This document shows, in pieces, positions 1 to 64,000 of a stretch of 64,000 bases of DNA. The position numbers and the translations under genes were made by a program. The notes beneath the pieces are model-generated. The model was given only the letters and a program-made list of their open reading frames with translations, was not told the DNA's origin and did not search any database. Source of the stretch: Neocallimastix lanati (nom. inval.) (Eukaryota > Neocallimastigomycota > Neocallimastigomycetes > Neocallimastigales > Neocallimastigaceae); the NCBI GenBank assembly GCA_016946835.1, contig JACVTC010000084.1, positions 233,501-297,500 on the forward strand, in the 5' to 3' direction. Each line of letters begins with the position of its first letter. Position 1 is the first letter of the stretch.

Positions 1-175
1 TTTACTAATTACCTATAAATATTAGAATATTAATAAAACAATATTTTATTTAAAAATGAATTAAATATTTTTATTTAAGTGTTATTATTTAAATATATAA
101 AGACTTGTTATGGACAAGTATAAAAATCATAATAGTTATGAAATGGGAAACAAGATAAATTCCTATTTCATATCA
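1..175. repeat. Right end of an LTR-like block (partial)
   Basis: A/T-rich sequence ending in TTTCATATCA, the CA-terminated kind of end seen on other LTRs here. It is followed at once by the TATG separator at 176-179. The left part lies outside the window. A TATA-like string follows a small inverted repeat near 105-122. No coding potential is seen. Confidence 0.4.
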
Positions 176-179
176 TATG

Positions 180-967
180 TAATACAGAATGAACAAATAA
201 TACTAATTGTGCTAGAATAATATAAATTATTCTAACCTTATAGATTATTCTATTCTATATAATTGGAGCTTTCCAATATTCTTCAAATATTACTAAATAG
301 AAATCTTAAGTTAATAAATCACTAATTAACTTATAATTCCTTTTTGAATTATCGATCCGATTCCATTATAATGTATTAAAAATCTTTAGCCAAGAATATT
401 GTCCTTGCCCACTTAATATATTAATATTATATTTCTTTTGTAATATGTTATATTGAAAATAATCAAATCTATTTAATTAGTTATTAAAATTTTCGTTATC
501 AATTTAAATTTATTTTTAATTACTAAATTTAACTAAACTACAATAAAATATTCTGTATAATCTCTTTATTTTTATTTTATATATATTAGTATTAAACTAT
601 TATTAAATAATTAATAATTCAATAATATATAACTACTATTTATAACAATAATATTATTAACTAAAATAATAATTCAATTTCAATTTAAATGTTTTATTTA
701 TAAAAATAATTAGTAATTAGTTTATTAAAAAAATAGTTAGGCTTTACAAATTTTAATTTGATAAAAAAATATAAATACATGTAATTTTTAGTGAAATAAA
801 ATATAATCAATAACTTACTTTTATTAAATAAATAATTATATTATTATTTTTCTTTTATAAATTTAAATAAATAAATATTGATTTTAAAACAAATTATTTT
901 TTTTTATTGTAATTTTATTATTTGTGTTAATTATTATTATATTCCTAAAATTATATGAACCATACCA
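180..967. repeat. Solo LTR-like block, family D copy 1
   Basis: This block recurs almost unchanged at 28719-29505, which shows it is a dispersed repeat. It ends in CATACCA. CATATG occurs at both borders (174-179 and 966-971), so 4 to 6 bases are duplicated around it. It may begin at TGTAATAC (178) or just after TATG; the start does not form a clean inverted repeat with its end, so the exact terminus is uncertain. There is no ORF, so it is best read as a solo LTR. Confidence 0.6.
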
Positions 968-971
968 TATG

Positions 972-1674
972 TGATCCGGAACTAGCTTATTTACCTCAAA
1001 TAAGCATATATAAAAATGATAAAAAAAAAATATAAAATGTTTATAATAATGAAATTATTTAAAATTAAAATAGTTATAAAAAAAAAATTTATTTATAATA
1101 AAATTATTTATAATAAAAATAATTATCTATAAATTGTTTTTAATAAAATAAATACAGAAATATTTAATTCTGTATAAAATTAAATCGATTGATAATACTA
1201 ACTATTATTTTTATTGTTTTCTCTAAAATAGATTATTATTTTCTGTATTCTTTTTACAATAATAAACTTTATGAGAATATAATATTAATAATTTACAAGA
1301 ATATTAAATTATATATTAATTGATAAATTAAAACATTATTAGAATAGATAGTTAAAATTTTAAATATAAATAAATCATTAATAATTATACATCTATATTT
1401 TAAAATAGATACTTTAGAATAGGTTAATTTTAAAATATATTAATATTAAAATAACATTCATAATAGAATAATATAAATAAATGTATATGTTAATGTTCAA
1501 TTCAAGATTCATGTAACAAAAAAAGTATAAAAGGAAGAAATTTTCTTTCTTTTGAAAAAGGACGACAATAAAATAAAATAAAAATTTATAAAATATTTTT
1601 AAACTAATAAAAATTTATTTATAATATTTAATATTGTGTTTTTAAAATATTGTGTGTGATCTGTGCCCATATCA
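972..1674. repeat. Solo LTR-like block, family G
   Basis: The block starts TGATCCGG and ends CCCATATCA, imperfect inverted termini of the TG...CA kind. TATG flanks it on both sides (968-971 and 1675-1678), which fits a 4-bp target-site duplication. A TATA-like GTATAAAAGG near 1526, followed by a pyrimidine-rich complement, looks like an LTR promoter. There is no coding region. Confidence 0.55.
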
Positions 1675-1678
1675 TATG

Positions 1679-2602
1679 TGTTAAGGAATGAATAAATAAA
1701 GTTAATTTTATTATTTTTCATAAAAATAACTTAACCACTAAAATTAAATTATTTATTTCCTTACTTGGAGAACTTTCTTATATTCTATTACTTCCAAATT
1801 ATTACTAATATTAAAATTATTATTATTAATATAAATTCTTTATCAATATCAATACTTTATTATTAAAATTAATACTACATTATTAATATCAATATTATTA
1901 TCAATATCTAGTTTTATTAATATGATTTATTCTATCAATATTTTATTATTAAAGAAAATTTTATTTTACAAACATTACTAATACAGATTATTTATTATTA
2001 ATAAAAATTAATATAATTAATAATGATTTAAAAATATTTTACTTAAATCCATGATCCTTGTCATTAAAATTAGTAATACTTCCTTCCAAAATACACCCTA
2101 TTTATAATAAGATTAATAATAGATAATAATCTAAAATACTTTTATTTAAAAATAGTATAAAATTAAATAATACTCTATTACTAATAGTTCTGTAAAAGTA
2201 ATAAAATTATTTTTAAAATATATTATCACTACAATTAATAATAAATAGTTTAGAATTTAATAATATATAATAATTATGTATTATAATAGAATAGATTATG
2301 AATTTATAATTTAAATACAATTCAAACATGTAACTCTAAGATATTCTAAAGAAATGGCTTGACCATTTCTAACGATAAAAAAAAATATATAAATAGATTA
2401 GAAAATTGATTGTATTTTAGAGAAATAATCTTGAAAAAGATAATCTTATTGAAGAAATTAAATTATTTTTAGTTTTTAATTGAATAATTTTTATTAAATA
2501 AATAAATAAAATATTTTAAAAAAAGATATATTTTAATTTTTAATTTTTTTTATTTTAGCGTTTATTTCTATATTTATTATTATTCTGTCCCGAACCTCAA
2601 CA
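1679..2602. repeat. Solo LTR-like block, family P copy 1
   Basis: The termini TGTTAAGG and CCTCAACA form an imperfect inverted repeat. TATG flanks both sides (1675-1678 and 2603-2606). A shorter relative lies at 30576-31238, lacking about 330 bp of the middle (near 1985-2320) and carrying a local tandem duplication. It is a solo LTR by structure, with no ORF. Confidence 0.6.
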
Positions 2603-2606
2603 TATG

Positions 2607-3639
2607 TGATAAAGAAAGACTATAAATTACTTATTTTGTTATGTTTAGACATAACTTAACCATAATTAAGTTTATATTCTTTACTAATGGAACTTTTTTA
2701 TATTCTTCCCTGAATTAAATTAAAAATTTTATTATATAATATTATAAATTAATTAAAATTATTATAATATTAATTAAAATCTTTATAAAAATATTTTTTA
2801 TAAAATCATTACTGAATCTTAATTAAATTAATATTAAAATACATATAAACTCTTCAAATTTTATATTAACAAATTCTTTATTGAATCTATATTAAAATTA
2901 TTTTTATATTTTTATTATATATTTATCAAATTAATTATTATTAACTTTCAATAACATTATAAATTAATATTAATTTTTATTAAACTTAAAATAAATTATC
3001 ATTAAATAATTTATTATCTTTTATAAAATTCAATTTATATTTTTGTAAACTTTTAATTAAAAATTTTATTAAGAGCTTTTTAATTATTTACTCTAGATAT
3101 TATTTAATTAAAATCTTTATAATATCTTTTTAAATAATAATTTTTTTTATTCCTTTATGGAATTTATATTAAACATATTGTTAATAATTTTATTTAACAT
3201 TTAATTAAGAATGAATTAATAATTCTTTTAATTAAATACTTAAATTCTTTTCCATTTCCAAGATATTAAACTTTAAAAATGAAATCGAATATAAATATCT
3301 GAAGAAAATAACTTCTTCTAAAAAAAAAAAAAAAAGATAACACAAAATAATAAAAATAATAATAATAATAATAAAAATAATAATAATAAAAATAATAATA
3401 ATAAAATAAAAATAGTAATAATATTAGTAATAATATAAGTAATAGTATTAGTATTAATATTAGGAATAATAATAATTTAGCTAATAAAATTTAATTAGTT
3501 TAATTAATTGAATAAATAATGTAATTACTTTAAAAATTAAATAAATAAATAAATTATAAAATTGTTATTGTGTAAATAAATATTTTAAATCTTTATCTTT
3601 TGTGTATAAAAATTTTGTTTTTCTCAATGAACCATAACA
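2607..3639. repeat. Solo LTR-like block, family F
   Basis: It starts TGATAAAG, ends CCATAACA, and has TATG on both flanks (2603-2606 and 3640-3643). It contains an AAT-type microsatellite near 3345-3420. It is the fourth block in the head-to-tail series sharing the TATG separator. No coding region is visible. Confidence 0.55.
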
Positions 3640-3643
3640 TATG

Positions 3644-4296
3644 ATAAATAACCAAATTATAAATTAAGAAAAATCAATAAAATGGAATAATAACCCTCTT
3701 TATTAGTTATTGACAATTATAAAATAATATTTTAATAAAAATAAATTAAAAGATTTAAAATTATTAAATAAATATTATTTTAATTTAAAGAACAATGTAT
3801 TTTATATTAAATTATTCTTTTATTTTACTTTAACGATTTTAAATTAAATCTCAGTTTAAATTGATATAATCAAAAAGAAACTTATTAATAATAACAAAAT
3901 TGTTTATTTTATCTTAAAAGTGTTTACTTAAAATAATTATATAGTTTTATTTTAAATAATTTAAACTTAAAAGAAAAATATAAAAACTTGTAAATATTTC
4001 TTTAAAAATAAAAAATCAGAATTCAAGAATTAAAAATTTAAAATTTAAGTTTTAATAAATTATTTTCTTTTATTCTCATTTATTTTTAATACTTTTTATT
4101 AAGAATATAAATATTCAAAATAATAAAAAGTACAATTTTATATTGATATATAAAGTTTTATTATTAAAAAAAATATTCTTTTCTTACTTTAAACTTTAGT
4201 GTTTTAATTAACATTTTTATGTTAATAACTACCTTTTTAATTGACACATTATTATCACTTTTAGAAGTAAATTCTAAATTAAGATAATAATCAACA
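3644..4296. repeat. LTR-like block, family I
   Basis: This block follows the last TATG separator. It may really start at TGATAAATAACC (3642). It ends AATCAACA, followed by TTTG (4297-4300), the separator that recurs in the second mosaic. No second copy was found in the window, so its identity rests on position and end sequence only. Confidence 0.35.
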
Positions 4297-4307
4297 TTTG
4301 TCAAATA

Positions 4308-4726
4308 TGATACGAAATATTAATAAATAGTTAAAATTAGTAAAATTGTTGATAGTAAGAATAATATAGTTTTTAAAGTTAAAATAGTTTATTTTATGTT
4401 TAGTATAATATTAAAAGAATATAAATAAAAACAGGGAATTAGTTAGTTAAAAAAAGAGAGATATGTATATAATATTCTAGAGATAATTATATAATAATAT
4501 TGAATTAGAGGAGTAATTAATATTCTTATATAGATTATAATAGAATAATAATTGCATAATTGGTTGTACTTAAATTAAAAAAAGATAAATAATAATAAAA
4601 GATTGACATGTTTAAATTATTGTGTGAATTATTATTGTTGAAGTATAATTATTCTTATAGAATTTATTAAGTATTTACGCATAAGATTACACCCTGATTC
4701 TTATACAAGTTAAAAATCTTGTATCA
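4308..4726 (+). repeat. 5' LTR of element A
   Basis: 419-bp LTR with 6-bp inverted termini TGATAC/GTATCA. Its partner is at 10389-10790. Four bases separate it from the primer-binding-like site at 4731. Confidence 0.75.
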
Positions 4727-4730
4727 AAAT

Positions 4731-4742
4731 TGGTGGAGAATC
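4731..4742 (+). other. Primer-binding-like site of element A
   Basis: TGGTGGAGAATC lies 4 nt after the left LTR. TGG matches the CCA end of a tRNA. The same TGGTGGAG core follows the LTRs at 6364-6927 and 19077-19595, so the three families probably share a primer tRNA. That tRNA was not identified, and it is not the initiator tRNA-Met of this window. Confidence 0.6.
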
Positions 4743-4763
4743 CGGGCGAATCTTTGAGGTTTC

Positions 4764-4843
4764 ATAGGCAAAGTTCCAATTATGACCGTTAGAAAATATT
4801 CGCTCTTGGTATGCCCGTACGTTAAGTAAGTCTCTAGTAGAAC
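4764..4843. repeat. 80-bp direct repeat, left copy
   Basis: It matches 6163-6242 with about two mismatches. It is less A/T-rich than its surroundings. On the minus strand it keeps an open frame of about 30 codons in both copies, so it may derive from element coding DNA. The two copies flank the inverted integrase remnant. Confidence 0.75.
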
Positions 4844-4932
4844 GTCACCAGCACGGTATCGGTTAAACACCCACATTCCAAATACTTGAACCATAATGAA
4901 TATTGAGTATTACATAAGAGTTATATGGAAAG

Positions 4933-6160
4933 CTATAAGTTAATTTCAGTAAAGTAAGGTATTATATTTTTGATATGTATATTTCTACCAGATATTTCTC
5001 CTGATATAGGATCACACACAGTTACTTTATTTAATTCTCTTTTAACGATCTTCATAGGTCCCGTAAAATAAGGATCTAATTTTCTTCTATTAAAAACCTT
5101 TATAAGGACTAAATCTCCTGGTTTATATTCAGCTCTTAATCTTCTTACTTGGTTTCTTCTTTCTGCCCATACTTTATTAGCAGTTTCTATATTTCTTATA
5201 GCTTCAGTAATCCATTTATGATATTTATGATGGGTAATAAACTTCCTCAACCAGTATTCTTCATCACTTTCACCTAAATATCTTCCATCTTTATTAAGAC
5301 TGAGTTCACAAGGTAGTAAATCTTTTCTTCCGTATAGTAATTCAAAACTACTGAATCCTGTTACCTCATTTTTACATGTTCTGAGAGCCCAGAGTGCATT
5401 TGGAAGTATTTCATCCCAGTTATTTTCTTTAGCTCCTAATAATTTCAAATATTTTACAATTTCCCTGTTGCGATTCTCTACTTCTCCGTTAGATGCAGGA
5501 TGATAAGTAGTAGTGTATTGGACATAAACATCATGTAAATCCAAGAAAGCTTTAGTCTTATCAGAGATAAACTGAGGTCCATTATCTGTGATCAATATTT
5601 CTGGAATCCCGTGACGAGCAAAGACATTTTTCAAAAATTTTATAACGTCCACAGATTCTGATTTTTTTAGAGGCTCGGCTTCTACCCATTTGGTTAAATA
5701 ATCTACAAGAACAATAATGTATTTATTACCCCTTGGTGTTTCTGGTAGTATCGGGCCTACTAAATCTAGTCCTACTTTTGAAAAAGGAAAACCTGGTTTA
5801 GTCGGTAAATTTTCAATGTTCTTATTTAATTTCTGAGATTTATATTATTGACAAATGGGACAGCATTTGATATATAATTTTATATCTCTGTTCATCCCGA
5901 TCCAGTAATAATTATCTTTTAGTCTATTGTAAGTTTTAAAGGAACCTTCATGTCCAATAGAATGCGCCTGATCAGAGTTCCCACCTTCTTCTATTATCAT
6001 TAATTATTTCCCTCAATTTATTATTTTGTTTATAGAATTGGATATTGTTTATTGTAATTATTTTCCTTGATATAAAATCTTGAATTGATGAATATCTTTC
6101 ATTCTTGTCATTTATTGTAACATTTATTACTTCCTGATTTCTTAATTTATGATCATGATT
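4933..6160 (-). pseudogene. Ty3/Gypsy-type integrase, broken
   Basis: This is the integrase part of a Gypsy pol polyprotein, which inserts element cDNA into chromosomes. From 6000 down, the minus strand reads through an HHCC zinc-binding domain (AHSIGHEG ... CCPICQ). It then meets an in-frame TAA (5845-5847) and continues in the same frame through the catalytic core. Visible core motifs are VGLDLVGPILPETPRG, WVEAEP, ITDNGPQF and HPASNGEVENRNR, giving the catalytic Asp/Asp/Glu set. The C-terminal part ends at 4933. Upstream of 6000 the coding sense continues in another frame to about 6160, so there is also a frameshift. It runs opposite to element A and sits between 80-bp direct repeats. No protease, RT or RNase H remains. 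Identification is firm; function is lost. Confidence 0.85.
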
Positions 6161-6162
6161 TT

Positions 6163-6242
6163 ATAGGCAAAGTTCCAATTATGACCGTTAGAAAATATTC
6201 GCTCTTGGTACGCCCGTACTTTAAGTAAGTCTCTAGTAGAAC
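6163..6242. repeat. 80-bp direct repeat, right copy
   Basis: Same orientation as 4764-4843 and nearly identical. Beyond it, 6243-6363 has relatively high G+C and ends where element B is inserted. Confidence 0.75.
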
Positions 6243-6363
6243 AGCACCAACCCGCCTTACATCAAAACTCCCATATACTTATGCCGTACTTGAACCCACA
6301 ACCATTTGTCTCGTTACATACATCCTTCACCATTGCTCCAATACTATATTTTTATTTGAGTAG

Positions 6364-6927
6364 TGATAAATAATGAAATTTATAAATATAAATTTCATAT
6401 TATATTAAAAAAAAATATATATATATATATAATTAATATCACGGTACAAATTTTATAAAGTTTAATAATAAACAATTAATAAATTAATAAAAATAAAAAT
6501 ATATTAAATAATATTTTAATAATAAAAAAAATAAAATAAACAATAAACAGAAATAATAATTTTTAAAATATTATTAATTGTAAATACTTATAACATGTAA
6601 ACAAATTTTAAAATGTATAATTTACTAAATTAATATAAATAGTTCTTAATTTTATTTATTTTAATAATCAGGTTTTTATATAGTTTTTACTCATTTTAAT
6701 CAAAAACTAAATATTAATAATAATATTAAATAATTAAAATAATAATTTAAATAATAAAATTAAAAGATGTATATAAAATAATTTATAAAATAAATAAAAT
6801 ATATATTAATAAAACATATTTTTAAAATCTTAATCACAAAAACAACTTTTTCTAAATTTAATCATTGATATTGGTTATGTCACTTTCTGAGCCTATTCAG
6901 AATTAAAATATAAACCATAAAATATCA
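6364..6927 (+). repeat. 5' LTR of element B
   Basis: 564-bp LTR with inverted termini TGATA/TATCA. It is almost identical to 8388-8950. Confidence 0.85.
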
Positions 6928-6929
6928 AA

Positions 6930-6941
6930 TGGTGGAGAATC
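6930..6941 (+). other. Primer-binding-like site of element B
   Basis: TGGTGGAGAATC starts 2 nt after the LTR end, the spacing usual for tRNA-primed LTR elements. It is identical to the 12-mer of element A. The leader to 7276 is A/T-rich and has no other feature. Confidence 0.65.
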
Positions 6942-7276
6942 TCTTAAAGCCCGGAGGGAAGTATAAAAATTTTTTTTAAATTTTATAAAATTTTTATTTA
7001 ATCCCTTAAATTCCCATAATTTTGTTATTAAATTTTTAAAATAATATAAAAATAGCATAATCTATAAAGTCATTTTTATATTAATTTTATCTAATCATAG
7101 AATAACAAAAATAAAAAAAAAAAAAAAAAAAATATAGTAATATATAAATAAATTAATAAGTATAAATTAAATATAATAGTATAATTAAATTAATGAAATA
7201 AAATGAATTCAAATAAATAAATAAATAAAAACAAATAATAATAATTAAAAAAAAAAAAAAAAAATAACAAAAAAAA

Positions 7277-8209
7277 ATGATCGAAATAAATTTTATTAGA
7301 ACTAGTAGTTATATACCACCTGTATATGGTGTAATAAATAATCATCTTGCAAAAGTATATGAAGATAGAATAAATAATAATAACATAGTAACAAAAAAAT
7401 TTATTAAAAATCTAATGTATAGAGATAAAATAATAAAAAAAGATATTATATATTATAATTTAAATAATAAATATATAAATAAAACAGATAGTAAAATTAA
7501 TCTGGAAATAACATTTAAGAATTTAAATAATTCATTAAAAATTAAAGAAACATTTTGGATCGTAGATGAAGCCGACCACTCCTATGATGTAATACTTAGT
7601 GCTTCTACTCAAAAAGAAAATAAACTACTCATAGACGATGAAGATTATTTATCTTTTAAACAAATATTAAATAAAGAAGAAGTGAACTATGTCCAAATTG
7701 CGCCTCCCATTACTCTGTATTCAGAAGAAATATTTAATAAAATATACTTTAAAGAAGAAAATAAGGAAAAAGAAGAACCTAAAGAAAATATCAAAATTAA
7801 TCAAAACAGTATCAACACAGAAAACAAAAATAATTTATCATTAAATAAAGAAGGTGCTAATAAATATAATGGAAATACAAAGGCAAAAATAAATCAAATT
7901 AACAAAACTAAAATTAATTCCAAAGAACATGCAATAATGAATAAAAATAATTCAAATGATAAACAAAAAGCAAAATTAAAGAAAATAAAAATAAATAATA
8001 AACAACAATATTTCAAAAATATATACTGGAATTATTATATAATTAATTTATATAGTAAAGTTTCAAGAAATACCATTAATCAATACAAAAATAATAAGCA
8101 TTACGAAAATATATTAATATTCAATAAAATGAAATTAATTAATCAATATTTTAAACAAACGTTTTATCAAAAAAAAAAAAATTTTTTTTTATTTCACAAA
8201 TATAAATAA
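7277..8209 (+). CDS. Element B protein, protease-like remnant with K/N-rich tail
   Basis: 310 codons, the only long ORF between the LTRs, starting at ATG after an A-rich leader. Residues 75-108 resemble the distal half of a retropepsin domain: ITFKNLNNS, then ETFWIVDEADHSYDVILS. This compares with the F-x-V-x-D...YDxILG pattern of Gypsy proteases. The proximal D-S/T-G catalytic triad is not visible and the expected ILG reads ILS, so it is probably not an active protease. From about residue 150 the protein is rich in Lys, Asn and Glu, ending in a basic, aromatic stretch. No zinc knuckle, RT or integrase motif is present. It may be a captured pol fragment or a nucleic-acid-binding protein of the element. 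The intact frame fits recent insertion. Confidence 0.55.
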   Translation: MIEINFIRTSSYIPPVYGVINNHLAKVYEDRINNNNIVTKKFIKNLMYRDKIIKKDIIYYNLNNKYINKTDSKINLEITFKNLNNSLKIKETFWIVDEADHSYDVILSASTQKENKLLIDDEDYLSFKQILNKEEVNYVQIAPPITLYSEEIFNKIYFKEENKEKEEPKENIKINQNSINTENKNNLSLNKEGANKYNGNTKAKINQINKTKINSKEHAIMNKNNSNDKQKAKLKKIKINNKQQYFKNIYWNYYIINLYSKVSRNTINQYKNNKHYENILIFNKMKLINQYFKQTFYQKKKNFFLFHKYK

Positions 8210-8277
8210 ATAATAAAAATTATATATTACTAAATTATTCATAAATTTTAATAAAATTAATAAATATTCAAAATAAT

Positions 8278-8318
<41 letters not shown>

Positions 8319-8387
8319 AATATTTAAAAATTTATATTTTTATGGTGAACTTCAAGGGACGAAGTTCAATCTAAAGCACGGAGGAAT

Positions 8388-8950
8388 TGATAAATAATGA
8401 AATTTATAAATATAAATTTCATATTATATTAAAAAAAATATATATATATATATAATTAATATCACGGTACAAATTTTATAAAGTTTAATAATAAACAATT
8501 AATAAATTAATAAAAATAAAAATATATTAAATAATATTTTAATAATAAAAAAAATAAAATAAACAATAAACAGAAATAATAATTTTTAAAATATTATTAA
8601 TTGTAAATACTTATAACATGTAAACAAATTTTAAAATGTATAATTTACTAAATTAATATAAATAGTTCTTAATTTTATTTATTTTAATAATCAGGTTTTT
8701 ATATAGTTTTTACTCATTTTAATCAAAAACTAAATATTAATAATAATATTAAATAATTAAAATAATAATTTAAATAATAAAATTAAAAGATGTATATAAA
8801 ATAATTTATAAAATAAATAAAATATATATTAATAAAACATATTTTTAAAATCTTAATCACAAAAACAACTTTTTCTAAATTTAATCATTGATATTGGTTA
8901 TGTCACTTTCTGAGCCTATTCAGAATTAAGATATAAACCATAAAATATCA
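8388..8950 (+). repeat. 3' LTR of element B
   Basis: Nearly identical to 6364-6927. It is preceded by a purine-rich stretch near 8374-8387 and followed by GTAG, the target duplication. Confidence 0.85.
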
Positions 8951-8954
8951 GTAG

Positions 8955-10375
8955 ATTGTAATAATTTCTACAAAAATATAGAAATTATTATCTCTATTAA
9001 TATTAATGTTAATTAGAACAAAATAAAATAATAATTTAAATACTTATCTTAAGAGAGAATTTATTATAAGAAACTATAATAAACTTAGAAACACAGAGTG
9101 TGAAAGGGAAAATAAAAAATATGTTTTATGATAATTTATTAAAATGTTTTATTATTAAAATATTTTATATTTTATAAATTTTATTTTAAAAATTATTATA
9201 AATTTTTTTTTTATTTAAAATTTAAATATTTTATTAAAAAAATTATAGATATTTATTATTATTATTATTATTACAATTTCTTATAATAATAACTCTTGAT
9301 TTTCGAAAGGAAACTCAAGAGTCCTTTTTATACTTTAAAATAAAGAAATAAAGAAATTTCTAATCTTAACAAAATACTTTCCAGGAAAAGATTAGTAGAA
9401 AAACCTGGAAAGATTTCAACCAATAATCTATACTTATTGGTTATCGTATTATTAAGTAAAACCATTTTTATGGAAAAACCTTAATAACCGATGTTCTAAA
9501 TTACGTAAGTTAAACGGTTAAATTAATTCACACTTTAACAATTTAACCGAATTAATTTACGAATAAAATAAAATTAAGAAAAATACAGAATTAAATACAG
9601 AAATGAATATAGAAATACATACAAAATACATACAAAATAAATACAAAATAAATTTAGTAAAATTTAATACATAATTTAATAAAATTTGCTACATTATTAA
9701 TAATTAATAATTTATAAAATTAAGTAAACTTAATAATTATTTTATAATTATTAAGGATTAAGAAATATAGACTTATAACAATAAGTCTAATTTCTTACAT
9801 AGATTGTAAGAAATTACTTATAAAATTAATTATAAATAATTTCTTAACTACAAATTAACATTAATTATTACTAATTAACATTAATTTGAGAAAATAAAAT
9901 TAAATATAATTAAATAAATATAAAATAATATAAATAAATAATTATACTTAACTTAAATATAAGATATAGTTTATTATAGAAAATTTATAATAAACAATAA
10001 CACAAAAGGAATAAAAGACACAAATATTTATAAAATATGTTTATTAAAAAGGGTTTTGTTAATTAATTATTTTATTTGAATTATTATTTATTATAAAAAT
10101 TCTAAAATAATAACTCTTGATTTCTCGAAGAGAACTCAAGAGAATCAAATATATATAAATTAATAATTAAATATTATTGGTTAAAACAAATACAATAATT
10201 TAATGTATTAAATTAATGTATTAAATAAGAAAGATAGATAAATTTTATAATAAATTTATCTAAATTTCTTACATAGATTAAACATAGTTGTAAAAATAAA
10301 AAACAAAAAAAAAAAAAAAATTTGAAGAGTATCAAGTAACCTAACAGAAGACTTCAGGGGACGAAGTCTAATCTC
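8955..10375. other. Non-coding interior of element A
   Basis: A/T-rich sequence with no ORF of note. Two hairpins contain the motif AACTCTTGATT...CTCAAGAG (near 9288-9330 and 10110-10142). The same kind of hairpin occurs in LTR family H (near 18770 and 30180), so this stretch probably holds decayed LTR sequence. A less A/T-rich patch at 10322-10375 resembles the 3' leader of element B, sharing GGGACGAAGT. Confidence 0.4.
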
Positions 10376-10388
10376 AGGGGGGGCGTCT
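10376..10388 (+). other. Polypurine tract of element A
   Basis: AGGGGGGGCGTCT immediately precedes the right LTR. Plus-strand DNA priming needs a purine tract here, so it fixes element A's orientation as plus. Confidence 0.6.
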
Positions 10389-10790
10389 TGATACGAAATA
10401 TTAATAAATAGTTAAAATTAGTAAAATTGTTGATAGTAAGAATAATATAGTTTTTAAAGTTAAAATAGTTTATTTTATGTTTAGTATAATATTAAAAGAA
10501 TATAAATAAAAACAGGGAATTAGTTAAAAAAAGAGAGATATGTATATAATATTCTAGAAATAATTATATAATAATATTGAATTAGAGGAGTAATTAATAT
10601 TCTTATAGATTATAATAGAATAATAATTGCATAATTGGTAGTACTTAAATAAAGATAAATAAAAGATTGACATGTTTAAATTATTGTGTGAATTATTATT
10701 GTTGAAGTATAATTATTATTATAGAATTTATTAAGTGTTTACGCATAAGATTACACCCTGATCCTTATACAAGTTAAAAATCTTGTATCA
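10389..10790 (+). repeat. 3' LTR of element A
   Basis: 402-bp partner of 4308-4726 with a few short deletions. The termini TGATAC/GTATCA are intact. AATA follows. Confidence 0.75.
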
Positions 10791-10795
10791 AATAT

Positions 10796-11605
10796 TGTTA
10801 CGATACAAATAATAAATAAAAAATTAAATAAACTATCATGATTAATTAATAAATAAATAAGAATAAAATACTAAAGTATTAAAATATATAATAAGGAAAC
10901 TAAATACGTATAAATAACTAAATTATTTAAAATAATGTATTAATTGTATTTATTTAATATTGTAATAGTAAACAATTAGATATTTTATTATAAATAATTA
11001 AAATTATATTTATTATTATTTTATATTTTTATTATAAAATTTTTATTATACTTTTTATATTTTTATTATTTTCTTATATTAAATATTATATTAAAATTAT
11101 ATTTATTATATTTTACTACTATAAAATTATTATATTTTTTTATTATATTTTTATTATATTTTATATTTTTATTTTTACTCCAATCAAATAAATGTTTTAA
11201 AGGTATAAAAAGAACAAAGTGAAACAATACTTTAGTTCTCCCTCTTCTTTCAACTTTATTTTTATATTTTTCTTTTAATATTTCGAGAATGAAATAGTAA
11301 ATATTTAATATTAGTATAAATAAATAATTAAATAAATAAGTAAATAAAATTAAATTATTCTCTAGTTAAATTGATTAGTTTTGTCTTTGTGTTTTATTAT
11401 AGTTAAGGATAAATATAATTTTGGTTAGTGTTAAATATTTAGTTTGTCAGGTAATTTAGTTTTAATTTAGAGATAAAATTTATTAAAATATTTATTAAGT
11501 TATTTATATTAGAATAGTAAAATAATATTTATTTTTGTTAGTGAAAAATTAAATTTTAATTATTAGAATATATTATTTTTTTTTATAATCTTCAATTCTG
11601 TACCA
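10796..11605. repeat. Solo LTR-like block, family L
   Basis: It starts TGTTACGATAC and ends TCTGTACCA. ATAT flanks both sides (10792-10795 and 11606-11609), a 4-bp target duplication. A TATA-like GGTATAAAAAG near 11200 is followed by a pyrimidine-rich stretch. A related start, TGTTACGGAACTAGC, begins again at 11611, so another truncated copy may follow. Confidence 0.5.
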
Positions 11606-11649
11606 ATATATGTTACGGAACTAGCTAAAATACAAAAATTAAATAAACT

Positions 11650-12185
11650 AATGATTTAAATTGTCACGAATACTAGTGGATTTGAAGTTAAAATTCACTA
11701 TTAGATCAATTGAAATTTAATTTAGTAATTAATAAAAATTATTTAATTCGATTTTAATTATAAAAATAAATATTAGAAACATTAAATAATTAGAAACCAA
11801 AGGGTTTGGACTTATTTATTAAAGATAATTTAATTTAACCCTTAAGGATTTAATAAAAATAACTTGAAGAAATACAACGACAACACGACAAATAATGAAA
11901 ATATTATATTGACATTACCGCTAAAATTATATTCATTGGAAAGCTACGGACGAGAACTACAACATATGTTAAAATCAACTTTATTGGACAACTAGATAAC
12001 GAGATATTGGACTTTAAAGATATTTAAATATAAAAATATATAATTTAATTATTTAATTAAGACCCTAAATTATTAATTAAGAAATTTATATTAGATAAAA
12101 TCTCTTAACTTGGAAATTATATTATTAATTTTTATTATTAATTAAAAATACAGGATTAGTTATTAGTAATAGTTTTATAATATTT
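11650..12185. repeat. Dispersed repeat, family J copy 1
   Basis: It contains the motif TGTCACGAATACTAG and runs parallel to 31290-31703 plus 32459-32555. There the second copy is split by a solo Copia LTR. This uninterrupted copy gives the empty-site sequence for that insertion (ACCCTAAATTATT near 12065). A less A/T-rich core (11860-12000) has no clear frame. Confidence 0.65.
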
Positions 12186-12960
12186 TAAATAAGTTTTAAA
12201 AGTTTTATATATTTTATTGTTTTATTCAATTATTTCTAAAAGATTCTAAGGAATTCTTTATCATTCTAAAAATTTCCGAAAGACAATTTTTAATTAGTTT
12301 TAATATTTTATTTTATTTTATATTTTATTATTAAATTAGTTTTATTAAATTGTTTTATGAATAATTATATAGTTATTGTATTAAAAGATTCTTATCAATA
12401 TTATTTTATTATTATGTTTTATATATACTTTAATTTCATAAAATAAAATTCGTTTTTTCTCAATTTTGTTAAGAAAATTGAATTACTTCGAAAGAGTCCT
12501 TAGGATAGATTAATTTTTTATTCGAAAAAATATTAAAAAACTTTAAGGTTTGCTTAAGAAGATTTTTAGAGCTTTATTTCACGTAGATAATATTTTTCAA
12601 ATTATACACAAAATCTTAAAAACTTATTATGTTTTTATTTTGACTTTTAATATTTTATTTATTTATTATAACAAAGTGATCAGTTTTATTACAATATTTA
12701 TTAAAAGGATTATTACATTTATAACTTTTTTCAATTATTAATGTAGAATATAATTATTCAAATATTAACGTTATGAAATTAAAGTATATAGATAAAATTT
12801 TATGAAAAATTTATTCTCTTTTATACTTTAATTGTTAAAAGTGTGAAGGATTAGAAAAATACATGTATATTAATTATTAAAATTAACTAAGCTATATAAT
12901 AAAAATAAACTATCTAAAATAATAATTATTTACTATAACATGTAAATATTATATAAAACT
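12186..12960. other. A/T-rich spacer without a recognisable gene
   Basis: Low-complexity DNA downstream (on the minus strand) of the coiled-coil ORF. A short hydrophobic frame near 12550-12741 has only a TTG start and is not credible as a gene. Confidence 0.5.
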
Positions 12961-13764
12961 TTAGTCTAATTCGATGGCGTATTCGAAGGCGTCATGTGAA
13001 TTATTATCAGTGTATATCGTTTGAGTTTGATTGGTTTGAGATTCCTCGTATGTTGGCAAATCACCTAAGCCTCTTCTAATGGCTTCTAATTCATTTTGAA
13101 GAATTTGAGTTGTCCTATTTAAATTATTGATTTTTATTTCTTGACTTCTTATCTTTTGGGACATGTGTAATTCCAAATTATTAATTTTATTGGTCAATTC
13201 ATCTTTAGTTTTTCTTAAACTGTCATTGAGATAAGGATACTTTTCTATAATGTTCTGTGTTTCCAAATAAAATTTACTTCTTTTAAAATTGTATTTGTAA
13301 TTAACTAAATTATTACTTAGTTTAGTATATTTGTTTTCGATTTCGTACTTTAAGTTTTTTAGTTCTTTATCCATGTTGTTGTTATTAGTGTAAGTAATAA
13401 TTATGTCAGCGTCATCATTTGTTTCATTAGAATCTTCTGGCTTTTTTCCTTTATTAACCTTTTCTTTATTTTTCTTTTCATTTTGCAATTGTGAGATCAT
13501 TGCTTGTTCAGAATTTTCGAAAGTTGAAATTCTTTTACAGAGTGATTTATTAACCTCTCTGTAGCTATTAGCCTCGTCGGCGGTGGAACGAAGTTTTTCC
13601 GAAAGTCTGGCGTTGAGGTCCGCAAGTTGTTTACAGCGTTTAAAGAGATCTAAATATTCATCTTCAGAATGCATCATTAATTTTCTTTTCTTTGAAAGAT
13701 TAGGATTGGAAGTATCGAAGGTTTCGATATTGTTGCATTCATTAGTATTAGTAAAGGTAGACAT
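12961..13764 (-). CDS. Coiled-coil protein, probable retroelement Gag-like
   Basis: An intact 267-codon ORF in a region otherwise made of LTR debris. The N-terminus is polar and carries a basic cluster, KKRK at residues 25-28, which could be a nuclear signal. Two long heptad-rich segments follow, roughly residues 35-110 and 130-230, separated by an acidic/Asn-rich linker, so an oligomerising coiled coil is expected. The tail is acidic and Thr/Gln/Asn-rich. No zinc knuckle, protease, RT or other enzyme motif is seen. The base composition is clearly less A/T-rich than the flanks, and codons are varied, supporting real coding. Coiled-coil gag-like fragments also occur in element C (27020-27358). 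I infer a structural (Gag-like) protein of an LTR element, but a host coiled-coil gene cannot be excluded. Confidence 0.6.
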   Translation of the reverse strand: MSTFTNTNECNNIETFDTSNPNLSKKRKLMMHSEDEYLDLFKRCKQLADLNARLSEKLRSTADEANSYREVNKSLCKRISTFENSEQAMISQLQNEKKNKEKVNKGKKPEDSNETNDDADIIITYTNNNNMDKELKNLKYEIENKYTKLSNNLVNYKYNFKRSKFYLETQNIIEKYPYLNDSLRKTKDELTNKINNLELHMSQKIRSQEIKINNLNRTTQILQNELEAIRRGLGDLPTYEESQTNQTQTIYTDNNSHDAFEYAIELD

Positions 13765-14778
13765 ATTGAAGTATTGTCTAGAAAGAAAATCAGCTATTTT
13801 ATTATCTTTTCCTTGTATCCAAATATGTATGAATATATTAAGATTAAAATGTATTAATTAATTATATTGTTAATTATTATTTTAGTTTAGTATAAAAAGG
13901 ATTTGAAATTCCATATTTTGAATTCTTTGTAAGATTATTAACTTAGTAACATATAACTATTAACATAAAGTTAATGAATTAATTATAACAATAAATGATT
14001 CTTTATATTAATCTTAGTTAATTTTATTATTAAAATATATATTAAATAAAGTTATAATAAAACATAAATCTTAAATATTGAAATCTTAATTATAAAACTC
14101 TGTGTGTGTTATTATTTAAATTTAATTAAATTGTTATAATTAATAAAAACATCTTGACCTGACCAATTTAACCCAAACTAGGAAAGATATAGTAAGAATC
14201 TTACCTACCTACAAAAACCTTTACATAAATTATACAATTCGAAATTATAATTAAATCTAATAACTTTATATATTAATTAATTTAAACTATTTTTATAATT
14301 CCATAATTTTATTTTTAATTTAAAATAATTATATAAATTATCAAATTAAATTGATTAATGACTAATTATTAAATAATTATTATTTTATATTAATTAAATT
14401 GTTTTATTATTATATTTAATTATTATTTATATTAAATTGTTTTAAGAATTATATTATCGAAAATATTACCAATAATTTTATTGTTAAATTTATTAATTTT
14501 ATCATTATTAATATTTTGTCATTAAAAATAATTATTAGCATTAATATTTTTATTATTAAAATAACTTTTAAAAAATATTATTAAAATCACATGTAATAAT
14601 TATTCTAATAAGAATTAAAATAATTATAAAATTCATGTAGTAAAAAAAAAAGTATAAAAGAAAAAGAAAATACATAATAAAAAAGGGAAGAGAGTGAATA
14701 AAGATAAAAAGGAAATTTAATTATTAAGAATATATTATTTTTGGAGAATAAAAATTTAAATTATTAGAAATCCTGCAA
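13765..14778. other. A/T-rich region upstream of the coiled-coil ORF
   Basis: No gene is seen. It contains a TATA-like AGTATAAAAG near 14650 and ends with CCTGCAACA followed by TTTG, the LTR-end-plus-separator pattern seen elsewhere. It probably includes a solo LTR. Confidence 0.35.
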
Positions 14779-14782
14779 CATT

Positions 14783-15490
14783 TGTGATACGGGGTGTCAC
14801 TAAATTCCTTGTATTTCCTATTAAATACTCTTAATTGTTAAAGTTTTATGATAATTTGGTCTTAGCAATTAGGTCAAGATGCCAAATTATAGTAATTAAT
14901 TAATAATTTAGATTTACTCTTATTTAAAACATATTGTTATTAGTAAATTTTATAAATAAGTTTTTATTTAAAATATAAATTTTATTTAATCTTAATAATA
15001 TTTTATTACATTATTTTTTATATAATTATTACTATAATTTAAATTACAATAATCCTACAAAGGATTAATCAAAAGATTTAAACATGTATTTATATAAAAC
15101 AATTAATTATTAAAATATTAATTATTAATATGAATATGTAATAGCAGATATTGATAATATAAAATAAGATAATAATATAAATATTTAATATAAATAAAAT
15201 ATAAGAATCTAATATAGCTAAATATTATATTTAATAATTAAAATATAATATGTAAAGATTTTGATAATAAATTAATATAAAAATTAATTTAATATATATT
15301 AATTTCAATATGTTAATAATATTTAGTCAATTAGTTGGCCTAGACTAATTCCTAAATACTTTAATAAAGTTAATTTAATAATAATTATTATATTATTATT
15401 TTTTAATATTGAAATTCAAATAACTGAATTATTGTAATTGAAATTGAAATTGAATTAAATGGAATTCAGTTATTATCTTAACATTAATAA
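14783..15490 (-). repeat. Inverted copy of LTR family E
   Basis: The stretch 14836-15140 is the reverse complement of about 33020-33325, and 15462-15486 matches the outer part of that copy. About 300 bp in between is absent from the other copy. The leading 50 bp (14783-14835, with GGGGTGTCACTAAAT) recurs in the same orientation at 36338-36388. Confidence 0.6.
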
Positions 15491-15665
15491 TAATAAAACA
15501 AAAACTATTATTAAATTTTATTATTAAATATTCTTTTATTAATATCAAATCTAATAAAAATTATTATTAAATATTTTATTAATATCAAATATAATAAAAA
15601 TTATTATTAAATACTCTTATTAAATATTCTTTTATTAATATCAAATCTAATAAAAATTATTATTA
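15490..15665. repeat. 52-54 bp minisatellite, first cluster
   Basis: About three copies of a unit containing TCTTTTATTAATATCAAAT then AATAAAAATTATTATTAAAT. The same unit recurs at 16756-17240 and 36395-36787. Confidence 0.75.
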
Positions 15666-16755
15666 AATTGTAAAGAGACTAAGTCTGATTGGGATACGTA
15701 TACAAGGTTACACGGATTAAAGATTAGAATAACTAGGTTAGAAAATTTTTTGATGTGTATTTTATGTTATTTGGTTAGGGTTCTTTTATTATTAAAACAA
15801 AATAATTATTTTATGAATCAATAGATTATTTAATTAGAATATAATACGAATAAATAATTCATATAAATTTTATTTGGTAACACGTAATTAATATAAAATA
15901 AAAAAACTTTGTTTTTTTAGAATTAAAATAATTTCATTTATTATTTATTGATATAAAAGTTTAATAATAAAAAGTACAATACAATTTTTATAAAATAGAA
16001 AGTCTTAATTATATTTTCTATAATAAAATTTTCAATTAAAGATAAATTGTCAGAGATAATTTGTCAATAATCATTTTTCAAAGATTAATTTAAAATAAAA
16101 ACTAAACTATTTATATTTTTCCTAAACTATGTTTACATGGCTTATAATTTTTTACATTTTATTTCTATTATTAATTCCTAATCTAAATAAATTTTTATTT
16201 TAATTATTTAATAATAAATTGGATCCCTTGTTTATTTTGTTTTAAGTTTTCGTTAATATTATCTAGATAATTATAAAAAATAAAATACTAGTTATTTTAT
16301 AATTAATTTCCTAATCTAATAAGGGTATATTTTATATTTGATATATGTTATTTATATTTTAATAATTAAATTATAATAAAAATAATTATAAAAAAATTTA
16401 GTTAATTTTAATTAACACCCTTAAACTTTAAATGTAAATATCTCGACATCTAGGAGGCTTTGAGAACTTGTATGATGACGAAATTATATTTCTCTTCGCA
16501 ACCTATCGGTTGCGCCTATTTTTAACCCTCCATCGCGGCGATTTGGGGAGTTATGGACTTTTAAAGTCAAAGTCCATTTTTTATTAACTTTATTTATTTA
16601 TTTTATTAATTTAATACATTCGTTTTTAAACGAATATTTTATTTTAAAGTTTTAATTTATTATAATTTCTTATTTATTATTTTCTAATTGTGAAGTTACT
16701 AATTTCAATAAAAGTAATTTCAAATTTTATTTTAATTTCATTTTTCTTATTTTTA
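15666..16755. other. Intergenic region with a GC-rich islet
   Basis: Mostly A/T-rich. An islet near 16440-16580 is much richer in G+C and carries two hairpins: CGCAACC/GGTTGCG (stem 7, loop 4) and GGACTTT/AAAGTCC (stem 7, loop 7). It resembles decayed element coding or leader sequence. No frame survives. Confidence 0.4.
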
Positions 16756-17240
16756 CATAAATATTCTTATTAAAATCTTTTATTAATATCAAATATAATA
16801 AAAATTATTATTAAATATTCTTATAAAATTCTTTTATTAATATCAAATATAATAAAAATTATTATTAAATATTCTTATTAATTTCTTTTATTAATATCAA
16901 ATATAATAAAAATTATTGTTAAATATTCTTTTATTAATATCAAATCGAATAAAAATTATTATTAAATATTCTTATTAAAATCTTTTATTAATATCAAATC
17001 TAATAAAAATTATTATTAAATATTCTTATTAAAATCTTTTATTAATATCAAATCTAATAAAAATTATTATTAAATATTCTTATAAATTTCTTTTATTAAT
17101 ATCAAATATAATAAAAACTATTATTAAATATTCTTATTAAAATCTTTTATTAATATCAAATATAATAAAAATTATTATTAAATATTCTAATAAAAATCTT
17201 TTATTAATATTAAATATAATAAAAATTATTAGTAATATTC
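16756..17240. repeat. 52-54 bp minisatellite, main cluster
   Basis: Nine to ten head-to-tail copies of the same unit with point differences (for example CAAATATAAT against CAAATCTAAT). The unit has no frame. Confidence 0.85.
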
Positions 17241-17556
17241 TTATTAAAAATTATATAATATTTAAATCATTACTAATTCTTATTTTTATATTAAGAATAA
17301 TAAAAACCTATTTCAATAAATATTTGATATAAAATACAGAATTATAAGTTTCTGTATAATATTTTCTAAACCTTTGAAATAAACTAAAAATAAAACAATC
17401 AAAAATAAATTAAATCTTTATTAAAATAAAAATGAACTAAAATACAGAAGAATTTCAATAATAAAAATGATCTAAAATACAGAAAATATCAATTCTGTAT
17501 AATTCTCTCTCTGAATAACAATATCAAGAAGAAGCTACCGCCCGGAATGCCCTTCG

Positions 17557-17896
17557 TGATACAATCTCTAAATTAATTTTTATATTTTAATTTAATAAAT
17601 ATTATTTTTTATTAAAATAATTTATAATAATAGTTAAAAATTAAAATAAAATATTTATAATAGTTTTTTTATAAAGAATATATTAATTAATAAAATGTAT
17701 TAAAATAAATGTATGAAAAGAATAAATTTCTTTCTTTTTAATACGGAGAACAAATAATTTTAATTTTAAATTTAAATAAAGAATATTTTAAAATTTAATT
17801 TTTTTTTCTTGTTTCCAAATTTATTTTTATAGTTATGTGTTAATATTTATTTTTTTTGTTTTGAATATATTAGTTTTTCAACCCCAGCCCGTATCA
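17557..17896. repeat. Solo LTR-like block, family M copy 1
   Basis: It starts TGATACAATCTC and ends AGCCCGTATCA, giving 6-bp inverted termini TGATAC/GTATCA. Copy 2 lies at 32562-32917. TTTG follows (17897-17900). Confidence 0.6.
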
Positions 17897-17900
17897 TTTG

Positions 17901-19073
17901 TGTGTAAGAAATAATAATTATTTATTAATAAATAATTAATATTTTTTAGTCTATCACGAATACTATTAGATCAATTGAATTTTAATTTAGTTATTGACAA
18001 AAAATTATTTTAATTCGATTTTAATTATAAAAATAAATATTAGAAACATTAAATAATATATTAACTATTAATTAAATGTATATTGAAATGTGAATAACTG
18101 AAATTGAGATTTCAATTCAGTTATAATTTCAACATAGTCTTTATAATTATTGATAATAATTATAAATTTATTTAAATTATAATTAATTCATACATTGAGA
18201 TATTATTATCAAATTTATTATAATTATATTTATTCATACACTTGAATAATATTAGAAATTTTATTTAAATAATTATTATATGTACACTTATTAATATTAT
18301 TAATTTTATTTAGTTATTCATTTAATTATCAAGTTAATGTAAACATTAGTTTTATTTATTTTTTACATTGTACATTTAAAAGAACAATTAATAAGTTTCT
18401 GTATTTTTTATAATTCTGTATTCTAGTTTAAAGATAGTTTTATTTTAATAAGTTTAGATTAGATTTTAAAAATAATATTTAGAAAAATAGAATAATTTAG
18501 ATCATTCCAGTTATTATTGATTTTTCCTTTTTTTATTTGATGATCTAAATTAAAATTTAGAAAATCGATATATTAAGGTTTTATCCAAATATAAAATAAT
18601 ATATTTGGTTTTACTTAATATATACGATGATCGATATGAATAGAATATCGATCAAAAAACTTATCTAGTTTTTTCTTCTAATCTTTTTCTAGATAAGATA
18701 TTTTTTAAGATTAGAAAACCCTTTTTATTTAACCTTATTTCCATAAAAAAATATAAATAAGGCTCTTGATTTCCCTTTAAGAAATCAAAAGTTATTATTA
18801 TAAAAATATAGTTATAATAGTAGCAATCTTATATTTTTAACTTTAATAAATTAATAAAATATTTTATTCAAGAAACATATTTTTTAAATCAAATTTATCC
18901 AAATATTCCATCTTTTACTTTTGTGTTATTATTATAATTAATTTTATAATAAACTCAACAAAGGTATAATTTTATTTTATTTTTTTTATTTTATTTTCCT
19001 CAACTTAATGAATTAGTCGTTAAGTTGAAGTTAATAATCATATTAAATAATAGCAATTAGTATGATTATTACA
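17901..19073. repeat. Solo LTR-like block, family H copy 1
   Basis: It starts TGTGTAAGAAATAATAATT and ends GATTATTACA. Copy 2 is 29510-30485, and a further relative occupies about 35900-36331. A hairpin around CTTGATTTCC...AAATCAAAAG near 18770 and a repeat of CTAATC/GATTAG motifs are shared by all copies. Part of family J is embedded near 17950-18050. Confidence 0.6.
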
Positions 19074-19076
19074 TTA

Positions 19077-19595
19077 TGATAAAGAATAGAATAATAATGA
19101 TATTTTTAATTAAATTCTTGATAATTTATTATATACAATATATTATTATATTCTTTACTATTGATAATTTTCTTATATTTTATATAATAATTTTTATATT
19201 AATTATATTTTATAATTTTAAATATTAATTTATGTAATTAATTAATTTATATGATTGGATTTAATAATGTAATTAAATAATATAAAAATATGTATAATCC
19301 ATATTTTTTATGGAGGGGGCCTTTCTGAGAAAAGAATTAGAAATAGTAGTAAAAATGAATTGGAATAGTAATAATTGAAAGGTTTCCCATATTGTTATAA
19401 AAATAAATATTAATATTAATAAAGTTATTTTTAACAATAAAATAATTATATAATTTATAATAAATATTTTTAATAATAATTCTTTAAATAAAATTTATAA
19501 TGTGTAGTAATAATTTCTTTTAGTGTAATTTAGTAATTAGTTAATGTATCTATTTATTTAATGTTTACACTCCTTTTACAATATGAACCTCAACA
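19077..19595 (+). repeat. 5' LTR of element C
   Basis: Pairs with 28198-28714. Both contain the stretch TTTTTTATGGAGGGGGCC and end AACCTCAACA. Confidence 0.75.
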
Positions 19596-19602
19596 TAAAA
19601 AT

Positions 19603-19610
19603 TGGTGGAG
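19603..19610 (+). other. Primer-binding-like site of element C
   Basis: TGGTGGAG follows the left LTR after 7 nt; it then diverges (ATATCGGGG) from elements A and B. Confidence 0.5.
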
Positions 19611-20280
19611 ATATCGGGGAGTGTGAAAACATTGATGAATAGATAAGAAAAATAATAGAATAAAATATAATATAAAAATAAATAATCATAATAGTAATAC
19701 AAAGAAATTCTAAATTTAATTATAAAATTTTAGTAATAATTTAAGTAAAAATATATATATATATAAATTTAAAATTGAATTGTTAAAAATTGAATTGTTT
19801 TAAAATGTATTCAATATAATAATTAATTTTTTTTAGTTAGGTAGTTGAAGAGAATTTCGAGCCCAACAAATAATATCTTTAATTTTAAAAAAAATCCTTA
19901 GGTGGTCAGCCAAAGAGTGCTGAGCCTGAAGGTAAGTATAATAATTTTTTAAATAAAAATTATTTAAAAACTTTCTTGGGTGTCGAAAAAGGATTTTCGA
20001 ACTTGAAGAAAGTTAAAAATATATATTGGTTTACTGCGGTAGTTCCAATATATAATAAAAGTTGAATAATTTTAAAAAAAAATTTAATTGAAAATAATTT
20101 ATATTTAGTTTATAATAAAAAAATAATACTTAAAATATTACAAATTTTGAAGAGGTTATAAAAAAAAATAATTTACAATATATTTTTATGAAATAATAAT
20201 ATTTATTGTATTATTTATTGTTAATATAATTACATTAATTGAAAATTTATTAGTACATAATATATTTTATTTTTTTTTAT
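19611..20280 (+). other. Leader of element C
   Basis: A/T-rich with a G+C-richer patch at 19855-20060. The patch includes GTCAGCCAAAGAGTGCTGAG and a strong 5' splice-site match, GTAAGTAT, near 19933. A spliced gag is possible but no acceptor is convincing. Sequence from about 20070 is duplicated at about 26809. Confidence 0.35.
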
Positions 20281-20294
20281 GATCAATAATTAGA

Positions 20295-20414
20295 ATTCCT
20301 GTTGCGGAATTTAATAAATTATATATTTACATTAAGCAATTACAAGAATTAAAGAAAATAAGAGAAGAACAAGATCCAGATGTTACCTTAAATGAAGAAT
20401 TATTAAAGCAAACT
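20295..20414 (+). pseudogene. Gag-like coiled-coil fragment, cut by Copia insertion
   Basis: Forty codons of charged, heptad-like protein (for example KQLQELKKIREEQ) run up to the CAAAC target site. The reading resumes in the second duplicate at 27020-27358, which keeps the continuation. The fragment is truncated by the insertion, not by a stop codon. The family is unknown; a Gag structural segment is inferred from its place between primer site and polypurine tract. Confidence 0.5.
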
Positions 20415-20668
20415 TTTGAAAATTAAATGGAAATTGATCAATTTAAAATTACTTTATTAACTTCATTTCTTAAAAATAATATGATATACATTTTAATATA
20501 TCATAACAATAACATTACATGAATCATAAATGTATTACATAAATATTTATAATGTAGCAAGCCATATTTACATACATAAATTTACTTAATAAATTTTACT
20601 ATATATAAATTTGTATAACTATATAATTAATAATAAAATAGGAATAATATTAAACTTTATTTTCAACA
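20414..20668 (-). repeat. 3' LTR of Copia element 1
   Basis: On the minus strand it starts TGTTGAAAATAAAG and ends TTTTCAAAA; the end is not the usual CA. It is nearly identical to 26514-26768. Confidence 0.9.
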
Positions 20669-20679
20669 TCCCTCCTAAA
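20669..20679 (-). other. Polypurine tract of Copia element 1
   Basis: On the minus strand TTTAGGAGGGA abuts the first base of the 3' LTR. This is the expected plus-strand primer site. Confidence 0.75.
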
Positions 20680-20692
20680 GTTTGATATTATT

Positions 20693-21397
20693 TTAAAATT
20701 TTGTTAGCAAGTTATTTCTAAAATTATTCATTAACTTTCCATTTAAGAATTTTGTAAAACTGTCGGCTAAATTATTTGTTGTTTTCATATATCTAATTTT
20801 AATAATGTTATTTTCAATTAATTCTCTAATCTTGTGATATCTAATATTGATGTGTTTTGATTTTGTATTAGTCGTATTATTTTCACAATTAAAAATAGCT
20901 GCTTGATTGTCTGAATTAATTACCATTTCTTTATTTTTTATTCCTAATTCATTGAATACATTTTTTAACCATAAGCATTCTTTTGCGCATTCAACAATTG
21001 CATAGTATTCACTTTCTGCTGTTGATAATGCTATGCATTGTTGTAATTTTGAATACCAACTGATGGGGCCTGAATCAAAATTGATAACATAACTAGTAGT
21101 AGATCTCCTAGTATTATTATCTCCTGCGTAATCAGCATCTACATAAATATTTAAATTTTTATTTTTTGTATACTTTATACCATAGTTTGAATTACCTTTC
21201 AAGTATTTTATAATCCTTTTTACATTTTCCCAATCATATAGTGAAGGCTTACTTGCATTCCTGGATGCTTTCACTACTGCAAATAATATATCTGGTCTTG
21301 TGTATGTTGCCAGATATAGGAGGCTCCCTATTACTTGTTGATATTTTTTCGTATTAAATAGTTTTTCTTTCAATTTTATATCTTGAGTAGTCATCAT
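20693..21397 (-). pseudogene. Copia RNase H domain and RT C-terminus
   Basis: An open frame of 234 codons holding the end of the RT connection and a Copia-type RNase H, which degrades RNA in RNA/DNA hybrids. Visible motifs are GSLLYLATYTRPDI, the catalytic YVDADYAGD, STAESEYYA (catalytic Glu), INSDNQAA (catalytic Asp) and KHINIRYHKIRE, ending NNLADSFTK. The three key acidic residues are present, so the domain itself is intact. It is out of frame with the RT upstream: the frames cross near 21400-21415, one base apart. It could be translated only from its own ATG or after frameshifting. Confidence 0.9.
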
Positions 21398-21411
21398 ATT
21401 TGATATCGGTT

Positions 21412-22569
21412 TTAATTCATTAAATTTAAATTTAAAATGTCGTTTGTGTATTTTTCTTGATGGATTAAATAACCATCCTTTAATTTTTCAAATTGAATGC
21501 CAATAATATATTTTATTTCACCTAAATCAGATAATTCGAAATATTTAGTTAGTAATGATTTTGTTTTATTAATTTCGAAATCTGTACCTGCTAATAATAT
21601 ATCATCTACATAAACTCCAATTAAACAAATTATTTTATTATTTGTGTCCTTTTTAACATAAATGCAAGGATCACTTATTAATCTTTTAAATTTAATTTTT
21701 AATAACTTATTATTTAATTCTTTGTTCCAGGCGCAACCAGATTGTTTAAGTCCATAGAGTGCTTTATTCAATTTCCAAATACATTTTTTATAATCTATAT
21801 GACCTTCTGGAGGATACATGTAGATATCTTCATCTAGTTTTGCGTTCAAATATGCTGTTTTTATATCTAATTGTTGAATTTTAAAATTGTTCTGTACACT
21901 AAGTGCTGTGAGTAATCTTAGTGATTTTTGTCGTAATGTAGGGGAAAAAGTCTTATCAAAATCTTTTCCCTCCTTTTGTGAGTAACCCCGAGCGACAACT
22001 CTGGCTTTTCTCTTATTAATATTGCCGTCAGGTTTTAATTTATATTTAAATATTATTCTAGGGGTAATTATATTGGTCCCCTCTTTAACTTTGTTTACTT
22101 TTGTAAATACTTTTAACTTTTCTAAACTATTAAATTCATTATTTAGAGCTTCCAGCCACAGCTCTTTATCACTTTTATTAAATATATCTTTAAAATTTGG
22201 TTCGCTTAATAATACTGTGTTATTAAAGGCGAAATTTTTGTCATATTTTAGACTATATTCATTTAAATTATTTAATTTATTTTTATTATCTTTTTTAATT
22301 ATTTTTAATTTCTTTTTGCTTTTTAATTTTTTGTCCTTTTGTTTTCTTTTCTTACCTTCTTTATCTTCTACTTCAATATCAGATAATTTATTTACTTCAT
22401 TATTATTTTTATTATATCTATTTTCTTTGTTCTTCCTTTTAATTTTTGAATTATTTTTGTTAATAATTAAATTGTTTGAATTATCATTCGTGTTTAAATT
22501 TAAATTTAAATTTATGTTTTTTATGTTTGGACGAAAATTATCATTTTGTTTATTTTTTATACTTTTATC
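21412..22569 (-). pseudogene. Copia reverse transcriptase
   Basis: RT region in one open frame from just after a TAG at 22570-22572 down to the stop at 21412. It opens with a Lys/Asn-rich stretch. Recognisable Copia RT follows: KELWLEALNNEFNSL, KARVVARGYSQKEGKDF, LDIKTAYLNAKLDEDIYM, ALYGLKQS and the catalytic YVDDILLAGT. The frame is the same as the Asn-rich linker upstream, so a single TAG separates them. At the C-terminal end a one-base shift moves the reading into the RNase H frame. RT motifs look intact, so decay may be recent. Confidence 0.9.
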
Positions 22570-23717
22570 CTAGTTTTTATAATTATTTTTTATGTTGTGA
22601 TTGTTAATTTGACTTATTAAATTATTTCTGGATTGTTTATTTGAAATTTTATTATTTAAATTTAAATTATTGTTTAATTCTCCATTATCATTATTTATTT
22701 GAATATTTTTTTCATTATTTATCTTTTTATTTAATTGATTGTTTACATTTTTAGAATTTAAATTCGAAATGGAATCATTAAATTTATTATTTAAATTTAG
22801 TTCATTTAAAGCAGTCAATTCTTCTTCTTTCTGTTTATTATTTTGAATTCCGTTACTTTCTTCCATTTTGTTTTCAATTCTTGTTTTAAATCCTGAAATT
22901 TCTTTTTGTTTATTTTTTGATTCTTTATTTTCAGCTATATTATTTACATTCAAATTATTTAATATTATATTTTCTTTTTTATCTAAATTCATTTTGTTTT
23001 GTTTACTTACAGCTTCGTTTTGTATTAACTCATTTCCTGTTTTCTTATTTATATTTTCTTCTTCTTTATTGTTATTTAAAATGTCTTCTTTTTTATTCTC
23101 ATTTTCAGTGAATAGATTTATTGGATTTGAATTCGTTTTGTTATTATTTAATAAATTATTATCATTTAAATTTTTTAAATTATTATTTAAAGTATTTAAA
23201 TTATTATTTAAATTATTATTTAAATTATTATTTAAATTATTATTTAAACTGTTATTTAAATTCAAATAATCATTATATTCATTTTGAAAATAATTATTAT
23301 TTTCTTTTTGAATATAATTATGATGATCAAAATTTCTAAAATTCCTCATGTGGGGATTTAATGTAATGTGAGGATTTAAAATAAAAGGATTATAATAATT
23401 TGGAATAAAATTATTATTATTATAATAATAAAGTGGGTTTGAATTATTGTATTGGTTATTATAATCAAAAAAATTTTTATTGTGATCATATAAAATTTTA
23501 TTTGGATCATATATTAATTTATATGAATCAAAATTTTGATATAAATTATTTGGATACGTATTATAATAATTAAAATTATTATTATTATTTTCATTTGAAA
23601 TATTATTTGAGGGAACTTCAAAAGGAACTTTTATAATTTTATTATTATTATGATCATCATAATTATTATTACTTATATTATTATTATTATCGTTATTGTC
23701 ATCATTTTCGTCATCAC

Positions 23718-23753
<36 letters not shown>

Positions 23754-23928
23754 CATTATTATCATTATTTTTATTATTAATATTATTATTATTAATATCA
23801 TTATTATCTCTATAAGAGTAATTATGAAAGTCTATTATTATCATTTTCGTTGTCATTAGTAAAGTCCTCAATTTCTGGAATAGAAGAAGTGGCCTTTGTA
23901 CATCCGGGGATATCTTCGAAAAATTCAA
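22570..23928 (-). pseudogene. Asn-rich linker between Copia integrase and RT
   Basis: About 450 codons in the RT frame, closed only by the TAG at 22570. Composition is extreme: poly-Asn runs encoded largely by AAT repeats near 23720-23790, then Asn/Tyr- and Asn/Leu-rich segments including several NNNL repeats near 23190-23250. In Copia pol proteins the stretch between integrase and RT is variable and of low complexity, so this position is expected; the length and Asn content are not. The first 25 or so codons overlap the end of the integrase frame, with the frames crossing near 23825-23850. The ATG at 23928 is not a credible natural start. Confidence 0.7.
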
Positions 23929-24310
23929 CAGCTTTAGCTAATATAACTTTATTGTTTATTTTATCATATATTCTGAATGCTGTTGGATTGATATCATATC
24001 TTATGAAAATTCCAGGATGTGTAGAATTTTCAAACTTTTTTCTATATTGTTTTGGTACATAAAAGAATACTTGACAACCGAAAACCTTTAATTTATTATA
24101 ATCGACCTTTTTGCCTTTATTTTCATATAAAATCTCATAAGGTATTTTATTGTTTATACCTCTGTGTGGAAGTCTATTATGGATATAATTTGCTGTTTTA
24201 ATAGCGTCTTCCCAAAATCTGTAATTTAAACGGGCGTCACGTAAAAGTTCTCTTGAAGCATGAATAAAATAAGAGTTTGTTGAAAACGCTCTGCCTTTCC
24301 ATTTTGTTGT
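23822..24310 (-). pseudogene. Copia integrase C-terminal part
   Basis: Second integrase frame, entered by a shift near 24295. It reads HASRELLRDARLNYRFWEDA, then YIHNRLPHRGIN, KIPYEILYE, KVFGCQVFFYVP and HPGIFIRYD, typical of the Copia integrase C-terminal region. It ends at TAA 23822-23824. The shift lies just after the catalytic Glu region (NPQQNGKAERF). Confidence 0.85.
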
Positions 24311-25318
24311 GGGTTTTTTGGAATACTTGATAATTGTATAATCCTATTCTTTGTACAAAAGTCATCAAATTGATAATTATAAAATTCGGTTCCTCTGTCC
24401 GATTTTATATATTTTATGTTTTTGTTAAAAATATTTTTAATTGTATTATACCATTTTAGAAAGGTTGGAAAGATATCTGTTTTTGATTTTACACAGAAAA
24501 CTCACCTATATCTGGAGTAATCGTCCATTATTGTAAAGAAATATTTATTACCATATAATGATTCATCAGAATATTGAACAGTATCCATATGAATCATTTC
24601 AAATATTTCCTTTGTTTTGTTTTGAGATAAATAATAAGGGAAATTTCTCAGTTTTGCTTCTGAGCATACTTTACACTTATTATTTATTTTTATATTCGGT
24701 AATCTGTCCTTTATTTTATCAATGTTAAAATGTCCTAGTCTTCTATGCCAAAGTTCTAAGACATCTTCATTTTCTACGTTTTGTATACTATCACAAACAG
24801 TATAATTATTTAATTTTTCTTTAAAGTTTATTTTATATTTAAAGGACCAGATTTTATATATATTGTAGTTTGTTGAATTTACCGAACATATTTTATTACC
24901 ATTTTTGTCGAATATTGAAACTTTGTTTTTGTTATTATGGTTGTAAAATATGATTTTAAAATATTGGTTACATAATTGATGGATAGAAATTAAACTTCTT
25001 TTAAAACTTGGAATATATAGTACATTTTTTTGTATAATTTTACTTTCATTAATATATCCTATAAATATACCTATATATCTTGATTTCACAGTCCCTCCAT
25101 CAGCAAAAGATATAATTTCTTGATGTTTACGAATGTTTTGTAAACATCCAAGGTTGTGTGTCATATGATATGACGCTCCTGAATCTAATGTCCATGATAT
25201 TAAATCATTTTTATCATTAGATTTATTGTTGTTATTATTTGTATAGTAACTTAAACTATGTTTAAGGCCTCGGATATAGTCTATTATTAGATTCTTTATT
25301 AAGTTCTTTGGCGTAATT
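24296..25318 (-). pseudogene. Copia protease and integrase core
   Basis: One frame that includes the aspartic protease active site (TLDSGASYHMT), which cleaves the polyprotein. It continues through the GAG-pre-integrase zinc region (ELWHRRLGHFN ... CKVC) and the integrase core (IHMDTVQ, DDYSRY). A TGA at 24502-24504 falls where the family has Trp (DDYSRYxW), a simple TGG-to-TGA change. The same frame then continues with KSDRGTEF and NPQQNGKAERF, giving the catalytic Asp/Asp/Glu. Upstream the frame opens near 25318 and overlaps the Gag zinc-knuckle frame. Confidence 0.9.
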
Positions 25319-25680
25319 TACTTGTTTTGTTAATTCGATATCAGTGTCATAGTCAAGTGAGAAGTTAACATATTGTTCAGTATTTAATTCTTCATCTTTC
25401 ATAGCAATATTTGATTGTCCTCCATTAGTTTTACGCTTTCTGTTATATTTATTATTATTCTTACTATTGTTTTTCTTATAATTATTGTTATTGTCATTGC
25501 TATTACTTGATTTATCTTCATTAGATCTGAAGTATCTGTATTTACACTTATTCTCAGTATGTCCCTTTTTCTTACAGATTTGGCATCTTATGTTTTTCTT
25601 GTTGTTTGTTTGTTGGGAATAATTTGCTTCTGTATTCGAACTTGTAGATTTATTTGTTGATTGTTATTATTCCCTAATTT
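25265..25680 (-). pseudogene. Copia Gag zinc-knuckle segment
   Basis: CQICKKKGHTENKC is a CCHC knuckle (C-x2-C-x4-H-x4-C) that binds element RNA. It is followed by an Asn/Lys-rich stretch. It lies one frame away from the main Gag ORF (crossing near 25655-25680) and one away from the protease frame (crossing near 25265-25318). Confidence 0.8.
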
Positions 25681-26346
25681 TTTATTTCTTTTGATATACA
25701 ATTGCTTTGCATGCTGATGGGTTTCAATGATATTTGTACAACATTTTTTCCAGTTGTTGCTATAATTGAGTAAATTTGATAATAATATTAATTTTTCGGG
25801 AAGTGCGTTGAATAAATAGTCAAATTTTTCTCTGTCAGTCTTTTCAACGCCTAGGTTTCTTAATTCAGCAAATTTATTATTCATGGAAGCAATAAACAAA
25901 GACATTCCTTTTTCATTTTCTTCAAAGAATAATTCATTTAATTCATTTTCTAAAATTTCTTTTCTTTCATTAATTGTGTGAGTATAGGTTTCACACAATG
26001 TATTGTAAATATCATACGCTGTGTCACCCTTACAATTTAAACTTAATTTATGTTCGTTATTAATACTATTCAAAATAATATTTTTAACTTTAATGTCATT
26101 TTTAATGTCTTCATCTTTAGTATCCAAAGCATAAACTTTAGTTTTATCTCCTTTTGCTGGACGATATTTATTTAAGTTTGAAGGGCTAATTGTACTTTTA
26201 TCAATTCTTTTAAGGACTTCTTTTTCAATATGATGTTCAAGATCTAATTCACTTAAAAGATTGTAAAGTTCATCATCCCAAATTTTGAAATTTGAATTGG
26301 GTTCCCTGAGGATTGTTTTGGTACCTCTATTGCATAGTTCTTCCAT
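25588..26346 (-). pseudogene. Copia Gag capsid-like domain
   Basis: 252 codons from an ATG about 170 nt inside the 5' LTR, a natural Gag start. It contains the features of Copia Gag: a WDDELYNLLSELDLEHH-type N-terminal segment, GDTAYDIYNTLCETY, a mid region MSLFIASMNNKFAELRNLG, and LFNALPEKL. It stops before the zinc knuckle because of a frameshift. The capsid part itself appears undamaged. Confidence 0.85.
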
Positions 26347-26499
26347 TTTAATGTAAATAATGGTTTTATAAATAAATTTTATATATAATTTTTATAGTTT
26401 AGGAAAATGATTTTTTGGGCAAAGTTAAATATAAAAACGACGATTTAAATATATAAAAGCGATTTACATATGGTAATTAATAAGTAGTATGAGTCAAAT

Positions 26500-26513
26500 T
26501 GAGACTCTTAATC
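26500..26513 (-). other. Primer-binding site of Copia element 1, tRNA-Lys anticodon type
   Basis: On the minus strand GATTAAGAGTCTCA starts at the very first base after the 5' LTR. It is the complement of TGAGACTCTTAATC, the anticodon stem-loop of eukaryotic tRNA-Lys(CUU). Copia-group elements can use an internally cut tRNA half as primer (Drosophila copia uses half of initiator tRNA-Met). I infer a half-tRNA-Lys primer here. Confidence 0.65.
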
Positions 26514-26768
26514 TTTTGAAAATTAAATGGAAATTGATCAATTTAAAATTACTTTATTAACTTCATTTCTTAAAAATAATATGATATACATTTTAATATA
26601 TCATAACAATAACATTACATGAATCATAAATGTATTACATAAATATTTATAATGTAGCATGCCATATTTACATAGATAAATTTACTTAATAAATTTTACT
26701 GTATATAAATTTGTATAACTATATAATTAATAATAAAATAGGAATAATATTAAACTTTATTTTCAACA
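26514..26768 (-). repeat. 5' LTR of Copia element 1
   Basis: Nearly identical to 20414-20668. It is bounded by the primer site on one side and CAAAC on the other. Confidence 0.9.
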
Positions 26769-27019
26769 CAAACTATAACTGAATTGAAGAATAAAATAAG
26801 TGAATTAATTTAATTGAAAATAATTTATATTTAGTTTATAATATAAAAATAATACTTAAAATATTACAAATTTTGAAGAGGTTATAAAAAAAATAATTTA
26901 CAATATATTTTTAATAATAATAATATTTATTGTATTATTTATTGTTAATATAATTACATTAATTGAAAATTTATTAGAACATAATAAATTTTATTTTTTT
27001 TTTATGATCAATAATTAGA

Positions 27020-27358
27020 ATTCCAGTTGCGAAATTTAATAAATTATATATTTACATTAAGCAATTACAAGAATTAAAGAAAATAAGAGAAGAACAAGTT
27101 CCAGATGTTACCTTAAATGAAGAATTATTAAAACAAACCATTACTGAATTGAAGAATAAAATAAGTGGATTAAAGAAAGATATTTTTGAAGAAGATAATT
27201 TTATTCAAATTATAAAAAAAGAAGAAAATATTAGTAAGAAAAATCTCTATGAAGATAACATAAATATTCTTAATTCAGGAAGAGAACAATTCAATAATTG
27301 GAAAGAAAATATTACAAAAGAAAATGTTCTTCACAGTCCAAGAAGATCAATAAATTAA
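27020..27358 (+). pseudogene. Gag-like coiled-coil fragment of element C, second duplicate
   Basis: 113 open codons repeat the fragment at 20295 and continue past the Copia target site. The protein is Lys/Glu/Asn-rich and heptad-like (KNKISGLKKDIFEEDNF). It ends at TAA 27356-27358. Beyond, to about 27780, coiled-coil-like coding sense persists in broken frames, so the original gene was longer. There is no enzyme motif. Probably the structural protein of element C. Confidence 0.5.
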
Positions 27359-28020
27359 ATTGTGAAATTGAATGTTTAAAACTTGGTAAAAGTAGTAATT
27401 AAAAAGAATAAAAATAAATTAGTGATATATTAAATGGAAATTTCATTTAGTTTTATAAATCGAATTATTAAAGTTTGAACATAATTCTAAATCAGTAATT
27501 TAGAAAATTCATTTAAACAAAGTGAAAATAGAATTAAAGAATTGAATGAAATAATAACTTTAAATAAGAATAATATAATAAATTAGAGGATAAATTGAAC
27601 ATTAATAATAAAGATTATGATGAATTAAAGAAAACAAAATATAAATGAAGAAAGGATTCAACATGAATCTACTTTAGTATTGATAAAACAAATAAAACAG
27701 CAAAAGGAGTATACTTGTAGTGATCTTCAGGAAAGTCTTGAAAATGAAAATAATTAAATGAAGCATTAGAAGAATTTGTTATGTAAAAAAATTTTTTTTA
27801 AAAAAAAAATAGTAAGAATACCAAGAATTTAGAAAAAAAAATGGTACAATTCCAGTTGATCATGAAATTTTTGGAATTTTTAAAAATTTATTATAAAATT
27901 TTATAATATATGGTAATATATAAATTAAATTATTTAATTTATATATTTCAATTAATACATATATTAAAATATATTTTAAACTACATAAAAATTTTTAATT
28001 TTAAGAATTAATGAAAATAT

Positions 28021-28021
<1 letters not shown>

Positions 28022-28059
<38 letters not shown>

Positions 28060-28102
28060 ATTATGTAAATATTTAATTATATAGTTAATTAAAAATTTAA
28101 AG

Positions 28103-28132
<30 letters not shown>
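28022..28132. repeat. Two poly(A) tracts
   Basis: Homopolymer A runs of more than 30 bases lie at about 28025-28057 and 28106-28132, inside the 3' part of element C. They could be slippage products. Confidence 0.6.
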
Positions 28133-28135
<3 letters not shown>

Positions 28136-28197
28136 AGTTAATAATAAGAAAATTTTTGCCTTTGCTATAGTATAGTATAGTCTTTGCGGGGGCATCT

Positions 28198-28714
28198 TGA
28201 TAAATAATAGAATAATAATAATATTTTTAATTAAATTCTTGATAATTTATTATATAAAATATATTATCATATTACTATTAATATTTTTCTCATTTTATAT
28301 AATAATTTTTATATTAATTATATTTTATAATTTTAAATATTAATTTATGTAATTAATTAATTTATATGATTGGATTTAATAATGTAATTAAATAATATAA
28401 AAATATGTATAATCCATATTTTTTATGGAGGGGGCCTTTCTGAGAAAAGAATTAGAAATAGTAGTAAAAATGAATTGGAATAGTAATAATTGAAAGGTTT
28501 CCCATATTGTTATAAAAATAAATATTAATATTAATAAAGTATTTTTAACAATAAAATAATTATATAATTTATAAATAATAAATATTTTTAACAATAATTC
28601 TTTTCAATAAAATTTATAATGTGTAGTAATAATTTCTTTTAGTGTAATTTAGTAATTAGTTAATTTATCTATTTATTTAATGTACACACTCCTTTTACAA
28701 TATGAACCTCAACA
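28198..28714 (+). repeat. 3' LTR of element C
   Basis: Pairs with 19077-19595. The G-rich stretch GCGGGGGCATCT lies immediately upstream as a candidate polypurine tract. TTTG follows. Confidence 0.75.
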
Positions 28715-28718
28715 TTTG

Positions 28719-29505
28719 TAATACAGAATGAATAAATAATACTAATTGTGCTAGAATAATATAAATTATTCTAACCTTAGATTATTCTATTCTATATAAT
28801 TGGAACTTTCCAATATTCTTCAAATATTACTAAATAAGAATCTTAAGTTAATAAATCAACAATCAACTTATAATTCCTTTTTGAATTATCGATCCGATTT
28901 CATTATATTATATTGAAATCTTTAGCTAATAATATTGTCCTTGCCCACTTAATATATTAATATTATATTTCTTTTGTAATATGTTATATTGAAAATAATC
29001 AAATCTATTTAATTAGTTATTAAAATTTTCGTTATCAATTTAAATTTATTTTTAATTACTAAATTTAACTAAACCACAATTAAAATATTCTGTATAATCT
29101 CCTTATTTTTATTTTATATATATTAATATTAAACTATTATTAAATAATTGATAATTCAATAATATAAAACTAATATTTATAACAATAATATTATTAACCA
29201 ATATAATAATTCAATTTCAATTTAAATGTTTTATTTATTAAATTAATTAGTAATTAGTTTATTAAGAAATAGTTAAGCTTTACAAATTTTAATTTGATAA
29301 AAAAATATAAATACATGTAATTTTTAGTAAAATAAAATATAATCAATAACTTTCTTTTTATTAAATAAATAATTATATTATTATTATTTTTCTTTTATAA
29401 ATTTAAATAAATAAATATTGATTTTAAAACAAAATTATTTTTATTGTAATTCTATTATTTGTGTTAATTATTATTATATTTCCCAAAACTATATGAACCA
29501 TACCA
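28719..29505. repeat. Solo LTR-like block, family D copy 2
   Basis: Very similar to 180-967. It is flanked by CATTT on both sides (28713-28717 and 29504-29508), as copy 1 is by CATATG. Confidence 0.65.
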
Positions 29506-29509
29506 TTTA

Positions 29510-30485
29510 TGTTAGAAATAATAATTATTTATTAATAAATAATTAAAATTTCTTAGTCTTTATAATTATTAATAATAATTATAAATTTATTTAAATTAAA
29601 ACTAATTCATACATTGGGATACTATTATCAAATTATTATAATTATAATTATTCATACACTTAAATAATATTAGAAAAATTATTTAAATAATTATTATATG
29701 TACACTTATTAATATTATTAATTTTATTTGGTCATTCATTTAATTATCAAGTTAATGTAAACATTAGTTTTATTTATTTTTTACATTGTACATTTAAAAG
29801 AGCAATTAATAAGTTTCTGTATTCTTTATAATTCTACATTTTAGTTTAAGGATAGTTATACGTTAATAAGTTTAGATTAGATTTTAAAAAATGATATTTA
29901 GAAAAATAGATTAATTTAGATCATTCCGGTTATTTTGATTTTTCCTTTTATTTGATAATCTAAATTAAAATTTAGAAAATCGATATATTAAGGTTTTATC
30001 CAAATATAAAATAATATATTTGGTTTTACTTAATATATACGATGATCGATATGAATAGAATATCGATCAAAACTTATCTAGTTTTTTCTTCTAATCTTTT
30101 TCAAGATAAGATATTTTTTAAGATTAGAAAACCTTTTTTTATTTAACCTTATTTCCAAAAAAAAATATAAATAAGGCTCTTGATTTCCCTTTAAGAAATC
30201 AAGAGTTATTATTATAAAAAACATAGTTATAATAATAACAATTTTATATTTTTAACTTTAATAAATTAATAAAATATTTTATTCAAAAAACATATTTTTA
30301 AAATCAAATTTATACAAATAATTCTTCTTTTGCTTTTCGAGTTATTATTATAATTAATTTTATAATAAACTCTATAGGTAAAAGATTTATTTTATTTTAT
30401 TCTCTATTTTCTCAACTTAATGAATTAGTCGTTAAGTTGTAGTTAATAATTCTGTTTTGAGTTAGTTCTTAATAGAATTATTACA
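29510..30485. repeat. Solo LTR-like block, family H copy 2
   Basis: It starts TGTTAGAAATAATAATT and ends GAATTATTACA, matching 17901-19073 without the embedded family J piece. It is flanked by TTTA and TTTG. Confidence 0.65.
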
Positions 30486-30487
30486 TT

Positions 30488-30575
30488 TGATGCATGTCCA
30501 GTAGAAATAATATAAAATAATAGAAAAATTATTTAGAATGTCACGAATACTAGTGGATTTGAGGTTAAAATTCAT
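30488..30575. repeat. Left end of family J, truncated
   Basis: The first 88 bp of the block that begins TGATGCATGTCC. The same stretch restarts at 31242, so this copy is cut off by the family P block. Confidence 0.65.
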
Positions 30576-31238
30576 TGTTAAGGAATGAGCAAATAATGTA
30601 AATTTTATTATTTTTCATAAAAATAACTTAACCACTAAAATTAAATTATTTATTTCCTTACTTGGAGAACTTTCTTATGTTCTATTACTGCCAAATTATT
30701 ACTAATATTAAATTTATTATTATTAATATTAATTCTTTATCAATATCAATATTTTATTATTAAAAATAATACTATATTATTAATATCAATATTATTATCA
30801 ATATCTAGTTATATTAATATGATTTATTCTATCAATATTTTATTATTAAAGAAAATTTTATATTACAAATATTACTAATACAATTCAAATATGTAACTCT
30901 AAAATATTCTAAAGAAATGGCTTGACCATTTCTAACGATAAAAAACATATAAATAGATGAGAAAATTGTATTTTAAAGAAATAATCTGAAAGATATAATC
31001 TTATTCAAAAAATTAAATTATCTTTAGTTTTAATTGAATAATTTTTATTAAATAAATAAATAAAATATTTTAAAAAGATATAATCTTATTCAAAAAATTA
31101 AATTATCTTTAATTTTAATTAAATAATTTTTATAAATAAATAAATAAAATATTTTAAAAAGATATATTTTAATTTTTAATTTTTTATATTTTAGTGTTTA
31201 CTTCTATATTTATTATTAATTTGTCCCGAACCTCAACA
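30576..31238. repeat. Solo LTR-like block, family P copy 2
   Basis: Termini TGTTAAGG and CCTCAACA as in 1679-2602. About 330 bp are missing from the middle. A segment of about 85 bp near 30985-31165 is tandemly duplicated. No target duplication is evident. Confidence 0.65.
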
Positions 31239-31241
31239 ATT

Positions 31242-32561
31242 TGATGCATGTCCAGTAGAAATAATAGAAAATAATAGAAAAATTATTTAGAATGTCACGA
31301 ATACTAGTAGATTTGAGGTTAAAATTCACTATTAGATCAATTGAAATTTAATTTCGTTATTGACAAAAATTATTTTAATTCGATTTTAATTATAAAAATA
31401 AATATTAGAAACATTAAATAATTAGAAACCAAAGTGTTTGGACTTATTTATTAAGGATAATTTAATTTATTTTAACCCTTAAGGATTTAATAAAAATAAC
31501 TTGAAGAAAAACAACAACAACACGACAAATAATGGAAATATTATATTGACATTCCCGCTAAAACTATATTCATTAGAAAGCTACGGACGAGAACTACAAT
31601 ATATGTTAAAATCAACCTTATTGGACATATACATAACGAGATATTGGACTTTAAAGATATTTTAAATATAAAAAATAATTTAATTATTTAATTAAGACCC
31701 TAATGTAAAGATATCTTTATATCTTTAATAAATTTATGTCATACATTATTACATTAATTTATGTATGAAATTTTTGTCACGATATCATGAATAAAATTAT
31801 GTAATTTACATTAATTTATGAATTAAAACATATTTCAGTAAATTTATTTAAACGAAAAATCATATATTAAATTTACATACATGAATTAAATTCTTTAAAC
31901 AATTACTTCTCCTTAAATTAATAATTGAAATTTAAAATTATAAATTAAAACTTAAATTATTTAAATTTATATTTATTAAATATTTATTAAATAATTTAGT
32001 CACAAAAAATTCGCCAAATCTGTTATTGTTAAATTTTTTATCTATTTAAATAGTATAGTTTAATATTATTAATAAGTTTTTAGTTTAATTTTAAATTAGT
32101 TAAAATATTTAAATAGTTATAATAAAAAATAGTTAATTAAAAAATTATACTATAATTAGTTTTAATTTAAATATATTTTATTATTTTATAAAATTAATTA
32201 TTATTAATATTTAAATTGAATATATGTAAATTAAATTAATTTAATATATTAGAATATAATTAAGAAAAAATATAATTATTGTAAATTTTCTTTAATTGAA
32301 AGAACGTAATTGTTATTTTATGATTTTATAGTTCATAACATAATAAGAACTATTTAATAAAAGATTTTTCATAAAACAATTATTTTTAATAAAAGAATTT
32401 ATTTTATAATAGGGTGTTTTGTATTATTATAATCTGTTTTGACATAAAACTCTCTATACCTAAATTATTAATTAAGAAATCTATATTAGATAAAATCTTT
32501 TAACTTGGAAATTATATTATTAATTTTTATTATTAATTAAAAATACAGAATTAGTTATTCG
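31242..32561. repeat. Family J copy 2, split by a solo Copia LTR
   Basis: It starts TGATGCATGTCC and contains TGTCACGAATACTAG. Similarity to 11650-12185 runs to 31703 and resumes at 32459. Confidence 0.65.
31704..32458. mobile_element. Solo Copia LTR (family of Copia element 2)
   Basis: 755 bp, TGTAAAGATATC...ACTCTCTATA, with 5-bp target duplications CCTAA at 31699-31703 and 32459-32463. The empty site is preserved near 12065. Its last ~120 bp match, in inverse orientation, the LTR fragment at 35487-35604 next to Copia element 2. A single LTR left after recombination between two LTRs is the simplest reading. Confidence 0.8.
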
Positions 32562-32917
32562 TGATACAATCTCTAAATTAATTTTTATTTACTAAATGTT
32601 ATTTTTTTTTAAAAAAAAAAAAAAACAATTTAAAATAATAGTTAAAAACTATAATAAAATAGTTATAATAGTTTTTTTTTATAAAGAATATATTAATAAT
32701 AAATAAAATGTATTAAAATAAAAGTATAAAAAGAAGAATAAATTTCTTTCTTTTTAATACTTGAAACAAATAATTTTTAATTTTAAATTTAAATAAAGAA
32801 TATTTTAAAAATTAATCTTTTTTTTTTTTTGTTTCCAAATTTATTTTTATCATTATGTGTTAATATTTATTTTATTTTGTTTTGAATATCTTAGCATTAC
32901 AACCCCAGCCCGCATCA
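32562..32917. repeat. Solo LTR-like block, family M copy 2
   Basis: TGATACAATCTC...CCCGCATCA, matching 17557-17896 with several homopolymer differences. Confidence 0.6.
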
Positions 32918-32923
32918 ATTTTT

Positions 32924-33336
32924 TGTAAGAAACTATAATTATTTGTTAAATAATTATAATTTCTTTATTTGATGTTAAGATAATAACTGAATTTCAATAC
33001 TTATATTAATATTATTACATATTCATATTAATAATTAATATTTTAATAATTAATTATTTTATATAAATACATGTTTAAATCTTTTGATTAATCCTTTGTA
33101 GGATTATTGTAATTTGAATTATAGTAATAATTATATATAATAATAATGTAATAAAATATTATTAAAATAAAATAAAATTTATATTTTAAATAAAAACTTA
33201 TTTATAAAATTTACTAATAACAATATGTTTTAAATAAGAGTAAATTTAAATTATTAATTATTTACTATAATTTGGCATCTTGACCTAATCGTTAAGACCA
33301 AATTATCTCAAAACTTTAACAATAATCCTACCAACA
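32924..33336 (+). repeat. LTR-like block, family E (plus copy)
   Basis: It starts TGTAAGAAAC and ends CTACCAACA. It is the inverse of 14836-15490, lacking about 300 bp present there. An ORF starts 16 nt further on. Confidence 0.5.
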
Positions 33337-33352
33337 ATCTATCGATTATCTC

Positions 33353-33685
33353 ATGATGTCCACAACAATTAGAACCGATCCTAATATATCATTAACTAGT
33401 AATGATATAAAGCTACCAAAAGAAGAATTTGTTACAATTGAAGAATATAATGAATTTATTCACAAGATGAAGAAGAAAATAAAATCGAAGATATCAGAGA
33501 TGAACAAAGCAAAACAGGTCGTCTACTCTCACAAAGTTGCTATAATAAAATCAACGCTAAATGGATCAATAGACTTCAGAAGTGCGCAACTAGCTTTATG
33601 TCAAATTGAAAATTTAATATTACAAATTAATCAGAATATTTCAAATTTTGAGCATGTTGATAAGTCCCATATTATTCCTGTTTAG
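33353..33685 (+). CDS. Short ORF after family E LTR, possible truncated Gag
   Basis: 110 codons, ATG ATG start. The base composition is less A/T-rich than the flanks, which favours real coding. The protein is helical-looking and charged (EEYNEFIHKMKKKIKSK), with a later segment ALCQIENLILQINQN. It has no zinc knuckle, protease or other recognisable motif. It starts just after an LTR-like end and stops where the inverted Copia element 2 begins, so it may be the N-terminus of a Gag-like protein truncated by that insertion. The last few codons may already come from the Copia sequence. A small host gene cannot be excluded. Confidence 0.4.
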   Translation: MMSTTIRTDPNISLTSNDIKLPKEEFVTIEEYNEFIHKMKKKIKSKISEMNKAKQVVYSHKVAIIKSTLNGSIDFRSAQLALCQIENLILQINQNISNFEHVDKSHIIPV

Positions 33686-33689
33686 GTTT

Positions 33690-34860
33690 TCAAAGGTGAA
33701 ATAAGGGTCTTCCTTTGATGTATTTTTATATTTGAAATTCAAAGGTTCATTTTCTAAACATTCAACTTCTCTAACGTGATGGTTATTTAAATCTTTTTCA
33801 TCCATAACTATATATGAGTAGGTTTAATTATCGAAACCTAGAAATATTCCTTTTTTCGTGTTTGGTACAAATTTTGGCTTATGTTTGGTAAAATCTTTAT
33901 AATAGCATATGCAACCAAATGTTCTTAAATATTTTACAGATACCTTTTTATCTTCAAACACTTCATCTGGAATTAAGTTATTGTTTCCAGAATGTGGTAT
34001 TTTGTTATAAATATAGCAAGCTTGTTTAATGGCGTATTCCCAAAAATTTTCAGGCATACCAACCCAATGTAGGAGTGTAATAGCAGCATATTCACTAAGG
34101 TTTGATTAATTCTTTCTGCTTTTTCATTAATTTTGGGGTTATATGGTGTAGAATATAGTTTTTCTATACTGTATTCTTTACATAATTTGTTAATTTTCTT
34201 ATTTTTGTACTCTTTGCCTCCATCAGTTCTAAATTTCTTGATTGATAATTCTTTAAACTGATTATTTAAATATTTAAAGAAGTCAATAATAATATCAGGT
34301 GCCTCAGATTTGGATTTCAGAGTGAAAATCCATACTTTTCTTGAAAATTCATCCATAAAAGTAATAAAATATTTTTTATTATCTATGGAAGGATTTACAG
34401 GTCCAGAAATATCAGAATGTATAACTTCTAATTTTTCTTTAGCTTTGGGTGGTCCACCATTATATGCTATTCTTTTCATTTTTGAGATTTTACAATCTAT
34501 TCATAATGGGCTTTTAATATTATGCATTTCTAAATATTTGTTTAAATTATTTTGGTAGAAGTGTCCCAATCTTCTATGCCATGTTTCTTTGCTTATATTA
34601 TCAGTTTTATCTACTGATAATATTTCTTTCTTTTTAAAGTTATTATTGTTTGCTTTATATAAGACTTCCATTTTGAATTGATTATAATTATTGGATTCAA
34701 AGTACCCAATATGTTTATTCTTTGTATTTCTTAATTCTAACCTTACCTTTTCATTATTTAAGGGTTTAATAATTGATATTATGCCCAGTTTTGCTAATTC
34801 TATGGCACTAAAGAGATTTTTGTTTACCTTTTCTATATATAATACTTTTTTAAAATAAAT
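33690..34860 (-). pseudogene. Copia integrase, broken
   Basis: The reading starts with the GAG-pre-integrase region (SKETWHRRLGHFYQ). An in-frame TGA follows near 34510 at the position of the first zinc-binding Cys (IKSPL*IDCKISK). The core then continues: IHSDISGPVNP, FMDEFSRKVWIF, FRTDGGKEYK and YNPKINEKAERINQTL, giving the Asp/Asp/Glu catalytic set. Usual Copia has NGVAER where this copy has NEKAER. Near 34060-34080 the frame shifts. The C-terminal part (GMPENFWEYAI, YIYNKIPHSG, RTFGCICYY, KKGIFLGFDN) ends at a stop near 33824, then resumes to about 33690. It cannot give a full integrase. Confidence 0.85.
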
Positions 34861-34870
34861 TTATAATCGT

Positions 34871-35356
34871 TTATAAAAAAAATTCATAAGATCCATATCC
34901 TTCAAATTCAATTACAGAATTGTTAGCACAACGTAAGTATACTTTTTCCTTTTTAAAGTCCTTCAAAAAACTTTTATTGTTAATTATGTGTTCATATGCA
35001 CCTGTATTGTAATACCATTCATGAATTTCTTCAAATTCTTCTGTTTCTTGCATATGATTTACTGAAATTATGTATTTGTTTATATTATTATGATTATCTT
35101 CATCAGTTGTGTTTTCATTTTCAATTATTTCAACCAGATCTATATCTTTTTCTATCATTGGCCTAATATCATCGAAGTTAATATCATTTTTGTAGATATC
35201 TTCGCTTTCATTAAATGATTCTATTAAATCTAATGATGGTTTTTTCCATCCTTCTTTACTTTGTATTGCTTTGCCTCCCCTTATTGTTTGTTTTATTTTG
35301 GGCTTTAGGCTTAGTGTTTTAATGACAGTCTCTTGTATAATGTCCTCTTTCTTCAC
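34871..35356 (-). pseudogene. Copia protease region, catalytic Asp lost
   Basis: 161 codons, acidic Asp/Glu/Asn-rich, followed by a protease-like segment EWYYNTGAYEHIINNKSFL. In active Copia proteases this motif is WxxDSGAxxH. Here the catalytic Asp reads Asn, so the enzyme should be dead even if translated. The end reads ANNSVIEFEGYGSYEF, the usual region following the active site. It overlaps the zinc-knuckle frame by a short stretch. Confidence 0.75.
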
Positions 35357-35480
35357 AGATATGGCAGAAAGGTCTATTATCTTTCTTCATATTTTCTTTA
35401 CTTTTCTTGTTGTTGATTCTACGATTCCTGTTTCCTTTATTTTTGTTTCTATTATGGTAGGATAACAAATCAACATCCAT
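35319..35480 (-). pseudogene. Copia Gag nucleocapsid remnant
   Basis: From the ATG at 35480 it reads MDVDLLSYH, then a Lys/Arg/Asn-rich stretch and the zinc knuckle CHICEERGHYTRDC (C-x2-C-x4-H-x4-C). The capsid domain that normally precedes this is missing: the LTR end lies only a few bases upstream. A deletion has joined LTR and nucleocapsid. Upstream codons of the same frame, up to 35531, are LTR sequence and not Gag. Confidence 0.7.
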
Positions 35481-35486
35481 GGGGTC

Positions 35487-35604
35487 TATAAAGAGTTTTA
35501 TATCAAAACTGATTATAATAATACAAAACACTCAATTATAAAATAAATTCTTTTATTAAAAATAATTGTTTTATGAAAAATTTTTTATTAAATAGTTCTT
35601 ATTT
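35487..35604 (-). repeat. 5' LTR fragment of Copia element 2
   Basis: About 118 bp matching the reverse complement of 32340-32458. On the minus strand it ends CTCTTTATA, next to the leader. The rest of the LTR has been lost. Confidence 0.7.
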
Positions 35605-36337
35605 AATAATTATTATTAGATATACAAATATGTTGCTATACATATTTGTTTTATATCATTTACATAAAATAAATTAAAAATAAATTAAAAATGCATCAAC
35701 ATAGATTTATGTTATACAAAACATGGAAAATTATAATAAATAATTAAATGAATAAAATAGATAAATAAATGGGTAGTTCACATTAATTATTTAATTATTA
35801 TTTTTAATTAAAATTTGAATTAACTTATTCGGACTTTAAAGTTTTTTTCTTTTCTTATTATAGTATAAATTAATTTTATCGGACTTTAAGGTTTTTTTCT
35901 AATTTATTATAATAATAAATTGATTTTTCCTTAAAGAACTTATTTAGTTTTTTCTTCTAATCTTTTTCTAGATAAGATAATTGTTAAGATTAGAAAACCT
36001 TTTAAATTATTATTTTATATAATATTTTATTATTTAATTTTTCGTATAAATAGCTATTGATTTCTCTAAATTTTTGAGAAATCAATAGTTATTATTATAT
36101 AACGAATATTAAATAAATATATAATAATAATAAATAAAATCTACAACATTTTCAATAAGTGTTCTTTTTTATTTTGTGTTGTTTATTATATTTGTTTATA
36201 AGAAACTCTTCTTTGTCAGATAAGTTAAAATTTTCTTTATTTTTTCTAAATGTTTTCTTATTTTCTCAACTTGATGTTAATATCAGGTTGTAGTTAATAA
36301 TTTGTTATAATAAATATTATAATGAAATTATTACATT
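35605..36337. repeat. A/T-rich block with a family H relative
   Basis: No gene. From about 35900 to 36331 it shares motifs with family H: TTTAGTTTTTTCTTCTAATC, the ATTGATTTCTC...GAGAAATCAAT hairpin, and the end ATTATTACA. A duplicated GGACTTTAAGG-type motif lies near 35830 and 35880. Confidence 0.5.
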
Positions 36338-36394
36338 TTTGATATGGGGTGTCACTAAATACCTTGAATTTCCTATTAAATACTCTTAATAATA

Positions 36395-36787
36395 ATATAA
36401 TAAAAATTATTATTAAATCTTATTATTAAAATCTTTTATTAATATCAAATATAATAAAAATTATTATTAAATAGTCTTATTAAAATCTTTTATTAATATT
36501 AAATATAATAAAAATTATTATTAAATATTCTTATTAAAATCTTTTATTAATATCAAATATAATACAAATTATTATTAAATATTCTTATTAAAATCTTTTA
36601 TTAATATCAAATATAATAAAAATAATAAAAATTATTATTAAATATTCTTATTAAAATCTTTTATTAATATCAAATATAATAAAAATTATTATTAAATAGT
36701 CTTATTAAAATCTTTTATTAATATCAAATATAATAAAAATTATTATTAAATATTCTTATTAAAATCTTTTATTAATATCAAATATAA
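36395..36787. repeat. 52-54 bp minisatellite, third cluster
   Basis: About seven to eight copies of the unit also present at 15490-15665 and 16756-17240. It is preceded by the same GGGGTGTCACTAAAT leader (36338-36388) that precedes family E at 14783. Confidence 0.8.
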
Positions 36788-37396
36788 AATTATTAAAATA
36801 ATTAATTAAATATTATTATAAAATTTACTATTAATAAATATTAATTATTATAAAAATTTATTAATTAAATATTATCAAATTTACTATTAAAATTATTAAT
36901 TAAATATTATAAAAATTTTATTTATTTTTGAAAATAATTACAAGTATTATTTAAAATAATTAAAAATTATTAAATTCTTTATATTCATTTTTAAAAATAT
37001 TTTATTTAACTTAAAAATATCAAAGAAAATAGTAAAAACTATTTTCTATATATTTATTTTATAATTATTTCTAATTAAATTATATTTAAATATTATATTA
37101 TTATATTTATAAAAATTAAAACAAAAATGAATTATTGATATAAAAATAATTCAATAATTCTATAAAATTATTTAAATTATAAACAAATAGTTATAGTTTA
37201 AATTCACAAAAAAAATATAAACATTACAAAAAATTCTTAAAATATAACTATGTAATTTTTTTTAAGTAATTTTATAATATTAATAAATAATAAAAAGAAA
37301 TTTTATTAAAAAAAAAAAAAATTTTTTTTATTTTAAAATCAAAGCAGGGTAATCCTGATCCACCACTGTTTGATTTTAAATTTTCAACTGCCAACC
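36788..37396. other. A/T-rich spacer and element leader
   Basis: No gene. At 37335-37405 the minus strand has a G+C-richer stretch with a short open frame (VDSGLAVENLKSNSGG). This is the 5' interior of an element whose LTR lies to the right. Confidence 0.4.
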
Positions 37397-37408
37397 CCGA
37401 GTCTACCA
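37397..37408 (-). other. Primer-binding-like site of family K
   Basis: On the minus strand TGGTAGACTCGG follows the LTR end TATCA after 3 nt. It differs from the TGGTGGAG class. Confidence 0.45.
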
Positions 37409-37411
37409 TTT

Positions 37412-38270
37412 TGATAAATAATGAAATTGATATATAAGAAATAATTATAATATTAAAAATTAAAATTAAATTAATCAAAAGTTTAAATAGTTAAATAGTA
37501 AATAGAAATAAGTAGAACGATAATTATAGTTTAATAACTGTTCATGATACTAATTTAAATAACTTATAATTATATTTTATAAACAAGTTTTTTGTTTATG
37601 TGTTTATATTATTAAAAATGATAAATTGGAAAATTGATATAAAAAGAGAAATAAAATAATTAGTTTTAGAAACTGTTACTTATAGTTTTAACAGCCAAGT
37701 AATCATAAAATTAAATTATAATAAAATAATTAATTAAATAATTAATTAAACATGTATTAAAAACAAATAATTAAATAAAATTATATAATAAACTAAAATA
37801 TTTAAATACATAATAAAGTGAAATTATTATAATAAATATAAATATTAAAATCTAAATTATTATATAATATATAAGAAATGAGGAAATATATAACTTTCAG
37901 AACTCTATATTCTGAATTAAGATATATTCCTGTACGTTTCAATTTTTAGTTTAGTGAATGTTAAATGTAAAGATACAAAAATATAAAATTTTCCTTTGTT
38001 GAAATTATAACTGAATTGAAAATCTCAATTTCAGTCATTTACTTTTCAATAATTAAAAATATTATTTATTTATTTATTTAATAATAAATAATATATAATT
38101 ATATAATTAAATTTATCTTTATATTTTTATTAATGTGTATATTATTATATTATTAATATCTTATAATTTAAATACTATTCTGTAACATACAAAGTATAAA
38201 AGAAAGATGTAAAAATCTATCTTTTATGTTCTTTGTAAGGTTATTGTAAAGGAGTTTGAGGCGTATGTTC
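37412..38270 (-). repeat. LTR-like block, family K
   Basis: On the plus strand it starts TGATAAATAATGAAATTGA. It contains a TATA/hairpin motif near 38190-38225 like that of the tandem array at 56.2, 59.3 and 62.1 kb, with surrounding similarity over about 200 bp. The right boundary is uncertain. Confidence 0.4.
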
Positions 38271-38553
38271 ATACTAAATATTAATTAATTTGTTATTGTA
38301 TTGAGGCTTGTAAGCACATCGAGTTATATTCTTTTCGCCTTTTTTTTTTTAGTAAAAAAGTAATAATAAATAAATAAATAATAATAAATAAATAGTAAAT
38401 AATAAATAATAAATAAATAATAAATAATAAACAAATAATAAATAATAAATGATTAATAAATAATAAATAAATAATAACAATGAAAAGTTAATAAAATTAT
38501 AAAAAGAAAAAAAAAATAAATATTTAATTAAATAATTTAATAGAAGAATAAAC

Positions 38554-38596
<43 letters not shown>

Positions 38597-39406
38597 GAAT
38601 GAATCATCCATCTTTACAAATATATATGTTTCTTATAAATAAAGAGAATATATATATATATTTAATCAATAAATAGTAAAAGTTATTAAAAAAAATAAAT
38701 TTAGTATTAACAGAAGTTATTAATAGAATAATTATAAACCATTTAGTAATAAGATAATAATTAATCCAATAAAAATATAGTAATAAAAAAAATAAATAAA
38801 TAAACATAAAGATAAAATAACAATAACAATAAAAATAAAAATAAAACAAAAAATAAAGTAAAAGAAACAAATAAAAATAAAATTATTGATTTATATTATT
38901 TTTAATTCTATATGTATCAATATATATAAATAAAAATTGATATATATATATGCTAAAATACATTATATTTATTTTTTTTTTTATTTTTATCATAATATTA
39001 TAAAAGGTTAGGTTAAATCAATAAACAAATAAAAATAAAAGTTAACCAATATTAATGACTATATTGAAAAAAAAATAATTTAAAATTTTATTATATATAT
39101 TAAAACATGCTGTTGATATTGTTGCTTTTAATGATATTATTATTACTTCACTTTTTTATTTCATAATTTATTATTAATTATTGATTATTCTTTTTTTTTT
39201 TATTTAAAATATATTTTTTTTTATTTAATATATATATATATTTATATTTATGTTATTCATTTAATAAATTATTAATGATTTTATCAATTATTTTATTAAA
39301 CTATTAAATATGGTTTTAATAATTAACCTTTTTTTTTTTACTATAAAAAAAAAAAGAAAAAAAGAAAAAAATATAAGAAAATAAAATTATAAACGAAATG
39401 CTTTAT

Positions 39407-39444
<38 letters not shown>

Positions 39445-40020
39445 ACAAAAAGATAAAAAATTCTTTAACCATATTAACATTAAAAAAAAAATTAAATAAA
39501 AAACTCTTTAACCATATTAACATTAAAATAAAATCGAGTAAACTATACTATACTATACTATATAAAAAAAATATTTATTCATATATATTTTTACTATCAT
39601 TATTTTAAGAATTTTATTGAAATAATTTTTAATAAAGTAAATAAAAAATTATATATAAATAAAATTAAATAAAAAGAAATTAAAAATAATAATAAAAATA
39701 ATAGTAAAAAAGAAAAAAAATATAAAGAGAATATTAAATTAAAAGAATAAATATTTATTTTACAATTAAAATGGAAAAAAAAAAAAAAAAAAAAATCATT
39801 TAAAAAAATTTCTTTAATTAATTTTTTTTATTTTATTTTACTCTATACGAAGAAAAAAGAAAAAGTGGTCAATTTTTTTTTTTTTATTATTATGATTATT
39901 CAATAAATGAAAAAAAAAAAAAACAGTATTTTTGTATTCATCTTCAATCTATTATTTTATTATTTTATTATTTATTTATTCTTATGTATTCTTTTTTTTT
40001 TTTTTTTTGAATATGAATTT
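38271..40020. other. A/T-rich gene desert, part 1
   Basis: Homopolymers, TAAA-type repeats (38380-38480) and a short tandem duplication of CTTTAACCATATTAACATT (39466-39520). No coding signal; apparent frames are simple-sequence products. Confidence 0.6.
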
Positions 40021-40029
40021 TATGTTATT

Positions 40030-40605
40030 TAAAATATTTGAGGATGGTGAATATCGCAATCGTGCATTTCGTAATGTGGCGTACAAAATTTTTTAAATAA
40101 AGTCATACAATTTTAAGATATTCTATACAATCATAAACAATTATATAAATAATTATTATTTTAAAAGAAATAATAATATATTTTTTCAATTAAATATTAT
40201 TAAATAACTATTTCAAAAGAAATAATAATATATAAAAAAGGAATATTTATTATTTATTTAATTATTATTTATTTGATTATTAAAAAAAGCCACATATAAA
40301 TATGCCACAATTCGAAAATCACTAGATTCAAATATTTATATTTAATCTAACCCTACATAAAGATGATTATTAAAGAATAGTTAATAATGGGGAGAGTTGC
40401 ATTTCCCCAAATTGCATTTCGACAAGTGGAGTATTGATATAAATAAATGAATATATAAATAAATATTAATTCAAAATAATTTTTTTTAAAATTGTTTTTT
40501 TTTCGATCTTAATATTTAATTTTATTTATTGATTTATTTATTTAATAATTTTCAATTTGGCGAAATACAACCTGGCGAAATGCCCCACGCCCTTAATAAT
40601 GGATG
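40030..40605. repeat. Cluster of GCATTTCG motifs in both orientations
   Basis: GCATTTCG occurs at about 40064 and 40421, with a variant GCATTTCC at 40399. The inverse CGAAATGC lies near 40575 with a variant CGAAATAC at 40560. Each sits in a small G+C-richer patch (for example GGCGAAATGCCCCACGCCC). The inverted arrangement suggests a small decayed transposon or a protein-binding cluster. No ORF is present. Confidence 0.35.
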
Positions 40606-41514
40606 TAATTTTTTTTTTTTAATGATTTTTTTTTTTGGTAATTTTCTTTTTTTTATATTTACTAAAATACAATATATTTGGAGTATTAAAAAAAAAAAAA
40701 AAAAAAGAAGAAGAAAAAAAAAAAAAAAAAAAGAAAACAAAAAAAGAGTTTAGTAATTAATTAGTAAAAACAAAAATTAACCTATTATGAATTATAATCT
40801 ATTTATTTAAAAAAGAAAAATAAAATATTAAGCATAATTTTAAATATATATATATATATATTTATTAAATCATATTGAATATTAAAAAAAAAAATAATAA
40901 CTAAATTAATAAATTATTGATGACTTCATAATAATAAATTTGTGGTTTAATATATTATTTAGTATTTAAGAGAGATTAATAACTTTTTTTTATCCTTTAA
41001 AAAAAAAAATAATAAAATGTGACAGCTGCTCTTTTTTTTTTTTTTAATAAATATTAAGTTAAAAAAAATTAATTATAATATTTATTTTATTTTATTGACA
41101 TATTTTTTAATTTTATATTATTTAAAATATTATTTTATTATTTTATTTTTATTTTTTTATTTTTTTATTATCTTAATCTTTTTATTTTATTTAATTTTAT
41201 TTTATTTTTGTTTTAATTGTATACACTGATGATAATAAAAATAGAAATGAAAAAAGGAAAAAAAAAAAAATTTATATTATTAATTATGATGGACAATAAA
41301 AAAGACTAAAAAAAAAAAAAAAAAAATTTTTTTTTTAAAGATATTTTACAATTTACTTTTATTATATTTTTTTTTATATATATATATGAATATTAAAAAT
41401 ATAATATATATATATTTTTTAAATTTAATCAGTTTAATTTTATATATTTATATAAAAGGATACAATAATTTTCATTTTATTTTATATTTTAGTTCAGTTT
41501 ATTTTTTTTCCCCA

Positions 41515-41545
<31 letters not shown>

Positions 41546-42600
41546 GATTAATGATTAATAGATGTTAATTTATAATTTTTAAAAGAATATAAAGTAAAAA
41601 AAAAAAGAATAAATAACCTTAAAATAAATAGAGAGTAAAATAAAAATAAAATGAATTGTATATTAAAATATTAAATTATTTTAATTATATATTAACCAAG
41701 AGCATGTAAAAAAAGAATAATAATAAAAAGAATTAAAATATTAAAAATAAATGAATAATATATAATAAAATAATGATTAAAGAACTTTTTTTGTTCTTTT
41801 CATTTTAGAAAGAAAAAAAAAAAAAAAAGATAGTTGGAATTACTGAGATACTATATCGAAGTTATATAATAAATATAATGTTTAATAAATATAATATAAA
41901 TATAAAATATAAATATACAATTTTTATTTTTTATTTTTCCTTTTTTTTTTTTTAGTTATAAGATAAATAGAAAATTTTAAAAATATTTTTAAAGTTTTTT
42001 TTTTAAAAAAAAAAGAAAAAAAAAAGCGGAAAAAATAACGATAATTATCGGATGATGAATTATGAACTGATAATAAAATAAAAAATATAATAATAAATAA
42101 TAAATAGTTTAATAATTATAAAAAATAAAAATAAAAATAAAAAAACTTATATATAAATATAAACATATATTAGGAATCTATTTATATATATATTTATATA
42201 GTATATACAGTGAGTTTATTGATTGAATTAAAATTAAAATAATAAGATAATAATAATAGTAAAAAATAATACAATTAATTTATTTTAATATTAAAATATT
42301 ATTAAAAAAATAGTATGTGCAGGTACATGTATAAATTTTAAATGAAATTAAGAAAGAAAAAGAAAAAAAGAATTTTTTTTTCCATTTGCTAATATTTATA
42401 TAAATATATATAAATTTATAAATATATTCATTTCTTTTTATTATTATTATTATTATATATATTAGATTTATTTCAAAGTATATAATCATCAAAGATGTAT
42501 CCTATAATTTATTTATATACTATTCTAAAAGATTATGATATTTAGCTTTTTTTTTTTCTTTTATAAATTTAATTAAATAATTAAATAATAAATAATAAAT
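40606..42600. other. A/T-rich gene desert, part 2
   Basis: Poly(A), poly(T) and TA repeats only. No gene or RNA is recognised. Confidence 0.6.
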
Positions 42601-43110
42601 AATAAATAATTATATAATCAATAATCAATAATCAATAATCAATAATCAATAATCAATAATAAATAATCAATAATCAATAATCAATAATAAATAATCAATA
42701 ATAAATAATAAATAATAAATAATTGAATAATAAATAATTGAATAATAAATAATTGAATAATAAATAATAAATAATAAATAATAAATAAATAATAAATAAT
42801 AAATAAATAATAATAATAAATAATAAATAATAAATAATAAATAATAAATAATAAATAATAAATAATAAATAATAAATAATAAATAATAAATAATAATAAT
42901 AATAAATAATAAATAATAAATAATAAATAATAAATAATAAATAATAAATAATAAATAATAAATAATAAATAATAAATAATTGAATAATAAATAATTGAAT
43001 AATAAATAATAAATAAATAATAAATAATAAATAATAAATAATAAATAATAAATATTAAATATTAAATAATAAATAATAAATAATAAATAATAATAAATAT
43101 TTTTTTTTTT
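42601..43110. repeat. Heptanucleotide array AAATAAT / AATAATC
   Basis: Tandem 7-mers. The first ~90 bp are largely AATAATC and the rest AAATAAT with interruptions (TTGAATAAT, AAATAAATAAT). Long frames on the minus strand are repeat artefacts. Confidence 0.9.
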
Positions 43111-46081
43111 AAAAAAAACGGACAAGAAAATTTTAATAAATTAATAATTCAATTTTTTTAATTAAATAATATATAAATAATTTAATCTAATAATATATTA
43201 TTTAAATATTTAATAATAATAATAATCTATTTATGGATTATTACTATTTATTATTATTTTTATTGTTTATTAATAAAAAAAATATAAAAAAAAGTAAAGA
43301 ATAAGTTTTTATATTATAAAACTTATAATAAAAAAAAACGAAATATTACACATATTTGTATATTTTATATTTAATGTTGTTATTTATTAAAATTATTATT
43401 ATTATTATTATTATTATATGTTAAGTATTAAAATCAAAAAAAAGTAAAGGAAATTTTTTTAAATAATAAATAATTTATAACTAATGTTGAATTATTCATA
43501 TATTATTGTGATTTATCTCTTCAAACTGTTTAAAATTCATTTAAAAAAATAAATAAATTATTTTTTTATATAATTTTTATTTAAACAATGCTATTTTAAT
43601 TAAATATATTACTTTTTTTTTTTTTTTGTTTAAATGTTTATAATAGTTAAGAAATAAAAATAATACAAAGTTTTTAGATTTTAAAACATTTCATTAATAT
43701 CTATTATGAATTAGAGACTTTTTTTTCCGCATTTATATGTATATATGTATATCTTTTAAAATATTTGTATAATTGAAATAGTATATAAACTATAAATAAA
43801 TTAAAAAAATTCATTATAACAGTTTTATAGTATTTAATTTCTGAAATGCAATATTTAATATTTAATATTTAATATTTTTATATATATTAATAATATTATT
43901 ATTATTTTCATAAATAATTTTTTAAGTCATATTCTTTTTTTTTTTTTGTTGAATATTAATTAATAATATATCTATTTTACATTTATAATAATCTTTTTTT
44001 TTTTTTCTGTTTCAATTCACTTTGATGGTATTAATTGAAAAGTTCGGTTTCTTTTTTTTTTAATTTTAATTCTAATCCTTTAGCAAAAAATAAAGTTTAA
44101 TTAAATCACTAAATTTTTTTTTTAATCAAACTTTTAAATATATAATAAAATATATATTATTAAATATTATTTATTATTTATTAAATACGTTACGCATACA
44201 ATAAATTATCTATTAGTAAATATTAATAAATAAATATAAATATTAATAAATAATTATACATATTAAATTAATTGTTCAACTTTAAAAATTTTATTTTTTT
44301 TTTTTTTAAAGTTTCTCAAATTATTGTCCAGTTTTTTTTTTTTTTTTATTTTATTTAATATAGATTTAATTATATAAAATGATTTATAATAATAATAAAG
44401 AAATAAAAATAATAAAAAAGAAAACATTTTCTTTTTTATATAAATTGAATAGATACATAAATGTTTATTTTAAATGTTTTGTAATTTATATCAATTAATA
44501 ATATATGTTAAATATGTCTCAATAAAGATACATATAGATTTGAAATATAATAAAAATAAAATAATATTAATGGAAAAAAAATAAGAATCAATAAATGCAA
44601 TAAATAGTCATTAATATTTATGGCCATAGCATAAATGTATTAGTCATAATATTAATCATTTTTATTTTTATTATTTTATTTTTTTATTCAACTTTAAATG
44701 ATTAATTATTATTATTTTTTTTTAGTTTTAATTTAGTAATTAGTTAGATGATCTAATTTAATATATATTATATTCAATACATTTCGTTATTCGTTTTTCT
44801 AATTAGAAAAAAAAAAACAATAACAAAAAATTAATATATTATATGTAAAATATTATTATTATTTTTTTTTTTTAAAAAAGAGTAAAACTGTATCATTGAT
44901 AATTTTTTTTTAAAAAAAGGTAATATTAAATAATATCAGTATTATTATATGCTTTAATAATTTATTATTTCTTTTCTATTTTTTTGCTTTTTTTATTTAC
45001 TTATTTATTTCATAATGTATAAATATAATTTTATTTACTTTTTTTTTCTTTATTTAAAAAACATTTTTATTTTTTTATTTCTTAACATTTTAATGTTTTT
45101 ATGGTCTGTCCATTTTTCATCACTTTTTTCTATTTTATTTTTATTTTTTTTTTTATTTTTTTTATATTTTGGAAAATTTTTTTTTTGAAAGGACAAGAAA
45201 ATTAAAAAACAAAAAAAAAATTGAAAAAATTATATATTTACATTATATTCAAATATATGTATTAATATATTAATAAATAAATAATTTTTAATTTTTCATA
45301 ATAAAAAAAGTTTTTTTTATTTCTATCTTCATTTTTATTGGATATTAAATAATGATTCCATAAAAGGAAATAACTAATTAAATATTTTTTTTCAAATAAA
45401 AATATTTGAATTATAATAAAAGAAAAAAAATTTTAATTAATAAGAAAACATATATAATTAATAATGAAAGGTTAAGACAGTTAAACTTTTAATAATACTT
45501 TTATATTTAACTAAAACGATAAAAGAGGGAAAAGGGAAAAAAAATTAATAATTAATAAAGGAAATACAAATACTTTATATATTGATTAATTGTATATAAG
45601 TTATTTATTATTATTATTATTATAAGAGTAAAAAAAACTAAAAGTTTTATATTACTAGTTTAAAATAATAATAGAAAAGAAAAAATAAATTATAAAATTA
45701 TTCGCTATTAAATTATTGTAATTATCTAAAAAAAAAGAAAAGATCAAATTCATTCTTTAAAACACGAAATTGAATAAATCGTTATATAAATTATATAAAA
45801 AAAAAAGTAAATTAGAAGTAAAAATAATTTGTATTATTATTAATATTTTTATTTTTTATTTGAGTTTTACTTTTCAATAATCAAACTGTTTATGTCAAAA
45901 CTATTATTTTGATTTATTATTAACTTTTTTTTTTTTTTTAATAATAATAAATCATCTTTTAATTTATATTTTTTTTTTTTTTTTTTAGATCAATAATAAC
46001 TTAAAAGTTTTTAAAATTGTTTATATTATCAATAAATAATAAAAGAATAAATAAATTAGAAAAAAAAGTGGATAATTTGAA

Positions 46082-46114
<33 letters not shown>

Positions 46115-47285
46115 ATTATTACTGTCAAATTATATGAATATTATAAAATAAAAATAATTAATAAAAATTATATATATATATGGATATAATTTATATTGAT
46201 ATATAAATATATTTAGAAATATGTTAAAAAAAAAAGATTATTAAGTTGGATTGACCAAAGAATTTAGTTAATTGTATTATAGAATTAGTGATTCGAAAAA
46301 TTTTTCTATATAAATTCATTGTTGTATTGAATTAATGTAGAATCAGATTAATTTTAATATATATTAATATGGTATTTTTAGTTCATTAATGTTAAATTGT
46401 TATAAAATTAAAAAGATAATAAAGTTTTTTCCATATCTAAGAATGAATAATACATTTATTCTTTTTTTTTTTTTTATTTTTTTTTTTTTTTTTATTTTAA
46501 AGTTATTTCCGATGATATAATTTTTATTAATTTTTTTTTGTATATTTATTAAAAGTTAATATATTATTAATGTTTGATTAGAAACTTTGTACATGTAATA
46601 GTACAGATCATGGAAATATGGATTTCTTTTAAAATCTTTTAATAAAATAATAATAATATTATTATTATGTAACATATGAATAAAAATAAATTAGTATCCT
46701 TTAACATTAATATAATATAATATTACACAATATTATTGTTTTAAGGCATCTTATTGAGAAAAAAAAATACATGAAATATAATATAACGGACTAATATGTA
46801 TATACGTAGTACCCAATAGAATATATACTGAATATTATAATAATGATTTATTTAATTATTTAATAATCGCTAAAGTTCATAATATTCCATTAAATAGAAA
46901 CCATAATCTATCATTAATATTAATAGAAAATTACAATTATAATTATTATAATTATAATTACTATTATTATTATTTTTTTAATAAATAAAATACTTAGCCT
47001 ACTTTTTTGTTTTTTATAAAGAGTGACAACAACAACAAAAAAAATATTGATAAATTAATAAGTAATTAAGCTAATTAAAAAAATAAGATTTTATGAATCA
47101 TTAAAATTAAAATAACTTATAAATAGGAAATATTATAATAAATAATAATAATAATAATCTCTAAATTTATAATTTTTATATAATTTAATTTATTATTTTT
47201 GTATGTTCATTCATTCAGTTAACGATTTTATTAGGTTTCATTTTTGTGATATTGTGTAATATAAACTTTTTTTTTAAATAAATAT
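43111..47285. other. A/T-rich gene desert, part 3
   Basis: Over 4 kb of A/T-rich DNA with T-tracts, for example near 46084-46110 and 46463-46493. Nothing recognisable as a gene, LTR or structured RNA. Confidence 0.6.
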
Positions 47286-47289
47286 TAAT

Positions 47290-47690
47290 ATTTATAATAA
47301 ATAATAAATAATAAATAATAAATAATAAATAAATAAATAAATAATAAATAATAAATAATAAATAATTGAATAATAAATAATAAATAATAAATAATTGAAT
47401 AATAAATAGTAAATATAAATAATTGAATAATAAATAATAAATAATACATAATAATAAATAAACAATAAATAATAAATAATAAATAATAAATAATAAATAA
47501 TAAATAATAAATAATAATTAATAAATAATAAATAATTAAATAATTAAATAATAAATAATAAATAATAAATAATAAATAATAAATAATAAATAATAAATAA
47601 TAAATAATTGAATAATAAATAATTGGATAAAAATAATAAATAATAAATATTAAATAATAAATAATAAATAATAAATAATAAATAATAAAA
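47290..47690. repeat. Heptanucleotide array AAATAAT
   Basis: Same unit as 42601-43110 with AATTGAATAAT interruptions. It runs straight into the higher-order repeat. Confidence 0.9.
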
Positions 47691-48335
47691 AAGAGTATTT
47701 ATTAATAAATAATAAATAATAAATAATAAAAAGAGTATTTATTAATAAATAATAAATAATAAAAAGAGTATTTATTAATAAATAATAAATAATAAAAAGA
47801 GTATTTATTAATAAATAATAAATAATAAATAATAAATAATAAATAATAAATAATAAATAATAAAAAGAGTATTTATTAATAAATAATAAATAATAAATAA
47901 TAAATAATAAATAATAAATAATAAATAATAAAAAGAGTATTTATTAATAAATAATAAATAATAAAAAGAGTATTTATTAATAAATAATAAATAATAAAAA
48001 GAGTATTTATTAATAAATAATAAATAATAAAAAGAGTATAATAAATAATAAATAATAATAAAGAGTATTTATTAATAAATAATAATAAAGAGTATTTATT
48101 AATAAATAATAAATAATAAATAATAAAAAAAGAGTATTTATTAATAAATAATAAATAATAAATAATTATATAATAAAAAGAGTATTTATTAATAAATAAT
48201 AAATAATAAATAATAAAAAGAGTATTTATTAATAAATAATAAATAATAGAAAGAGTATTTATTAATAAATAATAAATAATAAATAATAAATAATAAATAA
48301 TAAAAAGAGTATTTATTAATAATAAATAATTAAAT
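47691..48335. repeat. Higher-order repeat with GAGTATTTATTAATAAAT core
   Basis: About sixteen copies of AAAAAGAGTATTTATTAAT, each followed by a variable number of AAATAAT heptamers. The shortest full unit is 33 bp. It looks like a heptamer array in which one mutated unit was amplified. Confidence 0.9.
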
Positions 48336-51300
48336 AATAAAATAATTTATAGAAAGAATGGACAATTTTTTTTTTTGAAAATTTTAAAAATTTTTTATCA
48401 AATTTTTAATTTCAGATAATATATTATCATATATATTACAATACAACTAAGTTATATAAACGAAAATAAATAAATTAATTGAAAATTTATTTAAATTTAA
48501 TTTTATTCATTTAATTGTTATCAATAAAATAAAAGTCTTTGTTTGTTGGTGGTTAAGTATTTAAGAGGGACAAGAAATGAAATTTTTTTATATTTAATTC
48601 AATAATTTAAAATGGATTTTGAAAATAAATACAAATTGTTACATAATAATTAATCGATTAATCGATTAATTATTATTTCTATTAATAAAAAAAAAGAAAA
48701 AAAAGGAAAAAAAAAAAGGAAAAATGACCGCAAAGGATAAAGACAAAAGGCCAAAAGTAAAGTTATTATATTGAAATTTTAGTTAAAACTACTTTGGTTG
48801 AATTATTAACTAAAACGTGTTAATTTTTACTTTTAAATAATCAATAGTAATGATATTAATATTTATCATAATAAATAATAATAAATGATAATAAATGATA
48901 ATAAATAATAATAAATAATAATAAATATATTGATTATAATAGTTATATTAATTATAATAATAGTAATAATTAATTATTTTATGAAATTAATGTTATAATA
49001 GAATTAATTCATATCAATAAGCGGTAACTTTTTTTTTTTAACTTTATTAATAAAAATAAAAAATAATCCACAAAAAAAAAAAAAGAGTCAATAGATTATA
49101 TGTAAGATAAAATGTATATTCTATATAATACTTTTAACTTTTTTCTTTTTTTTTTATCATTATAGATTAGTTTTAATAGTTTCTTTATTTTCTTTATATT
49201 TTTTTTTCTTTTCTTTACTTGTTTATAAATAAAATCAAAAATTTCTTTTTTTTTTTAATTAATTATGAAATAATAATCCATTTATATACTCTTTAAACTT
49301 TATAATAAAATATCTTAGTGATAATAAATTTTATTTTTATTTTTATTTCAATTTTAATTTTAATTATTATTTTCATTTTTAATACTTTTTTTTTTCTTTC
49401 AAAAAAAAACTGTTATCCTTTATATTTTTAAAATAGTAATTGATATTGATCCTCAGCTGACTAAAAAAAAACTAATTTTTATAATTTTAGTATTATGTGA
49501 AAAACGTTTTAGAAAAAAAAGTTTTATTGATTCTTTAAAAACTTTAAAATATTTAGTTTAATTTAATTTATTTCATTTTATTATTTGTTATTTATTTAAT
49601 ATTATTATTTATTTAATATTATTATTATTTTTTTTGTTGTCTCGACACTAATTTGAATATGACTTAGCCATAAATAAAATTATAGAGAAATATCAATATC
49701 AAAACTAATATCAAAACTAATATTAATATCAATATCAAAACTAATATCAAAACTAATATTAATATTAATGTCAAAATTAATATTAATACTAATATAAATA
49801 TTAATGTCAAAACTAATATTAATACTAATATAAATATTAATATCAAAACTAATATTAATACTAATTCTAATATTTAATTAATTTTTATAAAATAGTATCT
49901 TAATGGATGGCATATAAAAAGAATATGAATATTAACTTTATATATATGTTTATATATATAATTCATTATGAGACTTCTCTCGCTTTTTTTTTTTTTAGTT
50001 TTTTAGTTTTAAATGAATTATTAATTATTATTATTGACTATTTACGTTATAATTATTTATTGCTAATACAAAAAATTCAAAATATTGAAAAGAAAAAAGA
50101 ACAAAAGTTGTCCCATATAAGAATAAATAAATAAATATAATTAAATAAAAATAAAAATAAAAATGAAAGTAATTATAATAGCGCCATAAACAATTTCTAA
50201 AGAAATTATAAAATCCGGACTCTTTTATAAATATTTTCTTAGAAAAGTGAAAAAAAAAATTATTAAATATATATATATATAAATATAAATATTATTTTTT
50301 TTTGGACCTATCTAAGTCTCTATAGATAAAATTATATTTAAAATTTTCATTTTTATTATTATTATTATTATTATTTTATATTTATTCTAATTAAATAAAT
50401 TAATATGTTTTATTAAAAAAATCAACAGTAATAATGACTCGTACTTTTCTTCTTTTATATACATTTTTTTTATTTTAAATTTTATTTTTATTTCACTCGC
50501 TTTAGCTTTTGGTAAAGAATATTCAGTGTTGGTTAAATTACATCTTCATAATAATATATTAAGAATTTATGATTTATATATTTATTCATTTATTAATATA
50601 TAGTATCTATTTATTATTATAATACTAATTTATTTTATTATTTATAATATATTTCTATTTCTATTTCTATTTCTATTTTTATGACTATTTAAAATAGTTA
50701 TAATTCAAAAAAATGGTCTACGACAACCTTTCCATTCTTATTCATTTTTTTGCCTACATTTTACTAAATTTCATTTCATCTTTTCCTTTTAAATAGTGGG
50801 CAAAAATGAATTTTTATTTTTTATTATTTTTTATATATTATTTTTTTTTATTTTTGATGGATGGACAACAAAATTTTTTTTTTTTTAAAAATTTCTATTT
50901 TTTTATATTAAAATTTAAATATATTATTTATATAATATATATATATATATAATATAAACAATGATATATTAATTATAATATAATCAATTAAATTAATTAA
51001 ACCTAATTGTTAATATATGAATATTATCCATTTAGTGTATTCATTATATATAATAATTTAATAATTAAATTGTTTCATAAATACATAATATATTATAATA
51101 TATTATGTAATTTGTATAAATGAAATATATTATATAATACATATTGTATTATAAAAAAGTTTATATAATAAAAAACGATTAATCGATTTTTTTTAAATTT
51201 TTGAATGGTGGCAAAGTATTTATACCAAAATAATTTTTTTTTTTTTTACAAAAATTTTAATTTTTTTAATTTCACCTAAAATTTTACCATAAATTAAAAA

Positions 51301-52481
51301 TTCGTTACCATAATTTATGCTAATTGTTTTTTTGAATTAATAAGATTAAAAATAATAAGAAAAAAATTTTTTTTAATGATAGACAACAAAAAAATTTTTT
51401 TTTTTATTACAAATTTTAATATAATAAAAAAAAAAGTTTAAATTTGAATTAAATCATTTAAATTAATAAATGAATAAAATATATTACAATTGAATGAAAA
51501 TTTTAGTTTAATTCAATTCCAATAATTATATAAAAATATATAAAAATATATAAATAAATAAATAAATAAATAAACTTATTTAATTAAATTGATTTATAAA
51601 TAATAAATAATAAAATGTAAATCATAAATAATAAAATGTAAATAATAAATAATAAGAATTAGATAATAAATATTAAAATGTAAATAATAAATAATAAAAT
51701 GTAAATAATAAATAATAAAATGTAAATCATAAATAATTAGAATGAGATAATAAATAATAAATATTAAATCATAAATAATAAATTAATCATCATTAATATA
51801 AAAATTAACGTAATAACTAATAAAAATAAATAATAAATAAAATTTTTATAATATTATCCATTAAATTATCAAATATATACTAATATATAGAAAATTAAAA
51901 TATTAATAAAAATTTTTTTAATCAACAATAAATCATCCGTTTAATGTAATTATTATTTAACATTAAAAAAAAGTATAAAAAGAAAGAAAATAATCCTTAT
52001 TTTTTATAATAGTTTTTTTATTCTAAATAAAATAATTAAATAAAAGTTTTTTTTTTTAAAAGAATAAATAATAAAGGCTTCATAATATATATAATAAAAT
52101 TAATTCAAAATTGAATTTTTTATTTTTAAAAAATTTTTTATCCTATTAATATTTATACAATTGTTCCTATTATTCGTTTATTGAATACTTTTTTTAAATT
52201 ACAAAAGAAATACTTTTTTATTTTAGCAAAGTTTAATAAATAATATTTAATTATTTTATTTTATGTATATATATAATAACATTTTACGTGTATAAGAATT
52301 TTTATGCAATTTTATAAATAAATTCACTTAATAAAAAGGAGTTTATAATAATAATAATAAAAAGTAAATACAGATATAATTTTAATTTAAATAATAATAT
52401 ATTAAAAAAATATTGATAATAATAATAATAAATAATATTAGTAAGTAATAATTAAAATAATAATAATACAAAATAATAAAA
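48336..52481. other. A/T-rich region upstream of nrdD
   Basis: No gene. It includes a tandem of ATCAAAACTAATATTAAT-type units at 49690-49870, a tandem of AAATAATAAAATGTAAAT units at 51600-51780, and the palindrome ATTAATCGATTAATCGATTA near 48650. The last few hundred bases must hold the nrdD promoter and leader. TATA-like strings are too common to single one out. Confidence 0.55.
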
Positions 52482-54647
52482 ATGGCTTCACAAATTGATC
52501 ACATTAATGATCCAGTTAATAAATTTGTTCAAGATAAAAAAATAAAAGAAATAGAAAAGCAATTAGATAAAAACTTATCTATTAACGAAGACGACTTTTC
52601 TGAATCTGAAAATACTGAAGTTTCTGAAAATACTGAAGTTTCTCAAAATACTATTGATACTGATGTTACTCATACTTCGGATGCTACTGAAATTGTTCAA
52701 GAAGAAAGTATTTATCCAGATATGACTATGGCTGGGGTATCTCTTTCCATTGATGAAGATTTTTATGAACTTTTACAACATGATCCAACTGGTCAAAATC
52801 CAGATGAAATTTGGAAAAAATTACTTAAATTAGAAGGTTTAGGTTTAGAAGTTTTGGATATTAATTCAAATTTTGTGGATGTTATGAATTTCGGTTCTGA
52901 TCACAGTATTGATGCTAATGCCAATGGTGCTATCGGTATCTACAAATTCCATTCTAAGGAAATTCGTGAAATTTGTGCTCCTTATCAAAAATTGGCTAAT
53001 GTTGCTCAATTCTTTAGTCATGTTAAAAGTATTTATGGTGGTGAGAAGACCGTGGATATGTTCCGTGCTTGGATTAATGGTGATATTTACTTACATGATT
53101 CTTGTTATCTTTTCGTTCCTTACTGTTATGCTATGTCGGTTGAACCAGTGGTCACAAACGGTATTACTTTTAATCGTCAACTTCGTTCCCTTCCACCAAA
53201 ACATGCTAGAAGTTTCATTGGTCAAGTAGCCGAAACTGTAACTAGTATGTCTCAAGAATTAGCTGGTGCTATTGCTGTCGCTGATCTTTTCGTTTACTAT
53301 GCTTACTACCTTCATTTAGAAGGTATTGAAACCGTTGAAGGTAATGCTGAAAAAATCGAAGAAATTGAAAATGATTATCAAAGTCTTGTCCATATCTTAA
53401 ATTGTGCTCATCGTTTCTCTTGTCAAAGTGCCTTCACCAACATTTCTATTTTTGATCGTCCAAGTCTTCAACACTTATTTGGTACCGTTTACTATCCAGA
53501 TGGCACTCAACCTAACCTTGCCCTTGTAATGGAATTACAAAAGATTTTCTGTAATTGGTTTGCTCGTGGTCAATCCACTGAATCCTTCCTTCCTTACCCA
53601 TTCCCTGTTGTTACCTTAAACTTGAAGGTGAATGATGATAAGGAAGTTATGGATCAAGAAACTTTTGAATATTTCTGTGAAATTAATATGAATGGTCTTT
53701 TCAATTTCTTTGTCAGTGATTCCAATAAATTGGCCTCTTGTTGTCGTGTCATTAATAATTTGAATGTTCATATGAGTGTCTTTGGTGAAGGAGGTGTTAA
53801 TATTGGTAGTTTAAGAATTGTCACTCTTAACTTGGCTAGAATGGGTCACTATGCCGCTAAGGAAGAGGATAAGGATAAGGCTATTGATGTCTTCTTTGAA
53901 CATTTAGATGCTCAATTAGAAAAAGCTTACCATATGTTGTTAGCTCACCGTGAATTCATCGTCAAGCAAATGAAGCGTGGTGCTTGTCCTTTCTTTAGTA
54001 AGGAATTAGGTTACATGTTTTTAGAAAGATTCTTCTTAACCTTTGGTATTAATGGTCTCTATGAAGGTTTACTTGAAATGGGTTATGATATGTTAAAGGA
54101 GGATGGTCTTGAACTCTCACGTCGTATTTTAAAGCATATTACCGATTATGCTAATGCTAAATGTGATGTTAAGAATAAGATTTTATTCAATGTAGAACAG
54201 GTTCCAGGAGAATCACTTGCTATTAAGCATGCTAAGAAGGATAAGTTAGTTAATGATATGAATTATGATATTTATGCTAATCAATTTGTACCTCTTTGGT
54301 CTGATATTTCATTAGAGGAAAGAATAAAAATTGATGGTGATTTAGCTAAATATATGAGTGGTGGTTGTATTACTCACATTAATTTAGCTGATCGTATGCA
54401 ATCTCCAAAACAAATGCAAGCAGTTGTAAAATATGCCATTAAGAATCATTGTGAACACTTTGCCATCAACTATTCCTATAATTCATGTGCTCAAGGACAT
54501 GTAACAATAAGCGGCAATGCCTCGATTTGTCCAATTTGTTCTGATAAAATTGTTGATCATATTACTCGTATTGTTGGTTACTTTACTTCTGTCAGTGCTT
54601 GGAGTCCAGGTAGACGTGAAGAATTTAAGCGTCGTCGTTTTCTTTAA
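52482..54647 (+). CDS. nrdD: Anaerobic (class III) ribonucleoside-triphosphate reductase
   Basis: 721 codons, intact and intron-free. It reduces ribonucleoside triphosphates to dNTPs using a glycyl radical, and is active only without oxygen after activation by the radical-SAM protein NrdG. The radical site is RIVGY with Gly699, 22 residues from the end as in the family. The finger-loop thiyl Cys lies in SCCR (419-422). Other visible motifs are INGDIYLHD with Cys215 (YCYAMS), and CQSAFTNIS (314-322). A zinc-site-like region has Cys669, His673 and CPIC (683-686), where the first pair reads C-x3-H. The first ~80 residues are Ser/Thr/Glu-rich low complexity with a tandem SENTEV; no ATP-cone is seen. 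The start fits AAAATGG. Codons favour GGT, CGT and CAA, typical of a well-expressed gene. No nrdG lies nearby. Bacterial ancestry by transfer is likely but not shown here. Confidence 0.96.
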   Translation: MASQIDHINDPVNKFVQDKKIKEIEKQLDKNLSINEDDFSESENTEVSENTEVSQNTIDTDVTHTSDATEIVQEESIYPDMTMAGVSLSIDEDFYELLQHDPTGQNPDEIWKKLLKLEGLGLEVLDINSNFVDVMNFGSDHSIDANANGAIGIYKFHSKEIREICAPYQKLANVAQFFSHVKSIYGGEKTVDMFRAWINGDIYLHDSCYLFVPYCYAMSVEPVVTNGITFNRQLRSLPPKHARSFIGQVAETVTSMSQELAGAIAVADLFVYYAYYLHLEGIETVEGNAEKIEEIENDYQSLVHILNCAHRFSCQSAFTNISIFDRPSLQHLFGTVYYPDGTQPNLALVMELQKIFCNWFARGQSTESFLPYPFPVVTLNLKVNDDKEVMDQETFEYFCEINMNGLFNFFVSDSNKLASCCRVINNLNVHMSVFGEGGVNIGSLRIVTLNLARMGHYAAKEEDKDKAIDVFFEHLDAQLEKAYHMLLAHREFIVKQMKRGACPFFSKELGYMFLERFFLTFGINGLYEGLLEMGYDMLKEDGLELSRRILKHITDYANAKCDVKNKILFNVEQVPGESLAIKHAKKDKLVNDMNYDIYANQFVPLWSDISLEERIKIDGDLAKYMSGGCITHINLADRMQSPKQMQAVVKYAIKNHCEHFAINYSYNSCAQGHVTISGNASICPICSDKIVDHITRIVGYFTSVSAWSPGRREEFKRRRFL

Positions 54648-55465
54648 ATAAATAAATAAAAGAAAAGAAAAGAAAAGAAAAAAAAAGTATTTAAGATATA
54701 CATTCTTCCTGGAAGGAGAAGTAAATGGTACTATTAAAAAAAAAATATGTAGTAAAAATGTAATCATCATATCTTTAATTTTTTATTTTATTTCATAGCT
54801 TATTATTAATTAATTTAAAGAACAACAACAACAACAAAAAAATATATATATTTATATATTTATAAATTATTTATATAGATTTTTTTTATATATAATTTTT
54901 CCAATCCATCATATTTTTAAAAATATAAATGACTATTCTTTCATATTCTTTTTCTTATTTTTTGTGAAAAAGAATTATAAATTTATAAAAAAAAAAAAAA
55001 TACAAATTTATAGTTTTTTTAATTTATAAATTCATCATATTCTATAAATTAATTAATAATCATACCCATTTTTATTTTTTATATTTTAAAAATCTACTTA
55101 TTCCATTAAATTATCTTTTTTTCTTTAAAAATAAACTTTATTTTTGTAATATATTAATAATAAAATTTAAATAACCTTTATTATATAAATAAATAAATAA
55201 ATAAATAAATTATTTAATAAATAAAAAATAATAATAATAGTGCTTATTTTTTTTTTTTATTTTTTTATTTTTTTTAAAATTTTATTATTTTTAATTTTTA
55301 TTTAAATTTTTGGTTAAGAGGAAGAAAGAAATTATATTTTGGATGAAGAAGAAAGTTTTTTTTTTTTTTTTTTTTTTTTAATTAATTAATTAAATAATAA
55401 TATTAATACCATTGTAAAGTTTTTCAGGGTTTGACGAATTCATTAATATTCATGATATAAATAAT
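54648..55465. other. 3' region of nrdD and spacer
   Basis: A/T-rich, with an AAAAG run just after the stop codon and poly(T) near 55355-55379. No gene is seen. Confidence 0.5.
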
Positions 55466-55902
55466 TTGTTGAAATTTATAAATGAATTGAAATATCAAAT
55501 TTCAGTTATTTACATTTATTTGACTGGGCGTTCAATATATTCAAAAATTAAAGTTAATGATGGGGAACAAAGACAATTAGTTGACAATATTTTTAAACAA
55601 AGTTCAACATCGTCGACTGATCCGTATTTTGTGGGGATTGCGGAGTTTCTAACAAACGTAATACCATTAATTTGTCGATCTTTTTTTAGATTGATAATGA
55701 AATTGGTATTCTGTTGAATCTATTGAATCTACCGTTGCTAAGAGTGTCGACGTCGAAATGAGAAGGCATTGGATTTTCACCTCCTGGTGAAAGATCTGAT
55801 ACAGATTCGATCGATAACACTAATACTGAAATTATTACTCGCAATAATGGACGTTGTGTTATCATCGATAAATGGGAAAAGTTAGAAAACTATTGCTTCT
55901 AA
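55466..55902 (+). pseudogene. Unidentified protein remnant, array copy 1
   Basis: The first of three related degraded reading frames. The conserved part begins near 55525 and reads SIYSKIKVNDGEQRQLVDN, then FKQSSTSSTDPYFVGIAEFL. Coding sense then appears in other frames: STVAKSVDVEMRRHW, and finally a C-terminus ending DKWEKLENYCF with TAA at 55900-55902. A GTAATACC...TTTTTTTAG stretch (55660-55691) looks like a short intron, which would explain one break, but another frame change near 55775 remains. The upstream ~60 bp differ from copies 2 and 3. I do not recognise the family. Confidence 0.55.
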
Positions 55903-56208
55903 CGTATTTTTTTATAATTTTATAATTATATAATATTTCATTTTATGTATTTTATTTTTTATTTTTCATTTAAATCATGTAATTTTATTATTATTATTAT
56001 TATTAATTAAATAAAGTTATTCTCTTCTATATTAATTACTATTTTTAATTATTGAAATTAATTATATAATTATATAATTAAATATATTTTAATTATATTA
56101 AATAATTTAAACATATCGATATTGTTATTATCATAATATTTTATTAATATTTATATTACTATATTATTAATATGTTATAATCAAATACTATAAGGTAACT
56201 TACCAAGT

Positions 56209-56240
56209 ATAAAAGAAAGATGTAAATATCTTTCTTTTAT
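56209..56240 (+). promoter_or_regulatory. TATA-like hairpin, array copy 1
   Basis: ATAAAAGAAAGAT, 6-nt loop, ATCTTTCTTTTAT: a perfect 13-bp stem. The same TATAAAAG-plus-complement design occurs in LTR blocks (near 1526, 17713, 32720 and 38190), so it is probably an LTR promoter remnant. Confidence 0.5.
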
Positions 56241-56738
56241 GGTTTTTGTAAGGATATTTTAAAATTACCTTAATAATAATATTTTATAGATATTTCATTA
56301 TTAAATAAAAAAGAAATTTTTTTAAAATCAATTAATAATAATATTTTATTTTATAGATATTTCATTATTAAATAAAAAAGAAAATTTTTAAAATCAATTA
56401 ATAATAATATTTTATTTTATAGATATTTCATTATTAAATAAAAAAGAAATTTTTTTAAAATCAAACTAATTTAATAATTTTAATTATTAAAATTAATTAT
56501 AAATAAATTCTTATTTAACCAAATTATTTAAATATATTTACTATTGCTATTATATATGTATATAGCAATATTACTATATAGACATTTTGACCTTGCAAAT
56601 TTTTTTTTTTTTTTTTTTTTTAATAATATATATTATTTTAATTTAAACATAAATCATATTAAAACCTTAACACGTGATATAAATAATAATAGTAAATAAT
56701 AATGATTAAAATCAATAATTTAAAAAAAACATAAAGAA

Positions 56739-56810
56739 AGCAGCGTAGCGCAGTGGAAGCGTGGTGGGCTCATAACCCACAGGTCGTATGATCGAAACAT
56801 ACCGCTGCTA
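56739..56810 (+). tRNA. Initiator tRNA-Met (CAT), copy 1
   Basis: 72-nt intron-less cloverleaf. The acceptor stem AGCAGCG pairs with CGCTGCT, with discriminator A. Anticodon loop CTCATAA gives CAU. Initiator hallmarks are an A1:U72 pair, three G:C pairs next to the anticodon loop (GGG/CCC), and ATCGAAA in the T loop in place of TTC. The CCA end is not encoded, as usual in eukaryotes. It carries Met to the P site at translation start. Internal A and B boxes are present (TAGCGCAGTGG, GGTCG...ATCGAAAC). All three copies in the window are identical. Confidence 0.97.
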
Positions 56811-56821
56811 AATTAACTATA

Positions 56822-56831
56822 TTTTTTTTTT
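56822..56831 (+). terminator. Pol III terminator, tRNA copy 1
   Basis: A run of ten T residues 12 nt after the tRNA 3' end. Confidence 0.85.
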
Positions 56832-56956
56832 AAGATTTATTTATTTAATTTACTTTTTTTATTTTTAATTTTTAAAAAAACTAAAACTAAAAAAATAACA
56901 CTAACACTAACACTAACACAAACAATAACAATAACAATACCAATACCAATAACAAT

Positions 56957-57439
56957 AAAAATAAAAATAAAAATAAAAATAAAAATAAAAATAAAAATAA
57001 AAATAAAAATAAAAATAAAAATAAAAATAAAAATAAAAATAAAAATAAAAATAAAAATAAAAATAAAAATAAAAATAAAAATAAAAATAAAAATAAAAAT
57101 AAAAATAAAAATAAAAATAAAAATAAAAATAAAAATAAAAATAAAAATAAAAATAAAAATAAAAATAAAAATAAAAATAAAAATAAAAATAAAAATAAAA
57201 ATAAAAATAAAAATAAAAATAAAAATAAAAATAAAAATAAAAATAAAAATAAAAATAAAAATAAAAATAAAAATAAAAATAAAAATAAAAATAAAAATAA
57301 AAATAAAAATAAAAATAAAAATAAAAATAAAAATAAAAATAAAAATAAAAATAAAAATAAAAATAAAAATAAAAATAAAAATAAAAATAAAAATAAAAAT
57401 AAAAATAACAATAACAATAACAATAACAATAAAAATAAA

Positions 57440-57470
<31 letters not shown>

Positions 57471-57630
57471 TAATAAAAATAAAAATAAAAATAAAAATAA
57501 AAATAAAAATAAAAATAACAATAACAATAACAATAACAATAACAATAACAATAACAATAACAATAACAATAACAATAACAATAACAATAACAATAACAAT
57601 AACAATAACAATAACAATAACAATAACAAT
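56957..57630. repeat. AAAAAT and AACAAT hexanucleotide arrays, copy 1
   Basis: About 75 uninterrupted AAAAAT units (56957-57406), a few AACAAT, a second imperfect AAAAAT block, then about 19 AACAAT units (57517-57630). It begins about 125 bp after the tRNA terminator. The long minus-strand frames of Phe/Ile/Leu/Tyr dipeptides here are artefacts of the repeat. Confidence 0.95.
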
Positions 57631-57887
57631 AAAAATATAAATATAAATAAAAATAAAAATAAAAATAAAAATAAAAATAGAAATATGATAGTGAAAATAA
57701 TAAAAATAATAGTATTATTAGTAATAATGTAGTTAATAGATCAATTAGTTTTAATCGTGTTAATATTAGTAGTTTTTTTTGAATAATGAATGTGTAAATA
57801 TATATGTGATGTGGTAACCGATTATATAATTTTCTTGTTGGTGGAAGGGATGCAGACATAATAGATTTAAATTATAAAAAGGAATAA

Positions 57888-58151
57888 ATGAATGGGATAT
57901 TTTTGTTTAAGAACCAAATCATTTCTGGTGATTATTCAAAAACGCCATTCTTGGTGCGATCTGCGGCTCTCTTTACAGAAATTATGCCTCGGGCTAGTGT
58001 TCGGCAAGGGTTACTATTCCGAAAGTATAAGCGCAAACTAACCAGGAGCATCAACGCTGAAAATGAAGTAAGAAAGGCTAGCAGGGCCAATGCCTCTGAA
58101 GGAGAAGACCATATTTTCTTTCAGATAGACAATTCAAACCCTAATCCATAA
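57888..58151 (+). CDS. Conserved 87-codon ORF of the array, copy 1
   Basis: Starts ATGAATGG after a TATA-like ATTATAAAAAGG. The protein has a short N-terminal hydrophobic stretch, a basic middle (LLFRKYKRKLTRS) and an acidic end (EGEDHIFF). No family is recognised. It is far less A/T-rich than anything around it, and its codons (CGG, CGA, AGG, GCG) differ from those of nrdD. Copies 2 and 3 are identical to each other. Copy 1 differs from them by four replacement and two silent changes, which does not argue for protein constraint. A T-run (58178-58192) follows 26 nt after the stop, preceded by GGTTCG, so a Pol III-made RNA is a real alternative. Confidence 0.45.
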   Translation: MNGIFLFKNQIISGDYSKTPFLVRSAALFTEIMPRASVRQGLLFRKYKRKLTRSINAENEVRKASRANASEGEDHIFFQIDNSNPNP

Positions 58152-58455
58152 GGAGGTGAGGTTCGTTGCATATGAACTTTTTTTTTTTTTTTGAATTTAT
58201 TTATTCACTTATTTTTGATTATTACTTTTTATTTCACGTTACTTTTTCATTTATTATTATGTTCAAATTGGACAATTAATAATTATTTATTTTATTAATT
58301 CTGTGTTTTTTTTTTTTTTTTTTATTTTTTTTTTTTTTTTTATTTTTTTATTAAAATTAAAAGTATTCATGAATTTTATATAAGAATAAATAAATAGAGA
58401 TTAAAGTTCGCAATAATTGCTGCTATAAAAAAAAAAAAAATTTTTTTTTTTTGAA

Positions 58456-58943
58456 GTTTGCAATGATAGTTGAACAAAAATCCTTGAATGTTTCTTTAGA
58501 TTCAGAAAAGGATTATGATAATAATATTTATTATTTTATATTGAGTGCTCTTCTTGGCGGGCATTCAATATATGAAAAAATTAAAGTTAATGATAGGGAA
58601 CAAAGATAATTAGTTAACAATATTTTTAAACAAAGTTCAACATCGTCGACTGTTCCGTATTTTGTGGGAATTGCTGAGTTTCTAACAAACGTAATACCAT
58701 TAATTTGTCGATATTTGTCGATCTTTTTTAGATATATGATGAAATTGGTATTCCGTTGAATTTATTGATCTACCGTTGCTAAGAGCGTCGACGTCGAAAT
58801 GAGAAGGCATTGTATTTTCACCTCCAGGTGAAAGATCTGATACAGATTCGTTTGGTAACACTAATACTGAAATTATTACTCACAATAATGGACGTGGTGT
58901 TATCATCGATGAATGGGAAAAGTTAGAAAACTATTGCTTCTAA
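58456..58943 (+). pseudogene. Unidentified protein remnant, array copy 2
   Basis: Same gene as 55466-55902 and 61236-61809. The first ~65 bp of coding present in copy 3 are replaced by an A-run/T-run (58428-58452). The open part reads IVEQKSLNVSLDSEKDYDNN and SIYEKIKVND, then meets TAA where the other copies have CAA (AGACAATTA). Downstream sections are again out of frame. It ends DEWEKLENYCF, TAA at 58941-58943. Confidence 0.55.
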
Positions 58944-59255
58944 CGTATTTTTTTATAATTTTATAATTATATAATATTTCATTTCATGTATTTTATTTTT
59001 TATTTTTCATTTTTCATTTAAATCATGTAATTTTATTATTATTATTATTATTAATTAAATAAAGTTATTCTCTTCTATATTAATTAATATTTTTAATTAT
59101 TGAAATTAATTATATAATTATATAATTAAATATATTTTAGTTATATTAAATAATTTAAACATATCGATATTGCTATTATCCTAATATTTTATTAATTTTA
59201 TATTACTATATTATTAATATGTTATAATCAAATACTATAAGGTAACTTACCAAAT

Positions 59256-59287
59256 ATAAAAGAAAGATGTAAATATCTTTCTTTTAT
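59256..59287 (+). promoter_or_regulatory. TATA-like hairpin, array copy 2
   Basis: Identical 13-bp stem and 6-nt loop to 56209-56240. Confidence 0.5.
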
Positions 59288-59658
59288 GGTTTTTGTAAGG
59301 ATATTTTAAAATTACCTTAATAATAATATTTTATAGATATTTCATTATTAAATAAAATAGAAATTTTTTAAAATCTATTAATAATTATATTTTATTTTAT
59401 AGATATTTCATTATTAAATAAAAAAGAAAATTTTTAAAATCAATTAATAATAATATTTTATAGATATTTCATTATTAAATAAAAAAAAAATTTTTTTAAA
59501 ATCAAACTAATTTAATAATTTTAAATATTAAAATTAATTATAAATATAATTTTATTTAACCAAATTATTTAAATATATTTACTATTACTATTATATATAT
59601 CAATATAGCAATATTATTATATAGACATCTCGACCTTGAAATTTAGCATTTCGACCTT

Positions 59659-59709
<51 letters not shown>

Positions 59710-59822
59710 ATATATATTATTTTAATTTAAACATAAATCATATAAAAATCTTAACACGTGATATAAATAATAATAGTAAATAATAATGATTATAATCAAT
59801 AATTCAATAAAAGTATAAAGAA

Positions 59823-59894
59823 AGCAGCGTAGCGCAGTGGAAGCGTGGTGGGCTCATAACCCACAGGTCGTATGATCGAAACATACCGCTGCTA
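59823..59894 (+). tRNA. Initiator tRNA-Met (CAT), copy 2
   Basis: Identical in sequence to the copy at 56739, with the same initiator hallmarks. Upstream, a poly(T) run of about 40 bases (59664-59705) replaces the shorter run of copy 1. Confidence 0.97.
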
Positions 59895-59905
59895 AATGAA
59901 CTATA

Positions 59906-59913
59906 TTTTTTTT
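59906..59913 (+). terminator. Pol III terminator, tRNA copy 2
   Basis: Eight T residues, 12 nt after the tRNA end. Confidence 0.85.
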
Positions 59914-60039
59914 AAGATTTATTTATTTAATTTACTTTTTTTTATTTTTAATTTATAAAAAAACTAAAACTAAAAAAATAACACTAACACTAACACAAAC
60001 AATAACAATAATAATAACAATAGCAATAACAATAACAAT

Positions 60040-60477
60040 AAAAATAAAAATAAAAATAAAAATAAAAATAAAAATAAAAATAAAAATAAAAATAAAAATA
60101 AAAATAAAAATAAAAATAAAAATAAAAATAAAAATAAAAATAAAAATAAAAATAAAAATAAAAATAAAAATAAAAATAAAAATAAAAATAAAAATAAAAA
60201 TAAAAATAAAAATAAAAATAAAAATAAAAATAAAAATAAAAATAAAAATAAAAATAAAAATAAAAATAAAAATAAAAATAAAAATAAAAATAAAAATAAA
60301 AATAAAAATAAAAATAAAAATAAAAATAAAAATAAAAATAAAAATAAAAATAAAAATAAAAATAAAAATAAAAATAAAAATAAAAATAAAAATAAAAATA
60401 AAAATAAAAATAAAAATAAAAATAAAAATAAAAATAAAAATAAAAATAAAAATAAAAATAAAAATAAAAATAAAAAT
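60040..60477. repeat. AAAAAT hexanucleotide array, copy 2
   Basis: About 73 uninterrupted units, preceded by a few AACAAT units. It lacks the distal AACAAT block of copy 1. Confidence 0.95.
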
Positions 60478-60686
60478 AGAAATAAATATTAATATTAGTG
60501 ATAGTGAAAATAATAGTATTATTAGTAATAATGTAGTTAATAGATCAATTAGTTTTAATCGCGTTAATATTAGTAGTTTTTTTTAATAATGAATGTGTAA
60601 ATATATATGTGATGTGGTAACCGATTATATAATTTTCTGGTGGAAGGGATGCAGACATAATAGATTTAAATTATAAAAAGGAATAA

Positions 60687-60950
60687 ATGAATGGGATATT
60701 TTTGTTTAAGAACCAAATCATTTCTAGTGATTATTCAAAAACGCCATTCTTAGTGCGATTTGCGGCTCTCTTTACAGAAATTATGTCTCGGGCTAGTGTT
60801 CGGCAAGGGTTACTATTCCGAAAGTATAAGCGCAAACTAACCAGGAGCATCAACGCTGAAAATGAAGTAAGAAAGGCTAGCAGGGCCAATGCCTCTGAAG
60901 GAGAAGACCATATTTTCTTTCAGATAGACAATTCAAATCTTAATCCATAA
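60687..60950 (+). CDS. Conserved 87-codon ORF of the array, copy 2
   Basis: Identical to copy 3 (63605) and differs from copy 1 at a few positions (Ser for Gly14, Phe for Ser26, Ser for Pro34, Leu near the end). The same upstream TATA-like motif and downstream T-run are present. It is unrecognised, and may be a short protein or an RNA gene. Confidence 0.45.
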   Translation: MNGIFLFKNQIISSDYSKTPFLVRFAALFTEIMSRASVRQGLLFRKYKRKLTRSINAENEVRKASRANASEGEDHIFFQIDNSNLNP

Positions 60951-61103
60951 GGAGGTGAGGTTCGTTGCATATGAACTTTTTTTTTTTTTTTGAATTTATT
61001 TATTCACTTATTTTTGATTATTACTTTTTATTTCACGTTACTTTTTCATTTATTATTATGTTCAAATTGGACAATTAATAATTATTTATTTTATTAATTC
61101 TGT

Positions 61104-61142
<39 letters not shown>

Positions 61143-61235
61143 TTTTTTATTAAAATTAAAAGTATTCATGAATTTTATATAAGAATAAATAAATAGAGAT
61201 TAAAGTTCGCAATAATTGCTGCTATAAAAAAAAAT

Positions 61236-61809
61236 ATGGTTTTTGCCTGTAAAGAATTGGAAAATTACAGAAATAAATCTTTAGTATTACTAGATGATCT
61301 CTTTTTGAAGTTTGCAATGATAGTTGAACAAAAATCCTTGAATGTTTCTTTAGATTCAGAAAAGGATTATGATAATAATATTTATTATTTTATATTGAGT
61401 GCTTTTCTTGGAGGGCATTCAATATATATATGTAAAAATTAAAGTTAATGATAGGGAACAAAGACAATTAGTTAACAATATTTTTAAACAAAGTTCAACA
61501 TCGTCGACTGATCCGTATTTTGTATTTTGTGGGAATTGCTGAGTTTCTAACAAACGTAATACCATTAATTTGTCGATATTTGTCGATCTTTTTTAAATTG
61601 ATGATGAAATTGGTATTCCGTTGAATTTATTGGATCTACTGTGGCTAAGAGCGTCGACGTCGAAATGATAAGGCATTGTATTTTCACCTCCTGGTGAAAG
61701 ATCTGATACAGATTCGTTTGATAACACTAATACTGAAATTATTACTCACAATAATGGACGTGGTGTTATCATCGATGAATGGGAAAAGTTAGAAAACTAT
61801 TGCTTCTAA
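61236..61809 (+). pseudogene. Unidentified protein remnant, array copy 3 (longest)
   Basis: This copy keeps the fullest 5' part. From ATG 61236 it reads MVFACKELENYRNKSLVLLD, then IVEQKSLNVSLDSEKDYDNN and a hydrophobic YYFILSAFLGGHSIY. A small insertion (TATATATGTAAAAATT) then shifts the frame and ends the ORF at 61442. The rest (KVND...IFKQSSTSSTDPY, an extra TATTTTGT duplication, then DEWEKLENYCF) follows in broken frames to TAA 61807-61809. It could be an exon set of a real multi-exon gene elsewhere. As written here it cannot be translated whole. Confidence 0.55.
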
Positions 61810-62121
61810 CGTATTTTTTTATAATTTTATAATTATATAATATTTCATTTCATGTATTTTATTTTTTATTTTTTATTTTTCATTTAAATCATGTAATTTT
61901 ATTATTATTATTATTATTAATTAAATAAAGTTATTCTCTTCTATATTAATTAATATTTTTAATTATTGAAATTAATTATATAATTATATAATTAAATATA
62001 TTTTAGTTATATTAAATAATTTAAACATATCGATATTGCTATTATCCTAATATTTTATTAATTTTATATTACTATATTATTAATATGTTATAATCAAATA
62101 CTATAAGGTAACTTACAAAGT

Positions 62122-62153
62122 ATAAAAGAAAGATGTAAATATCTTTCTTTTAT
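62122..62153 (+). promoter_or_regulatory. TATA-like hairpin, array copy 3
   Basis: Identical to 56209-56240. Confidence 0.5.
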
Positions 62154-62525
62154 GGTTTTTGTAAGGATATTTTAAAATTACCTTAATAATAATATTTTAT
62201 AGATATTTCATTATTAAATAAAATAGAAATTTTTTAAAATCAATTAATAATTATATTTTATTTTATAGATATTTCATTATTAAATAAAAAAGAAAATTTT
62301 TAAAATCAATTAATAATAATATTTTATAGATATTTCATTATTAAATAAAAAAAAAATTTTTTTAAAATCAAACTAATTTAATAATTTTAAATATTAAAAT
62401 TAATTATAAATATAATTTTATTTAACCAAATTATTTAAATATATTTACTATTACTATTATATATATCAATATAGCAATATTATTATATAGACATCTCGAC
62501 CTTGAAATTTAGCATTTCGACCTTG

Positions 62526-62569
<44 letters not shown>

Positions 62570-62682
62570 ATATATATTATTTTAATTTAAACATAAATCA
62601 TATAAAAATCTTAACACGTGATATAAATAATAATAGTAAATAATAATGATTATAATCAATAATTCAATAAAAGTATAAAGAA

Positions 62683-62754
62683 AGCAGCGTAGCGCAGTGG
62701 AAGCGTGGTGGGCTCATAACCCACAGGTCGTATGATCGAAACATACCGCTGCTA
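62683..62754 (+). tRNA. Initiator tRNA-Met (CAT), copy 3
   Basis: Identical to the copies at 56739 and 59823. The flanks match copy 2 closely, for example the ~34-base poly(T) at 62531-62565. Confidence 0.97.
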
Positions 62755-62765
62755 AATGAACTATA

Positions 62766-62773
62766 TTTTTTTT
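62766..62773 (+). terminator. Pol III terminator, tRNA copy 3
   Basis: Eight T residues, 12 nt after the tRNA end. Confidence 0.85.
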
Positions 62774-62905
62774 AAGATTTATTTATTTAATTTACTTTTT
62801 TTTATTTTTAATTTATAAAAAAACTAAAACTAAAAAAATAACACTAACACTAACACTAACACAAACAATAACAATAACAATAACAATAACAATAACAATA
62901 ACAAT

Positions 62906-62937
62906 AAAAATAAAAATAAAATAAAAATAAAAATAAA

Positions 62938-62968
<31 letters not shown>

Positions 62969-63395
62969 TAAAAATAAAAATAAAAATAAAAATAAAAATA
63001 AAAATAAAAATAAAAATAAAAATAAAAATAAAAATAAAAATAAAAATAAAAATAAAAATAAAAATAAAAATAAAAATAAAAATAAAAATAAAAATAAAAA
63101 TAAAAATAAAAATAAAAATAAAAATAAAAATAAAAATAAAAATAAAAATAAAAATAAAAATAAAAATAAAAATAAAAATAAAAATAAAAATAAAAATAAA
63201 AATAAAAATAAAAATAAAAATAAAAATAAAAATAAAAATAAAAATAAAAATAAAAATAAAAATAAAAATAAAAATAAAAATAAAAATAAAAATAAAAATA
63301 AAAATAAAAATAAAAATAAAAATAAAAATAAAAATAAAAATAAAAATAAAAATAAAAATAAAAATAAAAATAAAAATAAAAATAAAAATAAAAAT
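62906..63395. repeat. AAAAAT hexanucleotide array, copy 3
   Basis: About 490 bp of AAAAAT with two AAAAT interruptions near the start, preceded by several AACAAT units. Confidence 0.95.
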
Positions 63396-63604
63396 AGAAA
63401 TAAATATTAATATTAGTGATAGTGAAAATAATAGTATTATTAGTAATAATGTAGTTAATAGATCAATTAGTTTTAATCGCGTTAATATTAGTAGTTTTTT
63501 TTAATAATGAATGTGTAAATATATATGTGATGTGGTAACCGATTATATAATTTTCTGGTGGAAGGGATGCAGACATAATAGATTTAAATTATAAAAAGGA
63601 ATAA

Positions 63605-63868
63605 ATGAATGGGATATTTTTGTTTAAGAACCAAATCATTTCTAGTGATTATTCAAAAACGCCATTCTTAGTGCGATTTGCGGCTCTCTTTACAGAAATT
63701 ATGTCTCGGGCTAGTGTTCGGCAAGGGTTACTATTCCGAAAGTATAAGCGCAAACTAACCAGGAGCATCAACGCTGAAAATGAAGTAAGAAAGGCTAGCA
63801 GGGCCAATGCCTCTGAAGGAGAAGACCATATTTTCTTTCAGATAGACAATTCAAATCTTAATCCATAA
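63605..63868 (+). CDS. Conserved 87-codon ORF of the array, copy 3
   Basis: Identical in sequence to 60687-60950. The same TATA-like motif lies upstream and the T-run (63895-63908) downstream. The window ends 132 bp further on, within sequence that matches the region before the next pseudogene remnant. Confidence 0.45.
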   Translation: MNGIFLFKNQIISSDYSKTPFLVRFAALFTEIMSRASVRQGLLFRKYKRKLTRSINAENEVRKASRANASEGEDHIFFQIDNSNLNP

Positions 63869-64000
63869 GGAGGTGAGGTTCGTTGCATATGAACTTTTTT
63901 TTTTTTTTGAATTTATTTATTCACTTATTTTTGATTATTACTTTTTATTTCACGTTACTTTTTCATTTATTATTATGTTCAAATTGGACAATTAATAATT

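Follow-up and report, generated by a model that had tools for sequence, protein, structure and literature searches.

Ty3/gypsy retrotransposons that target genes transcribed by Pol III include Ty3 of Saccharomyces cerevisiae, described as inserting upstream of the transcription start at a distance of 1-4 bp (PMC5911963). For Tj1 of Schizosaccharomyces japonicus, the reported insertions lie 5-11 bp upstream, counted from the mature 5' end, with a target duplication of 5 bp (PMC4600332). For DGLT-A of Dictyostelium discoideum, insertion in either orientation is placed 13-33 bp 5' of the mature tRNA (PMC5911963), and another paper gives about 15 bp upstream (PMC5006619). The Pol III-targeting Ty3/gypsy elements described in one review are from ascomycete yeasts and dictyostelids (PMC5911963), and no report of such targeting in anaerobic or other early-diverging fungi appeared among the papers listed by searches of the open-licence literature. 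Tandem arrays of tRNA genes are described in Entamoeba, with units of a tRNA gene and a short tandem repeat arranged head to tail and, in E. histolytica, holding almost all of the tRNA genes (PMC2652664).

The present analysis concerns a stretch of 64,000 nucleotides of the anaerobic gut fungus Neocallimastix lanati (contig JACVTC010000084.1, positions 233,501 to 297,500; hereafter the window), in which direct repeats carry three initiator tRNA-Met (iMet) genes at spacings of 3,084 and 2,860 bp. The locus is very probably explained by two overlapping processes, the tandem duplication of a tRNA locus and a targeting of Pol III genes in the manner of Ty3, whereby tRNA genes would be the landing sites of several LTR retrotransposon families, mostly 13-18 bp 5' of the mature tRNA. 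It resembles Ty3 and Tj1 in the Ty3/gypsy order of pol, where this is known, in insertion at a short distance 5' of tRNA genes of several types and in target duplications of 4-5 bp. It differs from them in the host, which is an anaerobic gut fungus with a 199 Mb genome rather than an ascomycete yeast, in the at least 12 LTR families found on a common target, in the nesting beside tRNAs, and in the insertion distance, which is mostly 13-18 bp from the 5' end of the mature tRNA. DGLT-A is likewise a Ty3/gypsy element with a comparable upstream position, but its host is an amoeba with a compact genome in which no full-length elements are left, whereas LTRs 99.8-100% identical are present here.

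Three identical iMet genes (72 of 72 bases the same) in tandem direct repeats of a unit of about 2.9 kb, as claimed in the preliminary description, were confirmed with ARAGORN, Rfam and BLAST (Table 1); the left edge of unit 1 was set where homology to unit 2 begins. Unit 2 matches unit 1 at 93-94% and unit 3 at 96% in BLAST (96.4% over 2,706 aligned columns for unit 3 against unit 2), and substitutions between units 1 and 2 range over 2-7% depending on the region. The 100 bp 5' of the tRNA show 7 differences between units 1 and 2 and none between units 2 and 3, in agreement with the suggestion that the latter two are recent or homogenised. The array goes on past position 64000 with the dead gene and spacer of unit 4, reaching C746:298,937, and additional units beyond the window are interrupted by LTR retrotransposons. 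An assembly artefact, considered at the outset as a possible refutation, appears unlikely on sequence grounds, because units 1 and 2 differ by 2-7% and the insertions in units 4 and 5 are different. A segment comprising one iMet gene, the hexamer tract and bits of dispersed repeats was duplicated head to tail, most likely via unequal crossing over, as for other iMet genes of the genome.

Table 1. Features of the iMet array in the window (positions in the window)
Feature	Position	Strand	Basis or remark
Unit 1	55526..58447	+	dead-gene repeat, spacer, tRNA, hexamer tract, ORF repeat, tail; homologous to unit 2 by BLAST, parts mapped
Unit 2	58448..61301	+	BLAST, parts mapped
Unit 3	61302..64000	+	continues beyond the window edge to about C746:297,695
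iMet copy 1	56739-56810	+	ARAGORN tRNA-Met(CAT); Rfam RF00005, 61.8 bits
iMet copy 2	59823-59894	+	ARAGORN tRNA-Met(CAT); Rfam RF00005, 61.8 bits; fold
iMet copy 3	62683-62754	+	ARAGORN tRNA-Met(CAT); Rfam RF00005, 61.8 bits
Empty insertion site, unit 1	56725..56730	+	predicted place, at roughly -14 to -9 relative to the tRNA
Empty insertion site, unit 2	59809..59814	+	predicted place; junctions
Empty insertion site, unit 3	62669..62674	+	predicted place; 100 bp of 5' flank identical to unit 2
AAAAAT/AACAAT hexamer tract, unit 1	56890..57690	+	75 perfect AAAAAT copies from 56957
AAAAAT tract, unit 2	59970..60495	+	73 perfect copies from 60040
AAAAAT tract, unit 3	62830..63413	+	75 perfect copies from 62946
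87-codon ORF, unit 1	57888..58151	+	dispersed-repeat piece
87-codon ORF repeat, unit 2	60687..60950	+	sequence comparison of units
87-codon ORF repeat, unit 3	63605..63868	+	sequence comparison of units
Dead gene, unit 1	55526..55904	+	dispersed-repeat piece; frames broken
Dead gene repeat, unit 2	58448..58945	+	dispersed-repeat piece; frames broken
Dead gene repeat, unit 3	61302..61811	+	parts mapping

Eukaryotic initiator tRNAs are recognised by the CAT anticodon, the A1-U72 pair, three G-C pairs in the anticodon stem, and A54 and A60, all of which are present in the iMet of the window, as judged from sequence and fold. A total of 38 exact iMet genes were identified on 13 contigs of the 199-Mb genome, 8 of these contigs having a single exact copy, and the number rises to 50 when up to 3 mismatches are allowed; further tandem iMet arrays occur with steps of 434, 573-582 and 637 bp. 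The flanks are unrelated at many of the iMet loci, and the 3' flanks vary from locus to locus. Thus, the identity of the tRNA is independent of the array. The earlier view of a constrained tRNA holds, whereas a special status of the amplification, earlier considered unusual, is not supported in view of the exact genes and tandem arrays found elsewhere. Many unlinked iMet genes with the same flanks had been named as evidence against the earlier account; unlinked genes are indeed numerous, without sharing their flanks. The copies are proposed to be identical because they are under selection, to which gene conversion may contribute. About 1,400 tRNA-type B-boxes above background were detected in the genome.

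The AAAAAT tract is located 3' of the tRNA in each of units 1-3. The 87-codon ORF and the dead gene are likewise carried by all three units, as stated earlier, but both are pieces of dispersed repeats (for the ORF repeat, 40 of 40 scored candidates match, out of 1,499 first-look candidates; for the dead gene repeat, there are 902 first-look candidates). The ORF is intact in units 1-3, unit 1 differing from unit 2 by 4 replacement and 2 silent changes, and carries an early stop in a fourth copy outside the window; Pfam and PDB searches with it gave no match. A role of the ORF and the dead gene as functional cargo was rejected on account of their dispersed-repeat nature, the stop in one ORF copy and the lack of a Pfam or PDB match for the ORF. 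A possible resemblance of the dead gene to an RGS domain was also considered and rejected: two stop-free pieces were searched, and the only match, obtained with one of them, was below threshold and to an unrelated family.

Paired-LTR elements terminate 13-14 bp upstream of tRNA4, tRNA5 and tRNA6, and the units of the window constitute the matching empty sites for the filled units 4 and 5. The flank of unit 1 loses its homology to units 4 and 5 at -12 and -11, where the LTR starts, and that of unit 2 loses its homology to the filled sites at -11 and -8, with the same outcome for unit 3. Comparable breaks between empty and filled sites are found at other loci, at -17 for the L018 flank against L031 and at -11 and -12 for the L025 flanks against three places. 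Units 4 and 5 were hit by insertions and thereby separated from their tRNAs, the three units of the window being spared. Target duplications were identified for the elements at tRNA5 (family F5; 4 bp, ACCA) and tRNA6 (F6; 4 bp, CCAA) and for the family G element 14 bp upstream of a tRNA-Gly (5 bp, TTTTG), the LTRs being 99.8-100% identical in all three elements, while the duplication of F4 is imperfect. LTR pairs of the TG...CA type are present in F5, F6, G, H and N, and in F4 as judged from its ends; element A has no clear LTR pair.

The association extends to other tRNA genes of the genome. Among 32 distinct iMet genes, picked by similarity to the window and hence not a random sample, and with the three window genes counted as two because units 2 and 3 have a common flank, 18 have an LTR end 4-18 bp upstream, 17 of them at -13 to -18. 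This number was derived from 22 automatic matches to terminal 18-mers, of which six with a paralogous flank or unsupported were dropped (L017, L026, L025 twice, and the second genes of L034 and L037) and to which two missed by the composition filter were added (tRNA6 and L020). On strict evidence, requiring that 150 bp or more match another context at no less than 85%, the number is 13 of 32; the LTRs at L028 and L031 are 96% alike upstream of different iMet flanks, the LTR end at L033 is supported at 75-76%, and those at L027 and L029 were recognised by the terminal 18-mer only. At least 12 LTR families abut tRNAs, and LTR ends are also located upstream of Asn, Arg and Gly tRNAs, the F6 LTR being found both at iMet -13 and at Asn -16 (88% over 923 bp). 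Two copies of LTR X, not shown to form one element, lie 10.8 kb apart with tRNA5 in between. X is included among the families solely on account of a further occurrence, with a body split by other sequence, that terminates 12 bp upstream of the Asn gene at L008. The copia element of the window sits within nested LTRs and is not claimed to target tRNAs; a tRNA-adjacent LTR family at about 18121-19073/29509-30485 is not assignable to it.

The downstream-side controls are weak or mixed. The 18-mer test with the composition filter gave 22/32 upstream and 0/32 downstream, with only 3 downstream windows testable as against 64, and without the filter 30/32 upstream and 9/32 downstream; by itself this test proves little. 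BLAST at 88% over 150 bp gave 20/32 upstream, comprising the 13 LTR ends and 7 shared flanks (two window genes, L018 twice, L025 twice and tRNA7), and 6/32 downstream, all six within the C24 iMet cluster. At 72% over 100 bp, the 32 genes gave 23 upstream as against 28 downstream matches, so that loose matches are meaningless in this AT-rich DNA.

These controls leave some room for a plain tandem duplication, in which retrotransposons near tRNAs merely survive insertion in gene-poor DNA; the tandem duplication is certain, the region is rich in repeats, and a supported LTR end is missing at 14 of the 32 iMet genes. Survival does not, however, predict one fixed spacing (-13 to -18 in 17 of 18 cases) for several types of tRNA and 12 or more LTR families, any more than it predicts the pattern observed for F5, and is considered improbable. 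Of the 733 terminal 18-mers of F5 in the genome (reversed control, 0), 53 have the B-box GGTTCGANNCC 55-80 bp further on (reversed control, 0). From coordinates alone, a tRNA B-box follows 8 of 56 listed F5 ends at a distance of 65-70 bp, as against 1 of 52 opposite ends and a chance expectation of about 0.00013 per end. All eight are among the 39 listed ends not paired as inner (inner ends, 0/17), the other 31 of the 39 having no such B-box in range; for family G, 1 of 59 listed ends has one.

Pol genes in the Ty3/gypsy order (RT, RNase H, integrase) were identified in F5 and G, that is, in 2 of the 12 tRNA-abutting families, and also in A, at the unit 5 site, and in the nested H. F6 gave only weak zinc-knuckle and protease matches and a partial RNase H match, element N gave no pol match, and no pol of its own was found for F4. 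Use of iMet as a retroelement primer was considered and rejected, the complement of the iMet 3' end plus CCA (TGGTAGCAGCG) being absent from the 244 kb and 30 loci searched.

An organisation of the Entamoeba type, with long tandem arrays and short tandem repeats between the tRNA genes, is suggested by the tandem units of a tRNA and a hexamer tract and by the AAAAAT tracts between tRNA genes. It is nevertheless highly improbable, as the arrays here are short and broken, with only 3 uninterrupted units, and appear not to hold nearly all of the tRNA genes, iMet occurs on 13 contigs, the 100 B-boxes on C1 to C24 among the matches listed are mostly widely separated, and the unit includes dispersed-repeat DNA. 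That retroelements carry the iMet gene as cargo and disperse it can hardly be entertained: an LTR adjoins the tRNA in many places, but the target duplications flank the element and leave the tRNA outside, which contradicts cargo for the elements with duplications, different tRNAs follow the same LTR family, the same tRNA follows different LTRs, and the iMet 3' flanks differ among loci.

Ty3-like targeting draws directly on the positions, target duplications, paired LTRs and empty and filled sites, and on the Ty3/gypsy pol of two tRNA-abutting families. The insertions would be near the predicted Pol III start site, the measured distance being that to the mature 5' end, and their fixed upstream position is most likely due to tethering of the integrase to TFIIIB, by analogy with Ty3.

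It is a speculative and rather doubtful extension that, in this lineage, the amplification of tRNAs and their targeting by retrotransposons promote each other. Tandem copies would then offer landing sites in excess of the needs of the cell, and insertion together with recombination at nested LTRs would disperse tRNA segments and raise their number; this would account in part for the abundance of B-boxes (about 1,400) and the convergence of many LTR families on one target position. Ty3-like targeting itself, if true, would mean that the strategy is wider, or has arisen more often, than in current lists, that many families are able to use one landing position, and that the host may be a large repeat-rich genome and not a compact one. 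In genomes of this kind, tandem copies of a tRNA gene may be commonplace and do not necessarily signal regulation of translation initiation.

The tRNA genes of this region have undergone tandem duplication, and several LTR families have inserted upstream of tRNA genes at a distance that is nearly constant. In the window (C746:233501-297500; GC 8-28% per 2 kb; assembly of 199 Mb in 762 contigs), the three initiator tRNA-Met (iMet) genes placed in direct repeats by the preliminary description were confirmed, with 72 of 72 bases the same and spacings of 3,084 and 2,860 bp. Each unit runs in the order dead gene (a gene remnant), AT-rich spacer, tRNA, hexamer tract, 87-codon ORF and short tail. The hexamer tracts of units 1, 2 and 3 hold 75, 73 and 75 perfect AAAAAT copies, respectively, and the 100 bp of 5' flank show 7 differences between units 1 and 2 and 0 between units 2 and 3. 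Unequal crossing over is the most likely cause of the duplication of the iMet unit, and the hexamer tract may have a candidate helping role in it. A long open gene for an anaerobic reductase lies beside the array.

Coordinates of the features discussed (window positions unless a contig, C746 or C335, is named)
Feature	Position	Strand	Remark
iMet gene, unit 1	56739-56810		
iMet gene, unit 2	59823-59894		
iMet gene, unit 3	62683-62754		
ORF, unit 1	57888-58151		
ORF, unit 2	60687-60950		
ATCAATAATT	59795-59804		
Anaerobic ribonucleoside-triphosphate reductase (NRDD)	52467-54644	+	E 9.9e-87
LTR copy	178-942		
LTR copy	8387-8950		
LTR copy	9805-10273		
LTR copy	18135-19073		
LTR copy	28715-29479		
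LTR copy	29509-30485		
Diverged iMet copy	C746:228840-228910	-	3 mismatches; 4.6 kb left of window
tRNA5, tRNA6 (loci L042-L043)	C746:335040, 342834		Different elements (F5, F6) inserted one base apart
Exact iMet gene with ORF repeat	C335:13596-14143		Repeat 142 bp downstream, 93% to window's ORF repeat

The array had been regarded as unusual, a view that the genome-wide survey did not support. There are 38 exact matches to the iMet 71-mer, spread over 13 contigs, and 50 iMet genes were found at up to 3 mismatches (38, 8, 3 and 1 at 0, 1, 2 and 3 mismatches, respectively), including 14 on contig C24 and 9 each on C555 and C746, the contig of the window. Unlinked iMet genes with unrelated flanks are equally identical, and the constraint on the tRNA is thus genome-wide. 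Other tandem pairs and triplets occur with steps of 434, 573-582 and 637 bp, a tandem iMet array being ordinary for this genome. The B-box GGTTCGANNCC has 1,469 genome occurrences versus 73 for the reversed pattern, so that well over a thousand tRNA-type genes are probably present. At 7 of 8 loci (L001-L004, L006-L008), tRNA-Asn(GTT) and tRNA-Arg(TCT) genes lie 13-15 bp apart in constant order and may form a single two-tRNA transcript. About 30 candidate places on C555 have an identical top tRNA score.

The ORF and the dead gene both belong to dispersed repeats, and probably neither contributes to a working unit. From 1,499 first-look candidates for the 346-bp ORF-bearing piece, the best 40 were scored and all 40 match, 35 of them outside C746 at 92-94%. 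For the dead gene there were 902 first-look candidates and 41 listed places; all 40 that were scored match, with 35 outside C746 at 88-90%. Between units 1 and 2 the ORF shows 4 replacement and 2 silent differences, and a fourth copy is interrupted by a stop. Each of these 6 is a C/T or G/A difference in which unit 2 carries the T or A, a direction in line with a strong AT bias. Matches to PF02013, a family which includes fungal dockerins, were observed at 150 of 150 places scored (the best 150 of 1,440 first-look candidates) and in none of 14 control genomes. With the low GC and the anaerobic reductase gene, these matches point to an anaerobic gut fungus (Neocallimastigomycota) as the probable host.

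Beyond the right edge, the array is split by LTR elements. In unit 4, the dead gene and spacer run to C746:298,937, and the following tRNA gene (tRNA4) stands at 318,027; between them lies F4 (F4, F5, F6, G, N and X denote LTR families abutting tRNAs), which ends 14 bp before tRNA4, has LTRs about 85-91% alike and holds two further nested elements. Two elements separate unit 5 from tRNA5: A, a Ty3/gypsy element in which no clear LTR pair was seen, and F5, which ends 14 bp before tRNA5 with LTRs 99.8% alike, and F6 ends 13 bp before tRNA6 with LTRs 99.9% alike; their 4-bp target duplications are ACCA (F5) and CCAA (F6). LTR X precedes F6 and is also found 0.8 kb before F5. The next 13 bases of 5' flank are common to tRNA5 and tRNA6 and about 600 bp downstream are 95% alike, and from these common flanks the two look like duplicates, each later struck separately at nearly the same base. 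Alignments of the window units' flanks with units 4 and 5 extend to -8 to -12 (bp upstream of the mature tRNA 5' end), where the LTRs start, and the window units thus show empty sites; other empty-versus-filled comparisons place the junction at -17 (L018 versus L031) and at -11 or -12 (L025 versus three places). LTR ends also occur 14 bp from tRNA8 and 15 bp from the iMet gene at 455 kb of C746, and a 7.4-kb element, its two LTRs identical and its target duplication 5 bp long, lies 14 bp from the tRNA-Gly gene at 458 kb. LTR copies of the tRNA-abutting families are also present in the window, distant from its three tRNAs and partly in nested elements.

RT, RNase H and integrase in Ty3/gypsy order are encoded by F5, G, A and H, the last being nested in F4 and itself not adjoining any tRNA; the Ty3 capsid model is also matched by G and H. 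F6 gave weak zinc-knuckle and protease matches and partial RNase H matches, while the domain search found no known domain in N and no pol of its own in F4.

Among 32 distinct iMet genes, a sample picked by similarity to the window's gene and hence not random, 18 have an upstream LTR end between -4 and -18, in every case ending ...CA, and 17 of these lie at -13 to -18. The strictest support, a match of >=85% over >=150 bp to another context ending there, was obtained for 13 of the 18; the end at L033 is supported by 75-76% matches, those at L027 and L029 by the terminal 18-mer alone, and those at L028 and L031 are 96% alike in different iMet flanks. Clustering of 28 junctions on the last 350 bp yielded 18 groups, and 12 families have support from another locus or a paired LTR (F4, F5, F6, N, G, X, L020, L024/L032, L028/L031, L029/L035, L030 and L006/L034), a count that leaves out L005's (79% match), L027 and unsupported singletons. 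The L029 and L035 families were merged by hand, since the L029 copy seems to hold an insertion of X. For other tRNAs, 5 of 7 Asn genes were flagged automatically and L002 additionally by BLAST, the one Gly gene was flagged (1/1), and 2 of 8 Arg genes were flagged, L008's flag being tRNA sequence, so that the lone Arg gene of L005 remains. ATCAATAATT, a possible promoter element or relic of an old LTR, is seen about 17-28 bp upstream of some of the iMet genes that lack a supported LTR (in unit 2 and at L017, L018 and L023).

The F5 terminal 18-mer occurs 733 times in the genome (reversed control 0). Since the B-box pattern misses iMet, Asn and Arg(TCT) genes, the following B-box counts for F5 and G are lower bounds: a B-box follows the F5 18-mer at 55-80 bp in 53 cases (reversed control 0); by coordinates alone, over the stretch common to both lists (C1 to C24), a same-strand B-box lies 65-70 bp on at 8 of 56 F5 ends listed; and family G has one at 1 of 59 ends listed. 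These 8 fall among the 39 F5 ends not paired as inner, against 0 of 17 inner ends, the chance expectation being 0.00013 per end. The opposite F5 LTR end has a B-box in 1 of 52 listed, and the family thus mostly points one way among the ends listed. The automatic 18-mer test flagged 22/32 iMet genes upstream, 0/32 downstream and 3/32 with the window shifted 100 bp upstream, its filter passing 3 downstream windows versus 64 upstream; without the filter, the values were 30/32 upstream and 9/32 downstream. Downstream of Asn it flagged 7/7, the match being the adjoining Arg gene. BLAST at 88% over 150 bp gave 20/32 upstream and 6/32 downstream, all 6 in the C24 iMet cluster with common flanks or simple repeats, and at 72% over 100 bp gave 23 upstream and 28 downstream of 32, a useless threshold. 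As these controls are weak, what supports an upstream-only placement is the contrast under strict BLAST settings, the paired LTRs that carry target duplications and the F5 coordinate test.

Ty3/gypsy elements that target Pol III genes are already known; among the open-licence papers listed, none showed them in this host lineage, nor this many families on one target. For Ty3, TFIIIB guides the integrase at the Pol III start site (PMC5911963), and by analogy the integrases of the present elements would most likely be steered in the same way. The nearest in spacing is DGLT-A of Dictyostelium, at about 15 bp upstream (PMC5006619). The tRNA remains outside the target duplications, in keeping with a landing site of low cost.
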